Shown here: positions 1 to 64,000 of the stretch, in pieces
Layout: every line of letters begins with the position of its first letter
How positions within the stretch are numbered: the stretch's first letter is position 1
Assembly: GCF_014803895.1 (NCBI RefSeq)
Contig: NZ_JAAVAU010000017.1
Coordinates: 1-64,000, forward strand
Direction of reading: 5' to 3'
Length of the DNA: 64,000 bases
Source: Lactobacillus sp.
Lineage (GTDB): Bacteria; Bacillota; Bacilli; Lactobacillales; Lactobacillaceae
Made by a program: the position numbers and the translations under genes
The notes under the pieces: generated by a model
The model's input: only the letters and a program-made list of their open reading frames with translations
The model's database searches: none
Told to the model about the DNA's origin: nothing

Positions 1-37
1 AGTCCTAAAAGGGACTATTTTAACAAAAAGAAGACAC

Positions 38-87
38 AAAAATAGAGCAAGATTTCTAAAAATAGAATTCTTGCTCTTATTTTTTAG
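38..87. terminator. Bidirectional intrinsic terminator
   Basis: A long inverted repeat (AGAGCAAGA with its complement TCTTGCTCT, extended by A/T pairs) is flanked by a T-run on either strand. It can end the minus-strand stress-protein transcript and any plus-strand gene entering from the left. Bases 1-37 hold only a short AGTCC/GGACT hairpin and no coding frame. Confidence 0.75.
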
Positions 88-118
88 TCTAGGAAGCTAG
101 TTTTTTCCCAGACTCTTT

Positions 119-595
119 CTAGTTTTGATTCTTTTTAATGTCGACGTTTTGAGCTTCAGGATGTCGAATTACTAAAACATCACAGTCTGCGGTTCTAGTT
201 ACATATTCAGTAATGCTACCGATTAATAATCTTTCAACTGCATTTAATCCAGTAGCACCAATAATGATTAAATCAATATCATGCTCATCTGGGAAGGAGT
301 GAGCAATAATATTTTTAGGAGAACCAAATTCTACTGAATAATTTACTTCTTTAACACCGGCCTTAAGTGCTTGTTTGTAATAATCTTCAATTTTGTCATG
401 AGCTTCTTTAGAAACTTGTTCAATCATTGCTGAGTCAAAACTAGAAACGTCTTGAAATGCACGTGTATCAACAACGTGCAAAATTTCTAAAGTAGCGCCA
501 TTTCTTTTAGCAACTTCTACGGCCTTGCTAAAAGCAACTTCGGCTTCTTTGGAACCATCTACTGCGACTTGAATATGTTGATATTGTTTTAACAT
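119..595 (-). CDS. Universal stress protein, UspA family
   Basis: Cytoplasmic nucleotide-binding stress protein of 158 residues, close to one Usp domain. The N-terminal strand IQVAVDGS and the C-terminal motif G-2x-G-9x-G-S (GATG, nine residues, GS) are the ATP-binding signature of the MJ0577-like subgroup, so ATP binding is expected. The start is the ATG at 595: AAAGGTGG lies 8 bases upstream, whereas a GTG four codons earlier would overlap that ribosome-binding site. It is monocistronic, ending before the terminator at 38-87. The stress to which it responds cannot be read from sequence. Confidence 0.9.
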   Translation of the reverse strand: MLKQYQHIQVAVDGSKEAEVAFSKAVEVAKRNGATLEILHVVDTRAFQDVSSFDSAMIEQVSKEAHDKIEDYYKQALKAGVKEVNYSVEFGSPKNIIAHSFPDEHDIDLIIIGATGLNAVERLLIGSITEYVTRTADCDVLVIRHPEAQNVDIKKNQN

Positions 596-647
596 AATGT
601 TGACCACCTTTCTTCAATCTATTTTACCAAAAATTTACTAAATCAAC

Positions 648-932
648 CTACTTATTTAAACTAGTAAATCTAAAAGAAAAAATAGTCATAATCATTGCGC
701 TGATAAATAAAGTGATGAAATTATAATATTTACCTAAAGTAAACAAAATAATGATGCCAATAAACCCTATTATGATTAAACTAATTGCGGTTGTTTTAAT
801 TAGTTTCTTTACTTTATCATTTTGACTAATATTAAATATTAAAAACTTTTCTTGACCAAGTGCAAATAAAAAATACCATGCAGTTAAGAAAAGGAAAACG
901 ACAAAAATCAGCATTAAAATTTTTACTGCCAT
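648..932 (-). CDS. Small membrane protein, function unknown
   Basis: A 94-residue hydrophobic protein. Three membrane segments are visible, at about residues 3-25, 46-67 and 70-88, with a lysine-rich loop (NDKVKKLIK) between the first two. GGAGAG lies 6 bases before the ATG, so it is probably translated. I do not recognise the family; small DUF-type membrane proteins of this shape are common in lactobacilli. It lies downstream of the 6S RNA terminator and upstream of the stress-protein gene on the same strand, with no obvious functional link. Confidence 0.65.
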   Translation of the reverse strand: MAVKILMLIFVVFLFLTAWYFLFALGQEKFLIFNISQNDKVKKLIKTTAISLIIIGFIGIIILFTLGKYYNFITLFISAMIMTIFSFRFTSLNK

Positions 933-959
933 AAAAACTCTCCAGATAAAATTTGATAT

Positions 960-984
960 GAAAAAAGCGGCTGAAAGCCGCTTC
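960..984 (-). terminator. Intrinsic terminator of 6S RNA
   Basis: On the minus strand AAGCGGCTTTCAGCCGCTT forms an 8-bp GC-rich stem followed by TTTTTT. It directly follows the 6S RNA closing stem. Confidence 0.85.
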
Positions 985-999
985 CTTTAAAATTCAAAA

Positions 1000-1188
1000 G
1001 AAATCTGAGTTGACGATTCGAATAATGACGCTTGTTGAACCCGCAGTGTTCAAAATTTGAGCCCATGTCGCAGCGAATATGGATCCTAGGACAAGCTAGT
1101 ATTCCGATTCGGTAGTTATTCATAAGCTCCAACGTCTATTGTTTGATCGGTCAACTTTATTATTAAACTTCACGATCAACTCAGACCA
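1000..1188 (-). ncRNA. ssrS: 6S RNA
   Basis: A non-coding RNA of about 190 nt that mimics an open promoter and binds housekeeping RNA polymerase. The ends form a perfect 10-bp closing stem, TCTGAGTTGA (1185-1176) with TCAACTCAGA (1013-1004). The interior is a long, imperfect, rod-like pairing with a central bulge. A good sigma-A promoter lies just upstream and a strong terminator just downstream. Position next to rarA also fits Firmicute 6S genes. A 69-codon frame runs through it but lacks a ribosome-binding site. Exact ends are estimated. Confidence 0.82.
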
Positions 1189-1194
1189 TATTAT

Positions 1195-1222
1195 ATTTTA
1201 GCAAATTCTTTTATCTTGTCAA
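1195..1222 (-). promoter_or_regulatory. Promoter of 6S RNA
   Basis: Minus strand: TTGACA (1222-1217), 16-bp spacer, TAAAAT (1200-1195). The predicted start is near 1188, exactly where the closing stem of the RNA begins. Confidence 0.75.
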
Positions 1223-1226
1223 TAAA

Positions 1227-2537
1227 TTAACTTGGATTATTCTTTAAACCATCAGATTGCATTTTTCTCAACTTTTCATATTGATTTTTAAGAGCTTGCT
1301 CAAATTTTGAGTTACCTTTTGGAGAAAAATAAGAAGTTTCTCGTAAATTATCTGGGAGGTATTGTTGAGCGACCCAGTCGTTAGGATAAGAGTGAGGATA
1401 AATATAAGAAACACCATGTCCCAATTTTGAGGCGCCTTTATAGTGCGCATCTTTTAAGCTAGTGGGAATAGGATCATTTTTTTTGCTTTTAACGTCATTA
1501 ATAGCTTGATCAATGGCCATGATGGCACTATTACTTTTAGGAGAAAGACATAATTCAATTACTGTATTGGCTAAAACTATTCTAGCTTCTGGAAGACCAA
1601 TTGTTTGGGCTGCTTGAATGGCTGTAGCTGCACGCTGACAAGCTGGTGGATTGGCAAGTCCAATGTCTTCATAAGCAATTACAGTAAGCCGTCGGCAAAT
1701 AGATATTAAATCACCTGATTCGCATAATTGGGCAAGATAGTATAGAGCAGCATCGGTATCAGAACCGCGGATAGATTTTTGAAAGGCAGAAATTAAATCA
1801 TAATGTCCATCACCATTTGCATCATAATCTTGACTCTTTACTTGTAGCGAATCTGCCATATTTATTTCATCAATTAAAATTTTATCTACTTTTTTGCCAG
1901 CATATTCTAATTCTTGTTTAGTAGAAAGAACTGCTAACTCTAATCCATTTAGGGTAGCTCTTAAATCTCCATTACCCTTTTCAATTAAAATCTTGCGAGC
2001 GTTAGATGTTAGTTCAACATTATAATTGCCTAAGCCATTTTCTCGATTTGAGAGGGCGCGATCGATTGCAGAGCTTACATCGGCTTCATTTAAGCGATGT
2101 AATTCAAATATCTGGCAACGAGATCGAATTGCAGGGGAGATAGAAATGTAGGGATTTTCAGTGGTAGCACCAATAAGAATAATTTTTCCTGATTCAAGTA
2201 GGGGCAATAAAAAATCTTGTTTTGTTTTGTCAAGTCGATGGATTTCATCTAGAAGCAAAATAACCGTACCACTCATCTTACTTTCTTCGGCGACAATTTG
2301 TAAATCTTTTTTACTATCGGTAGCAGCATTTAATTTTCTGAAAGCATATTGTGTGGAACCAGCAATGGCACTAGCAATACTGGTTTTACCAATACCAGGT
2401 GGTCCGTATAGAATCATGGAGGAAAGTAATTTAGCTTCGACCATTCGACGAATGATTTTTTGGGGTCCTACCAGGTGTTGTTGGCCAACAACCTCATCTA
2501 GGTTAGTAGGACGCATTTTATAAGCTAATGGTTGCAT
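1227..2537 (-). CDS. rarA: Replication-associated recombination protein A (AAA+ ATPase)
   Basis: RarA/MgsA, a clamp-loader-like AAA+ ATPase acting at stalled replication forks. At 436 residues it is full length. The N-terminus MQPLAYKMRP with DEVVGQ is typical. Walker A is GPPGIGKT at residues 45-52, Walker B DEIH at about 97-100, and sensor 1 is IGATTENP. The C-terminal half carries the oligomerisation domain. The start has only a weak ribosome-binding site but lies 2 bases after the stop of the YueI-like gene, so translational coupling is likely. The 6S RNA gene follows immediately downstream. Confidence 0.95.
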   Translation of the reverse strand: MQPLAYKMRPTNLDEVVGQQHLVGPQKIIRRMVEAKLLSSMILYGPPGIGKTSIASAIAGSTQYAFRKLNAATDSKKDLQIVAEESKMSGTVILLLDEIHRLDKTKQDFLLPLLESGKIILIGATTENPYISISPAIRSRCQIFELHRLNEADVSSAIDRALSNRENGLGNYNVELTSNARKILIEKGNGDLRATLNGLELAVLSTKQELEYAGKKVDKILIDEINMADSLQVKSQDYDANGDGHYDLISAFQKSIRGSDTDAALYYLAQLCESGDLISICRRLTVIAYEDIGLANPPACQRAATAIQAAQTIGLPEARIVLANTVIELCLSPKSNSAIMAIDQAINDVKSKKNDPIPTSLKDAHYKGASKLGHGVSYIYPHSYPNDWVAQQYLPDNLRETSYFSPKGNSKFEQALKNQYEKLRKMQSDGLKNNPS

Positions 2538-2539
2538 GG

Positions 2540-3013
2540 TTAATCTTTTTTACCAAATAATTTTTCAAATAAATGATGTTTATGTTCTTTTGGGGCGTTT
2601 AATTGATCAGTAGGAAATTCAGGAGCGTATACTTGATTAATTTCAATTCGCATACGATTAATAGCGGTCTTAGCAACCACTAAAATACCAGTTGCATCAG
2701 GATCTGTTTGAGCAGTATTATCGCTGATAATAGTGAACTTATCACCATATTTTGAACATTCACTCATTAATTGGCCAATAAATTTATTTTGAGGCATCTT
2801 GCCATTAATTAAAATAGTGTAATCTTTATAGTCACTTAAATGATCTAAAAATATTTTTTGCCACTTGGGATTTTGAGTCTGAGCAATAGACATTCTTACT
2901 AGGGTGCGTTCTCTTAGTGAACCTAAAAAACGTCTTCTTTCATCGGGTTTAGTTTGAGGACCACTACCACTTCGAGAAGCTTGCTCAAGTCTTTGATTTA
3001 AATCTTCAGTCAT
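2540..3013 (-). CDS. YueI family protein (DUF1694)
   Basis: A 157-residue soluble protein matching the YueI/DUF1694 family by its N-terminal region (PDERRRFLGSLRERT), which resembles the conserved EEKRKYLGTLRERV stretch of Bacillus YueI. The family has an L30e/L7Ae-like fold and no established role. The ATG at 3013 is chosen because AGAGGT lies 7 bases upstream; a longer in-frame extension to 3184 would cross the rpsD terminator. It is cotranscribed with rarA. Confidence 0.8.
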   Translation of the reverse strand: MTEDLNQRLEQASRSGSGPQTKPDERRRFLGSLRERTLVRMSIAQTQNPKWQKIFLDHLSDYKDYTILINGKMPQNKFIGQLMSECSKYGDKFTIISDNTAQTDPDATGILVVAKTAINRMRIEINQVYAPEFPTDQLNAPKEHKHHLFEKLFGKKD

Positions 3014-3071
3014 AAAAAATACCTCTCTTTCTATATAATCTAGTTTAACAACTTTAATAAAAATTAGATAC

Positions 3072-3104
3072 AAAAAAAGTCCCATCCGGAAAGGAGGGAC
3101 TTTT
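3072..3104 (-). terminator. Intrinsic terminator of rpsD
   Basis: Minus strand: AAAGTCCC pairs with GGGACTTT across a C/T-rich loop, followed by TTTTTTT. Confidence 0.85.
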
Positions 3105-3119
3105 GAAAAGAAATAGAAA

Positions 3120-3731
3120 TTAAAGTTTCTTGTTGTACCATTCAACAACAAGTGCTTCGTCGATTTCAGGTTCCATTTCGTCACGTTCTGGAAGACGTAC
3201 TAAAGTACCAGTCATCTTGTTTTCGTCAAATGATACGAATGCAGGACGAGCAGTAACTGCTTCAAGAGCGTCCTTAACTTGTTGCAAGTTCTTTGACTTT
3301 TCTCTTAAGCTAATTTCGTCACCAGGCTTAACTTCGTAAGAAGGAATGTCAACACGCTTACCATTTACTAAAATGTGACCGTGGTTAACAAGTTGACGAG
3401 CTTGTTCTCTAGTATTAGCCAAGCCAAGACGGTAAACAATGTTATCCAAACGACTTTCAAGTAAAGCCATGAAGTTAACACCGTGCTTACCTTCGCGAAT
3501 CTTACCTGCACGAATGAATAAGTTTTGGAATTGACGTTCGTTCAAACCAAACATCCAACGTAATTTTTGCTTTTCTTTTAATTGTTGACCATATTCTGAA
3601 ACCTTAGCACGGTTGTTAGGACCGTGATCACCAGGTGCGTAATTACGACGGCTAAGTTCCTTACCAGTACCGGAAAGGGAAATACCTAAACGTCTTGAAC
3701 GCTTCCAACTTGGGCCAGTATATCTTGACAT
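3120..3731 (-). CDS. rpsD: 30S ribosomal protein S4
   Basis: S4 is a primary 16S rRNA-binding protein that nucleates 30S assembly. At 203 residues it is full length and starts [16 protein letters not shown]. The S4 RNA-binding domain lies at about residues 93-155 ([11 protein letters not shown], then [15 protein letters not shown]). This is the form without zinc-binding cysteines. GGAGGA sits just upstream of the ATG. The gene stands alone, as in other Firmicutes, behind its own promoter and structured leader, which suggests autoregulation. Confidence 0.98.
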
Positions 3732-3781
3732 ATAATAAATCCTCCATAAAATGTAATAAATTTCTGGAGTAAAATATAAGG

Positions 3782-3887
3782 AATAAGTTCAACATTCGTG
3801 CATCTTGAGTTGCATGTTTCGCCCAGTGCAGCGGCGGGTTACTCGTTCACTAAACGTCCCAAGATGTTGACGTTCTTGTCACTTATT
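3782..3887 (-). promoter_or_regulatory. Structured rpsD leader, probable S4 autoregulatory element
   Basis: The transcript between the promoter and the rpsD ribosome-binding site folds into nested helices that can be read directly. AATAAGT (3887-3881) pairs with ACTTATT (3788-3782). Inside it GTCAAC pairs with GTTGA, and CATCTTG pairs with CAAGATG, enclosing GC-rich hairpins. In Firmicutes S4 represses its own synthesis by binding such a leader, so this is most likely that element. No terminator is visible in it, which suggests control of translation. Confidence 0.65.
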
Positions 3888-3912
3888 GCTGCAAATATTT
3901 TACACGTCGTAT

Positions 3913-3941
3913 ATTATAGAGATAAAAGATAATTAAATCAA
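3913..3941 (-). promoter_or_regulatory. Promoter of rpsD
   Basis: Minus strand TTGATT (3941-3936), 17-bp spacer, TATAAT (3918-3913). Confidence 0.75.
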
Positions 3942-3982
3942 GCATCACTGAATATTTTTTAAATACTTCTTAATTAATTTTT

Positions 3983-3991
3983 TGCTATAAT
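3983..3991 (+). promoter_or_regulatory. Extended -10 promoter of ezrA
   Basis: TGCTATAAT, a TGN-extended consensus -10 with no good -35. It overlaps an upstream in-frame ATG at 3990, which rules that codon out as the start of ezrA. Confidence 0.6.
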
Positions 3992-4016
3992 GAAATCAAG
4001 AAATTTGGAGGAAATT

Positions 4017-5759
4017 ATGTCATCTGGACTATCAATAACAATAATAGTAATTATCATTTTGATTATTGCTGCTGTTGCAGTAGCAGTAATGGTTAATAAA
4101 TCTAATACTAACCAGCTGGATAAAATAGAAAAAGCTAGTGCTGATTTAAATGATTTGTCTGTTAAAGAAGATATCAAGCGCTTAGAAAAAATGGAGTTAG
4201 CTGGTAAAAGTCTTGAGACTTTTAATAAGTGGAAAAAGACATACGAAAGTGTTGAGACGCAAGATATAGGTACTTTACATCAATTACTTAAACAAGGTGT
4301 GGCTGAAAACTCTCGTTATAGTTTGTTTAAAGCTAAAAAAATGATTAGTGAAGCACAGGAGATTAATGAACGTGCTCACACTAACTTAAAAGAGAGTAAA
4401 AAGGTTTTTACTGAATTACTTGAATCTAACCGAGATAATCAAATTCAATATACTTCTTTGCTTAAGGAGTATCAGGAATTAAGAAAGGAAGTCTTAGCAA
4501 AGTCATATAATTATGAAGTTGCACTGGATAAGATTGAAGATGAGCTTACTACGATGGAAGGCGAGTTTGACTCAGTTAAGAATCTTTCAGCTCAAGGTGA
4601 TCATGTTGAGGCTAAGCGTGTGTTGACTCAAATTGATGACGAACTTAAAAGGCTTCAAAAACAACTTCCTCAAATTAAAAAGTTTGATAATGACTTAAAA
4701 AATACTTTCCCAGAACAATTGGAAGAAATTAGTGATACTTACAGAAAGATGCGCAAGGAAAAGTATAAGATTAAGGAAGTTAATATTTTAGATGAAGTTA
4801 AGAATATTTATGATCAAATTGACAGTAATCTTATTACATTAGGCGAAATGAATATTGAAGGTGTTAAAAAGAACAACGAAATTATTGCTAGCCAAATTGA
4901 TAATTTGTACGGTACCTTAACTAAAGAATTTAAAGCACGACCTTTTGTTGATAAAAATCAAGATAAAATTGTTGAATTATTAGGTCATAGTGCCCATAAT
5001 TCATCTCAATTAGTAACTAAACTACAACATATTGATGAAAGTTATGAATTAACCCATGGTGAATTGCAAGAAGCTAAAACTTTGGAAAGTGAAGTTAACC
5101 ACTTAAATGTTGATTTTGGAACTGATTGTCAAAAGATTGCTGATGGTGAGGGCGTTTATTCTGAAATTCAAAATAAGTGGCTTAGTCTATTAAAGAAACT
5201 TGAAGAAATAGATCAACGTGAAAAGCAAATTTCAGAAGATGTTGATGGATTGTTTGATGCAGAAGCAGTTGCTAATGATTCTATCGAAAAGTTTAAGCAA
5301 GAAGTATCATTAATTTATCGCAAGTTGGAAAGAAGAAATTTACCTGGAAAACCAGAGAGTTTTGTTCAAATGTATACTTTGGTAGTCAACGAAATTACAC
5401 GTACTAGCAAAGAATTACAACAGGTTAGAATCAATATGGAACATATTTCTGATGAATTGATTCAAATTCAAGAAGATATCAAACGTCTTAAGAAAGAAGC
5501 TAATGAGATTTTAAGTGCTGCAGATTTAGTAGAACTAACAATGCAGTATTCTAACAAGTTCTTGAATGATCCAGAAATTAAAAGAGCTCGAAAAGAAGCT
5601 TATAATTTATATCAAAATAAGTATGAATATCAGGAAGCTCTTGATATAATTGCTACTGCAATTGAAAAAGCTGAACCAGGATCATTCCAACGTCTTGAGC
5701 AAGAATATTATTCTGATAAAAAAGAAAGAGAACTTGCTAATCAAGATGAGAAGGAATAA
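4017..5759 (+). CDS. ezrA: Septation ring formation regulator EzrA
   Basis: EzrA is a membrane-anchored negative regulator of FtsZ ring assembly that also links FtsZ to cell-wall enzymes. At 580 residues it matches the family. One N-terminal transmembrane helix (about residues 5-27) leaves the rest in the cytoplasm as long alpha-helical, spectrin-like coiled-coil repeats rich in E, K, L and Q. The start is the ATG at 4017, with TTGGAGGA just upstream. It is transcribed alone and ends at the hairpin at 5803-5831. Confidence 0.95.
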   Translation: MSSGLSITIIVIIILIIAAVAVAVMVNKSNTNQLDKIEKASADLNDLSVKEDIKRLEKMELAGKSLETFNKWKKTYESVETQDIGTLHQLLKQGVAENSRYSLFKAKKMISEAQEINERAHTNLKESKKVFTELLESNRDNQIQYTSLLKEYQELRKEVLAKSYNYEVALDKIEDELTTMEGEFDSVKNLSAQGDHVEAKRVLTQIDDELKRLQKQLPQIKKFDNDLKNTFPEQLEEISDTYRKMRKEKYKIKEVNILDEVKNIYDQIDSNLITLGEMNIEGVKKNNEIIASQIDNLYGTLTKEFKARPFVDKNQDKIVELLGHSAHNSSQLVTKLQHIDESYELTHGELQEAKTLESEVNHLNVDFGTDCQKIADGEGVYSEIQNKWLSLLKKLEEIDQREKQISEDVDGLFDAEAVANDSIEKFKQEVSLIYRKLERRNLPGKPESFVQMYTLVVNEITRTSKELQQVRINMEHISDELIQIQEDIKRLKKEANEILSAADLVELTMQYSNKFLNDPEIKRARKEAYNLYQNKYEYQEALDIIATAIEKAEPGSFQRLEQEYYSDKKERELANQDEKE

Positions 5760-5765
5760 TTGAAA

Positions 5766-5793
5766 TTGTTTCTTACTTAAGGTAAGATAAAAT
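5766..5793 (+). promoter_or_regulatory. Promoter with CTTAC-N5-GTAAG operator before nifS-thiI
   Basis: TTGTTT (-35, 5766-5771), 16-bp spacer, TAAAAT (-10, 5788-5793). The spacer begins with the perfect palindrome CTTACTTAAGGTAAG (5772-5786). The same palindrome in the same position occurs at 43285-43299 and 44559-44573, each upstream of other tRNA-thiolation genes. A protein bound here would cover the promoter core, so repression is the simplest model. The regulator is unknown. Confidence 0.65.
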
Positions 5794-5802
5794 TTGTTTA
5801 TT

Positions 5803-5831
5803 AAACGGTCATTTTTGATGGCCGTTTTTTT
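5803..5831 (+). terminator. Terminator hairpin between ezrA and nifS
   Basis: AAACGGTCA pairs with TGGCCGTTT (one G-T pair) and is followed by TTTTTTT. It can end ezrA, but it also lies about 10 bases downstream of the nifS promoter -10, so it would sit at the very 5' end of the nifS-thiI message, with the nifS ribosome-binding site GGAGGT directly after the T-run. Confidence 0.75.
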
Positions 5832-5843
5832 GGAGGTAACTGC

Positions 5844-6998
5844 ATGATTTATTTTGATAACAGTGCAACTACCCAAATTTATCCTGAATCATTGGATACA
5901 TTTGATAAAGTTGCTACACAAATTTGGGGAAATCCATCTAGTCTTCATAAAATGGGAGATCGTTCTCATCAGTTATTAGAAGCATCTAGAAAACAAATTG
6001 CTGATTTAATTGGTGCTAAACCATATGAAATTTTCTTTACTTCAAGTGGTAGTGAATCTGATAATTGGGCTATTAAGGGTACTGCATTAGCTAAGAAAGA
6101 TTTTGGTAATCACATTATCACTACTAGTATTGAACATGCGGCTGTAACTAACAGTGTTCGCGCTTTAGAAAAACAGGGCTTTCGCGTAACAATGTTACCA
6201 GTTGATAAAGAAGGTCGTGTAAATCCTGAAGATTTGAAGAAAGCTCTTGATCGAGAGACTATTTTAGTTTCTATTATGGGAGTAAATAATGAAATTGGTT
6301 CTATTCAACCAATTCAAGAAATTAGTGCAATTTTGGAAGATTATCCTAATGTAACTTTTCATGTTGATAATGTTCAAGCTCTTGGTAAAAATGTTTGGGA
6401 TAAAGTTTTTACACCTCGTGTTGACTTGATGAGTTTGTCATCTCATAAGTTCCATGCTCCACGTGGGGTAGGTATCCTTTATAAAAAAGAGGGCAAGATG
6501 ATTGATCCTTTAGTTGATGGTGGTGGTCAAGAAAAAGGATTACGCTCAAGTACCGAGAACTTAGCAGGGATTGCAGCAACTGCCAAGGCAATGCGTTTGT
6601 ACCTTGAAGATGAAAAGCAAAATGCTAAAAAAGAAGCTACAGTTAAAACTAAAATTATTGATTACTTGAAAGATAAACCAGGCTTACATATCTTTTCGCC
6701 AATGAATGATAATTTTGTACCAAGTATTCTTTGTTTTGGTATGGAAGGAATTCGTGGAGAAACTTTGGTGCATACACTTGAGTCAAAGGATATTTTTGTT
6801 TCTACTACTAGTGCGTGTTCTTCCCGAAGCGGTGTTGAAAGTGGTACACTTAATTCAATGAAGGTACCTGATGATATTGCAACTGGTGCAATTCGGTTAA
6901 GCTTTGATCCAAGTAATAGTGTTGAAGAAGCTGACCATTTTATTGAAGTATTTGATAAGATTTATAAACACTTCGCAGAAATTAATCATTTGAAATAA
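5844..6998 (+). CDS. Cysteine desulfurase (NifS/IscS type), ThiI partner
   Basis: A PLP-dependent enzyme that takes sulfur from L-cysteine as a protein-bound persulfide. The 384 residues show the fold-type I features: the PLP lysine in SSHKFH (K202), H98 in EHAA, and the catalytic cysteine in TSACSSRSG (C325). The ATG at 5844 follows GGAGGT. The next gene, thiI, starts 9 bases after the stop, so this enzyme most likely supplies sulfur for 4-thiouridine in tRNA. A second, distinct paralogue is at 43338. Confidence 0.93.
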   Translation: MIYFDNSATTQIYPESLDTFDKVATQIWGNPSSLHKMGDRSHQLLEASRKQIADLIGAKPYEIFFTSSGSESDNWAIKGTALAKKDFGNHIITTSIEHAAVTNSVRALEKQGFRVTMLPVDKEGRVNPEDLKKALDRETILVSIMGVNNEIGSIQPIQEISAILEDYPNVTFHVDNVQALGKNVWDKVFTPRVDLMSLSSHKFHAPRGVGILYKKEGKMIDPLVDGGGQEKGLRSSTENLAGIAATAKAMRLYLEDEKQNAKKEATVKTKIIDYLKDKPGLHIFSPMNDNFVPSILCFGMEGIRGETLVHTLESKDIFVSTTSACSSRSGVESGTLNSMKVPDDIATGAIRLSFDPSNSVEEADHFIEVFDKIYKHFAEINHLK

Positions 6999-7007
6999 GG
7001 TGAAATA

Positions 7008-8225
7008 ATGCAATATACAGAAGTAATGGTTCGTTACGGCGAACTTTCTACTAAAGGAAAAAATCGTAAGGACTTTATTGGACGTTTAGCTGGGAATATT
7101 ACGAGATTACTCAATGATTTTCCGGAAATTGAAATTCATCCTAAGCATGATCGTTTGCACATTGTCTTAAATGGTGCATCTTTTGAAGAAATTGATGATC
7201 GTCTTAAGCGAGTTTTTGGTATTCAAACTTACTCTCCAACTATCAAGGTTGAAAGAAATATTGAAGCAGTAAAAAAGACTGCTTTAGAATTAATGCAAGA
7301 TACTTTTGAAGATGGGATGACTTTTAAGGTTAATACTCGTCGTAGTGATCATGAATTTGAATATGATACTAATCAAATTAATGAAATGATTGGTGATTAT
7401 CTGTTTGATAATATGGATAATCTCAAGGTTAAGATGAAAAAACCAGATATGGTTTTACGTATTGAAGTTAGAAAAGATGCAATCTATATCTCTAATCAAT
7501 TAATTAAGGGTGCCGGAGGGATGCCAGTTGGTACTGCAGGAAAGGCTGTGATGATGCTTTCTGGTGGTATTGATTCTCCTGTTGCTTCTTATTTAGCTCT
7601 TAAGCGTGGAGTAGATATTGAAATGGTTCATTTCTTCAGTCCACCATATACTAGTGATAAAGCTTTGGCTAAGGCTAAAGAATTGGCCGGCATTTTAGCT
7701 AACTATTCAGGTAAGATAAACTTTATTGCTGTTCCATTTGCTGAAATTCAAGAACAAATTAAAGAAAAGTTACCAGAAGGTTACTTAATGACTATTCAAC
7801 GTCGTTTTATGCTACGTTTAGCAGATATGATTCGTGCTAAGCGTGGAGGTTTGGCTATTTTTAATGGTGAATCTGTAGGTCAAGTCGCATCTCAAACTTT
7901 GGAATCAATGGTTGCAATTAATGATGTAACATCTACTCCTGTTCTTCGACCGGTTGCTACTATGGATAAAACGGAGATTATTAAGTTGGCAGAAGATATT
8001 GGTACTTTTGATTTGTCAATTAAACCATTTGAAGATTGTTGTACCATTTTTGCCCCACCTCGTCCAAAAACTAAACCTAAGCTTGAAGAAGCTAGAAAGC
8101 TAGAAGCTAGACTTGATGTTGAAGGCTTACTTCAACGAGCAATGGATGGAATTGAAGTAACTCCAATTTATCCAAACGAAACCTTCTTAGATGATCAAGC
8201 ACAGATTGATATGAGTTTACTCTAA
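7008..8225 (+). CDS. thiI: tRNA 4-thiouridine sulfurtransferase ThiI
   Basis: ThiI adenylates U8 of tRNA and inserts sulfur. At 405 residues it has the N-terminal ferredoxin-like and THUMP RNA-binding region (about 1-165) and the PP-loop pyrophosphatase motif SGGIDS (185-190). It lacks the C-terminal rhodanese domain of the Escherichia coli protein, as is usual in Firmicutes, where the dedicated cysteine desulfurase donates sulfur directly. The stop codon of that desulfurase lies 9 bases upstream and the two form an operon closed by the terminator at 8230. Confidence 0.96.
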
Positions 8226-8229
8226 TGTT

Positions 8230-8265
8230 AAAATACTACCCGTATGTTAATGGGTAGTATTTTTA
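8230..8265 (+). terminator. Terminator of nifS-thiI
   Basis: AAATACTACCC pairs with GGGTAGTATTT around a 9-base loop, followed by T residues. Confidence 0.85.
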
Positions 8266-8293
8266 TATTAAGTTTGAGAAGGAAAATAGAATC

Positions 8294-9406
8294 TTGCAAA
8301 AAAAACAACCGCAATTATCTTGGAAATTTATTGTAGCTTTAATTTTAATTGTTTGTGGGATAGCAGTTTTTGTTATACACTCCCACCAGAATACTAAGGA
8401 GCCAGCTGTAGTCGACAATACTAGTACGCGTCCAGCGTCCTATTCGACTAAAGAGTTTAAGTCTTTATTACAAAAGCAATATCCTGATGTTTATAAGAAT
8501 TTGGATCTTACTCAAAAACCGGCTTTTTATGTTATTCCAGGTTTAATTAAGTCAGCAGCTGTTAACCATAAAACACAGAAGCCCGGAATTGCTCGGGATA
8601 TGGATCCACAAGGGTTAGCAATTATTCATAATAAGTACTTGATTATTTCAGCTTATAGTAAAAGCAAAAAATTTGATTCAGTACTATGGGTTTTAAATTT
8701 TCAAACAGGGGAATTTATTAAAACTATAGCCTTAAATGGTCTTGATCACGTAGGGGGAATTGCTTACGACAATGACCATGATCGTTTATGGGTAGCAACT
8801 ATCAATAGCTCTAAGCGGGCCCAAGTCCAATCGATTACTTTAAATGAAATTGAAAATTATAATTTTGAAACTCAAAAGAAACCAATTAAGTTCCATAATG
8901 GAACTAATTTAGCCAATCCACAGCGAACATCTTATATGACTTATCACAATCATAAACTTTATGTAGGATATTTTGATAAAGTTCATGGTGGTCAACTTTT
9001 TGCTTATAAACTTAATAGCAAAGGTCTCTTAAAGAAAGATAAGAAGGATAACAATCTCGCAGTGCCAAATGAAAATTGGTCCACTTACACCCAAATTCAA
9101 GGGATTAGTTTTGATAAGAATGATATTGTATTGTCTTCTTCATACGGTGACAATAATTCTCAATTATTAATTTTTAAAAACAAATTGAATAAGAAGAATT
9201 ATAAACTTAATTTCGCAGACGCTGATAAAATTGTTTCACTTCCACCATATCTGGAACAAATTATTGCTAAAGATGGGGAAACTTATCTTTTGTTTGAATC
9301 TGCTACAGCTCGTTACCGTAAGAATACTAATCTGCTCCATATGGATCGAGTAATTAAGATAAAAAACACAATAAGTGGTGAAAAAAACAAAGTAGTTAAA
9401 AAATAA
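8294..9406 (+). CDS. Membrane-anchored extracellular protein, possible beta-propeller
   Basis: A 370-residue protein not assigned to a named family. An N-terminal hydrophobic helix (about residues 11-28) with preceding lysines suggests a signal anchor with the rest outside the cell. The body has repeated short strand patterns (DPQGLAIIHNKYLIIS, DHVGGIAYDNDHDRLWVA, IQGISFDKNDIVLSSS) that look like propeller blades; this is inference. It starts at TTG 8294 with AAGGA about 10 bases upstream. It has its own terminator and no operon partner. There are no catalytic motifs, LPXTG or lipobox. Confidence 0.75.
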   Translation: MQKKQPQLSWKFIVALILIVCGIAVFVIHSHQNTKEPAVVDNTSTRPASYSTKEFKSLLQKQYPDVYKNLDLTQKPAFYVIPGLIKSAAVNHKTQKPGIARDMDPQGLAIIHNKYLIISAYSKSKKFDSVLWVLNFQTGEFIKTIALNGLDHVGGIAYDNDHDRLWVATINSSKRAQVQSITLNEIENYNFETQKKPIKFHNGTNLANPQRTSYMTYHNHKLYVGYFDKVHGGQLFAYKLNSKGLLKKDKKDNNLAVPNENWSTYTQIQGISFDKNDIVLSSSYGDNNSQLLIFKNKLNKKNYKLNFADADKIVSLPPYLEQIIAKDGETYLLFESATARYRKNTNLLHMDRVIKIKNTISGEKNKVVKK

Positions 9407-9409
9407 AAT

Positions 9410-9447
9410 AAAAAGTCCTTAGTATCAAATATTAAGGACTTTTTTTG
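9410..9447 (+). terminator. Intrinsic terminator
   Basis: AAAAGTCCTTAGTAT pairs with ATATTAAGGACTTTT (one mismatch near the loop), followed by T residues. Confidence 0.88.
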
Positions 9448-9512
9448 ATTGTAGTATAATTTGTTAGTCTATAGATAAAATAATATAACTTAGCGTATTA
9501 ATGGTGATAAAA

Positions 9513-10223
9513 ATGAGAATTGATAAATATTTGGCAAATATGAACGTTGGCTCGCGTTCAGAAGTTCATAAGCTAATTAAGCAGGGAATCATTACAATCA
9601 ATGGTAAAAAAGTAAAAGCTCCGAAAGAAAAAGTTGCAGAGGGTGATGAAGTTTTAGTTGATGGTAAAGAGATTGCTTACCAAAAATATCATTACTTCTT
9701 ACTAAATAAGCCGAAGGGTGTTTTGTCAGCAACTGAAGACCGAAGTCAAAAAACAGTTTTAGATTTATTGAAGAAAAAAGACCAATATCAAGGAATTGCA
9801 CCAGTTGGAAGATTGGACAAGGATACAACGGGACTATTAATGCTCACTAATGATGGTCAATTGACGCATGAGTTGCTGGCACCGAAAAAACATGTTGATA
9901 AGATTTATCAGGCTTTAATTGCAGGAATTCCTGATGAAGATACGATCAATATATTTGCTAGTGGAATGACTCTTGGTGATGGTACTATCTTAAAACCAGC
10001 AGAGTTAACAATTTTAGAAACTTACCCTAAGACTAACCAAGCTAAGATTGAAATTAATATTCGCGAAGGAAAATATCATCAAATCAAGCGTATGTTTGGT
10101 GCATGTGGTATGAAAGTGTTAGAACTTGAAAGACTGCAAATGGGTAATTTGAAGTTAGATAAAGATTTGAAGCGTGGCCAATATCGTGAACTCAGCCTAG
10201 CAGAAGTTGAAAATATTCGTTAG
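9513..10223 (+). CDS. 16S rRNA pseudouridine synthase, RsuA family
   Basis: 236 residues. An N-terminal S4-like RNA-binding domain (MRIDKYLANMNVGSRSEVHK to about residue 60) precedes the catalytic domain with the conserved GRLDKDTTGLLMLTNDG motif, in which the aspartate of RLD is the nucleophile. RsuA makes pseudouridine 516 of 16S rRNA, and this is the likely target. The ATG at 9513 is preferred over one four codons earlier because GGTGAT lies between them at ribosome-binding distance and MRIDKYL is the usual family start. Confidence 0.9.
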   Translation: MRIDKYLANMNVGSRSEVHKLIKQGIITINGKKVKAPKEKVAEGDEVLVDGKEIAYQKYHYFLLNKPKGVLSATEDRSQKTVLDLLKKKDQYQGIAPVGRLDKDTTGLLMLTNDGQLTHELLAPKKHVDKIYQALIAGIPDEDTINIFASGMTLGDGTILKPAELTILETYPKTNQAKIEINIREGKYHQIKRMFGACGMKVLELERLQMGNLKLDKDLKRGQYRELSLAEVENIR

Positions 10224-10318
10224 GTTGCTTTTTTGGTTTAAGAATAATGGCTGGCATGTTACAAGCAACTTGTATATCAAGAAATAATTTCTAAAAATAT
10301 TAAATAAAATCTTCCCTT

Positions 10319-10355
10319 AAATACTCTACAGGTAAAACTGTAGGGTATTTTTTTG
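10319..10355 (+). terminator. Intrinsic terminator of the RsuA-family gene
   Basis: AAATACTCTACAG pairs with CTGTAGGGTATTT, followed by TTTT. Confidence 0.85.
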
Positions 10356-10567
10356 CTTGAATTAGTATAAAAAAATTATAGTTTAAAAGAATAACTATCA
10401 TGTTGTGAGCGGATACACATACTTATTTTTTGTGTACATAAAAATTAATTGTTCAATTATCGTTGCAATTTGGCATATTTCGAGACAGAAAGTAAAAAAT
10501 AGTGCAATATGTACAATATTGTGTCAATAAAGGTACTGAATACTTATTGTATGGAATAGTGGAGAAG
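10356..10567 (+). promoter_or_regulatory. Upstream region of the SLAP surface-protein gene
   Basis: An AT-rich non-coding stretch before the surface-protein start. It contains TTGTGAGCGGATA (10403-10415), which resembles half of a LacI-type operator, and the 10-bp palindrome ACAATATTGT (10512-10521). No -35/-10 pair is convincing enough to name as the promoter. An in-frame ATG at 10502 has no ribosome-binding site and is not used. Confidence 0.4.
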
Positions 10568-13500
10568 ATGAAGATAATGAACAAAAAAGCAAAGCTTACA
10601 AGTTTAACTACTGCTACCCTAGCTACTGTATTGTTAGCAGGCGCAAACTTAAGCGGTAATGTTAAGGCTGCTACTAATGAGGATGTTAATGCAAATAGCA
10701 CTCAAAAAGCACAATCTCCAAAGGAAATTGCGCAGGATAATATTAAAAACGCTCAAACTAAGGTTGATCAAGCTCAATCTAAAGTAAATACTGATTCTAA
10801 AAACTTAGATAATGCTAAAAAGGACGCTCAAGCTCCTGATAAAGCATATGACGATCAAGATGTTAAGGTTACTGCTGCACAATCTGACTTGAATAAGAAA
10901 AAAGATGCACAAACAAATGCTCAAAACGAGGTAAATGATGCTCAAAAGTTAGTTGATCAAGCAACTGATTCTAATGTTGCTGCAGCTAAGAAAGTAGTTA
11001 ATGACAAGAGTACTGAAATTTCTAACAAGCAACAAGACTTGAAGGATACTGAAGCAAAAGTTCCAGCTAAACAAGCTGCAATTGATAAAGCTAATAGTGA
11101 TGTTAATAGTGCACAAACTAACTTAACTACTAAGACTAATGCCAAGTCTGATGCTGATGCTGCAGTTAAGAATGCGCAGGATGCATTGAATAATACGGGG
11201 ATTAATGAGACTAACCAAGCAATTGAGACTTATAAAAATAATATTAAGAGTTTAAATGATAGTATTACTGCTAATCAAAAGACTTTAGAACATAATCAGG
11301 ATGTTTTAAAAGATAATCAAACTAAACTTGATGATATTAATAAGCAATTGCCTAAAGCTACCCAAAGTCAAAAAGATGCCCAGCAAGCGGTAGATGATGC
11401 CAAAAAAGCTTTAACTAATGCGCAAACTCAATTGGCACAAGATCAAGATATTGCTAATAGTGCTGCTGGTTTCTTTAAGAGTCTAGCTGAAGATACTAGC
11501 TTAACTGATGAACAACGTGAAGATGCTCGCATGGCTTATAGTGTTGTGATGAATGAGGGGAAGGCTGTACCTGGATACAATGTAACCTTCGAAGATGGTA
11601 AATTAAATTCGCCAAAAGTAGAATTTACTGAGGATAACAGTCAAGTGGTTGTTAACCTACCAAATGGAGTGACAGAGTTTAATTATGATACCCTTACAAA
11701 TGGTAAAGGAATTAAATTAGCGTGGTATAACAATGGAGTATCGTTAGGACAATCTGATGATGCCACCTCTTTAAGTAGTATGAAAGAAGCGCTAAATGAT
11801 TTTGATGATTGGATAAAAGTTCGATCTGAATATAATTTGTCTCAACCACAAATATCGTTAACTGCGGTGGCTATTGCGATGATGAGTTCTGATTATCTTA
11901 ACAGCCATAATTTTGATCATCCAATTAATCATCCTGAAGATGGACCGTTTTATGGAACTGAAGAAGATATTGCATATGGTTCGTCTCAAGTAGGATTATA
12001 TATGGATGAAAAAGAGTATATTGATAATTTAATTGCTGAACATCCAGAATATGCACAATATAGATATGATACAGGTAATTTAACAGAAGAACAGTGGAAT
12101 AAGAATAATGAATTTTGGGCTGCTCATGGGTTAACTATAAGTGGTGATGGAGATCAAGTAATTGGTCACTACATATCTATGATAGAACCAAATAAGCATT
12201 CTGTAGGTATGGCAGTTAGTGGTCCTAACTCTTCTACGGATATAATTGGAGATACAGTATCTTATCCAATTTCAGTAAAAATAGATCATATAGATCAAGA
12301 ATGGGGACCAGAATATAAAGATGATGAATTACATTATCCCTATGATAGTTTCAGTATTTCTGATTACAAAAATTTAGTAAATAGCTATAATCCAGAAAAT
12401 GCATCATTTATTCAAACAGATAAAACTGACATCAAAGATAAGCAAGAAGATTTAAAAAATAAGCAAAAATTTTTAGATACTGCTAAAACTAATGTAACTA
12501 ATTTACAAAATAGTATTGATGAATTTAATACTGCAATTTCTAATACTAAAACTGCAATTTCTGATACTCAAAAGGCAATTAAGAAAGCTCAAGATGAGTT
12601 ACCAACTCAACAAAGCAATTTAGAAAAAGAGAAAGCTAGATTAGCTTCATTGACTGTGTCCAATGATACTAAGACTAGTAACTTACAGGCTGCATTAGAA
12701 AATCAAACTAAGGCTCAACAAGATGTTGAAGCTGCTGAAAACAAATTAACTGATGCTAAGAACGAACTTACTGATGCTAATAAAGCTAAGAGCGACTTAG
12801 AACAAAGTATTAAAAATAAACAAGCTGCTATTGAAAAAGCTCAAAGTGAATTAAAAGACTTAACTGCTAAGAGGGATGCACTTGTCAATGCTCCGCAAAC
12901 TTTAAAGGCTGCTCAAAGCAATTTGACTGCAGCTAAAAATGCAGTAACAACAGCTGAAAATACTTTGAAGACAGAACAAGATAAGCTAAAAGAATTAAAA
13001 GCTCCTAAAGATGAAGCAGATGCTAAGGTCAAGCAAGCCCAAGAAGCTTATGATACAGCTAACAACGAATTAACTGATGCCAAAGATAAGTTGACTAAGG
13101 CCAAAGATGCATTATCTGAAATCGAACGTCAAGAACAAGAAGCTGCTGAACTTGCTGCTCAAGAAGCTCAAGAACAAGCTGAAGCAGCCAAGAAAGCCGC
13201 TGAATTAAAGAAGGCAGCAGATGAAGCTCAACCTGTAAATTTAACCCACAATGCTTATGTTTACGATAAAGATGGTAAAGCTATTACTGTCAATGGTGAA
13301 ACTAAGACCTTAACTAAAGGTGACTCAATTAAAGCTTACTCAAAAGCTAAGGTTGTCACTATTAAGGGTAAAGAATTTTACCAAATTGGCGAAAACGAAT
13401 TTGTTAAGGTAGCTAATACTGTTGCTAAGACAAATAACTCAACTAAGAATACTAGTGTTCCTAAGTCAGTAAAATTAACTCATAATGCTTTTATTTATGA

Positions 13501-13855
13501 TAAGAATGGTAAGAGAGTTAAGTTAACATGGATCAAACGTGGTAAGACTATCAAGCCAACTAATATGATAACTATTAAGGGTAAGAAGTATTACCAGATT
13601 AGGAACAATAGCTTTGTTAAGGTGGCTAATACTAAAGTTAAGACTCATACTGTAAAGAAGACTGCTACTATCAAAGCTAAGCTAAATCATAAGGTAGCAA
13701 CGGTTGATCGTTTGGGTAAGAATAACGGTGACTATGTATTAGGTAGCCGCACTTACTCATTTAATGAAAAGTTAGTTGTTAATGGTAAGACTTACTATAA
13801 GATTGCTGGCAAAAATGATTGGGTTCCTGCAAGTAAGTTAAATTTGAAGAAGTAA
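10568..13855 (+). CDS. Secreted coiled-coil surface protein with CAP-like insert and SLAP anchors
   Basis: 1095 residues. A signal peptide (about 1-34) ends at VKA before ATNEDV. Residues about 50-295 and 620-885 are A/K/D/Q-rich coiled coils. Between them (about 295-618) lies a globular region with CAP/SCP-like elements: HNFDHPINH, EEDIAYGS resembling GENIAYGS, and GHYISMIEPN resembling GHY-NI-NPN. The layout recalls SEC10/PgrA surface-exclusion-type proteins. The C-terminus has three SLAP (PF03217-like) modules, two beginning LTHNA, that bind the wall non-covalently; there is no LPXTG. The ATG at 10568 is chosen for the signal peptide; a second ATG three codons on is also possible. Likely an adhesin or wall-associated protein. 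Confidence 0.85.
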   Translation: MKIMNKKAKLTSLTTATLATVLLAGANLSGNVKAATNEDVNANSTQKAQSPKEIAQDNIKNAQTKVDQAQSKVNTDSKNLDNAKKDAQAPDKAYDDQDVKVTAAQSDLNKKKDAQTNAQNEVNDAQKLVDQATDSNVAAAKKVVNDKSTEISNKQQDLKDTEAKVPAKQAAIDKANSDVNSAQTNLTTKTNAKSDADAAVKNAQDALNNTGINETNQAIETYKNNIKSLNDSITANQKTLEHNQDVLKDNQTKLDDINKQLPKATQSQKDAQQAVDDAKKALTNAQTQLAQDQDIANSAAGFFKSLAEDTSLTDEQREDARMAYSVVMNEGKAVPGYNVTFEDGKLNSPKVEFTEDNSQVVVNLPNGVTEFNYDTLTNGKGIKLAWYNNGVSLGQSDDATSLSSMKEALNDFDDWIKVRSEYNLSQPQISLTAVAIAMMSSDYLNSHNFDHPINHPEDGPFYGTEEDIAYGSSQVGLYMDEKEYIDNLIAEHPEYAQYRYDTGNLTEEQWNKNNEFWAAHGLTISGDGDQVIGHYISMIEPNKHSVGMAVSGPNSSTDIIGDTVSYPISVKIDHIDQEWGPEYKDDELHYPYDSFSISDYKNLVNSYNPENASFIQTDKTDIKDKQEDLKNKQKFLDTAKTNVTNLQNSIDEFNTAISNTKTAISDTQKAIKKAQDELPTQQSNLEKEKARLASLTVSNDTKTSNLQAALENQTKAQQDVEAAENKLTDAKNELTDANKAKSDLEQSIKNKQAAIEKAQSELKDLTAKRDALVNAPQTLKAAQSNLTAAKNAVTTAENTLKTEQDKLKELKAPKDEADAKVKQAQEAYDTANNELTDAKDKLTKAKDALSEIERQEQEAAELAAQEAQEQAEAAKKAAELKKAADEAQPVNLTHNAYVYDKDGKAITVNGETKTLTKGDSIKAYSKAKVVTIKGKEFYQIGENEFVKVANTVAKTNNSTKNTSVPKSVKLTHNAFIYDKNGKRVKLTWIKRGKTIKPTNMITIKGKKYYQIRNNSFVKVANTKVKTHTVKKTATIKAKLNHKVATVDRLGKNNGDYVLGSRTYSFNEKLVVNGKTYYKIAGKNDWVPASKLNLKK

Positions 13856-14070
13856 TAAGATTGTTTTTAACGATGATTAATAATTAAATTTGATGCTCAG
13901 CTTGCTGGGTAAAATTGAAATAATTTTAATATAGATACTTTCTCCTCCAAACATATTCATACACAGAAAGCATTTTGCTATTTTGAAGTTACTTATTCAG
14001 TTTTTACCGAGTTAAAGAGCATTAAGTAAAATATTAGTATAAATCTTCCCACATACTAAGTTTTAACTAT
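13856..14070 (+). other. Non-coding stretch after the surface-protein gene
   Basis: AT-rich, with no credible reading frame on either strand. A short CTCAGC/GCTGGG hairpin lies near 13895 but without a T-run. No repeat or mobile-element sequence was recognised. Confidence 0.5.
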
Positions 14071-14106
14071 GAAGCTGCACTAAATAGTGCGGCTTTATTT
14101 TTTTAG
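14071..14106 (+). terminator. Intrinsic terminator, likely for the surface-protein gene
   Basis: AAGCTGCACT pairs with AGTGCGGCTT (one G-T pair), followed by TATTTTTTT. It is more than 200 bases after the stop codon, giving a long 3' untranslated region. Confidence 0.75.
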
Positions 14107-14121
14107 GATAAAATAACCTCC

Positions 14122-14157
14122 AAAAACATGCTTTCCTTAAAAAGTATGTTTTTTGTT
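14122..14157 (+). terminator. Second intrinsic terminator
   Basis: AACATGCTTT pairs with AAAGTATGTT, followed by TTTTG and more T residues; it is in tandem with the terminator at 14071. Confidence 0.65.
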
Positions 14158-14218
14158 TTTCCAATAAGTAGTAAACTATCTTAATATACCGACTTCGCTT
14201 TAAAAAGGAAGGATATTA

Positions 14219-15925
14219 ATGCACAAAAAGAATTTAAAAAATTATGTACTAAGGTGTATACCATATGGAATTATGTTAGTGGTCATTCTTCTTGGTATCG
14301 GTTATCAGCTGAGATATCGGGCAACAGTTGTTGGTAGTGATACGATGATTCACTTTCAGCGTTTTTATGATGCAATGGCTCAGATTAAAACTGGAAATTA
14401 TTCATATTTTCAAATGAATTATGGTTTATATCGGACAGGACGCATTTTTAACGCCGTTTATGGCCCATTTTTTGCCTATTTAAATGGACTGTTACTATTA
14501 ATCTGTGGTACTTGGTATAGATTTGATATTGTCTCAATCTTAATTGTCCAAATGATTGGAGCAGTATCAATGTACAAGCTAAGTTTAAAGGTTAAGACCG
14601 ATAAATGGATTGCTTTACTGCTAAGTTTAATTTATACAGAAAGTAGTTTTGTTGTTTCTTTTCAACGTTTTAACTTTATGGGCTGGGGTGGAGCTTTAGC
14701 CCCATTAGTGATTATGCAGGCCGTTAATATGGTGCAAGATCATAAAAAGCCTATCCATTGGTTTCAGCTTGCTCTAATAATGTCAATTTTGGCTCAAATT
14801 CATTTGTGGTCCACATTGATGTTAACAATTACAATTATTCCATTTGCGGTATATGGACTAGTGAAGAATAACAATAAGAAGCAAGTAGTCTTTTCTGGAT
14901 TAAAAGCAATTGGTATCGCAATTTTACTAACAGCTAATATTTGGGGTGCCATGTTATTGCTTTATCACAGTAATAAATTGGCTTTGCCTAATGTCCATAG
15001 TTTGAGTTATTTTTCTCTTAAAATTGCTTATAAGTATAATTACCATGCAGCAGTTTTGTGGAGTATAGTTCTTGTAATTATTTTGCAAGTAATTTATATT
15101 TTGTTTCACTTCAAGAAGAATCCTCTTAATACTTTATCAACGGGGGTTGCCATGTTTTGGCTTATTGCTGGTTCACGGTTAATACCTTGGGCCAGGATAC
15201 AGGCAAAATATCCTCGTTTAGGTTCTTCTTTGCAATTTCCCTATCGTTTTTCCATAGGTGCTTGGCCATTAATTTTTATGGCAATTGGAATTACGATTAC
15301 TTATCTAAATTCTAAATATGGTCTTAAGAGTAAAATCCTGGCTTTTCTTATTCTTTTAGTATTAGCAGGACAAAATCTAGCTATTACTATAAAATATAAT
15401 CGATATTTTACTAATTTATATCTTAATGATAGGGTTGTTATCACGAATGGTGATTATTACCAAATGCCTAAGGATCGTACCCAATTTAGAAAGATTTTAT
15501 ATGAAACAAATAGTCGAAAATTATTAGATTTATCATTGCGAGCCCAGCCGGATTATTTGCCGTCAAATACGTCAACAACAAATGCTGTGTTTGAACAAGA
15601 TGTACTAAAAAACATCAAACATTATAAATATAAAGTTAAGGGTGATAGACTCTATGTATATTGGCAAAGTAAGTCTACCAAGAAGCGCTACTTGCCAATT
15701 GTGATGTATAGACAGTCCCGCTTAATTGTTAACGGTAAAGATAAAACAAATGTTGCTAAGAATAAAATTTATCAACCACTTGTACGTAGTAAAGTAGGGA
15801 ATAATACTGCTATCTTATATTTTGTAGTCCCAACATGGTTCTGGATCCTAGTATGGATTAGTCTTTTATCTTGGGTAGGAATGATAATATATGGGATTAA
15901 AATAAGGTTCTCACATAATGCTTAA
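14219..15925 (+). CDS. Polytopic membrane protein, GT-C glycosyltransferase-like
   Basis: 568 residues with about 11-12 membrane helices and a hydrophilic stretch at about residues 400-530. The first external loop carries GSDTMIHFQRF, which resembles the acidic first-loop motif of GT-C lipid-linked-sugar glycosyltransferases and PTPS-related membrane proteins; the assignment is inference. GGAAGG is 7 bases before the ATG. It stands alone after the SLAP surface-protein gene, so a role in glycosylating wall polymers or surface proteins is possible but not shown. A weak TCTAG/CTAGA hairpin with a T-run at 16023-16048 may end the transcript. Confidence 0.7.
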   Translation: MHKKNLKNYVLRCIPYGIMLVVILLGIGYQLRYRATVVGSDTMIHFQRFYDAMAQIKTGNYSYFQMNYGLYRTGRIFNAVYGPFFAYLNGLLLLICGTWYRFDIVSILIVQMIGAVSMYKLSLKVKTDKWIALLLSLIYTESSFVVSFQRFNFMGWGGALAPLVIMQAVNMVQDHKKPIHWFQLALIMSILAQIHLWSTLMLTITIIPFAVYGLVKNNNKKQVVFSGLKAIGIAILLTANIWGAMLLLYHSNKLALPNVHSLSYFSLKIAYKYNYHAAVLWSIVLVIILQVIYILFHFKKNPLNTLSTGVAMFWLIAGSRLIPWARIQAKYPRLGSSLQFPYRFSIGAWPLIFMAIGITITYLNSKYGLKSKILAFLILLVLAGQNLAITIKYNRYFTNLYLNDRVVITNGDYYQMPKDRTQFRKILYETNSRKLLDLSLRAQPDYLPSNTSTTNAVFEQDVLKNIKHYKYKVKGDRLYVYWQSKSTKKRYLPIVMYRQSRLIVNGKDKTNVAKNKIYQPLVRSKVGNNTAILYFVVPTWFWILVWISLLSWVGMIIYGIKIRFSHNA

Positions 15926-16060
15926 TTCAATTTGAAAATTAAGGCATAGGTAAAAAGCTATTTGACTTACCCTCCAGGAATGCCAATGATAATGTAGGAG
16001 TAGCTGTATAGAACTAAATTTTCTCTAGTGATTGCTAGACCTTTTTTCTCGGCTTTGTAC
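15926..16060 (+). other. Non-coding stretch before the valS leader
   Basis: No coding frame. GGCAT (15943-15947) can pair with ATGCC (15980-15984) around AGGTAA/TTACC, giving a small nested hairpin of unknown meaning, and a weak terminator-like hairpin lies at 16023-16048. Confidence 0.4.
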
Positions 16061-16061
16061 A

Positions 16062-16070
16062 TGTTATAAT
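16062..16070 (+). promoter_or_regulatory. Extended -10 promoter of valS
   Basis: TGTTATAAT, a TGN-extended consensus -10 about 15 bases upstream of the T-box leader; the -35 region is only a T-run. Confidence 0.65.
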
Positions 16071-16083
16071 CATAGACAAAGCA

Positions 16084-16299
16084 ACAATCAAGAGGGGTTA
16101 CTTTCATTAACAGAGAAAGGCCATAATGCTGAAAGGCTGGAGAGGAACTAGTAGCTTGATTAGCTGGTGAACTGAACTTAAGTAAGTTTACCCGGACACT
16201 TCAGCGCCGTTATTGCTTATAAGAGAAGTGCATTGCACTTAACGTAGGTGGTACCGCGGTTAGTAAATCGTCCTAGACATATAGTCTAGGACTTTTTTT
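16084..16299 (+). promoter_or_regulatory. T-box leader of valS (valine tRNA-sensing)
   Basis: Stem I is closed by AATCAAG (16086-16092) with CTTGATT (16155-16161), and the specifier codon read from its loop is GTA (16151-16153), a valine codon. The T-box sequence AGGTGGTACCGCGG is at 16246-16259. The terminator GTCCTAGAC/GTCTAGGAC with seven T residues is at 16270-16299. Uncharged tRNA-Val pairs with the T-box and favours antitermination, turning valS on under valine shortage. Confidence 0.93.
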
Positions 16300-16313
16300 A
16301 TGGAGGAATTTTA

Positions 16314-18953
16314 ATGACAGATTTAGCACCTAAATACAACCCAACAGAGGTTGAAAAGGGTAGATATCAAACATGGCTTGATGAAGATTTGTTCAAGCCA
16401 TCAGGTGACAAAAAGGCTCACCCATATTCAATTGTTATCCCACCACCAAATGTTACTGGTAAGCTTCATTTGGGACATGCTTGGGATACTGCGATTCAAG
16501 ATACTTTGATTCGTTATAAACGTATGCAAGGTTATGATACTTTGTACCTACCGGGGATGGACCACGCAGGAATTGCAACTCAAGCTAAAGTTGAAGCCAA
16601 GCTTCGTAAGCAAGGTAAGGATCGTCATGAGATGGGACGTGAGGCTTTTGTTAAGCAAGTTTGGGATTGGAAAGATGAATACGCAAATATTATCAAGAGT
16701 CAATGGTCTAAACTTGGTTTATCTTTAGATTATTCAAGAGAAAGATTTACCCTTGATAAGGGACTTTCTAAGGCTGTTAAGAAGGTCTTTGTTCAACTTT
16801 ATAATGAAGGTCTTATTTATCGTGGCGAATACATTATTAACTGGGACCCAGCTCTTCAAACTGCCTTAAGTGATATTGAAGTTATCCATAAAGATGATAA
16901 TGGTGCCTTTTATCATATTAAATACCCATTTGCTGATGGCTCAGGTTTTGTAGAGATTGCTACCACTCGTCCAGAAACTATGTTTGGCGATACAGCTGTT
17001 GCAGTAGCACCTGGTGATGAAAGATATAAAGATATTGTTGGCAAAGAACTTATCTTACCAATTGTTGGTCGACATATTCCAATTATTGAAGATCAACATG
17101 TAGATCCAGACTTTGGAACTGGTTTAGTTAAGATTACTCCAGCTCATGATCCTAATGACTTCCAGGTAGGTAATCGTCATAACTTGGAAAGAATTAATGT
17201 TATGAATGACGATGGTACTATGAATGACGAAGCTGGTAAGTATGCTGGTATGGATCGTTTTGAAGCTCGTAAAGCATTAGTAGCTGACCTTAAAGAAGAA
17301 GGTTACTTGATTAAGATTGAACCAATCGTTCACTCAGTTGGACATTCAGAACGTTCTGGTGTTCAAGTTGAGCCACGTCTTTCTAAGCAATGGTTTGTTA
17401 AGATGAAGCCATTAGCAGAAAAAGTTCTTGAAAATCAAAAAACTGAGGGTAAGGTTAACTTTGTTCCTGAAAGATTTGAACAGACTCTTAATCACTGGAT
17501 GGAAGATGTTCATGATTGGGTAATTTCTCGTCAATTATGGTGGGGACATAGAATTCCAGCTTGGTACAATAAGAAGACTGGTGAAACTTACGTAGGTGAA
17601 GAGGCTCCTAAGGATATTGAAAATTGGGAACAAGATCCAGATGTTCTTGATACTTGGTTTTCAAGTGCTTTATGGCCATTCTCAACTATGGGCTGGCCTG
17701 ATACAGAAAGTACTGACTTTAAACGCTACTTCCCAACTAATACTTTAGTTACTGGCTATGATATCATTTTCTTCTGGGTATCGAGAATGATTTTCCAAAG
17801 TCTTCACTTTACTAAAGAAAGACCATTTAAGGATGTTGTTTTACACGGTTTAATTCGTGATGAACAAGGTCGTAAAATGTCTAAATCATTAGGTAATGGT
17901 ATCGACCCAATGGATGTTATCGATAAATATGGTGCGGATGCCCTTCGTTGGTTCTTACTTAACGGTACTGCTCCTGGTCAAGATACTCGTTTTAGTTATA
18001 CTAAGATGGACTCAGCTTGGAACTTTATCAATAAGATTTGGAATGCAAGTCGTTTTGTAATTATGAACTTGCCTGAAGGCGCTAAGCCAGCTCATATGCC
18101 AGATACTACTAAGTTTGATTTAGCAGATAAATGGATTTTTGACCGCTTGAATCGTACTGTTGCTGAAGTTACTAGATTATTTGATGAATATCAATTTGGT
18201 GAAGCCGGACGTGAACTTTACAACTTTATTTGGAATGACTTCTGTGACTGGTATATTGAAATTTCTAAGGTTGCATTAAACGGTGAGGATGAGGAGTTAA
18301 AATCTCGTAAGCAAGAAAACCTAATTTGGATTCTTGATCAAATCTTGCGTCTAATGCATCCAATTATGCCATTTGTAACTGAAAAATTATGGTTGTCTAT
18401 GCCTCATGATGGAGAAAGTATTATGGTTGCTGATTACCCGGTAACTCATAAAGAATTCGACAATGAGCAAGCTAATGAAGAAATGGACTTCATGATTGAA
18501 GTTATAAAAGCTGTCCGTAACATTCGTATGGAAGTTAATGCTCCAATGTCATCAGAAATTGATATTTTGATCCAATTAGATGATAAAGCTAATAAGCACA
18601 TTTTAGATGAAAATGTAGAATATGTAGAAAACTTCTTACATCCTAAGACTTTAGAAGTTGCTACTGACATTGAAGCTCCTAAACTTGCTAAGACTGCTGT
18701 TATTCCAGGTGCCCAAATTTTTGTTCCATTGACTGAATTAGTTAATGTTGATGAAGAAATTGCTAAAATGGAAAAAGAAGAAGAGCGTCTTGAAGGCGAA
18801 GTTGAACGTGCAAGTAAGAAGCTTTCTAACCAAGGTTTTGTTGCTCATGCACCAGAAGCCGTTGTTGAAAAAGAAAAGGCTAAGAAGGCTGATTATGAGA
18901 GTCAATTAGCTGGTGTTCGTCAACGTATTCAAGAATTGAAGGATAGTCATTAA
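16314..18953 (+). CDS. valS: Valyl-tRNA synthetase
   Basis: A class I synthetase that charges tRNA-Val, with editing of threonine. At 879 residues it is full length: the HIGH motif appears as HLGHAWD (about residue 51), the editing domain follows at roughly 190-340, KMSKS is at 521-525, then come the anticodon-binding domain and a C-terminal coiled-coil arm rich in E, K and A. GGAGGA precedes the ATG. Expression is controlled by the T-box leader just upstream. It shares a TAATG stop/start overlap with folC. Confidence 0.97.
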
Positions 18954-20218
18954 TGAATTATCAAGAAGTCATTGAAAAAATTGAACATTTACCGAAACTC
19001 CATAAAAGGAATGATTTGTCCTATATTCGTCGGGTTTTGACTAAGCTGGGTAATCCGGAGGATAAGGTAAAAACTATTCATGTAACTGGTACGAATGGTA
19101 AAGGATCGACTTCTTATTACTTGAGTAATTTATTGCAAAAGGCTGGTCAAAAAACCGGCCTTTTTGTTTCTCCTTATATTATAAAATTTAATGAACGAAT
19201 TCAGATTAATGGTCAAGGTATCAGTGATGATGACTTAGTGATAGGATTTGAAAAAATTTCAGAGGCAATTAAGGATATTCGTCGACAAGATCCGGACTTT
19301 AATTTAGTAACATTTGAATTTGAGACTGTACTGGCTTTTTGGCTTTTTGCTTATAAGCAATGTGATTATGCCGTAATTGAAGTAGGTATTGGTGGGGAAC
19401 ATGATAAGACTAATGTAATAACGCCTGAGGTTAGTATAATTACAACTATTGGTCTTGATCATGAAAAAATAATTGGTCCAACTATTGAAGATATTGCGCA
19501 TGAAAAAAGTGGTATTATTAAGGAAAAGCGTCCGATTGTCTTGGGAAATATTCCTAATAATGTCCACAATATTTTGTTAAAAAAGGCTGAACAATTACAT
19601 GCTCCCTTGTATGAGTTAGGGGTTCAATTTAAGGTAGAGACTGAGAGCACAATTATTTATCAAGATAAGAAGAATCGCTATACTTTTAATTTGCGGCCAT
19701 TAGTAGAAAGTTATGATATTGCAATTGCAGTACAAGCTTTTTCTCTACTAGGGTTAGATTTAGAAGCTGTTAAACTCGAGCAAGCTATTAACCAGACTCA
19801 AATTCCTGGCAGATATCAAATTTTACAAAAGCAGCCGCTGATTGTTGCTGATGGAGCTCATAATATTCAAGCAGTAAGCAATTTATTGGAGTTTATTAGA
19901 AAAACTCCTTCAAATAAGCACTACTTTTTAATTGGGATGATGAAGGATAAAGATTTAAAACAAGTCTTTGATTTATTTGATTCTGATGAACAGATAATCC
20001 TAACAAGAATAAATTATCCTAGAGCTGCCGAAAAAGAAGATTTTCCTAAAAATATTCAAAAAAATGCACAATATTTTGCTGATTATCGGCAGGCGTATGA
20101 GCAGGCTAAAAGTTATTTGAAGAAAGATGATATTTTAGTAGTGACAGGATCCTTTTACTTAGTAGGAGCAGTTTTAAATTACTTAGAAGGTAAGAAAAAT
20201 GAAGGTACGAGGAATTAA
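18953..20218 (+). CDS. folC: Folylpolyglutamate synthase / dihydrofolate synthase
   Basis: A Mur-ligase-fold enzyme that adds glutamate to folates (and possibly to dihydropteroate). 421 residues with the P-loop VTGTNGKGSTS near residue 45, the Mur-type signature YAVIEVGIGGEHDKTN, and a C-terminal domain containing VADGAHN. Translation is coupled to valS through TAATG. Placement directly after valS is common in lactobacilli. Whether it also has dihydrofolate synthase activity cannot be judged from the sequence. Confidence 0.94.
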   Translation: MNYQEVIEKIEHLPKLHKRNDLSYIRRVLTKLGNPEDKVKTIHVTGTNGKGSTSYYLSNLLQKAGQKTGLFVSPYIIKFNERIQINGQGISDDDLVIGFEKISEAIKDIRRQDPDFNLVTFEFETVLAFWLFAYKQCDYAVIEVGIGGEHDKTNVITPEVSIITTIGLDHEKIIGPTIEDIAHEKSGIIKEKRPIVLGNIPNNVHNILLKKAEQLHAPLYELGVQFKVETESTIIYQDKKNRYTFNLRPLVESYDIAIAVQAFSLLGLDLEAVKLEQAINQTQIPGRYQILQKQPLIVADGAHNIQAVSNLLEFIRKTPSNKHYFLIGMMKDKDLKQVFDLFDSDEQIILTRINYPRAAEKEDFPKNIQKNAQYFADYRQAYEQAKSYLKKDDILVVTGSFYLVGAVLNYLEGKKNEGTRN

Positions 20219-20879
20219 AGATGATATTCAAGGTATCATTTTTGACATGGATGGACTTTTAGTTAATTCTGAATATTTGTATTGGCAAGCTAATATTCAA
20301 GCGGCTAAAGAAGTCCACTTAGATATTCCAGAAGATTCATATTTAAAATTGGTTGGCTCGAGTGTTGAAGAAATGGAAAAGTTTTATCATCATTATTTTT
20401 CCACTTACCAAGATCGTGTTCACTTTATTAATCGTACTGATGAATTAGTTGAGCAATGGACTAATGAAGGTAAATTAAAATTACGCCCGGGAGTAAAGGA
20501 AACTTTAGATATTTTTTATAAAAGTAATGTCAAAATGGCAATTGCTTCTAGCAACTATGAAAAAGTTATTGAAAAAAATTTAGCGGTAACAGGAATACAA
20601 AAATATTTTTCTTTTTATTTAAGCCATGATGAAGTACAAAGACAGCATGTTAAATCTAAACCAGCTCCAGACATCTACTTATTAGCTCAGAAAAAATTAG
20701 GAGTTGCTAAGAAGAATATTTTAGTATTTGAAGATTCTTCTACTGGAGTTGCTGCAGCTACAGCTGCTGATTTAAAATGTATAATGATTCCAGATTTAAA
20801 AGAAGCAAGTGAAGTAGATAAAGATAATGCCATAATTATTTGTAAAACTTTCTATAATTTTCTGGAAAAAATTAAATAA
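20199..20879 (+). CDS. HAD-family hydrolase, beta-phosphoglucomutase-like
   Basis: 226 residues of the haloacid dehalogenase superfamily, subclass with an alpha-helical cap. Motif I is FDMDGLLVNSE (the two aspartates are catalytic), motif II ASSN, motif III lysine in KSKPAPD, motif IV FEDSSTG. This set resembles beta-phosphoglucomutases and sugar-phosphate phosphatases, but the substrate cannot be assigned. It overlaps the end of folC by 20 bases, with AAGGT within folC as its ribosome-binding site, so it belongs to the valS-folC operon. Confidence 0.88.
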   Translation: MKVRGIKDDIQGIIFDMDGLLVNSEYLYWQANIQAAKEVHLDIPEDSYLKLVGSSVEEMEKFYHHYFSTYQDRVHFINRTDELVEQWTNEGKLKLRPGVKETLDIFYKSNVKMAIASSNYEKVIEKNLAVTGIQKYFSFYLSHDEVQRQHVKSKPAPDIYLLAQKKLGVAKKNILVFEDSSTGVAAATAADLKCIMIPDLKEASEVDKDNAIIICKTFYNFLEKIK

Positions 20880-20913
20880 ATTTAACGTAAATAATGGTGG
20901 AAGGAGATTCAAG

Positions 20914-21537
20914 ATGAATTTGTACGAAAATAACCATTATTTACTTAAAAGCGATGAACAAATACTTACTAAATTAAGAGAGGTGATGGTGCAGAAGAAA
21001 ATTATAAATTTTGACGACCTCTTAGAAAAGGCAATATCTAGAAACATATACTCACTCAGTGATTTATGGAATTTTATGTGTAGTAGTGAATGTGATGAAG
21101 ATTTAGGAATATGTTTGCGGTCTCTCTTCTATCGAATTAAGCGACTACATAATGAAAAAATTGAAACTTTTTCTTCAAGTACACAATTAGGTTATTATTT
21201 ACAGGATAAATTTTGTGGAAGTGAGCAAGAGAAGGTGTATGCATTATTCCTTGATTCTAAAAATAAAGTAATTGCGGAGAAGATGATTTGTGAAGGAACA
21301 TTAAATCGCTCAATTATTCATCCACGAGATATTTTTCGTAGAGCAGTAGTATATAATTGTGCATCATTTGTTTTAGCGCATAATCATCCTAGTGGGGATG
21401 CAGATCCCTCTAAGCAAGATCTTGATTTTACTGCAAAGCTTAAGCAAGCAAGTAGGATGATGGGGATTGATTTTTTAGACCATTTTATTGTTTCTGATAC
21501 TGATTATTTTAGTTTTAGAGAAGCAGAACTTCTTTAA
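20914..21537 (+). CDS. radC: RadC family protein (JAMM/MPN+ domain)
   Basis: 207 residues. The C-terminal RadC domain carries the JAMM metal site E-x(n)-HNHPSGD-x-D-PS-x-x-D (H156, H158, D168 or near). The N-terminal half is helical and less conserved. Despite the name, no DNA-repair role has been established for this family; it is often linked to mobile elements or competence. AAGGAG lies 7 bases before the ATG, and it follows the HAD gene by 34 bases, upstream of mreB as in many Firmicutes. Confidence 0.92.
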   Translation: MNLYENNHYLLKSDEQILTKLREVMVQKKIINFDDLLEKAISRNIYSLSDLWNFMCSSECDEDLGICLRSLFYRIKRLHNEKIETFSSSTQLGYYLQDKFCGSEQEKVYALFLDSKNKVIAEKMICEGTLNRSIIHPRDIFRRAVVYNCASFVLAHNHPSGDADPSKQDLDFTAKLKQASRMMGIDFLDHFIVSDTDYFSFREAELL

Positions 21538-21582
21538 GGCTTTATTAATTGTCTTTTCTTAAGTAAAACTTTTAATTTTGTA

Positions 21583-21591
21583 TGCTATAAT
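21583..21591 (+). promoter_or_regulatory. Extended -10 promoter of mreB
   Basis: TGCTATAAT with no strong -35, 75 bases upstream of the mreB start. Confidence 0.6.
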
Positions 21592-21665
21592 ATCAAGGAC
21601 TAAATAAAAGAGATACGATTTAGGCTAAACAAAAAAGAATAACAATTATTAAGGAGAGATTTGGC

Positions 21666-22667
21666 GTGTTTGGATTAGGATCTAAAAACATAGGTATTGA
21701 TTTGGGAACTGCCAACACACTTGTTTATATTGAAGGTAAGGGTATTGTTTTGCGTGAACCTTCAGTTGTGGCTAAAAATACCCAAACCGGTGAAATTATT
21801 GCAGTTGGTTCTGAAGCTAAAGAAATGATTGGTAGAACACCAGGTTCTATTAGGGCAATCAGACCAATGAAAGACGGTGTTATCGCTGATTACGATACTA
21901 CTGCTGCAATGCTTAAATATTTCATGGAAAAGACTGTTGGTAATTCTAAACCAGTAGTCATGATTTGTGTGCCATCAGGTGTTACTGAAGTTGAAAAGAG
22001 AGCTGTTATTGATGCAGCTAGAGTTGCAGGAGCTCGTGAATCTTACGTGATTGAAGAACCATTTGCTGCCGCAATAGGTGCTGGACTTCCAGTTATGGAT
22101 CCAACCGGTTCAATGGTTGTTGATATCGGTGGGGGTACTACAGATGTAGCAACTATTTCATTAGGTGGTATTGTTTCCTCACGTTCAACCAGAATTGCTG
22201 GTGATAAGTTTAATAGCGCAATTGCAAATTATGTTCACCAAAACTTTAATTTATTAATCGGTGAAAGAACTGCAGAAGCAATTAAGATTCAAATAGCATC
22301 CGCTTCTGTAGAAAAAGCAAAAGAAATTGAATCAATGAATATTCGTGGTCGTGATTTGGTAACTGGTTTGCCTAAGTCAATTGATGTGGATGCTGTTGAT
22401 GTTGCTAAGGCAATTCAAGAATCTGTTCAAAGCATCATTGTGGCTATCAAAGAAACTCTTGAAGAAACATCTCCAGAAATTGCAGCTGATGTTATTGATC
22501 ATGGTATTGTATTAACTGGTGGTGGAGCATTACTTAAGAACCTTCCTGCTATTATTTCAGATGCTACTAAGGTTCCTGTATTTATTGCTCAAGATCCACT
22601 TGATTGTGTTGCAATTGGTACCGGTGAGTCTCTCAAGAATATTGATGTTATGCGTAAACGACGTTAA
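21666..22667 (+). CDS. mreB: Rod-shape-determining actin homologue MreB
   Basis: MreB forms membrane-associated filaments that orient lateral wall synthesis. 333 residues with actin-fold motifs: phosphate 1 [11 protein letters not shown], phosphate 2 [12 protein letters not shown], and adenosine motif LTGGGALL. It starts at GTG 21666 with AAGGAGAG about 9 bases upstream. A terminator between mreB and mreC suggests mreB may be expressed at a higher level than mreCD. Confidence 0.96.
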
Positions 22668-22671
22668 TGAT

Positions 22672-22700
22672 AAGCCGGCTTGATGCCGGCTTTTCTTTTT
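22672..22700 (+). terminator. Terminator between mreB and mreC
   Basis: AAGCCGGC pairs with GCCGGCTT around TTGAT, followed by TTCTTTTT. Only 15 bases separate it from the mreC start, so it may act as a partial terminator inside the operon. Confidence 0.8.
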
Positions 22701-22715
22701 AGGAATTGTATCTAG

Positions 22716-23567
22716 ATGAAGAATTTTTTTAAAAACAAAAAAATACTAGCCACTTTTATTATAATTATTGTAATTTTGAGTATGTTGACAGTTTCTGTAA
22801 ACTTAAGAAATCGTCGATCAGCTCCGACATTTGTTCAAAAGCTGGGTAATGATACGATGGCAATTGTATCTAGGGTAGTTAAATGGCCGGTAAGTTTAGT
22901 TACTGGTAGTGTGGATAGTGTACAAAATTTAGTTAACGCCCAAAATGAGAACGATCATTTAAAGAAGCAAATTGATGATTTAGCTCAAACTAAAGCTCGT
23001 AATAGTGCGTTAGAAAGTGAAAATACCCAATTAAAGCAAGCCTTAAAGCTAAAAAGTACATTATCTGATTATGATATTGTTAATGGTTCAGTAATTTCAC
23101 GGTCACCAGATAGTTGGTCAGACTTATTGGTTATTAATCAGGGATCACAGTCAGGAATCAAAAAAAATATGGCAGTAATGTCTGGTTCTGGAGTGATCGG
23201 GAGAATCATTGAAGTCAATAGAACGTCTTCTAAGGTTGAATTAATTACTAGTACAGATAAATCGGCAAACCGATTTGCTGTAGAAGCTACAGCAGCTGAC
23301 GGCAAAAAAGTTCATGGAATTATTTCGGTTACTAGTGATAATAAATTAGCCTTTACACAAGTAGTTGATGGTCGCAAACTTAAGAAGGGAACTCGCGTTT
23401 ACACCAGTGGTATGGGCGGTCGTTCACCTAAAGGTTTATTAGTTGGAACTGTCAAGAAAACAACCCGGGATAGCTATGGCTTATCTGATGTAATTGAAAT
23501 TAAGCCGGCTGGTAATATTAATGATCCATCAGTTGTTTCAGTTATTGAAAGAAAGGTGGCCGAGTAA
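22716..23567 (+). CDS. mreC: Rod-shape-determining protein MreC
   Basis: A bitopic membrane protein outside the cell that scaffolds the elongasome. 283 residues: one transmembrane helix (about 10-27), a coiled coil (about 70-115, QNENDHLKKQ then ESENTQLKQALKL), and the beta-rich MreC core. The ribosome-binding site is weak (AGGA about 12 bases before the ATG). mreD overlaps its stop codon. Confidence 0.95.
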   Translation: MKNFFKNKKILATFIIIIVILSMLTVSVNLRNRRSAPTFVQKLGNDTMAIVSRVVKWPVSLVTGSVDSVQNLVNAQNENDHLKKQIDDLAQTKARNSALESENTQLKQALKLKSTLSDYDIVNGSVISRSPDSWSDLLVINQGSQSGIKKNMAVMSGSGVIGRIIEVNRTSSKVELITSTDKSANRFAVEATAADGKKVHGIISVTSDNKLAFTQVVDGRKLKKGTRVYTSGMGGRSPKGLLVGTVKKTTRDSYGLSDVIEIKPAGNINDPSVVSVIERKVAE

Positions 23568-24103
23568 TGCGTATTCTACGGGAGTGGTATGTCGCAATTG
23601 CTTTGTTGGTTGCCGTAATTTTAGATGGAGTGGTGGCCTTTTATGCTCAGGGATTTATTTTTCGAGGAACATATGGGGCAAGTTGCTGGTTCAGCGTTAT
23701 TGGAATTGTTTTAATAGGGTTATCCGATGATCGTAATGAATCAAATATTTGGCTGGCGCTTGGAATTGGAATTATTGCAGATTTGTATTATTTAGGTTTT
23801 TTGGGCGTTTACACTGTGGCTTTTCCAACTTTATGCTTTTTAGCCGAAGTTATTGCTAGATTTTTGCCAGAAATATTTTGGTCAAGATTAGTGGTGAGTA
23901 TCCTTGCTTATATTTTGATGGATGCATATTTATTCTTGGTATATAGTATTGCAGGGACGATAAGTCTTCCAATTTCTAGCCTACTAAAAAGCCTTTTGCC
24001 AGGGGTAGGGATAGGTATAGTTATTTTCTTAATCACCTATAATTTTTGGATTTGGCTGGTTGAAAAGCATCCATTTCTTAAACCAGAAAATAGATTTTAT
24101 TAA
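23567..24103 (+). CDS. mreD: Rod-shape-determining protein MreD
   Basis: 178 residues, five or six membrane helices, matching MreD in size, composition and gene order. It works with MreB and MreC in lateral wall synthesis. Start ATG 23567 overlaps the mreC stop as TAATG, so translation is coupled. The run ends at the bidirectional terminator at 24111-24145. Confidence 0.93.
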   Translation: MRILREWYVAIALLVAVILDGVVAFYAQGFIFRGTYGASCWFSVIGIVLIGLSDDRNESNIWLALGIGIIADLYYLGFLGVYTVAFPTLCFLAEVIARFLPEIFWSRLVVSILAYILMDAYLFLVYSIAGTISLPISSLLKSLLPGVGIGIVIFLITYNFWIWLVEKHPFLKPENRFY

Positions 24104-24110
24104 ATAAAAT

Positions 24111-24145
24111 AAATAGGATGGGGTCAAATACCTCATCCTATTTTA
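24111..24145. terminator. Bidirectional terminator between mreD and the DUF4044 gene
   Basis: AAATAGGATG pairs with CATCCTATTT, with T-rich flanks on both strands; it serves two convergent genes. Confidence 0.8.
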
Positions 24146-24149
24146 GTAA

Positions 24150-24275
24150 TTATTGAACCATGAATTGGATAGCTGTTGCAAAGATACCCACTAAAGTAAT
24201 AATCGCCATCAGCCAAGCCATAACGATTGTTAATTTTTGAAACGGTGACTTTTTCTTTTTCTTTCTACGCATCAT
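24150..24275 (-). CDS. DUF4044 small membrane protein
   Basis: A 41-residue protein with a basic start (MMRRKKKKKSPFQK) followed by a single membrane helix (LTIVMAWLMAIITLVG and on) and a short tail ending FMVQ. This is the DUF4044 pattern seen near the mre and mraZ clusters of lactic acid bacteria; its function is unknown. AGGAGG lies 4 bases before the first ATG and 7 before the second (24272), so the true protein may be 40 residues. It lies on the opposite strand to both neighbours. Confidence 0.85.
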   Translation of the reverse strand: MMRRKKKKKSPFQKLTIVMAWLMAIITLVGIFATAIQFMVQ

Positions 24276-24383
24276 TGTGCCTCCTAGTTGAATTTATTCT
24301 AGCGTAAGATAACACTTTTTGCAATTTTGGGTTCATACAAAATAAAAATAAGGTAAAATTAGAAGGACGGAGGAATTTTGATA

Positions 24384-24722
24384 ATGCAACTTTTATGGAT
24401 TTTTCTTGTACCTGTAATTGGTGTGCTGAGTGCAGGAGTTTTAGGACGAGTATTTCCTAAAGCACAATTTAAAGGATATGACATTTTGCCTTTCTTTTTT
24501 ATTGGTGCGTGTCAATTAATTACCACCTATAAAAAAGAACCAACTTTTTTACCTTATGGATTGTGGGTATATTTTATCTTAGTTGTGATTGTGGCTATTT
24601 TTACTGCCATTCGCAATAAAAATATTTCAATTGGAAGCACAATTAGGACATTGTGGGACTATTTAGTTATTTGTTCTGTTTTTTGGTATATTGGTCTCAT
24701 AGTGTTGTTACTTTTAGATTAA
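24384..24722 (+). CDS. DUF3397 membrane protein
   Basis: 112 residues with four hydrophobic segments (about 1-20, 31-50, 60-80, 92-110). Sequence and position directly before mraZ match DUF3397, a lactobacillus/enterococcus family of unknown role. The ATG at 24384 is chosen because GGAGG is 10 bases upstream; a TTG two codons earlier would leave only 4 bases. It has its own terminator, so it is not simply part of the division operon. Confidence 0.82.
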   Translation: MQLLWIFLVPVIGVLSAGVLGRVFPKAQFKGYDILPFFFIGACQLITTYKKEPTFLPYGLWVYFILVVIVAIFTAIRNKNISIGSTIRTLWDYLVICSVFWYIGLIVLLLLD

Positions 24723-24743
24723 AATTTTAAATTTATTACCTTT

Positions 24744-24786
24744 ATAAAAGCCTGGTAAATCTTAAGTTTACAAGGCTTTTTCTTTT
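24744..24786 (+). terminator. Terminator of the DUF3397 gene
   Basis: AAAAGCCT/AAGGCTTTT with further pairing GGTAAA/TTTAC inside, followed by T residues. Confidence 0.75.
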
Positions 24787-24850
24787 TATAAAAAAAGTAG
24801 TATAAGTTTTTTTAATAATTAATAAAATAATTCGGTATCGTTATGGTAGA

Positions 24851-24872
24851 AAGTGGGGAATTGTGGTAAATT
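24851..24872 (+). promoter_or_regulatory. Probable MraZ operator and promoter of the division cluster
   Basis: Two direct GTGG boxes (24853-24856 and 24863-24866) are exactly 10 bp apart, one helical turn, in the mraZ upstream region. MraZ represses its own operon through short G-rich direct repeats of this kind. The second box runs into TGGTAAATT, an extended -10-like element, so binding would block the promoter. Confidence 0.6.
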
Positions 24873-24894
24873 ATTCATGAGAGGGGGGTAGTCC

Positions 24895-25326
24895 ATGTTC
24901 ATGGGTGAATACCATCACAATCTGGATAGTAAAGGTCGTTTAATTATTCCGGCAAAATTTCGAGATCAGATTGGTAAACTTATTGTATTTACTCGTGGAA
25001 TGGAAGGGTGTATCTTCGGCTATCCAATTAGTGAATGGCAGAAGATAGAAACTAAGTTGGCCCAACTTCCACTGAATAAAAAGAACGCACGAAATTTCAT
25101 GCGTATTTTTTATTCAGGTGCGATGGAGACAGAATTCGATAGACAAGGACGTATCAATTTAACCGCCACTTTGAAAGAGTATGCGGCATTAAAACATGAG
25201 TGTATTATTATTGGCGTTTCTAACCGAATTGAAATCTGGAGTGCTGAGCGCTGGCAAAAATTTTCTGAACAAGCCAGCGAAGACTACAACGACATCGCAG
25301 AGGACTTGGACGACATCGACTTTTAA
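24895..25326 (+). CDS. mraZ: Transcriptional regulator MraZ
   Basis: MraZ is a DNA-binding repressor of the division and cell-wall cluster with an AbrB-like SpoVT fold duplicated in tandem. 143 residues with the two characteristic motifs DSKGRLIIPAKFR (about 12-24) and DRQGRINLTATLKEY (about 82-96). The start ATG follows a G-rich ribosome-binding site. It is the first gene of the dcw cluster and lies 3 bases before rsmH. Confidence 0.96.
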   Translation: MFMGEYHHNLDSKGRLIIPAKFRDQIGKLIVFTRGMEGCIFGYPISEWQKIETKLAQLPLNKKNARNFMRIFYSGAMETEFDRQGRINLTATLKEYAALKHECIIIGVSNRIEIWSAERWQKFSEQASEDYNDIAEDLDDIDF

Positions 25327-25328
25327 TT

Positions 25329-26276
25329 ATGGAATTCAAGCACAAGAGTGTATTATTACACGAAACAATTGATAATTTAGCTCCTAAAGATGGTGGCGTA
25401 TATGTAGACGCGACTTTTGGTGGCGGGGGTCATACAAGATATTTATTAAGTAAGTTAAGTTCAGGCACTGTTATTGGTTTTGATCAAGATGAATATGCGA
25501 TTGAAACAGCACAAACTACTTTTGCTAAAGAGTTACAGCCTGACAGTCAGCCGCGCTTAATATTAGTTCATGATAATTTTTGTCATTTACAAGAAAATCT
25601 TAAAAGACTAGGCTTTTCGGATGGAATTGATGGGATTTTTTATGATTTAGGTGTCTCATCACCTCAATTTGATCAACCAGAACGAGGTTTTTCTTATCGA
25701 TTTAATGCTTGCTTGGATATGCGAATGGACCAGAGCCAAGAATTAGATGCTTATACGATTGTGAATACATGGTCACAAAAAGAAATAAGTGATATTTTAT
25801 ATCAATATGGCGATGAAAAATTTTCTCATCAAATTGCTCGAAAGATTGTTGAACGTCGACAAGAGCATCCAATTGAAACCACTTTTGATCTAGTTGATAT
25901 TATCAAAGATGCAATTCCAGCTTATGCACGACGTAGTGGTGGACATCCTGCCAAGAAAAGCTTTCAAGCCATTAGAGTGGCTGTAAATCGTGAATTAGAT
26001 GTATTAAAAAAATCTTTGCAGGAAGCAATTGATGTACTAAAACCTGGTGGTCGAATTAGTGTAATTACGTTCCAATCTCATGAAGATAAAATTGTAAAGA
26101 AATTATTTAAAAAATATTCTGAAGTGGAAATACCACGCGGAATGCCTATGGCGCCAGCGGATAGTAAGCCGATTTTACGATTGATTAGTCGTAAACCAAT
26201 TGTGGCAACAGAAGATGAGCTCGAAGAGAATAATCGCTCACATAGTGCCAAATTGAGAGTGGCAGAGAAATTATAA
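25329..26276 (+). CDS. rsmH: 16S rRNA (cytosine-1402-N4) methyltransferase RsmH
   Basis: SAM-dependent methyltransferase (formerly MraW) acting on C1402 of 16S rRNA. 315 residues: motif I VDATFGGGGHTRYLL, then FYDLGVSSPQFD and RGFSYR, and the C-terminal VITFQSHEDKIVK region. All family hallmarks are intact. It starts 3 bases after mraZ and is translated in the same operon. Confidence 0.97.
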   Translation: MEFKHKSVLLHETIDNLAPKDGGVYVDATFGGGGHTRYLLSKLSSGTVIGFDQDEYAIETAQTTFAKELQPDSQPRLILVHDNFCHLQENLKRLGFSDGIDGIFYDLGVSSPQFDQPERGFSYRFNACLDMRMDQSQELDAYTIVNTWSQKEISDILYQYGDEKFSHQIARKIVERRQEHPIETTFDLVDIIKDAIPAYARRSGGHPAKKSFQAIRVAVNRELDVLKKSLQEAIDVLKPGGRISVITFQSHEDKIVKKLFKKYSEVEIPRGMPMAPADSKPILRLISRKPIVATEDELEENNRSHSAKLRVAEKL

Positions 26277-26304
26277 AAAGTAAGTATTTTTTAAGGAGAA
26301 AACA

Positions 26305-26676
26305 ATGGCTGATAGCTCAGCAAGAAATTTTAATTATAATAATCAAAATATGAATCAAAAGACTGAGCAGCAGCCACAGCAAAAAATTGTTCTTAATGCT
26401 GGTAAGGTTCCTATTAGTAGACTAGAAAAATTTATTATTGTAGTTGGTTCCTTATTAAGTTTAGGAATGATGTTTTTATTGGTTTCGGCTACTGTAGCTC
26501 AAACTAGTGCTCAACATGATTTAGCAAATATTGAACAAAAAATTAGCTCTAAACAATCAAGTAATACTGATTTACGACAAGAAATTGGTGAAATGACTTC
26601 TACAAGTAGAATGAATAAAATTGCTCGTCAAGAGGGTTTAAGTTCAATTGAAAATAATCTTAGGAATGTTCGTTGA
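26305..26676 (+). CDS. ftsL: Cell division protein FtsL
   Basis: 123 residues: a hydrophilic cytoplasmic N-terminus (about 1-40), one membrane helix (about 45-67), and an extracellular coiled coil (about 70-123). FtsL links DivIB and the division PBP at the septum. Assigned by topology and position, since FtsL sequences are poorly conserved. AAGGAGA lies just before the ATG. Confidence 0.88.
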   Translation: MADSSARNFNYNNQNMNQKTEQQPQQKIVLNAGKVPISRLEKFIIVVGSLLSLGMMFLLVSATVAQTSAQHDLANIEQKISSKQSSNTDLRQEIGEMTSTSRMNKIARQEGLSSIENNLRNVR

Positions 26677-28841
26677 TGAAGAAAAATAAAAAAAATATAT
26701 CCAAAGCCTATGGCTATCGTTTTACAGTGGGAAGAATTCTCCAAATAGTCTTAGCTTTGGTTTTTCTTGTATTTGCAGGAAGGTTTTTATATATTGGTAT
26801 CTCTAAGACTGTAGCAGGGGAAAATCTTTCTAAAAGAGCGAAGCAACTTTATCAAAGAAATGAAGTTATTAAAGCTACGCGTGGTACTATTTATGATAAA
26901 AATGGTTTAACAATTGCAGAAGATTCGCATGTTTTTACTGTATATGCAATTTTAGATAAGACTTCCATCGATTATAATGACAAGCCAATGTATGTTGTCA
27001 ATAAGAGAAAAACTGCTAAAGAGTTAGCCAAAGTTTTACCAATTAGTGAAGAAAAGATTTATAAATATCTCAATCCAAAGAATAAGGCATATCAAGTTGA
27101 ATTTGGTAGTGGAGGATCTAATCTAAGTCTTTCTCAAAAAAATAAAATTGAAAAAATGAATTTACCGGGGATTAAGTTTGTCGAGACAGCTTCGCGCCTA
27201 TATCCTAATGGTAAGTTTGCTTCTCATATTGTTGGCTTAGTTACTCCTAAGAGTAGTTCTACTGAAAGTACTAGCTCTACCAATTTGGTCGGTACAATGG
27301 GCATTGAACAATACTTCAATAAACAATTGTCGGGAACAGATGGCTATCGTCAAGCATTTGTTGATGCCGATAATTATCAAATGCCAAATAGTCAACATAT
27401 TTATAAACCCGCTAAAAATGGGGATAATATTTATTTAACTTTAGATTCTCAATTACAAACCTATTTGGAATCTTTAATGGATAAAGTTCAAAAACAGTAT
27501 GATCCGAAGACTATGACGGCTGTAGTAGAAGATTTGAAAACAGGTCAAGTTTTAGCTGCATCTCAACGACCAACATTTGATCCACAAACCAAAAAAGGAT
27601 TAAATTCAAATTGGCGTAATATTTTAGTTCAGGATGCATATGAACCAGGGTCTGTTTTTAAGATTTTATCTTATGCAGCAGCTATTCAAAGTGGAAATTA
27701 TAATCCAAATGGTTACTATAAATCTGGATCCATTACTGTGCAAGGTTCAACAATTCATGATTGGAATAATTCAGGTTGGGGAACCATTCCATTTAAACAA
27801 GCTTTTCCGAGATCAAGTAATGTTGGTTTTACTACTCTAGAAGAGAAAATGGGTCTTAAGACTTGGAAAGAATACTTGAAGAAATTCAAAATTGGTGAAA
27901 AAACTGGTGTAACGTTACCGGGAGAAAATCCAGGACTCGTTTCTATTACCACTCGTTTAGATGGTGCAGTAACTTCATTTGGCCAAGGTGTGAATGTAAA
28001 TGTGATGCAAATGATGCAAGCTTTTAGTTCGTTGGCAAATAATGGTCAAATGGTTAAACCACAATTTGTTCAAAAAATTACTTCATCATCAGGAAAAACA
28101 ATTTCAAGTTATAAAGTAGATAAGGTAGGAACACCAATCTTTTCTGCTTCTACTGCTAAGACTATTTTGAATTCAATGGAAGACACTGTTACTAAGAGCT
28201 ATGGTACGGGTACAGCGTATAAGATTCCTGGAAAGAGTATTGGTGTAAAAACAGGTACAGCACAAATTGCTGCTTCTAATGGTGGATATCTCAAAGGAAA
28301 GAAGAATTATATCTTTTCTGTTGTAGGTATAACTTCAATTAAGAATCCACGTTACTGTGTTTATATCACTATCCGTCAGCCAAAAACTTTAGGTAAGTCT
28401 CAATCGGCAGAAACTATGTTAGCTTCAATTTTTAAACCATTAATGTCTAGAGTAATTGCTAGTGCAGATGACAGTAATATTACATCGACTTCAGAAGCAG
28501 TTGTAGTTCCTCAACTGAATGGTAAAAAAGTTTCAACAGCTAAATCAGAAGCAGAAAACAGTGGCTTATCTGTAGAAGTAATTGGTAGTGGTAAAAAAGT
28601 TTTACGTCAATCGTTAAATTATAATGCTAAAACTGAATTAAATGCTAAGATATTTTTGTTTACTGGCGGCACCATTAAGTGTCCTGATATGACAGGATGG
28701 AGCAAGGCAGAGGTTCAGGCTTTTAGTAGTAGTTCGGGAATTCCAATTTCATACTCAGGTAGTGGAACAGTAGTCAGCCAGAGTATTAAAGCCGGCAAGG
28801 TTATAAATACAAGTAGTACATTAAAGGTCAGTTTAAAATAA
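26676..28841 (+). CDS. Division-specific penicillin-binding protein (PBP2B/2X class), transpeptidase
   Basis: Class B PBP that cross-links septal peptidoglycan (FtsI/PbpX role). 721 residues: N-terminal membrane helix (about 20-40), dimerisation domain, transpeptidase with SVFK (S326 nucleophile), SSN (380-382) and KTGT (525-528), then two PASTA domains from about residue 605 ([22 protein letters not shown]). The ATG at 26676 overlaps the ftsL stop as TGATG; a TTG one codon earlier is also possible. Confidence 0.95.
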
Positions 28842-28860
28842 AAAGTTAAAGGAGCAAGAA

Positions 28861-29820
28861 ATGCAATATAGTTTGATACCGTTTATAAGTAGTTTTGCTT
28901 TAACGGTAATTTTTCTACCATTATTTATCGGTTTTATGAGAATGCATCATGAAGGGCAACAAATTCGTGATGAGGGACCAAAATGGCATGAGAAAAAATC
29001 CGGAACGCCTACCATGGGTGGAGTGGTTTTTAATTTAGCAAGTATTATTTCTACTTTATGGGTAGCACTGTGGCAGCATAACCTTAATAAGTCAGTTTGG
29101 ATTTTGGTAATTGCTTTCTTTGGCTATGGTTTAATTGGATTTTTAGATGACGGACTTAAGTTATTTTATAAACGTAATTTAGGTTTGAAAGCGTGGCAAA
29201 AACTATTAGGGCAAATTATTATTGCTACCATTATTCTTGTTTTAGCATTTAGTGATCATTTTGGTACTGGTATTTATATTCCATTCTTTGGTGTAGAAAC
29301 TAGTGCAGTCTTGTTTTGTTTGTTTGTTTTGTTTTGGTTGGTTGGTTTCTCTAATGCTGTTAACCTTTCTGATGGTTTAGATGGTTTAGCAACTGGTCTG
29401 TCAATAGTAGCTTATGGAACTTATGCTTATATGGCCTATAAACAACAAAATTGGGCAGTATTAATTTTTACCATGACAGTTATTGGTGGTTTAGTTGGTT
29501 TCTTCATTTTTAACCATAAACCTGCTAAAATTTTCATGGGTGACGCTGGTTCATTAGCACTTGGCGGTGGATTAGCTGTTGTGTCGATTTTGTTGCATCA
29601 TCCTTGGTCATTGTTGTTAATTGGTATTGTGTTTGTTTGTGAAACTGCAAGTGTTATCTTACAAGTTATTTCTTTCCAAACAACTGGAAAACGTATATTT
29701 AAGATGACTCCAATTCATCATCACTTTGAAATGTTAGGCTGGTCAGAGTGGAAAGTTGATATTGTATTTTGGATTGTAGGCCTTATTGGAAGCATTATTT
29801 ATCTTGTAATTTGGGGTTAA
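28861..29820 (+). CDS. mraY: Phospho-N-acetylmuramoyl-pentapeptide transferase MraY
   Basis: Transfers phospho-MurNAc-pentapeptide to undecaprenyl phosphate to make lipid I. 319 residues, ten membrane helices. Signature residues are present: GFLDDGLKL with the two catalytic-region aspartates, [17 protein letters not shown] and the HHHFE loop. AAGGAG precedes the ATG. It lies between the division PBP and murD. Confidence 0.97.
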
Positions 29821-29828
29821 TTTAGAAA

Positions 29829-31211
29829 ATGAAACAAATTAAAACATATGAAGATAAAAATATTTTGATTTTGGGTTTAGGAAAAAGTGGTTTTGCTGTT
29901 GCTAAACTTCTATTGAAATTGGGAGCACATCTTACTTTAAATGATAAAAAGGATTTGAGCAGTAATAAGGAAGCTGCTGAACTTGAAAAGCTTGGTGTAC
30001 GAATAATTTCTGGCTACCACCCAGTTGAGATTTTTGAAAAAGAAGATTTTGACTATTTAGTAAAAAATCCTGGAATCCCTTATGAAAATCCGATGGTTGA
30101 AAGAGCACAAGTAGTAGAGGTCCCTGTAATTACTGAACCTCAAGTAGCTCTTTCTGTTAGCGAAGCACCATATGTTTGTGTAACAGGTTCAAATGGTAAA
30201 ACTACAACTGTTATGCTTACTCAACAAATTATGGATCATTATTTAAGTAAAAATGGTGGTCATGCTTATGCGGTTGGTAATATTGGTGTGCCAATTTCTG
30301 AAGTAGTAGAAAAAGCAACTAATAAAGATTTATTGGTTGTCGAAATGTCCAGTTTCCAACTACTTGGTGTCACCGATATTAAACCTAAAGTTGCCGCCAT
30401 TGTAGATATCTATAACAATGTCCATCTTGATTACCATAAGACTTTTGAAAATTATACTGATGCGAAATTAAGAATTACCCAATCACAAGATGAAAATGAT
30501 TACTTTATCGCAAACTATGATCAAAAGAATATTTTGGCAAAAGAAAAAGATAAAACTAAAGCAAAAATAATTACTTTCTCTGAGAATGATTCGTCTGCAG
30601 ATTATTTTATTGGGGAAGAATACTTGGAAAGTCATACTGATCATCAAATTATGAAAATAGATGATATTAAAATTCCTGGTGTACATAACCAACAAAATAG
30701 TATGGTCGCAATTGCAATCTCTAAAATTATGGGAGCTAGTGATAAAGATATTCAAGAAGTTTTATCTACATTTGCTGGGGCAAAGCATCGACTTCAATAT
30801 GTAATGACCTATAACAATCGTAAAATTTATAACGATTCAAAATCAACTAATATTGAAGCTGCTTCTGTAGCTATTCCATCTTTTAAACAACCAGAGGTTT
30901 TAATTGCAGGTGGCCTTGATCGTGGTTTTACGTTTGATGACTTAGTTCCCTTATTTAAAAAGCATGTTAAAGCTATCGTCTTGTATGGTGAAACTCGTTA
31001 TTTATTAGCTGATGCAGCTAGAAAATCAGGTATTAAAGACATTGTCATTGTCAATACTTTACAAGAAGCAGTGCCTAGAGCTTATGAATTAACTGACCCT
31101 GGAGATGTATTATTATTCTCGCCCGCATGTGCATCTTGGGATCAATTTAATACTTTTGAGCAACGTGGAGACTTTTTCGTAAAATTTATAGAGGAATTGA
31201 AGACAAAATAA
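29829..31211 (+). CDS. murD: UDP-N-acetylmuramoylalanine-D-glutamate ligase
   Basis: Adds D-glutamate to UDP-MurNAc-L-Ala in the cytoplasm. 460 residues with the three-domain Mur ligase layout: N-terminal Rossmann-like domain (ILGLGKSGFAVA), ATPase P-loop TGSNGKTTT near residue 120, HLDYH for the central-domain metal site, and a C-terminal domain with YNDSKSTN and LFSPACASWDQF. It starts 8 bases after mraY and is followed 1 base later by murG. Confidence 0.97.
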   Translation: MKQIKTYEDKNILILGLGKSGFAVAKLLLKLGAHLTLNDKKDLSSNKEAAELEKLGVRIISGYHPVEIFEKEDFDYLVKNPGIPYENPMVERAQVVEVPVITEPQVALSVSEAPYVCVTGSNGKTTTVMLTQQIMDHYLSKNGGHAYAVGNIGVPISEVVEKATNKDLLVVEMSSFQLLGVTDIKPKVAAIVDIYNNVHLDYHKTFENYTDAKLRITQSQDENDYFIANYDQKNILAKEKDKTKAKIITFSENDSSADYFIGEEYLESHTDHQIMKIDDIKIPGVHNQQNSMVAIAISKIMGASDKDIQEVLSTFAGAKHRLQYVMTYNNRKIYNDSKSTNIEAASVAIPSFKQPEVLIAGGLDRGFTFDDLVPLFKKHVKAIVLYGETRYLLADAARKSGIKDIVIVNTLQEAVPRAYELTDPGDVLLFSPACASWDQFNTFEQRGDFFVKFIEELKTK

Positions 31212-31212
31212 A

Positions 31213-32331
31213 ATGAGAATTATCTTTTCTGGTGGCGGTACTGGTGGTCACATTTATCCAATTATGGCGTTGATTGAACGCCTAAAAGAACGTAAATTAG
31301 TTACTAATGATGAAATCCTTTTTGTAGGAACTACAAAAGGACTTGAATCTAAAATAGTTCCAGCAGCAGGTGTACCTTTCAAAACTTTAAATATTCAAGG
31401 ATTTGATCGACACCATATTTTGAAAAACTTTCAAACAATTAATTTATTTATTAAGGCTACCAAGCAAGCTAAACAAATTATTAATGATTTTAAACCAGAT
31501 ATTGTTCTGGGTACTGGTGGTTACGTTTCTGGTGCTATTGTTTATGAAGCTGCAAAAATGCATATTCCTACGATTATTCATGAGTCTAATTCAGTTGTGG
31601 GCTTAGCTAATAAGTTTTTAGCACATTACGTAGATAATGTTTGCTATACTTTTGACGATGCAGCTCAGCAATTTTCTGAAAAGAAGAAGTTAGTTAAGAC
31701 TGGGAATCCACGGTCTCAACAAGTATTAGGGTTGAATGCCGAAAAGGTTGATATTCATAAAAAATGGGGATTAGATCCAAATGTTCCAACTATTCTAATT
31801 TTTGGTGGATCACGTGGTGCTTTAGCAATTAATAATATTGTTGAAAAATCTCTTCCAGAATTATCTAATAAGCCATATCAAATTATCTGGGCAACTGGGC
31901 AATTATATTATGATAGTATTGAAAAGCGATTAGCTAATCAACAAGTTGGTGAAAATATTCGCGTTGTACCTTACATTAAAAACATGCCGGGACTTTTACC
32001 ACAAATGACATGCGTTGTTTCAAGGTCTGGGGCAACTAGTTTAGCTGAATTTACTGCGCTTGGAGTTCCAGTTATTTTGATTCCAAGTCCCAATGTAACG
32101 CATAATCATCAGATGAAGAATGCATTAGATATGGAAAAATCTGGTGGAGCATTAGTAATTGCTGAGAATGATTTAAATCCTAATAATTTCGTTTCATCTA
32201 TTGATCATATTTTGTTAGATACTGAATATGCTAAAAAAATGAGTACAGCATCTAAGAAAATGGGTGTTCCTGATGCATCAGATCAAGTAATTAAGGTGAT
32301 GCAAGATTTAATAGCAAATAAGAAAAAATAA
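31213..32331 (+). CDS. murG: UDP-GlcNAc:lipid I N-acetylglucosaminyltransferase MurG
   Basis: Makes lipid II at the inner face of the membrane. 372 residues, GT-B fold. The N-terminal GGGTGGHIYP loop (about 6-15), TGGYVSGAI, HESNSVVGLANK and the C-terminal SRSGATSLAEF and PNVTHNHQMKNA signatures are intact. It starts 1 base after the murD stop, with weak ribosome-binding signal, so coupling is likely. Confidence 0.97.
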   Translation: MRIIFSGGGTGGHIYPIMALIERLKERKLVTNDEILFVGTTKGLESKIVPAAGVPFKTLNIQGFDRHHILKNFQTINLFIKATKQAKQIINDFKPDIVLGTGGYVSGAIVYEAAKMHIPTIIHESNSVVGLANKFLAHYVDNVCYTFDDAAQQFSEKKKLVKTGNPRSQQVLGLNAEKVDIHKKWGLDPNVPTILIFGGSRGALAINNIVEKSLPELSNKPYQIIWATGQLYYDSIEKRLANQQVGENIRVVPYIKNMPGLLPQMTCVVSRSGATSLAEFTALGVPVILIPSPNVTHNHQMKNALDMEKSGGALVIAENDLNPNNFVSSIDHILLDTEYAKKMSTASKKMGVPDASDQVIKVMQDLIANKKK

Positions 32332-32347
32332 AAGGTAGGTGGGGCAA

Positions 32348-33208
32348 TTGGCTAAAAAGAAAATAACGAAAAAAAATCCTAAAAAGGAGATTTCAGGTTG
32401 GCTTGATTATCAACATAAATCTCCTAATGGAAGAAGAGAAAAAAAGGTCTCTGCCTCACTAAAAAAATTGCAAGCTGAAAGACGTCATTCACTTTTAAAG
32501 CGTCTAGGTCTAATTGTTTTTATTTCTTTAGGATTTATTATAATTTTAGGATATTTTATTTCACCTATTTCAAATGTCAAAAGTATTCAAGTTTTAGGAG
32601 CTAATGGAATAAATAGTAATCAGGTTGTAAAAATCACTGGTATCACGGCACAAGACAAGGTTATCTCCACGCTTTTTAACAAAAATGAATATAATGAAAG
32701 GTTGAAGAAATACTTTCCAGAGGTAAACAATATTGATCTTCATGTAAAAAACATGAATAATTTAGTAATTCAAATCAAACAACGGCCAGCAGTAGGGTAT
32801 ATCCAAGAGAAGAAAGGGTATCGAGAAATTTTATCAAATGGTGATTTAAGTACTCACTTTGTTTCTGCTTCAAAGATTGATCATTCAAAACCTTTATTTA
32901 TAGGTTATAGTAATCAAAGTCGTTTAAAGGAAAGTTTGAAAATATATTCTCAATTATCAAAGACTATTAAAAACAAGGTAAGATTGATTGATGGTGATAC
33001 AAAAAGATCAACACAAATTATCCTAGTAATGAAGGATGATAATATTATGGTTATTGGTAATGTTTCCACTATTGCTGAAAAAATGAATAAATATTATTTA
33101 CCTATTGCCAAACAACTAAATAAGCCTTCAGTTATTGATTTTGAAATTGGAGCTTTTAGTCGTTCGATGACCAATAAAGAAAAGAAATTAGCTGAATTAA
33201 TAGATTAA
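32348..33208 (+). CDS. divIB: Cell division protein DivIB/FtsQ
   Basis: 286 residues. A long basic cytoplasmic N-terminus, one membrane helix (about 56-78), then the extracellular POTRA domain (about 80-150, SNVKSIQVLGANGINSNQV) and a beta domain. DivIB stabilises FtsL and the septal PBP. TTG at 32348 is preferred because AGGTGG lies 5 bases upstream; a GTG three codons earlier overlaps that site. It is the last gene of the first dcw block before the ftsA promoter. Confidence 0.9.
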   Translation: MAKKKITKKNPKKEISGWLDYQHKSPNGRREKKVSASLKKLQAERRHSLLKRLGLIVFISLGFIIILGYFISPISNVKSIQVLGANGINSNQVVKITGITAQDKVISTLFNKNEYNERLKKYFPEVNNIDLHVKNMNNLVIQIKQRPAVGYIQEKKGYREILSNGDLSTHFVSASKIDHSKPLFIGYSNQSRLKESLKIYSQLSKTIKNKVRLIDGDTKRSTQIILVMKDDNIMVIGNVSTIAEKMNKYYLPIAKQLNKPSVIDFEIGAFSRSMTNKEKKLAELID

Positions 33209-33236
33209 CTTTAACTATACGCAAGTATAAGTGTTA

Positions 33237-33245
33237 TGTTAAAAT
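33237..33245 (+). promoter_or_regulatory. Extended -10 promoter of ftsA-ftsZ
   Basis: TGTTAAAAT, with TSS expected near 33252. Just upstream ACTATAC-GCAA-GTATAAGT (33214-33232) forms a small hairpin with a GNRA loop and one bulged A. The 73-base divIB-ftsA gap is the longest in this part of the cluster. Confidence 0.5.
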
Positions 33246-33281
33246 CTTAGTTAAAAGATATATTTTTTTGGGGGCATTGTC

Positions 33282-34661
33282 TTGAATAAATCAAATTTAC
33301 TCGTTGGCCTAGATATAGGAACAACGAGTGTAAAAGCTGTCGTAGCTGATACTTCATCAAAAGAATTGCGTATAATTGGTGCTGCCAATGAACCCACTTC
33401 AGGTATGCGTCATGGTAAAATCGTTGATATTGATGAAACAGCTGCCAGTATTTCTGGAGCATTAAAGAAAGTAGCACAAAAAACTAATTCTAAAATTTCG
33501 AGAATTGTAACTGGTATTCCAGTTGGACTATTACAATTGGAAAATGCAACGGGCTTGATTAATATTGGTGAACAAGGTCAAGAAGTGGGTGATAACGATG
33601 TTAAACGTGTATTATCAGCTGCTATCAGTGCTGCCTTAAAAGATGGCAGACAACCTATTGCTTTTTTACCAAGTAAATTTTTAATTGATGGAAAAACTGA
33701 TGTTGATGATCCACGTAAGATGATTGCGCATTCGCTAGAAGTACATGGTATTTTATTAACTGCACCAACAGCAGATTTGCACAATATTCGTAAAGCAATT
33801 GAAAAAACAGGTTATCAAAATAATTTCTTTGTACCAACACCGTTAGCTATTGCAAGTATTGCCTTAGACGAGGGTGAAAGAACCTTTGGCTCTATTATTT
33901 TAGACTTAGGTGGGGGTACTACTACTGCAACTGTTATTCATGAAAATAAAATCAAGTACGCAACAATTGATCTTGAGGGTGGTATAGATATCACTAATGA
34001 TATTTCGGCAGTTTTGAATACCTCTCGTAAAGAAGCTGAAAAAATAAAGATTGAATTTGGTTATGCAGATCCGGAATTAACTTCAGCCGAAAATCAATTT
34101 CCAGTTAAGGTAGTTGGAGAAAGTGCTCCTAAGATGATTGATGAAGAGTATCTTAGTGAGATTATTAATGCACGTATTGAACAAATTCTTTCTCGTGTAG
34201 GGAAGGGTTTGAATGACCATGATGCCTTTACGCTCCCAGGTGGCGTTGTGATCACTGGTGGAACTAGTGCTTTACAAGGTATGGATGATGTTGTTAAAAA
34301 TGCCTTTAAAGTTAAGACCAGAATTTTCCAACCCGATCAAATGGGATTACGGAATCCTATGTATACCGCAGGTTTTGGGGTTGTGAAGTATGCTTATGAT
34401 TTAGATGATATTGATTATTTAGTAAATAGTGTAATTTATGGGGGAGATGTTCTACCTACTTCTTCTATTCCTGAGCCAGAAACAAGAGAAAACAAGATTT
34501 TCAAAAGTCAGACAACTACTAGTGAAATAGTAGAAAAAGAAGATTATAATAATGGTAAAGTGGCATCTACTAATCCGGAAATGGCGGATGAAGGTGTTAA
34601 AAAGACTAAAAAAGATAATAAAAAGGGATTCAAAGAATTCTTTAAAAAATTCTTTGATTAA
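33282..34661 (+). CDS. ftsA: Cell division protein FtsA
   Basis: Actin-like protein that tethers FtsZ to the membrane. 459 residues with actin-fold motifs: VGLDIGTTSVKAVVAD at the N-terminus, ILDLGGGTTTATVI, and ITGGTSALQG. The SHS2 subdomain lies at about 80-165. The C-terminus ends in KKGFKEFFKKFFD, an amphipathic membrane-targeting helix. It starts at TTG with a G-rich ribosome-binding site. Confidence 0.96.
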   Translation: MNKSNLLVGLDIGTTSVKAVVADTSSKELRIIGAANEPTSGMRHGKIVDIDETAASISGALKKVAQKTNSKISRIVTGIPVGLLQLENATGLINIGEQGQEVGDNDVKRVLSAAISAALKDGRQPIAFLPSKFLIDGKTDVDDPRKMIAHSLEVHGILLTAPTADLHNIRKAIEKTGYQNNFFVPTPLAIASIALDEGERTFGSIILDLGGGTTTATVIHENKIKYATIDLEGGIDITNDISAVLNTSRKEAEKIKIEFGYADPELTSAENQFPVKVVGESAPKMIDEEYLSEIINARIEQILSRVGKGLNDHDAFTLPGGVVITGGTSALQGMDDVVKNAFKVKTRIFQPDQMGLRNPMYTAGFGVVKYAYDLDDIDYLVNSVIYGGDVLPTSSIPEPETRENKIFKSQTTTSEIVEKEDYNNGKVASTNPEMADEGVKKTKKDNKKGFKEFFKKFFD

Positions 34662-34677
34662 ATAAGGTGGTTTAGTA

Positions 34678-36021
34678 ATGGATTTTACTTTCGATTCTGA
34701 TGACAACAAAAATGCAGTCATTAAAGTAATCGGTGTTGGTGGTGCCGGTGGTAACGCTGTTAACCGTATGATTGATGAAGGTGTGCAAGGTGTATCCTTC
34801 ATTGCCGCTAATACTGATGTACAAGCATTAAATAGCAATAAAGCTGAAAACAAAATTCAACTTGGACCTAAATTAACAAGAGGTCTAGGGGCTGGTTCTC
34901 ATCCTGAAGTTGGACAAAAAGCAGCTGAAGAAAGTCAACAAACTATTGAAGATTCTCTTAAGGGTGCTGATATGATTTTTATCACTGCCGGAATGGGTGG
35001 TGGTACTGGTACAGGTGCAGCGCCGGTTATTGCTAAGATTGCACGTGAAACAGGTGCATTAACAGTAGGTGTTGTAACTCGTCCGTTTACTTTTGAAGGC
35101 CCTAAGAGATCAAAAAATGCGGCTGAAGGTATCACTCAGTTAAAGCAATATGTTGATACTTTAGTTATTATCGCTAATAACAGATTGCTAGAAATGGTTG
35201 ATAAAAAGACTCCAATGATGGATGCTTTTAAAGAAGCCGATAATGTCTTACGTCAAGGTGTTCAGGGTATTTCAGATTTGATTACTTCCACTGACTATGT
35301 GAACTTGGACTTTGCAGATGTTAAAACAGTTATGGAAAATCAGGGTGCTGCTTTAATGGGTATTGGCCGTGCAAGTGGTGAAAATAGAACCGTTGAAGCA
35401 ACTAAGCTTGCAATTTCTTCACCTTTACTAGAAGTTTCAATTGACGGTGCTAAGCAAGTATTACTTAACATTACCGGTGGCCCAGATTTAACTTTATTTG
35501 AAGCTCAAGATGCATCAGAGATTGTTTCTAAAGCAGCTGGCGATGGTGTAAACATCATTTTTGGTACGTCAATTAATGCTAACTTAGGTGATGAAGTAGT
35601 TGTAACTGTAATTGCAACTGGTATTGATGCCAAAGCTGAGGAGGAAGCGTCGAGACAGCCTATTCGTCGTCCAAGTAGACGCCCTAGTTCTTCAGAAGTA
35701 TCAACAAATGAACATTCTTCTGAAAAGCCTGCTACAAGTAAGCCAACTGAAGCACCTGTTCAAAAAGTTACAAAGCATGAAGAAACTAGAACAGTAGATA
35801 ATTCTGATGCTTTATTAGATCCAACTAGTGTTTGGAAGCAGGATAATTCTGAAAGTAAACGTCCAGAACAACCAATTCAGAAACCACAATCATCACAGGA
35901 ACAAGATAATTTCGATTCATTTAGTTCTGATGAACAAAGTAGTATTTCACAAATTGAAACTAGTGTTGATGAAGATTCAGATAATGATATTCCATTTTTT
36001 AAACATCGTCGTAAAAACTAG
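34678..36021 (+). CDS. ftsZ: Cell division protein FtsZ
   Basis: Tubulin-like GTPase forming the division ring. 447 residues: GTP-binding loop [11 protein letters not shown], tubulin signature [12 protein letters not shown] (about 103-114), T7 loop with [11 protein letters not shown] variable, Q/S/E-rich linker (about 320-435) is followed by the C-terminal peptide [11 protein letters not shown] that binds FtsA, EzrA and SepF. AGGTGG precedes the ATG. Confidence 0.98.
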
Positions 36022-36044
36022 TTTAGAGTAGAAAGGAGAATTTT

Positions 36045-36473
36045 ATGGCATTCGATAAATTAGGGCGCTTTTTCGGTATCGATGGTTCAGAGGATGAAAT
36101 TGATGAGATTGAGCCAAGTGAAGAAACTATCAGCGAAGAGGTACCTCAAAGTAATGAAAGACGTGGAAATGTGGTTTCAATTAATTCAGCAGGCACTCCA
36201 ACTAGTAAAATTGTCTTAGAAGAACCTCGTGTTTATTCTGATGCTAAAGAAGTTGCACAAAATTTATTGAATAATAAGGCAGTAATTATTAATTTTGCAC
36301 GTATGGATGATGCACAAGCACGTCGTATAGTTGATTTTATTACTGGAACTGTTTATGCTCTTAATGGCGAAATTCAAAGAGTAGGCGATAAAATTTTCTT
36401 AGCAACTCCTCCTAAATTTGAAACTGATGGAAAAATTGCTGAATTAGTGGAAAAGAAAGATAATATTGAATAA
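36045..36473 (+). CDS. sepF: Cell division protein SepF
   Basis: SepF bundles FtsZ filaments and anchors them. 142 residues: N-terminal amphipathic helix (MAFDKLGRFFG), acidic linker, and the SepF core (about 60-140) with VIINFARMDDAQARRIVDFITG. Strong ribosome-binding site AGAAAGGAGA. yggT starts on its stop codon. Confidence 0.95.
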   Translation: MAFDKLGRFFGIDGSEDEIDEIEPSEETISEEVPQSNERRGNVVSINSAGTPTSKIVLEEPRVYSDAKEVAQNLLNNKAVIINFARMDDAQARRIVDFITGTVYALNGEIQRVGDKIFLATPPKFETDGKIAELVEKKDNIE

Positions 36474-36769
36474 TGTTTTTAACTATAATTGGCTGGATTT
36501 TTAGAATAGTCTCTACCTTGTTAAATGTCTATGCATTTTTAATTGTTATCTATACATTATTAACGTGGATTCCTAGCTTGTTAGATACAAAACCAGGTCA
36601 AATTTTAGCTAGAATTGTTCAACCTTATTTAGATTTATTTGAAAGATTTATTCCACCAATTGCAGGATTGAGCTTTGCACCTGTGATTGCATTATTGGTA
36701 ATATATTTTGTAAATAACTATATATTAATTTGGATAGCAAATATTATAATTAGATTAGCAATACATTAA
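36473..36769 (+). CDS. YggT/YlmG family membrane protein
   Basis: 98 residues, two strong membrane helices (about 5-28 and 68-95) with the family motif P-x-L-x-x-F-x-R-F-I-P-P-I-x-G (YLDLFERFIPPIAGLSFAP). The family is linked to envelope and division but has no defined activity. Overlaps the sepF stop by one base (TAATG). Confidence 0.9.
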   Translation: MFLTIIGWIFRIVSTLLNVYAFLIVIYTLLTWIPSLLDTKPGQILARIVQPYLDLFERFIPPIAGLSFAPVIALLVIYFVNNYILIWIANIIIRLAIH

Positions 36770-36774
36770 TTAAA

Positions 36775-37575
36775 ATGATTGAAAAAAGACAAGCAAGTAG
36801 TTTTTATCAACATTTTGATATAAAAGAAAAACCGATTGTAGATCGCTACGTCGGTTTTTTTAATAGATTTTTATTTCAAAATGAACCGATATTGACCGAT
36901 TTTTTAAATCCAAGAGAAGCATATATTTTTAAAGAAATTGTTGGTGGTTATGGCCAGATATATGAATACGGAGGTTATAAAGAGGCAGAAAAGAAGCGAT
37001 TATTTCTTTGTGATTGGACTCTTCCGTATCACAAGTCAGCATTTAATGTTACTTTACTTAAAATTGAATATAATAAAAAATGGGATAAGATTACACATAG
37101 TCAAATTCTAGGTGTATTAACTAGTTTGGGCGTCGAAAGTAATACTTTTGGTGATATTATTTCTGATGAAGAAGGCAATTGGCAATTTTTTGTAAAAAGT
37201 GAATTAGCTGATTTTTTTATTGAACAGATAAACCGTATTGGTCATACTAAAGTTAAAGTAAAAAAGATTGATCTTCAACATATTTTACAAATAAAAGATG
37301 ACAGCCAAGAAAAAGAAGTAACTAGCACTTCGATGAGAATAGATACTATTGTTAGTTCAGTGACTAATTTAAGTCGCAGCCAGGTAAAAGAAGCCCTGAT
37401 GGCTAGTGAAATTAAATTAAATTGGCATGATGTAAGTGAATCGCATATAATTATCAATATAAGTGATGTATTGAGTATTAGACATTTTGGACGCATCAAG
37501 ATTTTGAATGTTACAACTACTCGAAAAGGAAAGTTTAAAATTTTTTGTAAAATTTGGCAGTCAAAGAAAAGGTGA
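36775..37575 (+). CDS. YlmH family RNA-binding protein (S4 domain)
   Basis: 266 residues. The N-terminal half is the YlmH mixed alpha/beta region; the C-terminal S4 domain (about 182-245, RIDTIVSSVTNLSRSQVKEAL then IKLN) binds RNA. In Bacillus and related bacteria YlmH associates with stalled ribosomes and assists quality control at the 50S subunit. It starts 5 bases after yggT in the sepF-ylmH-divIVA group. Confidence 0.9.
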   Translation: MIEKRQASSFYQHFDIKEKPIVDRYVGFFNRFLFQNEPILTDFLNPREAYIFKEIVGGYGQIYEYGGYKEAEKKRLFLCDWTLPYHKSAFNVTLLKIEYNKKWDKITHSQILGVLTSLGVESNTFGDIISDEEGNWQFFVKSELADFFIEQINRIGHTKVKVKKIDLQHILQIKDDSQEKEVTSTSMRIDTIVSSVTNLSRSQVKEALMASEIKLNWHDVSESHIIINISDVLSIRHFGRIKILNVTTTRKGKFKIFCKIWQSKKR

Positions 37576-37579
37576 GATT

Positions 37580-38440
37580 ATGGTTTTAACACCAATGGAA
37601 ATTCATGATAAAACTTTTGAGAAAAAATTTAAAGGTTATGATGAAGAAGAAGTAGATAAATTTTTAGATCAAATCGTTAATGAATATGGTGATGTATTAG
37701 ATGAAAATTCTGATTTAAAAAATGAAAATAATTCTTTAAAGGAAGAAAATGAAACTTTAAAAGGTAAAGTTGCCGAATATGATCAGATTAAAGAATCATT
37801 GAATCAATCCTTGATTTCTGCACAACAACATGCGGATAATTTGCAGAAACAAGCTAGCCAAGATGCAAAAGAAATTAAAGAGAATGCTCAAAAAGAAGCT
37901 GATGAAATTATAAGTAAAGCCAAAATATCTGCTGGTAAATATAATGCTGACGTAAGAGAACAGTATGGCACTTTAAGTAAAGATTATGAGTTATTAAAGA
38001 AACAAGTTGCTGAATTTAGACGTGATATTCAGATTAAACTTCAAGATGAGTTGGATGGTTTAAATGATGAGACTTGGCAACAGCAATTGGATGAATATTA
38101 CGGCCGGTCACGCTTATATCCAGCTGATGGTTCTCAGCCTGTAACGGTAGATGATGATGATGAAATTATGGAACTTGATGATGAAGAAATTGCTGCTGAA
38201 GATGCTGCCGTAGAAGTTGAGAAATCAGAAAATACTCTCGAAGAAATTGACAAACCTATATCAAATGAAGTAAAATCTGACTCAGGATTAGATGATTCAG
38301 ATGGCCCTAAAATTTTAATTGGCGATAGCAGTAACAATGTTGGTACGTCAATTTCTAGAGATAAAAGAGAGTCAAAATTACGCTCTTCTGACAGTAATGG
38401 ACCAACTATCATTTTTCCAGATGATGATAATGATAATTAA
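37580..38440 (+). CDS. divIVA: Cell division initiation protein DivIVA
   Basis: DivIVA binds curved membrane at septa and poles. 286 residues: the N-terminal membrane-binding part is MVLTPMEIHDKTFEKKFKGY with the conserved YDEEEVDKFLD, then a long coiled coil (about 30-170), and an acidic D/E-rich tail (about 190-286) longer than in Bacillus. The start is the ATG at 37580, after GGTGA; an upstream in-frame ATG lies inside ylmH. It is followed by the ileS T-box. Confidence 0.95.
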   Translation: MVLTPMEIHDKTFEKKFKGYDEEEVDKFLDQIVNEYGDVLDENSDLKNENNSLKEENETLKGKVAEYDQIKESLNQSLISAQQHADNLQKQASQDAKEIKENAQKEADEIISKAKISAGKYNADVREQYGTLSKDYELLKKQVAEFRRDIQIKLQDELDGLNDETWQQQLDEYYGRSRLYPADGSQPVTVDDDDEIMELDDEEIAAEDAAVEVEKSENTLEEIDKPISNEVKSDSGLDDSDGPKILIGDSSNNVGTSISRDKRESKLRSSDSNGPTIIFPDDDNDN

Positions 38441-38449
38441 TTTTGAATC

Positions 38450-38637
38450 GACAGTAAAACAAGTAGACGTCTTAGCGAGTTAGCAATTGGTGAAAGGCTA
38501 ACATAGTTGAAAGTTGATCAGCTGCCAATAGATTTAAACGTAATCCATACGATACATGGATTTAAGTGGAACAGAAATGTTCAATTTAGGTGGTACCACG
38601 AACTTTAGCTTCGCCCTATTTAGGGCGAAGCTTTTTA
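38450..38637 (+). promoter_or_regulatory. T-box leader of ileS (isoleucine tRNA-sensing)
   Basis: The leader shows stem I with GTTAGC/GCTAAC around GGTGAAAG, specifier codon ATC (38517-38519) in GTTGATCAGC, T-box TAGGTGGTACCACG (38587-38600) and the terminator AGCTTCGCCCTA/TAGGGCGAAGCT with T-run (38606-38637). ATC is an isoleucine codon, matching the downstream gene. Confidence 0.92.
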
Positions 38638-38653
38638 TATAGGAAGGAAAATT

Positions 38654-41443
38654 ATGAAAGTTAAAGATACTTTGAATTTAGGTAAGACTAAATTTAAGAT
38701 GCGCGGAAATCTTCCTGTCCGTGAAGCTCAATGGCAAAAAGAATGGGAAGAAAATAATTTATATGAACAAAGATTAAAGCTAAATGAGGGAAAACCTCGC
38801 TTTGATTTACATGATGGTCCTCCATTTGCTAATGGTAATATTCATATGGGACACTCATTAAATAAAATTTCTAAAGATATTATTGTGCGTTATAAAAATA
38901 TGAGTGGCTTTTATGCACCTTATGTTCCTGGATGGGATACTCATGGATTACCTGTTGAACAAGCCTTAGCTAAGAAAGGCATTGATCGTAAAACTATGGA
39001 TCGTGCCAAGTACCGTGAATTATGTCGTCAATTTGCTGAAGAACAGATTGAAAAGCAAATGGCAGACTTTAAGCGACTTGGAGTAATGGCTGATTGGAAG
39101 CATCCTTATATTACTCTTCAACCAGAATTTGAAGCTGAAGAAATTAGAGTATTTGGCAAGATGTTTGAAAAGGGTTATATCTATAAAGGTAAAAAACCTG
39201 TTTACTGGTCTTGGTCTAGTGAATCAACTCTAGCTGAAGCAGAAGTTGAATATCATGATGTTAAGTCACCATCTATCTATATTGCTTTTCCAGTTAAAGA
39301 TGGTAAAGGTATTCTAAATGAAAAAGATACTTACTTTGTAATTTGGACTACTACACCTTGGACAATTCCATCTAATCAAGGTATCACTGTTAATCCACAA
39401 TTTGACTATTCTGTAGTTGAGGTTGGTGACAAGAGATATGTTGTTGGATCTGATCGCTTAAATGCAGTAGCTGAAGCACTTGAGTGGACAGATTATAAAG
39501 TTGTTCAACATATGAGAGGTTCAGAAATGGACCATATGGTAGCTAAACACCCACTATATGATCAAGATAGTTTAGTTATGAATGCTATGCACGTAACTGC
39601 TGATGATGGTACTGGTTTAGTCCATACAGCTAGTGGTTTTGGTGAAGATGATTATAATGTTGCTCAACGTTATAATTTACCAGTCTTTAGTCCAATGGAT
39701 GCTCAAGGTCGCTTTACTAAAGAAGTTCCTGATCCTGAGTTAGTAGGTATGTTCTATGATGACGCTAATAAAGTGGTTAGTGAAAAGCTTGAAAAATCTG
39801 GTGCATTACTTAAGTTGAATTTCTTTACTCACTCATATCCACATGATTGGCGTACAAAGAAGCCTGTTATTTATCGAGCAACTACACAGTGGTTTGCTTC
39901 AATTTCTAAGTTCCGTGATCAAATTTTAGATGAAATTCAAAAGGCTAACTTTATTCCTACCTGGGGTAAAACTCGTCTTTATAATATGATTAAAGATCGT
40001 GGTGATTGGGTAATTTCTCGTCAACGTGCTTGGGGTGTGCCACTTCCAATTTTTTATGCAGAAGATGGTACTCCAATTGTTACTCCTGAAACTATTGAAC
40101 ATGTTGCCAAAATCTTTGAAAAAGAAGGTTCTAATGCTTGGTATACGCATACAACTAAGGAATTACTACCAGAAGGTTTTACTTCAGAGCATTCACCACA
40201 TGGTGATTTTAAGAAAGAAACGGATATCTTGGATGTTTGGTTTGATTCAGGTACATCATGGGCTGGGGTTTTGAAGCATCGTGATGGTTTGGGCTTTCCA
40301 GCAGATCTTTATCTTGAAGGTAGCGACCAATATCGTGGTTGGTTTAATTCCAGTTTAATTACTTCAGTTGCCGTCACTGGACAATCACCATACAAGCAAG
40401 TTCTTTCTCAAGGTTTTGTATTAGATGATAAAGGGCATAAAATGTCTAAGTCATTAGGTAATGTAATTTCTCCTAATGATGTTATCAAGCAAATGGGAGC
40501 AGAAATTATTCGTTTGTGGGTAGCTGGAGCTGATACTACTTCAGATGTTGCTGTTTCTCAAGATATTTTGCGCCAGGCTTCAGAAAGTTACCGTAAGATT
40601 AGAAATACTATGCGCTACATGTTGGCTAATACAAGTGATTTCGATCCAAAAGAAGATAGTATTGCATATCCTGATATGGCAAGTGTTGATCAGTATATGG
40701 AAGTTAAATTAAATCGTCTCGTTGAAGAGGCACTAAAAGCTTACGATAATTTTGACTTTAATGGCGTTTATAAGAAAATCTTTAGCTTTATTTCTAATGA
40801 TTTATCGGCATTCTATCTTGACTTTGCTAAGGATATTCTTTACATTGATGGCAAAGATAGTGAAACTCGTCGGTCCATGCAAACTGTAATTTACGATGTC
40901 TTGGTTAAATTAACTAAGCTGATGACACCAATTTTGCCACACACAATGGAAGAAGTTTGGGGCTATTTAAAAGAATCAGAAGACTATGTTCAGTTAGCTA
41001 ATATGCCTGAAGTTGCACATTTTGCTAATGAAGAAGAGCTTTTAGAGAATTGGAAAGACTTTATGAAGCTTCGTTCTGATGTCTTAAAAGCTCTAGAAAT
41101 TGCACGTAATAATAAGGTTATCGGTAAATCGTTTGAAGCACACGTAACTCTTTATCCAACTAAAGAAACTAAGGAATTACTTGATAAACTTAATGCTAAT
41201 ATACGTCAAATATTAATTGTTTCAGAATTGACTATTTCTGATGATGAGCCTTCTACCGATGGTGAAGAATTTGCAAGTGGCACAATTCTAGTTGAACATG
41301 CTGCAGGCGAAGTTTGTCCAAGATGTAGAAGAATTACCACTGATGTAGGTTCTGACACTAGATTTCCAGAATTATGTGCTCGTTGTGCTGAAATCGTGGC
41401 AGAAAATTATCCTGAAGCAGTTAAAGAAGGTTTTGAAGAATAA
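38654..41443 (+). CDS. ileS: Isoleucyl-tRNA synthetase
   Basis: Class I synthetase, 929 residues. HIGH motif as HMGHSL (about residue 63), editing domain with [18 protein letters not shown] near residue 596, and a C-terminal zinc site with cysteine pairs in CPRCRR and CARC (about 885-910). This is the ordinary bacterial type, not the mupirocin-resistant kind. GGAAGGA precedes the ATG; T-box controlled. Confidence 0.97.
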
Positions 41444-41661
41444 TGCGTACAGGTACTGTAAAACAATTTGATTCTAATTCTGCATATGGTTTTATTGAAG
41501 ACGATTTAACACATTCAGCTTATTTTGTTTTCTATAAATCAATTAAAGAAGAAGGCTACAAGCGATTAGATGTAGGTCAAAGAGTTCGTTACCAATTAGC
41601 ACAAGGAAAAAAAGGACTACAATGCATCAATGTATACGTTGATCATGGTCAAAAGGAGTAG
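41443..41661 (+). CDS. Divergent cold-shock-domain protein
   Basis: 72 residues, an OB-fold cold-shock protein by [21 protein letters not shown] and the following strand pattern. RNP1 is altered (K-G-F/Y-G-F-I has become SAYGFI) and RNP2 reads YFVFYK rather than VFVHF. It may still bind single-stranded nucleic acid. The start overlaps the ileS stop as TAATG, so it is translated with ileS. Confidence 0.8.
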   Translation: MRTGTVKQFDSNSAYGFIEDDLTHSAYFVFYKSIKEEGYKRLDVGQRVRYQLAQGKKGLQCINVYVDHGQKE

Positions 41662-41670
41662 TTAGTTATA

Positions 41671-42234
41671 ATGGACCTTAGAGAAACCGAAATTTCCAAC
41701 AAATCAGTTTTTGAAGGTAGATTAATTGATTTAGATGTTGAAACAATTAGCTTACCAAATGGGAAAACGGCAACTCGTGAAATAGTAAAACACCCAGATG
41801 CAAGTGCAGCCATTGCTATAAATGATAAAAAACAAATGCTTCTTGTAAAGCAATGGCGTGAAGCTATCAAGCAAGTCACTTTAGAAATTCCAGCTGGCTT
41901 AATTGATAAAACAGATGCTTCTCCACTAGATGCTATGAAACGAGAGTTAAATGAAGAAGGCGGCTATAAAGCTGAATATTGGGAAAAAATCTCAGAATTT
42001 AATTCTTCACCAGGCTTTTGTGATGAAAAAATTTACTTATTCTACTGTGATACTCTTACTAAGTTGAAAGATAAACGTCCTTTGGACGAAGATGAATTTT
42101 TGACTAGACAATGGTATAGTTTAGCAGAATTAAAAGAGCTTTTATCTCAAGGTAAGATTGTAGATTCAAAAACAATCATGGCTATTCTTTTCTGGGAAAA
42201 TATGCTTTTAACAGGAAAACAAAACAATGACTGA
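41671..42234 (+). CDS. Nudix hydrolase, ADP-ribose pyrophosphatase-like
   Basis: 187 residues resembling NudF/ADP-ribose diphosphatases (N-terminal beta domain, then VKQWREAIKQVTLEIPAGLID). The Nudix box runs from G of AGLID to REL-x-EEGGY; the metal-binding REL and EE residues are present, but the box has one extra residue and an aspartate where the first glutamate is usual. AAGGAG is 12 bases before the ATG, which is long. Activity is likely but its substrate is inferred. Confidence 0.87.
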   Translation: MDLRETEISNKSVFEGRLIDLDVETISLPNGKTATREIVKHPDASAAIAINDKKQMLLVKQWREAIKQVTLEIPAGLIDKTDASPLDAMKRELNEEGGYKAEYWEKISEFNSSPGFCDEKIYLFYCDTLTKLKDKRPLDEDEFLTRQWYSLAELKELLSQGKIVDSKTIMAILFWENMLLTGKQNND

Positions 42235-42502
42235 AAAAAGATCAGATTATCGCAAAAATCAACGTCATAAGAAGTTATCACGATTGTGGTCCGGTCGTCA
42301 TTCCACAGCTGATCGTAAACATACTGAATCTAACACAGTAGATGTGAATCCCGATTTTAGAAGAAATGACAAGAATATTAAGGGGCGCAATAAAAAAACT
42401 TCTGAGGAAAAAGTCTTGCGTTTAAAACAAAGGCTTAATTGGGCGATTTTTATCGTAGTAATTTTGATCATAATAGTTTTATTTGCTTTATTTAAATTAT
42501 AA
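42227..42502 (+). CDS. Small membrane protein with basic N-terminus
   Basis: 91 residues: a very basic hydrophilic region (about 1-68, rich in K, R, N and S) and one C-terminal membrane helix (about 70-90, LNWAIFIVVILIIIVLFALF). Topology suggests a tail-anchored cytoplasmic protein. Family not recognised. It overlaps the Nudix gene by 8 bases and lies 20 bases before mtnN, so the three are one operon. Confidence 0.75.
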   Translation: MTEKRSDYRKNQRHKKLSRLWSGRHSTADRKHTESNTVDVNPDFRRNDKNIKGRNKKTSEEKVLRLKQRLNWAIFIVVILIIIVLFALFKL

Positions 42503-42522
42503 ATATAATAGGGGATTAAAAA

Positions 42523-43221
42523 ATGAAAATAGCAATTATCGTACCTATGGCTGAAGAAGCGGAATTTTACGATAAGCATTTTCAATCCGCAGATAAAAAA
42601 ATGTTCGGTTCAACAGAATTCGAACATTTTTCTGTAAATGGAAATGATATTTATCTAGGTTTAAGTGGAATTGGTAAAGTAAATGCTGCAATGAATTTGA
42701 CTAGTTTGCTTGCTAATGAGGATATTGATTTAATTTTTATGACAGGCTCAGCCGGTTCACTTAAATCAAATATTCATAAGAAAGACTTAATTTTACCAAG
42801 TGAGTTTACATATCATGATGCCCACAATACGAGTGCGGGTAACTATATTGAAGGCCAGATTCCTCAAGAACCTGCAAGGTATAAATTAAATAGTGATGCA
42901 AGAGCTAAATTTGCTCAGTATTTAGAAAAAAATAATATTTCTTATAAAGAAGGATTAATTGTAACAGGGGATTCATTTATTTCTTCTCAAAAACAAAAAG
43001 ATGAAATTGAAAAGAATTTCCCTGAAGCTGTAGGGGTAGAAATGGAAGGGGCTGCTTTTGCTCAAGTAGCCCACCATTTTAATACACCATTAGTTGCTGT
43101 AAGAGCTATTTCTGATAATGGTGATGAAAATGCTGATGAAGATTTTGATGTCTTTGTAAAAGAAGTAGGTCAAAAAGCAGCGACAGTTATTAGTTCGTAT
43201 TTAGAAGATGAAGTGTTTTAG
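42523..43221 (+). CDS. mtnN: 5'-methylthioadenosine/S-adenosylhomocysteine nucleosidase
   Basis: Cleaves adenine from MTA and SAH, recycling methyl-cycle products and feeding autoinducer-2 synthesis. 232 residues: E in IVPMAEEAEFY, GLSGIGKVNAA, GDSFISS, the substrate-binding VGVEMEGAAFAQVA, and the catalytic aspartate in AISDNGDE. GGGGAT before the ATG. Terminator follows directly. Confidence 0.95.
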   Translation: MKIAIIVPMAEEAEFYDKHFQSADKKMFGSTEFEHFSVNGNDIYLGLSGIGKVNAAMNLTSLLANEDIDLIFMTGSAGSLKSNIHKKDLILPSEFTYHDAHNTSAGNYIEGQIPQEPARYKLNSDARAKFAQYLEKNNISYKEGLIVTGDSFISSQKQKDEIEKNFPEAVGVEMEGAAFAQVAHHFNTPLVAVRAISDNGDENADEDFDVFVKEVGQKAATVISSYLEDEVF

Positions 43222-43228
43222 GTAGGAA

Positions 43229-43258
43229 GAGGAAGCGTAAGCGCGCTTCCTTTTTTTG
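43229..43258 (+). terminator. Terminator of mtnN
   Basis: GGAAGCG pairs with CGCTTCC around TAAGCG, followed by TTTTTTT. Confidence 0.85.
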
Positions 43259-43267
43259 TGTTATAAT
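43259..43267 (+). promoter_or_regulatory. Extended -10 element upstream of the second nifS
   Basis: TGTTATAAT, just after the mtnN terminator. It could drive nifS independently of the palindromic promoter 20 bases further on. Confidence 0.4.
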
Positions 43268-43278
43268 GAGTAAACCAC

Positions 43279-43306
43279 TTGATGCTTACGAAATGTAAGA
43301 TAGAAC
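43279..43306 (+). promoter_or_regulatory. Promoter with CTTAC-N5-GTAAG operator before the second nifS
   Basis: TTGATG (43279-43284), 16-bp spacer, TAGAAC (43301-43306, a weak -10). The spacer begins with CTTACGAAATGTAAG (43285-43299), in the same position as the palindromes at 5772 and 44559. Confidence 0.6.
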
Positions 43307-43337
43307 TCATGACTAAAATAGATAGAAGGATAAGTTA

Positions 43338-44495
43338 ATGGATAAGAAGAATATCTATTTAGATAATGCTGCTACGACTCCTATGTCGCCAGCTGTAGTA
43401 AGCAAAATTAGTGAAGAAATGGCTAATGATTTTGGAAATGCTTCTAGCCAACATATGTTTGGACGTACTGCACGTCATAGTGTTGAAGAAGCTCGGCATA
43501 TCTTAGCTCAATCGATTAATGCTCAAGATAAAGAGATTATTTTTACTTCAGGGGGTTCTGAAAGTAATAATAATGCGATTTTTGGAACGGCTCGTGCACG
43601 TAAAAAAATAGGTAAAAAAATTATCACGACTAAAATTGAGCATCCATCTGTTTTAAATCCGATGAATAGATTGGAAAAAGAAGGCTATAAAGTAGTTTAC
43701 TTAGATGTTGATGAAAGTGGTCATATTTCTTTAGACCAATTAAGGAGAGAATTAACACCTGATACAATCCTTGTATCCATAATGGCTGTTAATAATGAAG
43801 TTGGATCAATTATGCCTTTGAAGGAAATTGGGGAAATAGTAAAAGATTCTAATGCGTACTTCCATGTGGATAATGTTCAGGGATTTGGTAATATTCATGT
43901 TGATGTTCAAGATATGAATATCGATTTATTATCTACCTCTGCTCATAAGATAAATGGTCCCAAATTTTTAGGTTTCTTATACGAAAGAGATGGAATTGAG
44001 GTAGCAGATCTATTGCTGGGCGGTGAACAAGAGTTGAAGCGTCGCCCAGGTACTGAAAATGTACCTGGAATAGCAGGTTTTGGAGTAGCTGTTAGGGAAA
44101 TGAATGCTATCGATAAACAAGAGTTACAACAAAAGTATAGTAATTTTCAAAAAATTATATTAGATGCTCTGAAAGATGCCGATGTTGATTTTGAAATTAA
44201 TGGTACTCTTGAAGGGCAAGTTTCTCACCATGTTTTAAATCTTTGGCTTAAAGGCGTAGGAACTTATTCTGCATTGACTAATTTAGATTTAGCCGGAGAT
44301 GCAGTTTCAGGCGGTTCTGCATGTACAGCAGGTTCGCTTAATCCATCACACGTTTTAACTGCTATGTACGGAGCAGATTCACCACGTTTAGCAGAATCAA
44401 TTAGAGTTTCTTTTGGTCGTTATAATACCGATGAAGAAGTAAAGAAATTTGCAAATGATTTGATAGAAATGTGTCAGCGTTTAAATAGTAAGTAA
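43338..44495 (+). CDS. Cysteine desulfurase, MnmA partner (YrvO/IscS type)
   Basis: 385 residues. PLP lysine in SAHKING (K204), H102 in EHPS, catalytic cysteine in GGSACTAG (C329) on an extended loop. It is only distantly similar to the first desulfurase at 5844. Its place before DUF1831 and mnmA, as Bacillus yrvO-mnmA, says it supplies sulfur for 2-thiouridine at tRNA position 34. AGAAGGA precedes the ATG. Confidence 0.94.
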   Translation: MDKKNIYLDNAATTPMSPAVVSKISEEMANDFGNASSQHMFGRTARHSVEEARHILAQSINAQDKEIIFTSGGSESNNNAIFGTARARKKIGKKIITTKIEHPSVLNPMNRLEKEGYKVVYLDVDESGHISLDQLRRELTPDTILVSIMAVNNEVGSIMPLKEIGEIVKDSNAYFHVDNVQGFGNIHVDVQDMNIDLLSTSAHKINGPKFLGFLYERDGIEVADLLLGGEQELKRRPGTENVPGIAGFGVAVREMNAIDKQELQQKYSNFQKIILDALKDADVDFEINGTLEGQVSHHVLNLWLKGVGTYSALTNLDLAGDAVSGGSACTAGSLNPSHVLTAMYGADSPRLAESIRVSFGRYNTDEEVKKFANDLIEMCQRLNSK

Positions 44496-44552
44496 ATTTT
44501 AGTATTTGCGTTAAAGGATTAGTTTTATATACTAAAAGAGAAAACAAAAAAC

Positions 44553-44580
44553 TTGACACTTACAAATTGTAAGTTAAAAT
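44553..44580 (+). promoter_or_regulatory. Promoter with CTTAC-N5-GTAAG operator before DUF1831-mnmA
   Basis: Perfect -35 TTGACA (44553-44558), 16-bp spacer, TAAAAT (44575-44580). The spacer begins with CTTACAAATTGTAAG (44559-44573). It is the strongest of the three related promoters. Confidence 0.75.
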
Positions 44581-44602
44581 AGATACATGAAAGAGATTTA
44601 AT

Positions 44603-46082
<1,480 letters not shown>

Positions 46083-46100
46083 TTTAATAAATTATTAGAA

Positions 46101-46144
46101 AAAAAGAATCAGACAATCTAATTTATGGTCTGATTCTTTTTTCT
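46101..46144 (+). terminator. Terminator of DUF1831-mnmA
   Basis: AAAGAATCAGAC pairs with GTCTGATTCTTT around a 13-base loop, followed by TTT and further T residues. Confidence 0.85.
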
Positions 46145-46208
46145 TTGCATCTTCTGTTAATTTTTATATTAAAATCTTATAATTAATGTAAGAATGGAGA
46201 GTTTAAAG

Positions 46209-46868
46209 ATGCAATTATACTTTGTAAGACATGGTAAAACAAAATGGAATTTAGAAGGACGCTATCAAGGAGGTAGTGGTAATTCTCCGCTTTTGCCCGA
46301 AAGTTATGCTGATATTAAAAAACTAGCTGAATATCTTGAAGGTACCAGTTTTAAAGCTTTTTACACTAGTCCTTTGCAGCGTGCAGTAACTACAGCAGTT
46401 ACTTTAAGAGATTATATGGGAATTACTGTTCCGGTAGTGATTGATGAACGCTTAAAAGAATTTAATCTAGGTGATTTAGAAGGCATGAAATTTGTTGAAG
46501 CTGAAAGTAAATATCCTCAACAGATAAAGGCTTTTAGATATGAACCAGATAGATATGATCCATCAAGTTTTCATGGAGAAAGCTTTGAACACATGATTGC
46601 TCGTGGAGAAGCACTAATTGATTCTATTGTAAAACGATATTCAGAACCTGAGGATAAAGTTTTATTAGTTAGTCATGGGGCTGCTTTATGCGCATTAATT
46701 AGATCATTAGAAGGTTATAAAATTGCTGATATTAGAAAACGTGGCGGATTAACAAACACCAGTTTAACAATTTTAGAAACTAGTGATGAAGGAAAGACTT
46801 ATCAAGAAAAAGTATGGAATGAAACTTCCTATCTTGACCGTAAAATTACAAAGAAGGATACGATTTAA
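46209..46868 (+). CDS. Histidine phosphatase family protein (phosphoglycerate mutase-like)
   Basis: 219 residues. RHG motif FVRHGKTKWN with the nucleophilic histidine near residue 8, second arginine in TSPLQRA, catalytic glutamate in LKEFNLGDLEG, and second histidine in VSHGAAL. It resembles broad-specificity GpmB-type phosphatases more than glycolytic mutases. The ATG at 46209 follows GGAGAG by 7 bases. It begins an operon with the TPR gene and recD2. Confidence 0.9.
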   Translation: MQLYFVRHGKTKWNLEGRYQGGSGNSPLLPESYADIKKLAEYLEGTSFKAFYTSPLQRAVTTAVTLRDYMGITVPVVIDERLKEFNLGDLEGMKFVEAESKYPQQIKAFRYEPDRYDPSSFHGESFEHMIARGEALIDSIVKRYSEPEDKVLLVSHGAALCALIRSLEGYKIADIRKRGGLTNTSLTILETSDEGKTYQEKVWNETSYLDRKITKKDTI

Positions 46869-47512
46869 TGGATAAGAAAATAGCAAGTTTATATGATGCA
46901 GGAGAAATTGATCGTGCTATTCATTTATTAGTTAAAAAAATTGATCAATATCCTAAACAAGTAGAAAATTATTTACAGCTTTCAACTTATTTAATTGAAC
47001 AAAATTCAATTGATCAAGCTTTAGAATTATTACAGAAGGCTCAGGGTATAGTAGATAATCCTGAGGAGTTAATTTATAATATTGCTGTTTGTTATTATAT
47101 GCAGGGAGAATATCAAAAATCTTTGGCATTACTGGATAGACTTTCTAATGATGATGAGACATTATATCAAAAAGCTCTAGTTTTTATAAAATTAGGTCAG
47201 TACCAAAAGGCCTTAGCATATGCTATGACAATTAAAAATCTTGATACAAAAAGTTTAGAATTATTGGGAGATATTTGGCTAAGTTTAGGAGATTTAAAAG
47301 AGGCTAATAAAACTTTTAAAAGAATTAATTCTGAAAATAGAAATGCTAAAGTTAATTTTTTGTTAGGATTGACAGTCTTAGAGCAAGATCGAGATTTAGC
47401 GCAGAAATACTTTAATCTTTCTAAGCAAAAAGATGCAGTTTATTTTACAAATGCTCAAAAACAGTATGATGCTTTAATACAGATGATTAGAGGTAAAGAT
47501 GGAAAAAATTAA
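46868..47512 (+). CDS. Tetratricopeptide-repeat protein
   Basis: 214 residues, all alpha-helical, with five to six TPR-like units (for example NYLQLSTYLIEQNSIDQALEL, about 34-54, and YNIAVCYYMQGEYQKSLALL, about 74-93). Probably an adaptor; partner unknown. It overlaps the preceding stop as TAATG and recD2 by 14 bases. Confidence 0.85.
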   Translation: MDKKIASLYDAGEIDRAIHLLVKKIDQYPKQVENYLQLSTYLIEQNSIDQALELLQKAQGIVDNPEELIYNIAVCYYMQGEYQKSLALLDRLSNDDETLYQKALVFIKLGQYQKALAYAMTIKNLDTKSLELLGDIWLSLGDLKEANKTFKRINSENRNAKVNFLLGLTVLEQDRDLAQKYFNLSKQKDAVYFTNAQKQYDALIQMIRGKDGKN

Positions 47513-49847
47513 ATTTACTGGTAAAGTAGATAATATTGTTTTTGAAAATAATCAAAATCTTTTTAAAATCATGGATGTAGAAATTATTGGAACTTTACAG
47601 AACTATGATGAAGAAGCAATTCGAGTTACTGGAAATTTTGGTGAAATTCAACTTGAAGGAACTTATACTTTTGAAGGAAGCTTGTTTGTTCATCCAAAAT
47701 TTGGTACTCAGTTTAAAGTGGAATCGTATAAACAAGCTCTTCCTCATGAAGAAGGTAGTTTAACAAAATATCTTAGTTCTAATAAATTTCCTGGGATTGG
47801 TAAGAAAGCAGCCCAAAAAATAGTTGCTGAGTTGGGAGTAAATGTATTAGATATAATTAAAGAAAACCCACAAAAAATTTCTACTTTGAGTCTTACTAAA
47901 AAGCAAAAGGATACTTTGCTATCTGGTATTAATAGTATGGATTCTTACTCAGAAATCATTTTAAAGTTGGCCAAATATGGTATTAATAAGCGTGTAGCAA
48001 ATAATATTTATAAAACGTATCATGGCGATGCTTTAAGTCATTTAAAGTCAGATCCTTATGAGCCGGTAGGAAGTGTGACAGGATATGGTTTTAGAACTGC
48101 AGATAAAATTGGTCAAGAGTTAGGTATTAAGTCAGATGATAAAAGAAGAATTAAAGGTGCAGTTTTACAAATTATCGGGAATTCTTTAGCACAAAATGGT
48201 AATACTTATGTAGAATTAGAAAATTTATTGGATGCAACGTCGGAATTAATTAATTTTGATCAATACGATGTAATTGCCGATGAAATTAATGAGCTTCAGA
48301 AAGAAAATAAATTAGTAGTTAGTGGTGAAACAGCAGCTTTAAAAAATATTTTTGAGACTGAATTAGAGATTGCGAATGAATTAAAACGAGTAATTGATAG
48401 CAGAAAAAAGATTAAAGTTTTTTCTGATAAAGATATTTCTCGAGCTATTAAAAATGCAGAAAAAGCATTAAAAATTAGCTATGATGATACGCAAAAACAA
48501 GCTATTAAAAATGCATTAAATAATTCAATTTCTGTTTTAACTGGTGGTCCAGGAACTGGAAAGACAACTATTATTAATGGGATTCTTCTATGTTTAAGAG
48601 AATTAGAAGATATTCCTAGTGCTGCAATTTATAGTGATGATTCTCCATTTTTATTAGGAGCACCGACTGGAAGAGCCGCTAAGCGAATGAGTGAGATTAC
48701 TGGCATTAATTCTAAAACAATTCATCGGTTATTGGGGTTGGGAATTGGTGATAGTCATCTTGAAGTCGAGGAGTTAAATCAACTAAACGGAGAAATTTTA
48801 ATCATTGATGAAATGTCAATGGTTGATATGTTCCTGTTTAAATTACTTCTACAAGGTATTCAAGATACTAAAAGGATTGTATTTGTAGGGGATAAGGATC
48901 AATTGCCCTCAGTTGGAGCAGGAAATATTTTTGGAGATTTAATTTCTTCAAAAGCATTTCCGACTACTAAGTTAGAAACAATTCATCGGCAAGGAAATGA
49001 ATCTTCAATTATTACCTTAGCTCATGCTATTAATAATAGTGAGGCTGACAGTTTAATTTTTGAAAAAACTAAAAATTATTCCTTCATTCCTTGTGACGCT
49101 AGTCAAGTAGGTGAAGCGATTAATCAAATTGTTACCTTAGCTTTGAAGCGTGGTTTTGATAAGGATGATATTCAAGTTCTGGGTGCCATGTATAATGGTC
49201 CAAGCGGAATAAATAGTTTGAACGATATTGTTCAGGCTATTATGAATCCTCGAGAGAATCATAGTAAAAAAATTGAAGCACATGGGGAAGTTTTTAGAAT
49301 AGGAGACCGTATTCTTCAGTTACAAAACAATCCTGAAAAAGATATCTATAATGGACAAATAGGTAAAATTATTGGTATTAATGACAAAAGTAAAAATGAT
49401 TGTTTGATTGCTAATTTTGATGAACGAGAAGTTAAATTTGACTTGAAAGATTTATCCGATTTAACTAGGGCATATGCTATTACTATTCATAAGTCTCAAG
49501 GCTCAGAATTTCCACTAGTTATCTTAAATTTAACTATGCAAAATTATATGATGTTGCGCCGCAATCTTTTATATACTGCTATTACACGTGCTGAAAGTAA
49601 TTTGGTAATGGTAGGAGAAAAAAGAGCATATTTAATGGCCTTAAATACTCCTGGAAATAATCGTAAAACTGGTTTAACATCTAAAATTCGTCAAATTTTG
49701 AAACTAAATTTTGATGAAAAGGATACTACAAAAAAAGAAGAAGTAGTTCTTTCTCAAGAAACCATTTTAACACCAGAGTTAATTTATTCAGGAAGCATTG
49801 ATCCGATGATTGGTATGAAAAATATTAAATTAGAAAAAAGAACTTAA
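47499..49847 (+). CDS. recD2: RecD2 (RecD-like) DNA helicase
   Basis: 5'-3' superfamily 1B helicase found in bacteria without RecBC. 782 residues: N-terminal OB and helix-hairpin-helix region (GIGKKAAQKI, about 110), Walker A GGPGTGKTT (about 350), motif II IIDEMSMVD, and C-terminal motifs including TRAYAITIHKSQGSEFP and TAITRAE. The ATG follows AGAGGT. It ends at the strong bidirectional terminator. Confidence 0.94.
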   Translation: MEKIKFTGKVDNIVFENNQNLFKIMDVEIIGTLQNYDEEAIRVTGNFGEIQLEGTYTFEGSLFVHPKFGTQFKVESYKQALPHEEGSLTKYLSSNKFPGIGKKAAQKIVAELGVNVLDIIKENPQKISTLSLTKKQKDTLLSGINSMDSYSEIILKLAKYGINKRVANNIYKTYHGDALSHLKSDPYEPVGSVTGYGFRTADKIGQELGIKSDDKRRIKGAVLQIIGNSLAQNGNTYVELENLLDATSELINFDQYDVIADEINELQKENKLVVSGETAALKNIFETELEIANELKRVIDSRKKIKVFSDKDISRAIKNAEKALKISYDDTQKQAIKNALNNSISVLTGGPGTGKTTIINGILLCLRELEDIPSAAIYSDDSPFLLGAPTGRAAKRMSEITGINSKTIHRLLGLGIGDSHLEVEELNQLNGEILIIDEMSMVDMFLFKLLLQGIQDTKRIVFVGDKDQLPSVGAGNIFGDLISSKAFPTTKLETIHRQGNESSIITLAHAINNSEADSLIFEKTKNYSFIPCDASQVGEAINQIVTLALKRGFDKDDIQVLGAMYNGPSGINSLNDIVQAIMNPRENHSKKIEAHGEVFRIGDRILQLQNNPEKDIYNGQIGKIIGINDKSKNDCLIANFDEREVKFDLKDLSDLTRAYAITIHKSQGSEFPLVILNLTMQNYMMLRRNLLYTAITRAESNLVMVGEKRAYLMALNTPGNNRKTGLTSKIRQILKLNFDEKDTTKKEEVVLSQETILTPELIYSGSIDPMIGMKNIKLEKRT

Positions 49848-49883
49848 AAATGGTATCCCGTAATTGGGATACCATTTTTAAGT
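49842..49883. terminator. Bidirectional terminator between recD2 and dagK
   Basis: An 18-bp perfect stem, ACTTAAAAATGGTATCCC with its complement, around GTAATT. T-runs lie at both ends. It overlaps the stop codons of both convergent genes. Confidence 0.93.
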
Positions 49884-50819
49884 CCATAAGTTAAATGAAC
49901 TAATTTTGAAATTTAAATCAAAGTCTTGTTTACCTAACTCTTCGCCATCTAATTGTCCATATTCAGGATGAGATGTTTTAACATGTAATTTTTCAGCTTC
50001 ATAGTAATGAAAGTGAGGATCTTTAACATGTGATCCATTGATAAAGAGTTTAGCAAAAAGTCGTAAAAACTTTAGGGCGCCAACTTTTTCTACTACCACC
50101 GTATCTAGCTTATGATTATAAACATTTGCTCTTGGAAGCAAAGGTACACCACCACCAAAATAAGGATGATTGGTAGTAGTTACAAAGTAAGTATGATTAA
50201 AACGATGAGTCTTACCATTAACGGTTACTTCAGAAGAAAATGTATCTTGATTTTTAAGAACATTAAGAATATGAAGACCATATGTAAGATTTCCAATATG
50301 GAGGTTATTAAACTTCTTTTTAATGGTCGAGTGATTTGTTAGATAAACTACATGAGCATCAAAACCAATGCCTAAATTATTGATGAAATAATTACTTTCA
50401 CCAGTTATGTTATCAGTATAATAGCCACAATCTATTTTAGAAATTTTTACTCCCTTTTTGATATGTGAAATCAATTTTTGGACTTGTCGGGGAAGAATGA
50501 GTGCTCTGGCAAAGTCATTGCCTGTACCAGCAGGGAAATAGCCAATAGGCGTATTAGGTTTTTGAGACTTTTTTATACCATTAAGTGCTTGATTTAGAGA
50601 TCCATCACCGCCAATTACTAGTAAGTAGTGTTCTGGCAAATCTCCATACTTCTCTGCAGCATTTTTAGCTAGAGATACCATTTGTCCAGGGTAGGTAGAA
50701 ATAGATGTTGTGGTGGTTATATTATTCTTTGTTAGTTCCTGATTAATTAAAGAAAATTCTGTATTTCCTTTATTATTACCAGAAACTAAGTTAACGAGAA
50801 GATGAATTGTCTTTGTCAT
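49878..50819 (-). CDS. Diacylglycerol kinase (DagK/YegS family)
   Basis: 313 residues of the soluble lipid-kinase family that phosphorylates diacylglycerol released during lipoteichoic acid synthesis. NAD-kinase-like fold with GGDGSLNQALNG (70-81) and PAGTGNDFAR (96-105); the C-terminal metal-site region contains YGQLDGEE. The ribosome-binding site is weak. It is separated from RNase J by a terminator, so it may have its own promoter. Confidence 0.88.
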   Translation of the reverse strand: MTKTIHLLVNLVSGNNKGNTEFSLINQELTKNNITTTTSISTYPGQMVSLAKNAAEKYGDLPEHYLLVIGGDGSLNQALNGIKKSQKPNTPIGYFPAGTGNDFARALILPRQVQKLISHIKKGVKISKIDCGYYTDNITGESNYFINNLGIGFDAHVVYLTNHSTIKKKFNNLHIGNLTYGLHILNVLKNQDTFSSEVTVNGKTHRFNHTYFVTTTNHPYFGGGVPLLPRANVYNHKLDTVVVEKVGALKFLRLFAKLFINGSHVKDPHFHYYEAEKLHVKTSHPEYGQLDGEELGKQDFDLNFKISSFNLWT

Positions 50820-50835
50820 AATTAGGATACTAAAT

Positions 50836-50866
50836 TAAAAATAAAAAGCCTAAAGAGGCCTTTTAT
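50836..50866 (-). terminator. Terminator of rpoY-rnjA
   Basis: Minus strand AAAGGCC/GGCTTTT with loop TCTTTA followed by TATTTTT. Confidence 0.7.
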
Positions 50867-50872
50867 TTAGTG

Positions 50873-52558
50873 TTACTTTTTATCAATAATCATTGGTAAG
50901 ATCATTGGTCGTCTCTCAGTCTTAGAGTATAAGAAATCTTGTAGGTTATCAATAATTGCTTTTTTGATTTCTCGTTCATCTGGTTGAGGATTTTTAGCCA
51001 TTTCTGTTCTTAAAACATGGTAAACATGTTTTTGAGCTTGGTTTATTAATTCAGTTGATTCACGCATATAGACAAAACCACGACTTAAAATGTCAGGTCC
51101 AGCTAAAACCCGTTGATGTTTATAATCAACAGTAGCCACTACTACTACTAAACCTTCTTCAGCTAAAATTTGACGATCGCGTACAACTACATTACCAACA
51201 TCAGCACTACCAGAAGTATCGACAAATACATCTGGTATATTGATATGACCTGCAATTCTAGCAGAATCTTTAGTAAGGGCTAAAACATCACCATTTTTTA
51301 GAACAAATGTATGATCAGCAGGCATCCCAGTTGCTTGAGCAGTTTCAGTATGAACAACTTGCATTCTGTACTCACCATGAACTGGAATAAAATATTCAGG
51401 TTTAGTAATTTCAATCATCATCTTTTGTTCTTCTTGACCACCGTGTCCAGAAGTATGGACATTGTGAATCTTACCGTGAACAACATTAGCTCCAGCTTGG
51501 TATAGCTTGTTTATTAAGTGGTTAACACTAGTAGTATTACCAGGAATAGGATTGGAAGAAAAGATAACTGTATCACCAGGTTGAATATGTATTTGGCGGT
51601 GAGTACCATCAGCAATTCGAGAAAGAGCAGCCAAAGGTTCTCCTTGAGATCCAGTACAGAGAATCATTGCTTTTTCTGGAGGCGTGTGATTAATGGTATT
51701 AGCATCAACTAGAGTACCTTCTGGAATAGAAAGATAACCAAGATCGATACCATTTTGAACACCATTTTCCATACTACGACCAAAAATTGCTACTTTACGT
51801 CCATTATCAACTGCGGCTTCGATTGCCGTTGAAACACGATAAAGGTTGGAAGCAAATGTAGCAAAAATTATTCTCCCTTCAATCCCATTAATAATGTTAT
51901 GTAAGGACTTTGCTACAAATCTTTCAGATTTAGTAAAGGTAGGAACTTCAGCGTTAGTAGAATCAGATAGTAATGCTAAGACTCCCTCATTACCGAGTTT
52001 TGCCATTTCTTGAAAATCAGGTGCAGGTTGATTCATAACAGGTGTCAAATCTAATTTGAAGTCACCAGTAAAAAGAACAGCACCTTGTGGTGTATGAACT
52101 GCAATTCCAAGAGTATCTGGAATTGAGTGAGTAGTACGGAAAAATGTTACTGAAAGCTTTGGAAACTTTAAAACAGTATCTTCGTGTTCTTCATGTAACT
52201 CACTGGTGTTTAAAATTCCGTGTTCTTCAAGTTTTCCTCTAATTAAAGATAAGGCAAACGGTGTTGCATAAACAGGAATTTCAGGAATTTTTTCAAGTAA
52301 ATAGGGAATACCGCCGATATGATCTTCGTGTCCGTGAGTGACGACGAGCGCTTTGATTTTATCTCTATTTTTAACTAAGTATGAATAATCAGATATCACA
52401 TAATTGATACCCATCATATCATCTTCAGGGAACTTAATACCGCAGTCCATGATGATAATCTCATCTTGGAATTGTACGCAGTACATATTACGGCCAATTT
52501 CGCCTAACCCCCCGATGGCAAAAATGCCGACTTCATTATTTTTTAACTTAACGCTCAT
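50873..52558 (-). CDS. rnjA: Ribonuclease J (RNase J1 type)
   Basis: A metallo-beta-lactamase/beta-CASP nuclease with endo- and 5'-3' exoribonuclease activity, central to mRNA decay. 561 residues: metal motif HGHEDH (75-80), beta-CASP region, SGHGGQEE and PVHGEYRM for the C-terminal metal ligands. It overlaps the rpoY stop by one base, as in most lactobacilli and bacilli. Confidence 0.95.
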   Translation of the reverse strand: MSVKLKNNEVGIFAIGGLGEIGRNMYCVQFQDEIIIMDCGIKFPEDDMMGINYVISDYSYLVKNRDKIKALVVTHGHEDHIGGIPYLLEKIPEIPVYATPFALSLIRGKLEEHGILNTSELHEEHEDTVLKFPKLSVTFFRTTHSIPDTLGIAVHTPQGAVLFTGDFKLDLTPVMNQPAPDFQEMAKLGNEGVLALLSDSTNAEVPTFTKSERFVAKSLHNIINGIEGRIIFATFASNLYRVSTAIEAAVDNGRKVAIFGRSMENGVQNGIDLGYLSIPEGTLVDANTINHTPPEKAMILCTGSQGEPLAALSRIADGTHRQIHIQPGDTVIFSSNPIPGNTTSVNHLINKLYQAGANVVHGKIHNVHTSGHGGQEEQKMMIEITKPEYFIPVHGEYRMQVVHTETAQATGMPADHTFVLKNGDVLALTKDSARIAGHINIPDVFVDTSGSADVGNVVVRDRQILAEEGLVVVVATVDYKHQRVLAGPDILSRGFVYMRESTELINQAQKHVYHVLRTEMAKNPQPDEREIKKAIIDNLQDFLYSKTERRPMILPMIIDKK

Positions 52559-52785
52559 TAGTTGTTATCTGAATCGAAGGTTGTGAGCTTAAAGTCAGGA
52601 TTTTGCTTTTCGTAAGCAAGAGAATTCCCGGTTAATTCTTGGATGAGTTCAATGTTGTAGGGGGTGTTGTCCTCAACCATAGTACGAGCTTGCACAACGT
52701 TATCAGCTTCTAAAAAGAGTGTTTGAGTAGTTTCTCTACGTGGATTAACGATCTGGTCTTTTTGATACAAAACTTTATAGATCAT
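52558..52785 (-). CDS. rpoY: RNA polymerase epsilon subunit RpoY
   Basis: 75 residues, matching RpoY (YkzG/DUF1447), a small non-essential RNA polymerase subunit of Firmicutes: [34 protein letters not shown]. The ATG at 52785 follows AAGGAG by 9 bases; a longer in-frame extension upstream lacks a ribosome-binding site and crosses the promoter. It is the first gene of the rpoY-rnjA operon. Confidence 0.93.
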
Positions 52786-52829
52786 TGATTTAATCTCCTT
52801 AATTTTTATTATTAAACGTTCAAAAATGA

Positions 52830-52857
52830 ATTTTAAATCATAAGATAAAAAACTCAA
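52830..52857 (-). promoter_or_regulatory. Promoter of rpoY-rnjA
   Basis: Minus strand TTGAGT (52857-52852), 16-bp spacer, TAAAAT (52835-52830). Confidence 0.55.
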
Positions 52858-52922
52858 TAGTTGTTAATATTTTATCATAAATTATAAGTTAAGTATAGTT
52901 TCAAAAATTACTAATAGGGGTA

Positions 52923-52951
52923 AAAAAATAAGGCTTAAAGCCTTATTTTTT
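52923..52951 (-). terminator. Terminator of def
   Basis: AAAATAAGGCTT/AAGCCTTATTTT, short loop, T-run on the minus strand. Confidence 0.8.
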
Positions 52952-52955
52952 ATTA

Positions 52956-53510
52956 TTAAGAAATAACAATTGTATCTTCTTCCATTGCAAATGGATTTTC
53001 TTTGTTGATGCGATCATAGAAAAGGTGACCATTTAGATGGTCGATTTCATGAGAAGCAACAATTGCAGGATAATCTTTTAGGCGGATAGTTTTTTCTTCA
53101 CCATCAACTGTGTAATAACGAATTTTTAATTTATCCGGACGTGGCACGTATCCTTCAATATTTTTATCAACACTTAAGCAGCCCTCGCCTTCTGCAAGAC
53201 AAGTTTTTCTAACTGATTCGGAAAGAATTTTAGGATTAACAAAGACTTCTTTAAAAATAATTTCGCCTTTATCATTTGGAACTAGTAAAGCAGCCATTTG
53301 TACGCCTTCACCAACTTGTGGGGCAGCTAATCCAACTCCAGCACGAAGTTGATGTTTTTCAGCTATTTTAGGATCTTGAGAATTAATTAAGTATTCCATC
53401 ATATCATCAGCTAATTTTTTGTATTTATCAGATAATGGAAAGGTGAGAGGTTCAGCTACTTGACGTAAAACAGGTTTGCCATCACGTACAATATCATGCA
53501 TTAAAATCAA
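52956..53510 (-). CDS. def: Peptide deformylase
   Basis: Removes formyl from initiator methionine. 184 residues, type 2 (Firmicute) deformylase: motif 1 [10 protein letters not shown] (58-67), motif 2 EGCLS (109-113) and metal motif HEIDH (154-158). The start is TTG at 53510 with AAAGGAG 8 bases upstream; the first residues MILM match the MITM start of Bacillus deformylase, while the internal ATG is too far from the ribosome-binding site. Confidence 0.95.
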
Positions 53511-53610
53511 AATAAAAACTCCTTTTCAACAACTTTATAATCTTAATTGAATAATTCATTATATTTACTATAGCAATTGCAAGCAAAGTCGGCAATAATC
53601 TTTCATTATG

Positions 53611-53619
53611 TGTTAGAAT
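53611..53619 (+). promoter_or_regulatory. Extended -10 promoter of the typA leader
   Basis: TGTTAGAAT, giving a start near 53626, four bases before the leader stem. A second TGATAAAAT (53692-53700) could be another promoter after that stem. Confidence 0.5.
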
Positions 53620-53629
53620 AAATATTATT

Positions 53630-53690
53630 AAAGATAAAGTGCTGGAAGTCAAATATTGCAAAGTTAAGGCATTGACCTTTATCTTTATTT
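53630..53690 (+). ncRNA. Structured leader or small RNA upstream of typA
   Basis: AAAGATAAAG (53630-53639) pairs perfectly with CTTTATCTTT (53677-53686), enclosing 37 bases that hold GTCAA/TTGAC, and is followed by ATTTTT. No coding frame. It may be a short RNA ending here, or the first domain of the typA leader. Confidence 0.45.
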
Positions 53691-53765
53691 TTGATAAAAT
53701 CGAGAAACGAAACTATAGAATTAAAAGCTTCATCAAACTGCATTATTTATTTTTGCATAAAAGGG

Positions 53766-53790
53766 CTGTGACTGAAGTCACAGTTTTTTT
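53766..53790 (+). terminator. Terminator hairpin in the typA leader
   Basis: CTGTGACT pairs with AGTCACAG around GA, followed by seven T residues, only 11 bases before the typA ribosome-binding site. It may act as an attenuator. Confidence 0.8.
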
Positions 53791-53814
53791 ATGAAGTTCG
53801 GGGAGGAATTTCTT

Positions 53815-55656
53815 TTGCAAACAAGAGACGATATTAGAAACATTGCCATTATCGCACACGTTGACCACGGTAAGACTACTTTAGTTAACCAATTATTAAA
53901 GCAATCTGATACTTTATCAGAACACATGAATTTGGAAGATCGTGCCATGGACTCTAATGATATCGAGCGTGAACGTGGTATTACTATTTTATCTAAGAAC
54001 ACTGCTGTTAAGTACGGCGATACTACTATCAACATTTTAGATACTCCAGGACACGCCGATTTCGGTGGTGAGGTAGAACGTATCATGCATATGGTTGACG
54101 GTTGTTTACTATTAGTTGACGCATATGAAGGTACTATGCCACAAACTCGTTTTGTGTTAAAGAAGGCTTTAGAAGCTGGTGTTAAGCCAATTGTTGTCAT
54201 TAACAAAATTGACCGTCCAGGTGCTCGTCCAAAGGAAGTGCTGGACGAAGTTTTAGAACTTTTTATTGAGTTAGGTGCTAACGACGAACAACTTGATTTC
54301 CCAGTTGTATATGCGAGTGCTTTAAATGGTACTTCTTCATATGAGTCTGATCCAAGTAAGCAAGAAGAAACTATGGATCCTATATTTGATACTATCATCA
54401 AGAGTATTCCTGCACCAGTTGACAATGCAGATGAACCATTGCAATTCCAAATTACTATGCTTGATTGGGATGACTATGTAGGTCGTATCGGTGTTGGTAG
54501 AGTTTACCGTGGTACGGTTAAAGTTGGAGATAACATCACTGTTATGAAACGTGATGGTTCTACTCAAAACTTCCGTGTTACTAAGTTATTTGGTTACTTC
54601 GGTTTGAAGCGTAATGAAATTCAAGAAGCAAAGGCTGGAGATATTATTGCCATCAGTGGTATTAACGATATCTTTGTTGGTGAAACTATTGCTTCTGCAG
54701 AACAGCCAGAAGCATTACCAGTTCTTAAGATCGATCCACCAACTCTACAAATGGACTTTGTAGCTAATGATTCACCATTTGCTGGTCGTGAAGGAGATCA
54801 AGTAACTCCTAAGAAGTTAGAAGATCGTTTAATTCGTCAAACTCGTACTGATGTATCTTTAAAGGTTGAACCAACTGATCAAATTAATTCATGGACCGTA
54901 TCAGGTCGTGGTGAATTACACTTATCTATTTTGGTTGAAGAATTGCGTCGTGAAGGTTTTGAATTACAACTTTCTCGTCCTAAGGTTATCTATCGTGAAA
55001 TTGATGGACAATTATGTGAACCATTTGAGGCAGTACAAGTTGATACTCCAGATGAATATGTTGGGTCAGTTATTGATTCACTTTCTCAAAGAAAAGGTGA
55101 AATGAAAAATATGACACCAACTGGTAATGGACAAACTAGACTTGAATTCTTAGTACCATCAAGAGGTTTGATTGGTTATAACAATGAATTTATGTCTCAA
55201 ACCGCTGGTTACGGTATTATGAATCATACTTTTGATTCATACCAACCAATTGTTAAAAACTGGGCTCCAGGTCGTAGAAATGGTGCTCTTGTGTCAATTA
55301 ACCAGGGCCAATCAACTACTTATTCTCTTCAATCTGTTGAACAACGTGGTGTCCTATTTATTGGAGCCGGTGTGGAAGTTTACGAAGGTATGATTGTTGG
55401 TCAATCTTCTCGTGAACGAGACATTGCTGTTAATGTAACTAAGGGTAAGAACTTAACTAACACTCGTGCTTCTGGTAAGGATCATGCGGCTGCAATTAAG
55501 ACTCCTAAGAAGATGACTCTAGAAGAAGCGATTGAATTCTTAAATGATGATGAATATTGTGAAGTAACACCAACTAGTGTTCGTTTACGTAAGAAGATTT
55601 TGAATACTAGTGAGCGTCAAAAGGCTGATAAGAAGCGTAAAAAAGCTTCAAACTAA
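53815..55656 (+). CDS. typA: Translational GTPase TypA/BipA
   Basis: EF-G-like ribosome-binding GTPase involved in 50S assembly and cold or stress growth. 613 residues, the family's usual length. G1 AHVDHGKT (14-21), G3 DTPGHADFGGEVER, G4 NKIDR, then domains II, III, V and the TypA C-terminal domain. The start is TTG at 53815 with GGGGAGGA upstream; an ATG at 53791 lies in the terminator T-run and before that ribosome-binding site. Confidence 0.96.
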   Translation: MQTRDDIRNIAIIAHVDHGKTTLVNQLLKQSDTLSEHMNLEDRAMDSNDIERERGITILSKNTAVKYGDTTINILDTPGHADFGGEVERIMHMVDGCLLLVDAYEGTMPQTRFVLKKALEAGVKPIVVINKIDRPGARPKEVLDEVLELFIELGANDEQLDFPVVYASALNGTSSYESDPSKQEETMDPIFDTIIKSIPAPVDNADEPLQFQITMLDWDDYVGRIGVGRVYRGTVKVGDNITVMKRDGSTQNFRVTKLFGYFGLKRNEIQEAKAGDIIAISGINDIFVGETIASAEQPEALPVLKIDPPTLQMDFVANDSPFAGREGDQVTPKKLEDRLIRQTRTDVSLKVEPTDQINSWTVSGRGELHLSILVEELRREGFELQLSRPKVIYREIDGQLCEPFEAVQVDTPDEYVGSVIDSLSQRKGEMKNMTPTGNGQTRLEFLVPSRGLIGYNNEFMSQTAGYGIMNHTFDSYQPIVKNWAPGRRNGALVSINQGQSTTYSLQSVEQRGVLFIGAGVEVYEGMIVGQSSRERDIAVNVTKGKNLTNTRASGKDHAAAIKTPKKMTLEEAIEFLNDDEYCEVTPTSVRLRKKILNTSERQKADKKRKKASN

Positions 55657-55668
55657 GGCTTAAATTAT

Positions 55669-55703
55669 AAAAAGTAGCTAAGATTGTCTTAGCTACTTTT
55701 TTT
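55669..55703 (+). terminator. Terminator of typA
   Basis: AAAGTAGCTAAGA pairs with TCTTAGCTACTTT around TTG, followed by TTTT. Confidence 0.88.
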
Positions 55704-55718
55704 CTTCCCCTTAGTGAG

Positions 55719-55727
55719 TGATATAAT
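55719..55727 (+). promoter_or_regulatory. Extended -10 promoter of ftsW
   Basis: TGATATAAT, 33 bases upstream of the ftsW start. Confidence 0.55.
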
Positions 55728-55759
55728 AAATAAGATATTTATCAGAAGGAGAACTTGAC

Positions 55760-56950
55760 GTGCGTAAAAAGTTTAAAAACTTAGATTATACAATTCTCAT
55801 ACCATATTTATTACTTTGTGCCTTAGGGATAGTTATGGTTTATTCTGCCAGTTCTGATATCTTATTAGTAAATGGATTTAAGGCGAATGTATATGCTATT
55901 AGACAAATGATTTATTTTATAGCTGCTATAGTATTTATGGGATTGCCTTTCTTATTAATAAGTATGAGGATTTTTAGAAGTAAAAAATTTATTTTAAGCT
56001 ATCTAGCCATCTCATTTTTACTCTTACTTTTTTTAGTAGGATTAAAAATTATTACTCATGGTAAAGCAGCTATTAATGGGGCTGTAGGTTGGATAAATTT
56101 AGGTTTTATTAATATTCAACCAGTTGAAATTGCTAAGTTATCACTGGTTTTATACTTAGCACATATGCTCGCTCGAAGATATGGAAAATTAATTCCGGGT
56201 AAGATATGGAGTAATTTATCTGGTCCTACAGTTATTTCATTCTTAATGATTATGTTGGTTATTGTTGAACCGGATTTTGGTGGAGCAGCCATCTTATTTA
56301 TGATTATTTTTGTGATGTATTTAGTATCTGGGATACCCACAAAAAGAGCTATTCAGTGGTTAGTAATTTTATTATCTTTAGTTTTAATTACATCGTTTTT
56401 AATGATTAATTTTGCCCCATCATTTATAAAAAATTCATATCAATTACAAAGATTTTTGGCTTTTGCACATCCCTTTGAATTAGAGAAAACTGGTGGTGCT
56501 CAGTTAGTTAATTCATATTATGCTATCCATAATGGTGGTTTATTTGGTGTTGGAATTGGTAACAGCATGCAAAAGCGTGGATATTTGCCTGAACCATATA
56601 CTGATTTTATTCTTTCTATTATTTCAGAGGAAATAGGTGTACTTGGTGCTATCGCCGTACTTGGGCTGTTGTTCTTTTTAATGTGGCGTATTATGGAAGT
56701 TGGGGTAAAGGCTCAATCTCAATTTAATTCTTTGGTATGTTTTGGCGTGGCAACGATGATTTTTACCGAAACATTGTTCAATGTTGGAGCTGTCGTTGGT
56801 TTGTTGCCTATTACAGGGGTTACTTTACCGTTTATTTCTTATGGTGGTTCATCAATGATGGTATTAACAGCGGGTCTAGGACTAGTATTAAATATCTCAG
56901 CTATTGAAAAAATAAATAGAAAGAAATTAGCTGCAGGAGAGAATGTATAA
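55760..56950 (+). CDS. ftsW: FtsW/RodA/SpoVE family (SEDS) peptidoglycan polymerase, FtsW-like
   Basis: Polytopic membrane glycosyltransferase that polymerises lipid II at the septum. 396 residues, ten membrane helices; signature segments include YSASSDILL, GAVGWINLG (with I-QPVEIAKL), VEPDFGGA with the conserved aspartate, and the C-terminal LPFISYGGSSM. The start is GTG at 55760, with AAGGAG 8 bases upstream. FtsW rather than RodA is inferred from context and length. Confidence 0.9.
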   Translation: MRKKFKNLDYTILIPYLLLCALGIVMVYSASSDILLVNGFKANVYAIRQMIYFIAAIVFMGLPFLLISMRIFRSKKFILSYLAISFLLLLFLVGLKIITHGKAAINGAVGWINLGFINIQPVEIAKLSLVLYLAHMLARRYGKLIPGKIWSNLSGPTVISFLMIMLVIVEPDFGGAAILFMIIFVMYLVSGIPTKRAIQWLVILLSLVLITSFLMINFAPSFIKNSYQLQRFLAFAHPFELEKTGGAQLVNSYYAIHNGGLFGVGIGNSMQKRGYLPEPYTDFILSIISEEIGVLGAIAVLGLLFFLMWRIMEVGVKAQSQFNSLVCFGVATMIFTETLFNVGAVVGLLPITGVTLPFISYGGSSMMVLTAGLGLVLNISAIEKINRKKLAAGENV

Positions 56951-57285
56951 TGGGCTTAGTATTTCAAGAAAATGAAAATATTCCGTTACAAAAAAGAAGT
57001 GCATTAATTATCTGGATCAATAAAGCTAGTAATCAATATAAATTGCGACATTATGGTGATATTATTTATTTTTCTCGTAAAAATAACTATGTAATTTTGT
57101 ATTGTGATACTCAGCAGGCAGATGAGATTGCTAGAGATTTAGACAAGAAAGATTTTGTTAAGAAGGTTAAGTTTTCTACACATGATAAGTTGGATTTTAG
57201 TCCAGAGCATGAAGAGAGAATGATGAATGAATTAAAAGAACGTGCGGAAAAATTACGTGAAGAACGGGAGGATTTACGAGTTTGA
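56950..57285 (+). CDS. YlbG family protein (DUF2129)
   Basis: 111 residues, soluble, matching YlbG: an alpha/beta domain (ALIIWINKASNQYKLRHYGD, YFSRKNNYVILYC) and a charged C-terminal helix. Function unknown; always beside rsmD and coaD in Firmicutes. Overlaps the ftsW stop (TAATG) and the rsmD start. Confidence 0.88.
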   Translation: MGLVFQENENIPLQKRSALIIWINKASNQYKLRHYGDIIYFSRKNNYVILYCDTQQADEIARDLDKKDFVKKVKFSTHDKLDFSPEHEERMMNELKERAEKLREEREDLRV

Positions 57286-57830
57286 GAATTATAGCTGGAA
57301 AATACGCTAAACGAAATCTATACACTTTAAAAAGTAATGCAACACGACCAACCAGTGACAAAGTTAAAGGATCACTTTTTAATACAATGGGTCAGTTTTT
57401 TGATGGCGGCCAGGTATTAGATTTATATGCTGGGAGTGGTGCATTAGGAATTGAAGCAGTTTCTCGTGGTTATGATCAAGCTACTTTAGTTGATATCAGC
57501 GGACAAGCTTGCGACGTTATTAAAAAAAACGTTGAATTGACGAAAGAAATTGATAAGTTTGATGTTTTGCGTATGCGTGATACTCGAGCGCTAAAAGTTT
57601 TTCAAGAAAATAATAAAAAGTTTGATTTAGTATTTTTAGATCCACCATATGCAAAGGAAAAAATTGTAAAAATTATGCTCCTTTTACTGAAATATAATTT
57701 ACTTAATCAGAATGCATGGGTGGTAGCAGAAACTGATGAGCATACTGAATTACCAGATGTAGATGGCTTTACTATAATTAAAGACCATCATTTGGGAAGA
57801 ACTAAAGTTAAAATTTATGAAAGGAATTAA
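57282..57830 (+). CDS. rsmD: 16S rRNA (guanine-966-N2) methyltransferase RsmD
   Basis: 182 residues. SAM motif VLDLYAGSGALGIEAVSRG (about 45-63) and catalytic motif FLDPPY; N-terminus MRIIAGKYAKRNL typical. Starts at TTG with GGGAGGA upstream, overlapping ylbG by 4 bases. Followed 2 bases later by coaD, the usual pair. Confidence 0.95.
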   Translation: MRIIAGKYAKRNLYTLKSNATRPTSDKVKGSLFNTMGQFFDGGQVLDLYAGSGALGIEAVSRGYDQATLVDISGQACDVIKKNVELTKEIDKFDVLRMRDTRALKVFQENNKKFDLVFLDPPYAKEKIVKIMLLLLKYNLLNQNAWVVAETDEHTELPDVDGFTIIKDHHLGRTKVKIYERN

Positions 57831-57832
57831 AT

Positions 57833-58336
57833 ATGGTTAAAGCCATCTTTCCAGGGAGCTTTGATCCAATTACTAATGGCCATTTAGAGACAGTAAAAAT
57901 TGCTACTCAAATGTTTGAAAAAGTATATTTTGTAGTAATGACCAATACTAATAAAAAATACTTATTTTCTGAACATGAACGTTTAACACTGGCAAATGAT
58001 GTTTTAAAAGATGACTCTAATGTAGAAGTTATTTCCGAACCAGCAGATTTGACCGTTAATGTTGCTCGTAAATTAGGGGCTAGTGCAATTGTACGTGGAT
58101 TACGTAATGATGCAGATTTTAACTATGAAAGAGAAATTGCTGCAATAAATAAAACATTGGCTCCAGAATTAAATACGGTGTTACTTTTAACAAGCCCTGA
58201 AAATAGTTTTATTTCATCTAGTATGATTAAAGAAACTGCTGTGTTTGGGGGAGATATCTCAAAATTGGTGCCAGATGCAGTTGCGAAGGCTTTAAAAGAA
58301 AAAATGAAAGAAATAACTAATGAAGAAAAAGAATAA
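57833..58336 (+). CDS. coaD: Phosphopantetheine adenylyltransferase
   Basis: Penultimate step of coenzyme A synthesis. 167 residues, nucleotidyltransferase fold: GSFDPITNGHLE carrying the T/H-x-G-H motif, KYLFSEHERL, IVRGLRNDADFNYE, and SSSMIKE. AAAGGA before the ATG. The 3' end overlaps the next gene by 17 bases. Confidence 0.96.
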   Translation: MVKAIFPGSFDPITNGHLETVKIATQMFEKVYFVVMTNTNKKYLFSEHERLTLANDVLKDDSNVEVISEPADLTVNVARKLGASAIVRGLRNDADFNYEREIAAINKTLAPELNTVLLLTSPENSFISSSMIKETAVFGGDISKLVPDAVAKALKEKMKEITNEEKE

Positions 58337-59351
58337 TTCGAGATTACAAAAATGGTTGCTTGGTTTAGCAGCTTTTTTTGTAGTAATAGTAATCTGTTTG
58401 TGGCCGACTAATTATTATATTGAAGCGCCAGGAAGCGCAGATCAAATAAGCCAATATATTAAATCGCCAGCTAAGAAGGCTAATCGTAACTTTTACTTAG
58501 TCACAGTAAGTGAACGGCGAGCGGTAGTAATAGATTACTTGTTAAGTTTTTTTAATAAAAATGAAAGTCGTTACTCTAAAGATGAATTAATGGGTAATCA
58601 AACTAACGCTGCTTATAATCAAATGCAGCAGTATTATATGGAAAATAGTCAAAATAATGCTAAGTATTATGCTGCTAAAAAGGCTGGTATCTATCATAAA
58701 CGAAAGTATTTAGGCGTTTATGTAATGGATATAATGACTAACTCAACTTTTAAAAATAAGCTTAAAATTGGAGATACAGTCACTAAAGTTAATGGCAACA
58801 AGTTTGAATCGACTAAGAAGTTAATTTCTTATATTCAAAAACAAAAAGTTAAAAGTAAAATTACTGTTGAAGTTTTACGAAATGGTAAATACTATACTTA
58901 TAGTGGTAAAGTAGTTAGATTAAAATCAACCAAGAAAAATGGTATAGGAATTCAATTGGTGGATCATACCCAAGTTGTAACTAAACCAAAGATTAAAATT
59001 GACGTCGCTGGTATCGGTGGTCCATCAGCTGGATTAATGTTCACTCTTGAAATGTATCAGATTTTTACTAATAAAAATCTAAGTAATAATCAAAAAATTG
59101 CTGGTACGGGAACGATTGATGAAAATGGTAAAGTTGGAATGATTGGTGGAGTAGATAAAAAAGTTATAGCCGCAAGTAAACAGGGAATAAAAATTTTCTT
59201 TGCACCAACAGATCAACCTGCTGGTGTCAAAAAAAGTGAAACAAACTATGCCGAAGCGGTTAAAACTGCTAAGAGGATTCACACTAAAATGAAGATAGTA
59301 CCTGTTGCTACTTTTGATGATGCATTGAGATATTTAGAAAATTTAAAATAA
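58320..59351 (+). CDS. SepM/YlbL-like membrane serine protease (PDZ and Lon-type domain)
   Basis: 343 residues: one N-terminal membrane helix (about 11-29), a PDZ domain (about 125-210) and a C-terminal S16 Lon-like protease domain. The catalytic serine is in GGPSAGLMF (about 236) and the lysine in GVDKKVIAA (about 281). SepM in streptococci trims the competence pheromone and YlbL in Bacillus degrades membrane proteins. It lies directly before comEA, but a terminator separates them. Confidence 0.9.
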   Translation: MKKKNNSRLQKWLLGLAAFFVVIVICLWPTNYYIEAPGSADQISQYIKSPAKKANRNFYLVTVSERRAVVIDYLLSFFNKNESRYSKDELMGNQTNAAYNQMQQYYMENSQNNAKYYAAKKAGIYHKRKYLGVYVMDIMTNSTFKNKLKIGDTVTKVNGNKFESTKKLISYIQKQKVKSKITVEVLRNGKYYTYSGKVVRLKSTKKNGIGIQLVDHTQVVTKPKIKIDVAGIGGPSAGLMFTLEMYQIFTNKNLSNNQKIAGTGTIDENGKVGMIGGVDKKVIAASKQGIKIFFAPTDQPAGVKKSETNYAEAVKTAKRIHTKMKIVPVATFDDALRYLENLK

Positions 59352-59352
59352 G

Positions 59353-59388
59353 AAAAAACACGATGATTAAAAAATATCATCGTGTTTT
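59353..59388 (+). terminator. Terminator of the ylbG-coaD-protease operon
   Basis: AAAACACGATGAT pairs with ATCATCGTGTTTT, followed by T. Confidence 0.82.
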
Positions 59389-59396
59389 TACGTATA
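59389..59396 (+). promoter_or_regulatory. Possible competence sigma-factor (com-box) element
   Basis: TACGTATA matches 7 of 8 bases of the streptococcal ComX/SigX box TACGAATA, is preceded by a T-run as in those promoters, and lies 20 bases before the comEA start. Confidence 0.45.
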
Positions 59397-59416
59397 AAGA
59401 ATGTGAGGTGATTAAT

Positions 59417-60112
59417 ATGGATTTTAAAAAATTAAAAGAATTTTTAATTGAGAAAAAATTATACATAGGCGTAGCTATTTTACTATGCATTGGTGGAGTT
59501 ATGTATTTTCAAAACAAAACAGAAAGTAGGGTTGACAATTCAGACTTAGTAACTGAACAAGTTGATCAAAAATACGAAAGTCAAACTTCTAGTAGTGAAA
59601 AAAGTAGCACCGCTCATTCTCGTAGTATGCAACAATCTCAACAAGATACAGTAACATGTGATATTTCTGGGGCTGTAAAACATCCTGGTGTATATACCTT
59701 AAAAAATGGTGCAAGATTAAATGATTTATTATCAGCAGCTGGAGGAATAATTAAGCAGGCAAATTTGAAAAATATCAATCGAGCATTGTTGCTAAAAGAT
59801 CAAGATCAAATATACGTCCCTCATAAGGGAGAAAAGGTTCCTGCTATTACAAGCTCATCGACTGGATCTTCAGTTGATTCACCTACTGCATCATCCTCAT
59901 CAGCTACAAGTTCTTCTGAAGAAAAAGTAAATATTAATACTGCATCAGTTCAAGATTTACAAAAACTTTCTGGAATTGGAGAAAAGCGTGCTGAACAGAT
60001 TATTAGTTATCGAGAACAAAATGGAAATTTTAAATCTATTGAAGATTTAACTAAGATATCTGGAATTGGGGAAAAAACTCTTGAAAAGCTTAAAGATCAA
60101 TTGGAATTATAA
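59417..60112 (+). CDS. comEA: Competence protein ComEA (DNA receptor)
   Basis: Membrane-bound DNA-binding receptor of the transformation machinery. 231 residues: one membrane helix (about 14-31), SLBB-like domain (about 75-155, CDISGAVKHPGVYTL), serine-rich linker, and two helix-hairpin-helix motifs (LSGIGEKRAEQII and ISGIGEKTLEKL). The ATG at 59417 follows GAGGTGA; an in-frame extension to 59363 runs through the terminator. comEC overlaps its 3' end. Confidence 0.94.
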   Translation: MDFKKLKEFLIEKKLYIGVAILLCIGGVMYFQNKTESRVDNSDLVTEQVDQKYESQTSSSEKSSTAHSRSMQQSQQDTVTCDISGAVKHPGVYTLKNGARLNDLLSAAGGIIKQANLKNINRALLLKDQDQIYVPHKGEKVPAITSSSTGSSVDSPTASSSSATSSSEEKVNINTASVQDLQKLSGIGEKRAEQIISYREQNGNFKSIEDLTKISGIGEKTLEKLKDQLEL

Positions 60113-62357
60113 TTATGTTCAACCGGGTTTTATTTTTTTACTTGCTATTGCTTGTACAGTATTATCTTTTTTGCTTTTTCAAGCACAAGAATTTGGACAT
60201 TACATAATTGGAATAACAATTTTTATTTATTTAGTAAGTTTACTTTTTTATAAATTTTCTAAATTGAGGCTAGAAATACTTGTAGTAATAGCTTTATTTG
60301 GACTTATTTCCTATCACCATAAAAATACAGTACTAAAAATCAATTTAAATATGCCATTAAAAATAAATTGTGATCAAGTAAAAATAAATAATTCTTTTTT
60401 ATCAGGAGAAGCTACTTTAGGAAAACAAAAAGTATTACTTTCAATGAAGGCTGACAAAAGAATTGAAGATTTAATTCAAAATGGTAGAAGTTTTTATCTA
60501 ATTAAAATAAAAACTGAGGCCGAGGAAATTGAAAGAGCTACTAACCCAGGCCAATTTGATTTTGCCAATTACTATAGGGGTCGGAGAATAAAGTACCGTT
60601 TGAAGATTAGTGAATATCAAGTATTTTTAAAAAAGCAGACTATTTTAGATAAGCTTCATTTTTGGCGATTTCAAATTCAAAAATATTTAAGGTCAATGCC
60701 GAAGTTAACTTCATTTTTAGCAAGTGAAATGATTTTGGCAGAAAATCCTGATCAAGAGAATAAAACAATTATAAATAATTATCGAGATTTAGGAGTTATT
60801 CATTTATTAAGTATTTCAGGATTACACGTATCATTGTACACAACTGCAATTGGGTTAATGGCTACTTATTGTAAGCGTACTCAAAAAGAGATTATTATAT
60901 ATTGTTTAATATTCTTAATATTAGAGATATTTCTTTCAAAATTTCAGCCTGGGTTTGTGAGGGCTAGTTTAAGTTATGCTTATGGTAAATTTTTTAATCA
61001 GAAAAAAATTCCGATTACTAATGCCGATAAATTAGGAATGGTAGGATTGACTCATTTATTTATTAATCCTACTTTATTTTTATCACCTGGAGCTATTTTA
61101 AGCTATTTATTAGTAACTGGATTAGAGTTAACAAAAAATACTTCGCGATTAAAGCAGGGGTTGCTTTTAAATTTACTAATTCTACCTCTGCTGTTACATT
61201 ATTTCTATAAAGTAAATATTTTAACTCCATTTTTTAATTTCGTGATTGTACCGATTTTTAATTTTGTTTTATTACCATGTACCTTTTTTGCAGTAATTAT
61301 TTTTCCATTTTTACCTAAAATAGTAGATGTGATTGAAGTTATTTTTCAAATTATTATGAATTTTATTGATTGGTTAGCTCAAACTGGCTTAGGAAAAATT
61401 ATTTTTGGGCAAATAAATTGGTGGCAAACTTTATTAGGTATTGTGGTTACTTGTGTTTTTTTAATATATATAAAAAATAAGAAAATTAAGCGTTGGACAT
61501 TTGGTATATTAGGCTTTTCTTATGTAATATTTTTTGTTTTAATTCATTTTCCTTTATACGGGCAAGTTTCGTTTATTGATGTGGGACAAGGGGATAGTAT
61601 TTTAATTACAACACCCATAAATCGCAAAGTATATTTAATTGATACAGGTGGAAAATTGAAATTTGGAAATTATAAGCATAGTGAGCCACAACTTAACCAA
61701 ATTACTATTCCTTTTTTACAAGCACAAGGAATAGAAAAAATTGATGGTGTCTTTTTGTCACATCAAGATGCTGATCATATTGGTGATTTAGCCCCGTTAC
61801 TAGAACAAATTAAAGTAGATAAGTTATATTTTGCGGAGGGGTTAACAAATAATATTAGTTTTCAAAAACGAATTAAAGATAAAGTAAACTGTACAAAGTT
61901 AATACCTCTATTGGCAGGAGATAAAGTTAAAGCTTCAGGAATAACTTTTCATGTGGTATATCCATTTGAACGAGGATTAGGTAAAAATGAAGATTCATTA
62001 TCCTTATTTTTTGAATTAGCTCATCAAAAATGGTTGATGACTGGTGACTTAGATCAAGCAGGTGAACAAAAAATTTTTGAACACTACCCTTCTTTAAAAG
62101 TTGATTATTTTAAGTTAGGACATCATGGGAGTAGAACATCTTCGAATATAGATTTTTTACATGCTATTGAACCTAAAATGGTATTTATTTCTTCTGGTCG
62201 CCAAAATAGATTTGGACATCCTCATATTGAAACTTTAACTACTTTAAAAAAGTTGCATCTTCCATATTTAAACACGCAAGATAGTGGTACAATAACTTGG
62301 ACTTATTCCATTTTTGGCAATCAAAGGATTTATACTTTTTTAAAAAAGGAAAAATAA
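60066..62357 (+). CDS. comEC: Competence protein ComEC (DNA uptake channel)
   Basis: Forms the membrane channel for single-stranded DNA uptake. Up to 763 residues: N-terminal hydrophobic and OB-like region, the Competence domain with many helices (SISGLHVSLYT near 260), and a C-terminal metallo-beta-lactamase domain (SHQDADHIGDL about 564-574; KLGHHGSRTS). The start is uncertain: no ATG exists in frame near the 5' end, and TTG 60066 or TTG 60081 inside comEA are the candidates. The gene is otherwise intact. Confidence 0.9.
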   Translation: MGKKLLKSLKINWNYNYVQPGFIFLLAIACTVLSFLLFQAQEFGHYIIGITIFIYLVSLLFYKFSKLRLEILVVIALFGLISYHHKNTVLKINLNMPLKINCDQVKINNSFLSGEATLGKQKVLLSMKADKRIEDLIQNGRSFYLIKIKTEAEEIERATNPGQFDFANYYRGRRIKYRLKISEYQVFLKKQTILDKLHFWRFQIQKYLRSMPKLTSFLASEMILAENPDQENKTIINNYRDLGVIHLLSISGLHVSLYTTAIGLMATYCKRTQKEIIIYCLIFLILEIFLSKFQPGFVRASLSYAYGKFFNQKKIPITNADKLGMVGLTHLFINPTLFLSPGAILSYLLVTGLELTKNTSRLKQGLLLNLLILPLLLHYFYKVNILTPFFNFVIVPIFNFVLLPCTFFAVIIFPFLPKIVDVIEVIFQIIMNFIDWLAQTGLGKIIFGQINWWQTLLGIVVTCVFLIYIKNKKIKRWTFGILGFSYVIFFVLIHFPLYGQVSFIDVGQGDSILITTPINRKVYLIDTGGKLKFGNYKHSEPQLNQITIPFLQAQGIEKIDGVFLSHQDADHIGDLAPLLEQIKVDKLYFAEGLTNNISFQKRIKDKVNCTKLIPLLAGDKVKASGITFHVVYPFERGLGKNEDSLSLFFELAHQKWLMTGDLDQAGEQKIFEHYPSLKVDYFKLGHHGSRTSSNIDFLHAIEPKMVFISSGRQNRFGHPHIETLTTLKKLHLPYLNTQDSGTITWTYSIFGNQRIYTFLKKEK

Positions 62358-63346
62358 TGACTCTTTTAAAGCTTTTTAAACAAACTCATCCTCAAACAAA
62401 AAATATCTTAATTGAGGGTGGGGATGCATTTTTTAATAATTATTTAGCACAAAATTATGCTCAGCAACTACAGTTTAAGGATTTTGAATTTATTACAGTA
62501 GATTGTAATGAAGACGGAATTGATGAATTAATAGCTACCTTGACAGAATCTTCATTGTTTGGTGAACGTAAGTTAGTAGTGGTAAAAAATCCTTTTTTTC
62601 TAACTCCGAAGGTTGCAGCTAAGTTTAAGAAAAAAATTAAACAGTTAGAAAAAATTATTGATCATTTAAATGAATTAGATGACATTATAATATTTGTTGC
62701 TAATTATGATAAATTAGATCGACGCAAAAAAATTACTAAGTGTCTTATTAATCAGGTTAATGTAATAAATACAGCACTAAAACCTTACGAAATAAGTGGG
62801 GTGATAAAGGCTATTTCGAAAGAAGAGGGTTTTCAATTCACTAATCGGGCTCTACAAATTTTATTGCAACGTAGTGATCAAGTATTAGACTCGGTTTTAA
62901 GTAATTATATTAAATTAAAAAATATTTGTGATACTGATCATCGTATTACTGAAACTTTAGTTGAGCAAAATATTGATCGGTCTTTATCAGAAAATATTTT
63001 TGAAATTTTATCGACGGCGTTTAAAGGAAATATTGCTCAAGCAATCCAACGCTTAAATGATCACTTACTTGAGGGAAATAACGTAGTACAATTAATAGCA
63101 ATTTTTGAAAGTCAAATAGAATTTTTACTATGTGTAAAAACTCTGGAAAATAGAAAATGGAGTAAGGATCAAATTACAAAAGAATTAGGTGCTAATCCTT
63201 ATCGGGTAAAATTTGCTATGCAAAATAGGGTATCGTTAAGCAAGCTTAAAAAATTGATGACGCAAATTATTGAGTTGGATTTTAACTATAAAATGGGAAA
63301 TTATCATGGTGATGAATTTTTAAAATTATTTTTATTAAATATATAA
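62357..63346 (+). CDS. holA: DNA polymerase III delta subunit
   Basis: Clamp-loader subunit that opens the beta clamp. 329 residues with the AAA+-like delta fold: N-terminal ILIEGGDAFFNNY, LTESSLFGERKLVVVKNP, and the helical C-terminal collar (SENIFEILSTAFKGNIAQAI). The ATG at 62357 follows AAGGA and overlaps the comEC stop (TAATG). Placement after comEC and before rpsT is typical. Confidence 0.93.
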   Translation: MTLLKLFKQTHPQTKNILIEGGDAFFNNYLAQNYAQQLQFKDFEFITVDCNEDGIDELIATLTESSLFGERKLVVVKNPFFLTPKVAAKFKKKIKQLEKIIDHLNELDDIIIFVANYDKLDRRKKITKCLINQVNVINTALKPYEISGVIKAISKEEGFQFTNRALQILLQRSDQVLDSVLSNYIKLKNICDTDHRITETLVEQNIDRSLSENIFEILSTAFKGNIAQAIQRLNDHLLEGNNVVQLIAIFESQIEFLLCVKTLENRKWSKDQITKELGANPYRVKFAMQNRVSLSKLKKLMTQIIELDFNYKMGNYHGDEFLKLFLLNI

Positions 63347-63352
63347 GTAGCA

Positions 63353-63389
63353 AAAAAGACAAGAAACTAAACTGTTTCTTGTCTTTTTA
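63353..63389. terminator. Bidirectional terminator between holA and rpsT
   Basis: AAAAGACAAGAAAC pairs with GTTTCTTGTCTTTT around TAAACT, with T-runs on both strands. Confidence 0.9.
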
Positions 63390-63407
63390 GGTTAATATTT
63401 TGCTGAA

Positions 63408-63671
63408 TTAGTTCTTTTTAGCAGCAGTTTTCTTAGCCATACGTGACTTGTCGCGATTAGCCTTGTTCTTAGAAATAAGGTGCTTACTTGCAGCCTTATC
63501 TAAAGCACGAGCAGCTTTAACTTCTAAATCGAGGACATCTTTTGCGTCAGCTTCAACAGCTTCGTTGAACTTTCTTACAGCGGTTCTCAATTTACTTAAT
63601 TCGGAAGCATTACGCTTGTTAGCAACTGCATTGGTCTTAACACGCTTAATTGCTTGTTTAATTTGTGGCAT
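63408..63671 (-). CDS. rpsT: 30S ribosomal protein S20
   Basis: 87 residues, basic and helical, with the S20 start [20 protein letters not shown] and tail rich in K and A. Binds 16S rRNA early in 30S assembly. The ATG at 63671 follows GAGGTGA. Single gene with its own promoter. Confidence 0.97.
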
Positions 63672-63707
63672 CAAAATTCACCTCGATAAAATCAGATTTA
63701 CCTGTTA

Positions 63708-63736
63708 ATTATACTTAATAGAAGGTAAAGGTGCAA
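63708..63736 (-). promoter_or_regulatory. Promoter of rpsT
   Basis: Minus strand TTGCAC (63736-63731), 17-bp spacer, TATAAT (63713-63708). Confidence 0.7.
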
Positions 63737-63748
63737 GTGAAATTACGC

Positions 63749-63777
63749 TTGCTTTTTCAAAAAAATCCAGGTAATAT
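63749..63777 (+). promoter_or_regulatory. Promoter of rpsO
   Basis: TTGCTT (63749-63754), 17-bp spacer, TAATAT (63772-63777), divergent from the rpsT promoter. Confidence 0.6.
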
Positions 63778-63792
63778 ATATTCTTGTCAGAA

Positions 63793-63838
63793 CCATTAAC
63801 GCTGTTTCCTCGCTGCCGACGGTTAACGTTGTTAATGG
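63793..63838 (+). promoter_or_regulatory. Structured rpsO leader, probable S15 autoregulatory element
   Basis: CCATTAACG (63793-63801) pairs with CGTT-GTTAATGG (ending 63838) around a GC-richer internal region, about 30 bases before the rpsO start. S15 commonly represses its own translation through leader structures; this identification is by position and fold. Confidence 0.55.
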
Positions 63839-63867
63839 CAATTTAAAGAAAGAAAGGTTTTTTTCGA

Positions 63868-64000
63868 ATGGCTATTACAAAAGAAAAGAAAGATGAATTA
63901 ATTAAGAAGTTTGCACGCCACGATGGCGATACTGGTTCACCAGAAGTACAAATTGCTTTGCTTACTGATGATATTAACAACTTGAACGCCCACTTAAAGG
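63868..64000 (+). CDS. rpsO: 30S ribosomal protein S15 (5' part, cut by window end)
   Basis: The first 44 codons are present: [20 protein letters not shown] and the conserved [17 protein letters not shown]-x-L-x-x-H region start. AAAGG lies 11 bases before the ATG. The rest lies beyond the window. Confidence 0.95.

Follow-up and report, generated by a model that had tools for sequence, protein, structure and literature searches.

The palindrome CTTAY-N5-RTAAG, which stands in its strict form before three operons for tRNA thiolation and cysteine desulfuration in the 64-kb stretch of Lactobacillus DNA analyzed here (the window), is very probably, judging from comparison of sequences, the operator of a YodB/QsrR-like thiol-redox repressor of the HxlR (DUF24) family. 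The core of its regulon would consist of trxB and thioredoxin genes; mnmA would have joined it within Lactobacillus, and the clade of the window would also have recruited nifS and thiI.

A motif scan of the window revealed exactly three copies of CTTAC-N5-GTAAG (5772-5786, 43285-43299 and 44559-44573), compared with 0.04 expected from shuffled sequences, and none of 100 shuffles attained three. The initial annotation had described this pattern at three thiolation promoters and found no other copy in the window; both statements hold, as neither the strict scan nor a scan with the relaxed CTTAY-N5-RTAAG added a further site. All three copies are genuine, and their number far exceeds the chance expectation. 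The predicted operators and the associated features, all on the forward strand, are:

5766-5771 and 5788-5793, + strand: hexamers TTGTTT and TAAAAT before nifS1-thiI, read by eye
5772-5786, + strand: predicted operator CTTACTTAAGGTAAG before nifS1-thiI, with an exact copy in L. colini (L192)
5844-6998, + strand: nifS1, cysteine desulfurase of the NifS class, upstream of thiI
7008-8225, + strand: thiI, tRNA uracil 4-sulfurtransferase, exceeding the equivalog-domain cut-off
43279-43284 and 43301-43306, + strand: weak hexamers TTGATG and TAGAAC before nifS2, read by eye
43285-43299, + strand: predicted operator CTTACGAAATGTAAG before nifS2, also found, as an exact copy, in the nifS2 promoter of L. 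colini (L001)
43338-44495, + strand: nifS2, cysteine desulfurase of the NifS/IscS class, upstream of DUF1831-mnmA
44553-44558 and 44575-44580, + strand: DUF1831-mnmA promoter, TTGACA and TAAAAT, from the promoter scan
44559-44573, + strand: predicted operator CTTACAAATTGTAAG in the DUF1831-mnmA promoter, with a relaxed site, exact in 25 cases, at all 27 Lactobacillus loci
44603-44938, + strand: DUF1831 protein (PF08866), profile match
44955-46082, + strand: mnmA, tRNA 2-thiouridine(34) synthase, exceeding the equivalog cut-offs

Each of the three palindromes begins immediately 3' of a possible -35 hexamer, with a 16-bp gap to the second hexamer. The annotated placement at the start of a 16-bp spacer fits all three sites, but two of the hexamer pairs are weak. 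Only the DUF1831-mnmA promoter (TTGACA-16-TAAAAT, matching the consensus at 11 of 12 positions) was given by the promoter scan; those of nifS2 (TTGATG-16-TAGAAC) and nifS1 (TTGTTT-16-TAAAAT) are by-eye readings absent from its output, which for nifS1 contained TTGAAA-17-TAAGAT instead. Furthermore, the position of the palindrome relative to the start codon and to the -35 and -10 elements varies among species and genes and follows no rule. Upstream of nifS2, a GC-rich hairpin with a T run (43227-43257, read by eye and not among the terminator-scan results) lies 3' of an MTA/SAH nucleosidase gene and separates it from nifS2. At least 76 of the best 80 MnmA loci have DUF1831 upstream of mnmA; its one solved relative (2IAY) is named a hypothetical protein, and DUF1831 could be a partner protein for MnmA or for the desulfurase.

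For promoter comparison, we scanned a genome collection with MnmA and used the best 80 loci, of which 76 were usable for DUF1831 and 73 for nifS2. The strict motif was present in only one of the 80, that of L. colini. This scarcity at first resembled a refutation; the promoters, viewed by eye, showed CTTAY-N5-RTAAG instead. It should be noted that the consensus was relaxed after the mnmA promoters had been viewed, so that the mnmA set is not an independent test. Among these loci, DUF1831-mnmA of Lactobacillus sensu stricto had the relaxed site exactly in 25 of 27 cases and within one mismatch in all 27. Exact sites were found in none of the 21 Companilactobacillus and none of the 28 other loci, and one-mismatch matches in four and two of them, respectively; the reversed control motif was exact at no DUF1831 promoter and gave no match in Lactobacillus sensu stricto. 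Comparison of orthologous promoters, for which the initial annotation had proposed an alignment, bears out the shared operator at DUF1831-mnmA and shows it to be patchy at the other two operons. Before nifS2, 2 of 25 Lactobacillus sensu stricto loci among the best 80 had an exact site and 6 had one with no more than one mismatch, all six belonging to the colini/johnsonii/hominis/rodentium group; one-mismatch matches were absent from the 21 Companilactobacillus loci and present at 4 of the 27 others. The nifS1-thiI promoters, from 28 genomes, contained one exact site and 11 within one mismatch, compared with 5 of 28 for the reversed control; outside L. colini, which has the exact copy, this site is suggestive only. 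DUF1831-mnmA is the only constant thiolation target in Lactobacillus sensu stricto, and nifS1-thiI and nifS2 are inconstant.

Within the best 80 loci, all 27 occurrences of the relaxed motif were non-coding, a number equal to the 25 DUF1831 and two nifS2 sites. The upstream regions of other ORFs in 26 Lactobacillus mnmA loci contained no relaxed site (0 of 150). In 100 trxB, thioredoxin, hxlR and nifS1 loci, 2 of 78 other ORFs had a site, both being the central trxB or thioredoxin gene of a truncated locus, which leaves 0 of 76. The end of the site lies 25-28 bp from the DUF1831 start codon in 6 of the 27 Lactobacillus loci and 11-14 bp in the other 21; it occupies the -35/-10 spacer in the johnsonii group and covers the -10 element in the other 21 (by eye), and before trxB it lies directly 3' of a -10-like hexamer (by eye). 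Arm and flank information was 1.79 versus 0.82 and 0.69 bits at DUF1831 (27 sites), 1.74 versus 0.53 and 0.33 bits at trxB (23 sites), and 1.95 versus 0.43 and 0.84 bits at hxlR (25 sites), a contrast to which the choice of sites by their arm match itself contributed. Arms that stay constant while their place shifts among the spacer, the -10 element and the region after it suit a repressor. The earlier proposal of a dimeric-repressor operator common to separate promoters is supported by this conservation, by the shifting position and by a predicted self-site of a DNA-binding protein (see below). A MerR-type activator had been considered unlikely, and we concur, since the mnmA spacer is 16 bp rather than 19-20 bp and the position is inconstant, which agrees with an HxlR-type regulator.

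Genome-wide counts were less distinctive. The strict motif, for which a whole-genome scan had been suggested, was not enriched relative to the reversed control across 27 Lactobacillus sensu stricto genomes (59 vs 55). Strict and control counts were 24 and 63 in Companilactobacillus and 121 and 108 in the 49 genomes with an ortholog of the candidate regulator described below (Fisher P=5e-5), a contrast that is indirect because base composition differs among genera. Relaxed sites numbered 34 in L. colini, 12 in L. johnsonii, 15 in L. hominis and 14 in L. rodentium (control 11, 9, 12 and 10), and 14, 9, 6 and 6 in four additional genomes (G007, G014, G017 and G023; control 11, 4, 8 and 1). The motif thus exceeded the control in seven of eight genomes, in four of them slightly (12/9, 15/12, 14/10 and 14/11), and fell below it in G017 (6/8). 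According to a simple ORF caller, 44 of 73 relaxed sites in the first four genomes and 23 of 32 in the other four were intergenic (29 and 9 in called ORFs); little weight is given to this placement because the motif is A+T-rich, holds TAA and shuns coding frames anyway. Could the sites have arisen by chance, or do they act in RNA, for instance as terminator stems? Two intergenic matches (L118:1501 and L150:1501) do lie within an apparent intrinsic terminator stem (by eye) and are false operator sites. However, conservation in 27 of 27 DUF1831-mnmA and 24 of 24 hxlR promoters, versus 0 of 150 elsewhere, and the overlap of the sites with promoter elements reduce the likelihood of such an origin to almost nothing.

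Beyond thiolation, gene-centered promoter checks in 28 genomes pointed to the thioredoxin system as a predicted core target. The trxB and thioredoxin-like genes had been picked for hits in the first four genomes, and counts are therefore also given without these. For trxB, 20 of the 25 loci kept had an exact site and 23 a site within one mismatch (17 and 20 of 21 without the first four genomes). For the thioredoxin-like gene, the values were 11 and 16 of 25 (7 and 12 of 21). Four trxB rows (L245-L247, paralogs of 28-29% identity, and the fragment L315) and three thioredoxin-like rows (the paralogs L273-L275) were left out, the truncated loci L215, L219 and L263 were scored as misses, and each set of 25 takes in one L. 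selangorensis locus (L241 and L272). In several genomes, intergenic sites preceded genes for trxB, thioredoxin-like proteins, luciferase-like flavin oxidoreductases and NAD(P)H-binding proteins. Genes with a site in no more than two genomes each were those for nitroreductases, an old-yellow-enzyme homolog, a disulfide oxidoreductase, DsbA-like protein, MsrB, Spx and Tpx, as well as pyruvate oxidase and cystine-type ABC transporter genes, both of which are family matches below curated cut-offs. In L. delbrueckii, DUF1831-mnmA, the thioredoxin-like gene and trxB account for three of six sites. Among 20 further strict sites, four in Lacticaseibacillus preceded trxA (twice), trxB and a luciferase-like gene (genes assigned by eye), and five lay inside called ORFs. 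Some intergenic relaxed sites also preceded genes with no evident redox link, and the loose motif alone therefore predicts no target.

Several individual loci deserve mention. A tandem CTTACAAAAAGTAAG pair (L319:1501-1515 and 1534-1548, G014) precedes a pyruvate-oxidase-like ORF that is cut by the locus end and has SpxB-type as its best family match, an enzyme type that yields hydrogen peroxide. In L. colini, CTTACATAAAGTAAG (L101:1089-1103) lies 60 bp upstream of an spx gene. Sites before cystine-type ABC transporter genes were observed in G017 (L330:1501 and 2408) and L. rodentium (L143:1501), which hints that some species may include cystine uptake in the regulon.

The initial annotation had suggested a regulon dedicated to s4U8 and s2U34 synthesis or sulfur supply. 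On this account the palindrome would serve tRNA thiolation and sulfur supply as a dedicated operator, and its presence at redox genes would be unrelated. The only three sites of the window stand at thiolation or desulfurase operons, DUF1831-mnmA is a constant target in Lactobacillus sensu stricto, and G017 and G004 have further sites before cystine ABC transporter-like genes (best family match, below curated cut-offs). However, the same motif precedes trxB, the thioredoxin-like gene and the HxlR gene in Lactobacillus, as well as flavin and NAD(P)H oxidoreductase and nitroreductase genes. In addition, other genera have the trxB site (12 of 17) while their DUF1831-mnmA promoters have it exactly in none of 28 loci and within one mismatch in two, and the membership of nifS1-thiI and nifS2 is inconstant. 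The dedicated character of the regulon is thus not upheld, and we consider this explanation very unlikely.

The candidate regulator came from a Pfam HxlR search of the first four genomes, in which one protein was common to all four; hxlR was chosen for promoter analysis because the targets suggested a YodB-like protein. Its gene lies between a methyltransferase-like gene and pheS (both assigned by eye), just upstream of pheS in four relatives. The protein contains an HxlR winged-helix domain (PF01638, 81.9 bits vs a cut-off of 20.8), and its best solved relative is YodB, a sensor of quinones and diamide (5hs7, E-value 1e-21), followed by QsrR. An N-terminal cysteine aligning with that of YodB, taken as Cys6, was present in 29 of 29 readable orthologs; a 30th row (L185), truncated at a contig end and misread, was left out. 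The C-terminal cysteine that takes part in the YodB disulfide was absent from the 24 readable Lactobacillus sensu stricto orthologs, which have WADKWA-like tails, and occurred in three (L188-L190) of the five orthologs from other genera. As QsrR acts via S-alkylation of its N-terminal cysteine, this absence touches the disulfide mechanism only.

CTTGT-N5-GTAAG was present in the promoter of hxlR itself at every one of the 24 readable Lactobacillus loci and, when the first four genomes are set aside, at 20 of 20; all share one and the same single-base departure, located in the left arm. From this self-site, the candidate would be autoregulated, and CTTGT-N5-GTAAG is perhaps a tuned, weaker operator. 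In other genera, an exact CTTAY-N5-RTAAG was found at one of five hxlR loci (L189). Orthologs (at least 46% identity) were detected in 49 of 72 genomes (40/44 and 9/28). None was found in 21 Companilactobacillus genomes, where the best matches had at most 36% identity, or in two metagenome-assembled Lactobacillus genomes (G005 and G010). The trxB site (one mismatch, 130 bp) was present in 12 of 17 ortholog-bearing outgroups versus 0 of 12 Companilactobacillus (Fisher P=1.2e-4), counts that are non-independent events, with Companilactobacillus forming one clade. The co-occurrence of regulator and site may accordingly reflect a single event. At 165 bp, 3 of the 12 Companilactobacillus trxB loci had a one-mismatch match.

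It is unlikely that the sites belong to another HxlR paralog, or that several HxlR proteins share one motif and different promoters answer to different paralogs, a possibility that overlaps with the pheS-linked repressor and does not exclude it. In the first four genomes, five of seven other HxlR loci (L151, L152, L153, L155 and L160; not L157 and L161) carried, in the promoter region, a site with one mismatch; most of these five paralogs are divergent from the neighboring gene, and operators could be common to several HxlR paralogs on the pattern of these sites. However, paralog numbers vary, and L. hominis, in which the pheS-linked protein is the sole HxlR match, keeps sites at trxB, the thioredoxin-like gene, nifS2 and DUF1831; the pheS-linked protein also tracks the trxB site across genera. 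Alternatively, the regulator could come from another family (Rrf2/CymR, Rex, MarR or TetR), the HxlR gene being merely one of its targets. A 15-bp palindrome with a 10-bp half-site spacing fits several regulator families, the co-occurrence search covered the HxlR family, and the HxlR-site link is drawn from sequence evidence alone. Nevertheless, HxlR paralogs likewise have such sites beside themselves, the YodB operator is of equal 15-bp extent and the HxlR ortholog co-occurs with the site, which makes a regulator from another family quite unlikely.

The pheS-linked HxlR protein, which remains our preferred candidate, shares with YodB of Bacillus subtilis (MarR/DUF24, HxlR family) the HxlR fold and the aligned N-terminal cysteine, whereas the C-terminal cysteine of YodB is missing from the aligned Lactobacillus orthologs. 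YodB represses spx in B. subtilis, and the spx site of L. colini parallels this link. The QsrR operator, GTATA-N5-TATAC, differs from CTTAY-N5-RTAAG. That of YodB, as given in the available excerpt of PMC8063818, is TACT-N7-AGTA, a 15-bp palindrome of 4+7+4 bp; the Lactobacillus site has the same length, divided as 5+5+5 bp, and a half-site CTTAY in place of TACT. In the available excerpt of PMC6798810, YodB targets are oxidoreductase and nitroreductase genes, which the Lactobacillus set shares while adding trxB and thioredoxin, mnmA, nifS and thiI. The same excerpt describes QsrR of Staphylococcus aureus as a YodB homolog that senses quinones by S-alkylation of one N-terminal cysteine, and the targets that it lists (quinone reductases, a nitroreductase and dioxygenases) exclude tRNA thiolation, unlike the Lactobacillus set (PMC6798810). 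Spx is not known to work through a palindromic operator. In the portion of the literature available, Spx of B. subtilis controls thioredoxin and thiol homeostasis genes and acts with the RNA polymerase alpha subunit; the thioredoxin and thiol targets are alike, whereas the alpha-subunit route differs from the palindromic operator seen here.

A 2013 regulatory network of lactic acid bacteria (RegPrecise) includes, in the part of its text available, a mosaic, Lactobacillaceae-only HxlR regulon (PMC3616900), that is, the same regulator family in the same bacterial family as our candidate. The available main text, supplements aside, contains no mention of mnmA, thiI, trxB or YodB (PMC3616900), and part of the present regulon may already have been recorded there. 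Within the literature available, our search returned nothing linking YodB to a Lactobacillus regulon, or HxlR to Lactobacillus thioredoxin or oxidative stress. The family of the regulator is known already, whereas the Lactobacillus operator, the trxB-centered targets and, most notably, the inclusion of mnmA seem to be new.

The comparisons establish that the site is conserved, which genes it precedes, that it recurs in a variant form before the candidate regulator gene, that regulator and site occur together and that the cysteine is kept; binding, repression, inducing signal and physiological purpose are what we infer for this repressor, as follows. By analogy with YodB and QsrR (PMC8063818, PMC6798810), a cysteine-bearing HxlR protein, presumably encoded elsewhere in the genome and known as a candidate gene from relatives, would bind CTTAY-N5-RTAAG as a reduced dimer across promoter elements and block RNA polymerase. 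On the same model, oxidation or alkylation of its N-terminal cysteine by electrophiles, disulfide stress or peroxide would release it from DNA, leading to derepression of trxB, thioredoxin, oxidoreductases and hxlR itself. In Lactobacillus sensu stricto, the same repressor would have taken over the DUF1831-mnmA operon, and in the clade of the window also the two cysteine desulfurases and thiI, such that tRNA thiolation and cysteine sulfur mobilization would rise jointly with the thioredoxin system.

Disulfides form in ThiI and MnmA during their catalytic cycles and must be reduced, for instance by thioredoxin, and several lactobacilli produce hydrogen peroxide. According to the available excerpt of PMC8584467, hydrogen peroxide desulfurates s2U in vitro; taken with the reductant requirement of the two enzymes, this would make a redox link to tRNA thiolation chemically sensible. 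As a tentative proposal, for which we see somewhat less than an even chance, the repressor might set the rate of wobble-uridine thiolation by mnmA in Lactobacillus sensu stricto, together with sulfur mobilization and s4U8 synthesis in the colini/johnsonii clade. The s2U of Lys, Glu and Gln tRNAs would then be part of a programmed response to oxidative or electrophile stress, in which peroxide-desulfurated tRNA is replenished and co-induced thioredoxin recycles the sulfurtransferases.

MnmA and ThiI are usually regarded as constant housekeeping enzymes. With a predicted redox operator kept before mnmA in 27 Lactobacillus sensu stricto loci, stress-tuned tRNA thiolation becomes directly testable, and in bacteria that are harmless. 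In the available excerpt of PMC2174512, trxB1 of L. plantarum is a key oxidative-stress enzyme, and no common motif was found by the authors among the genes answering to its overproduction; the Lactobacillus thioredoxin system now gains a predicted repressor. If the repressor reading is true, the sulfur decoration of tRNA would be tied to the stress response of the cell.
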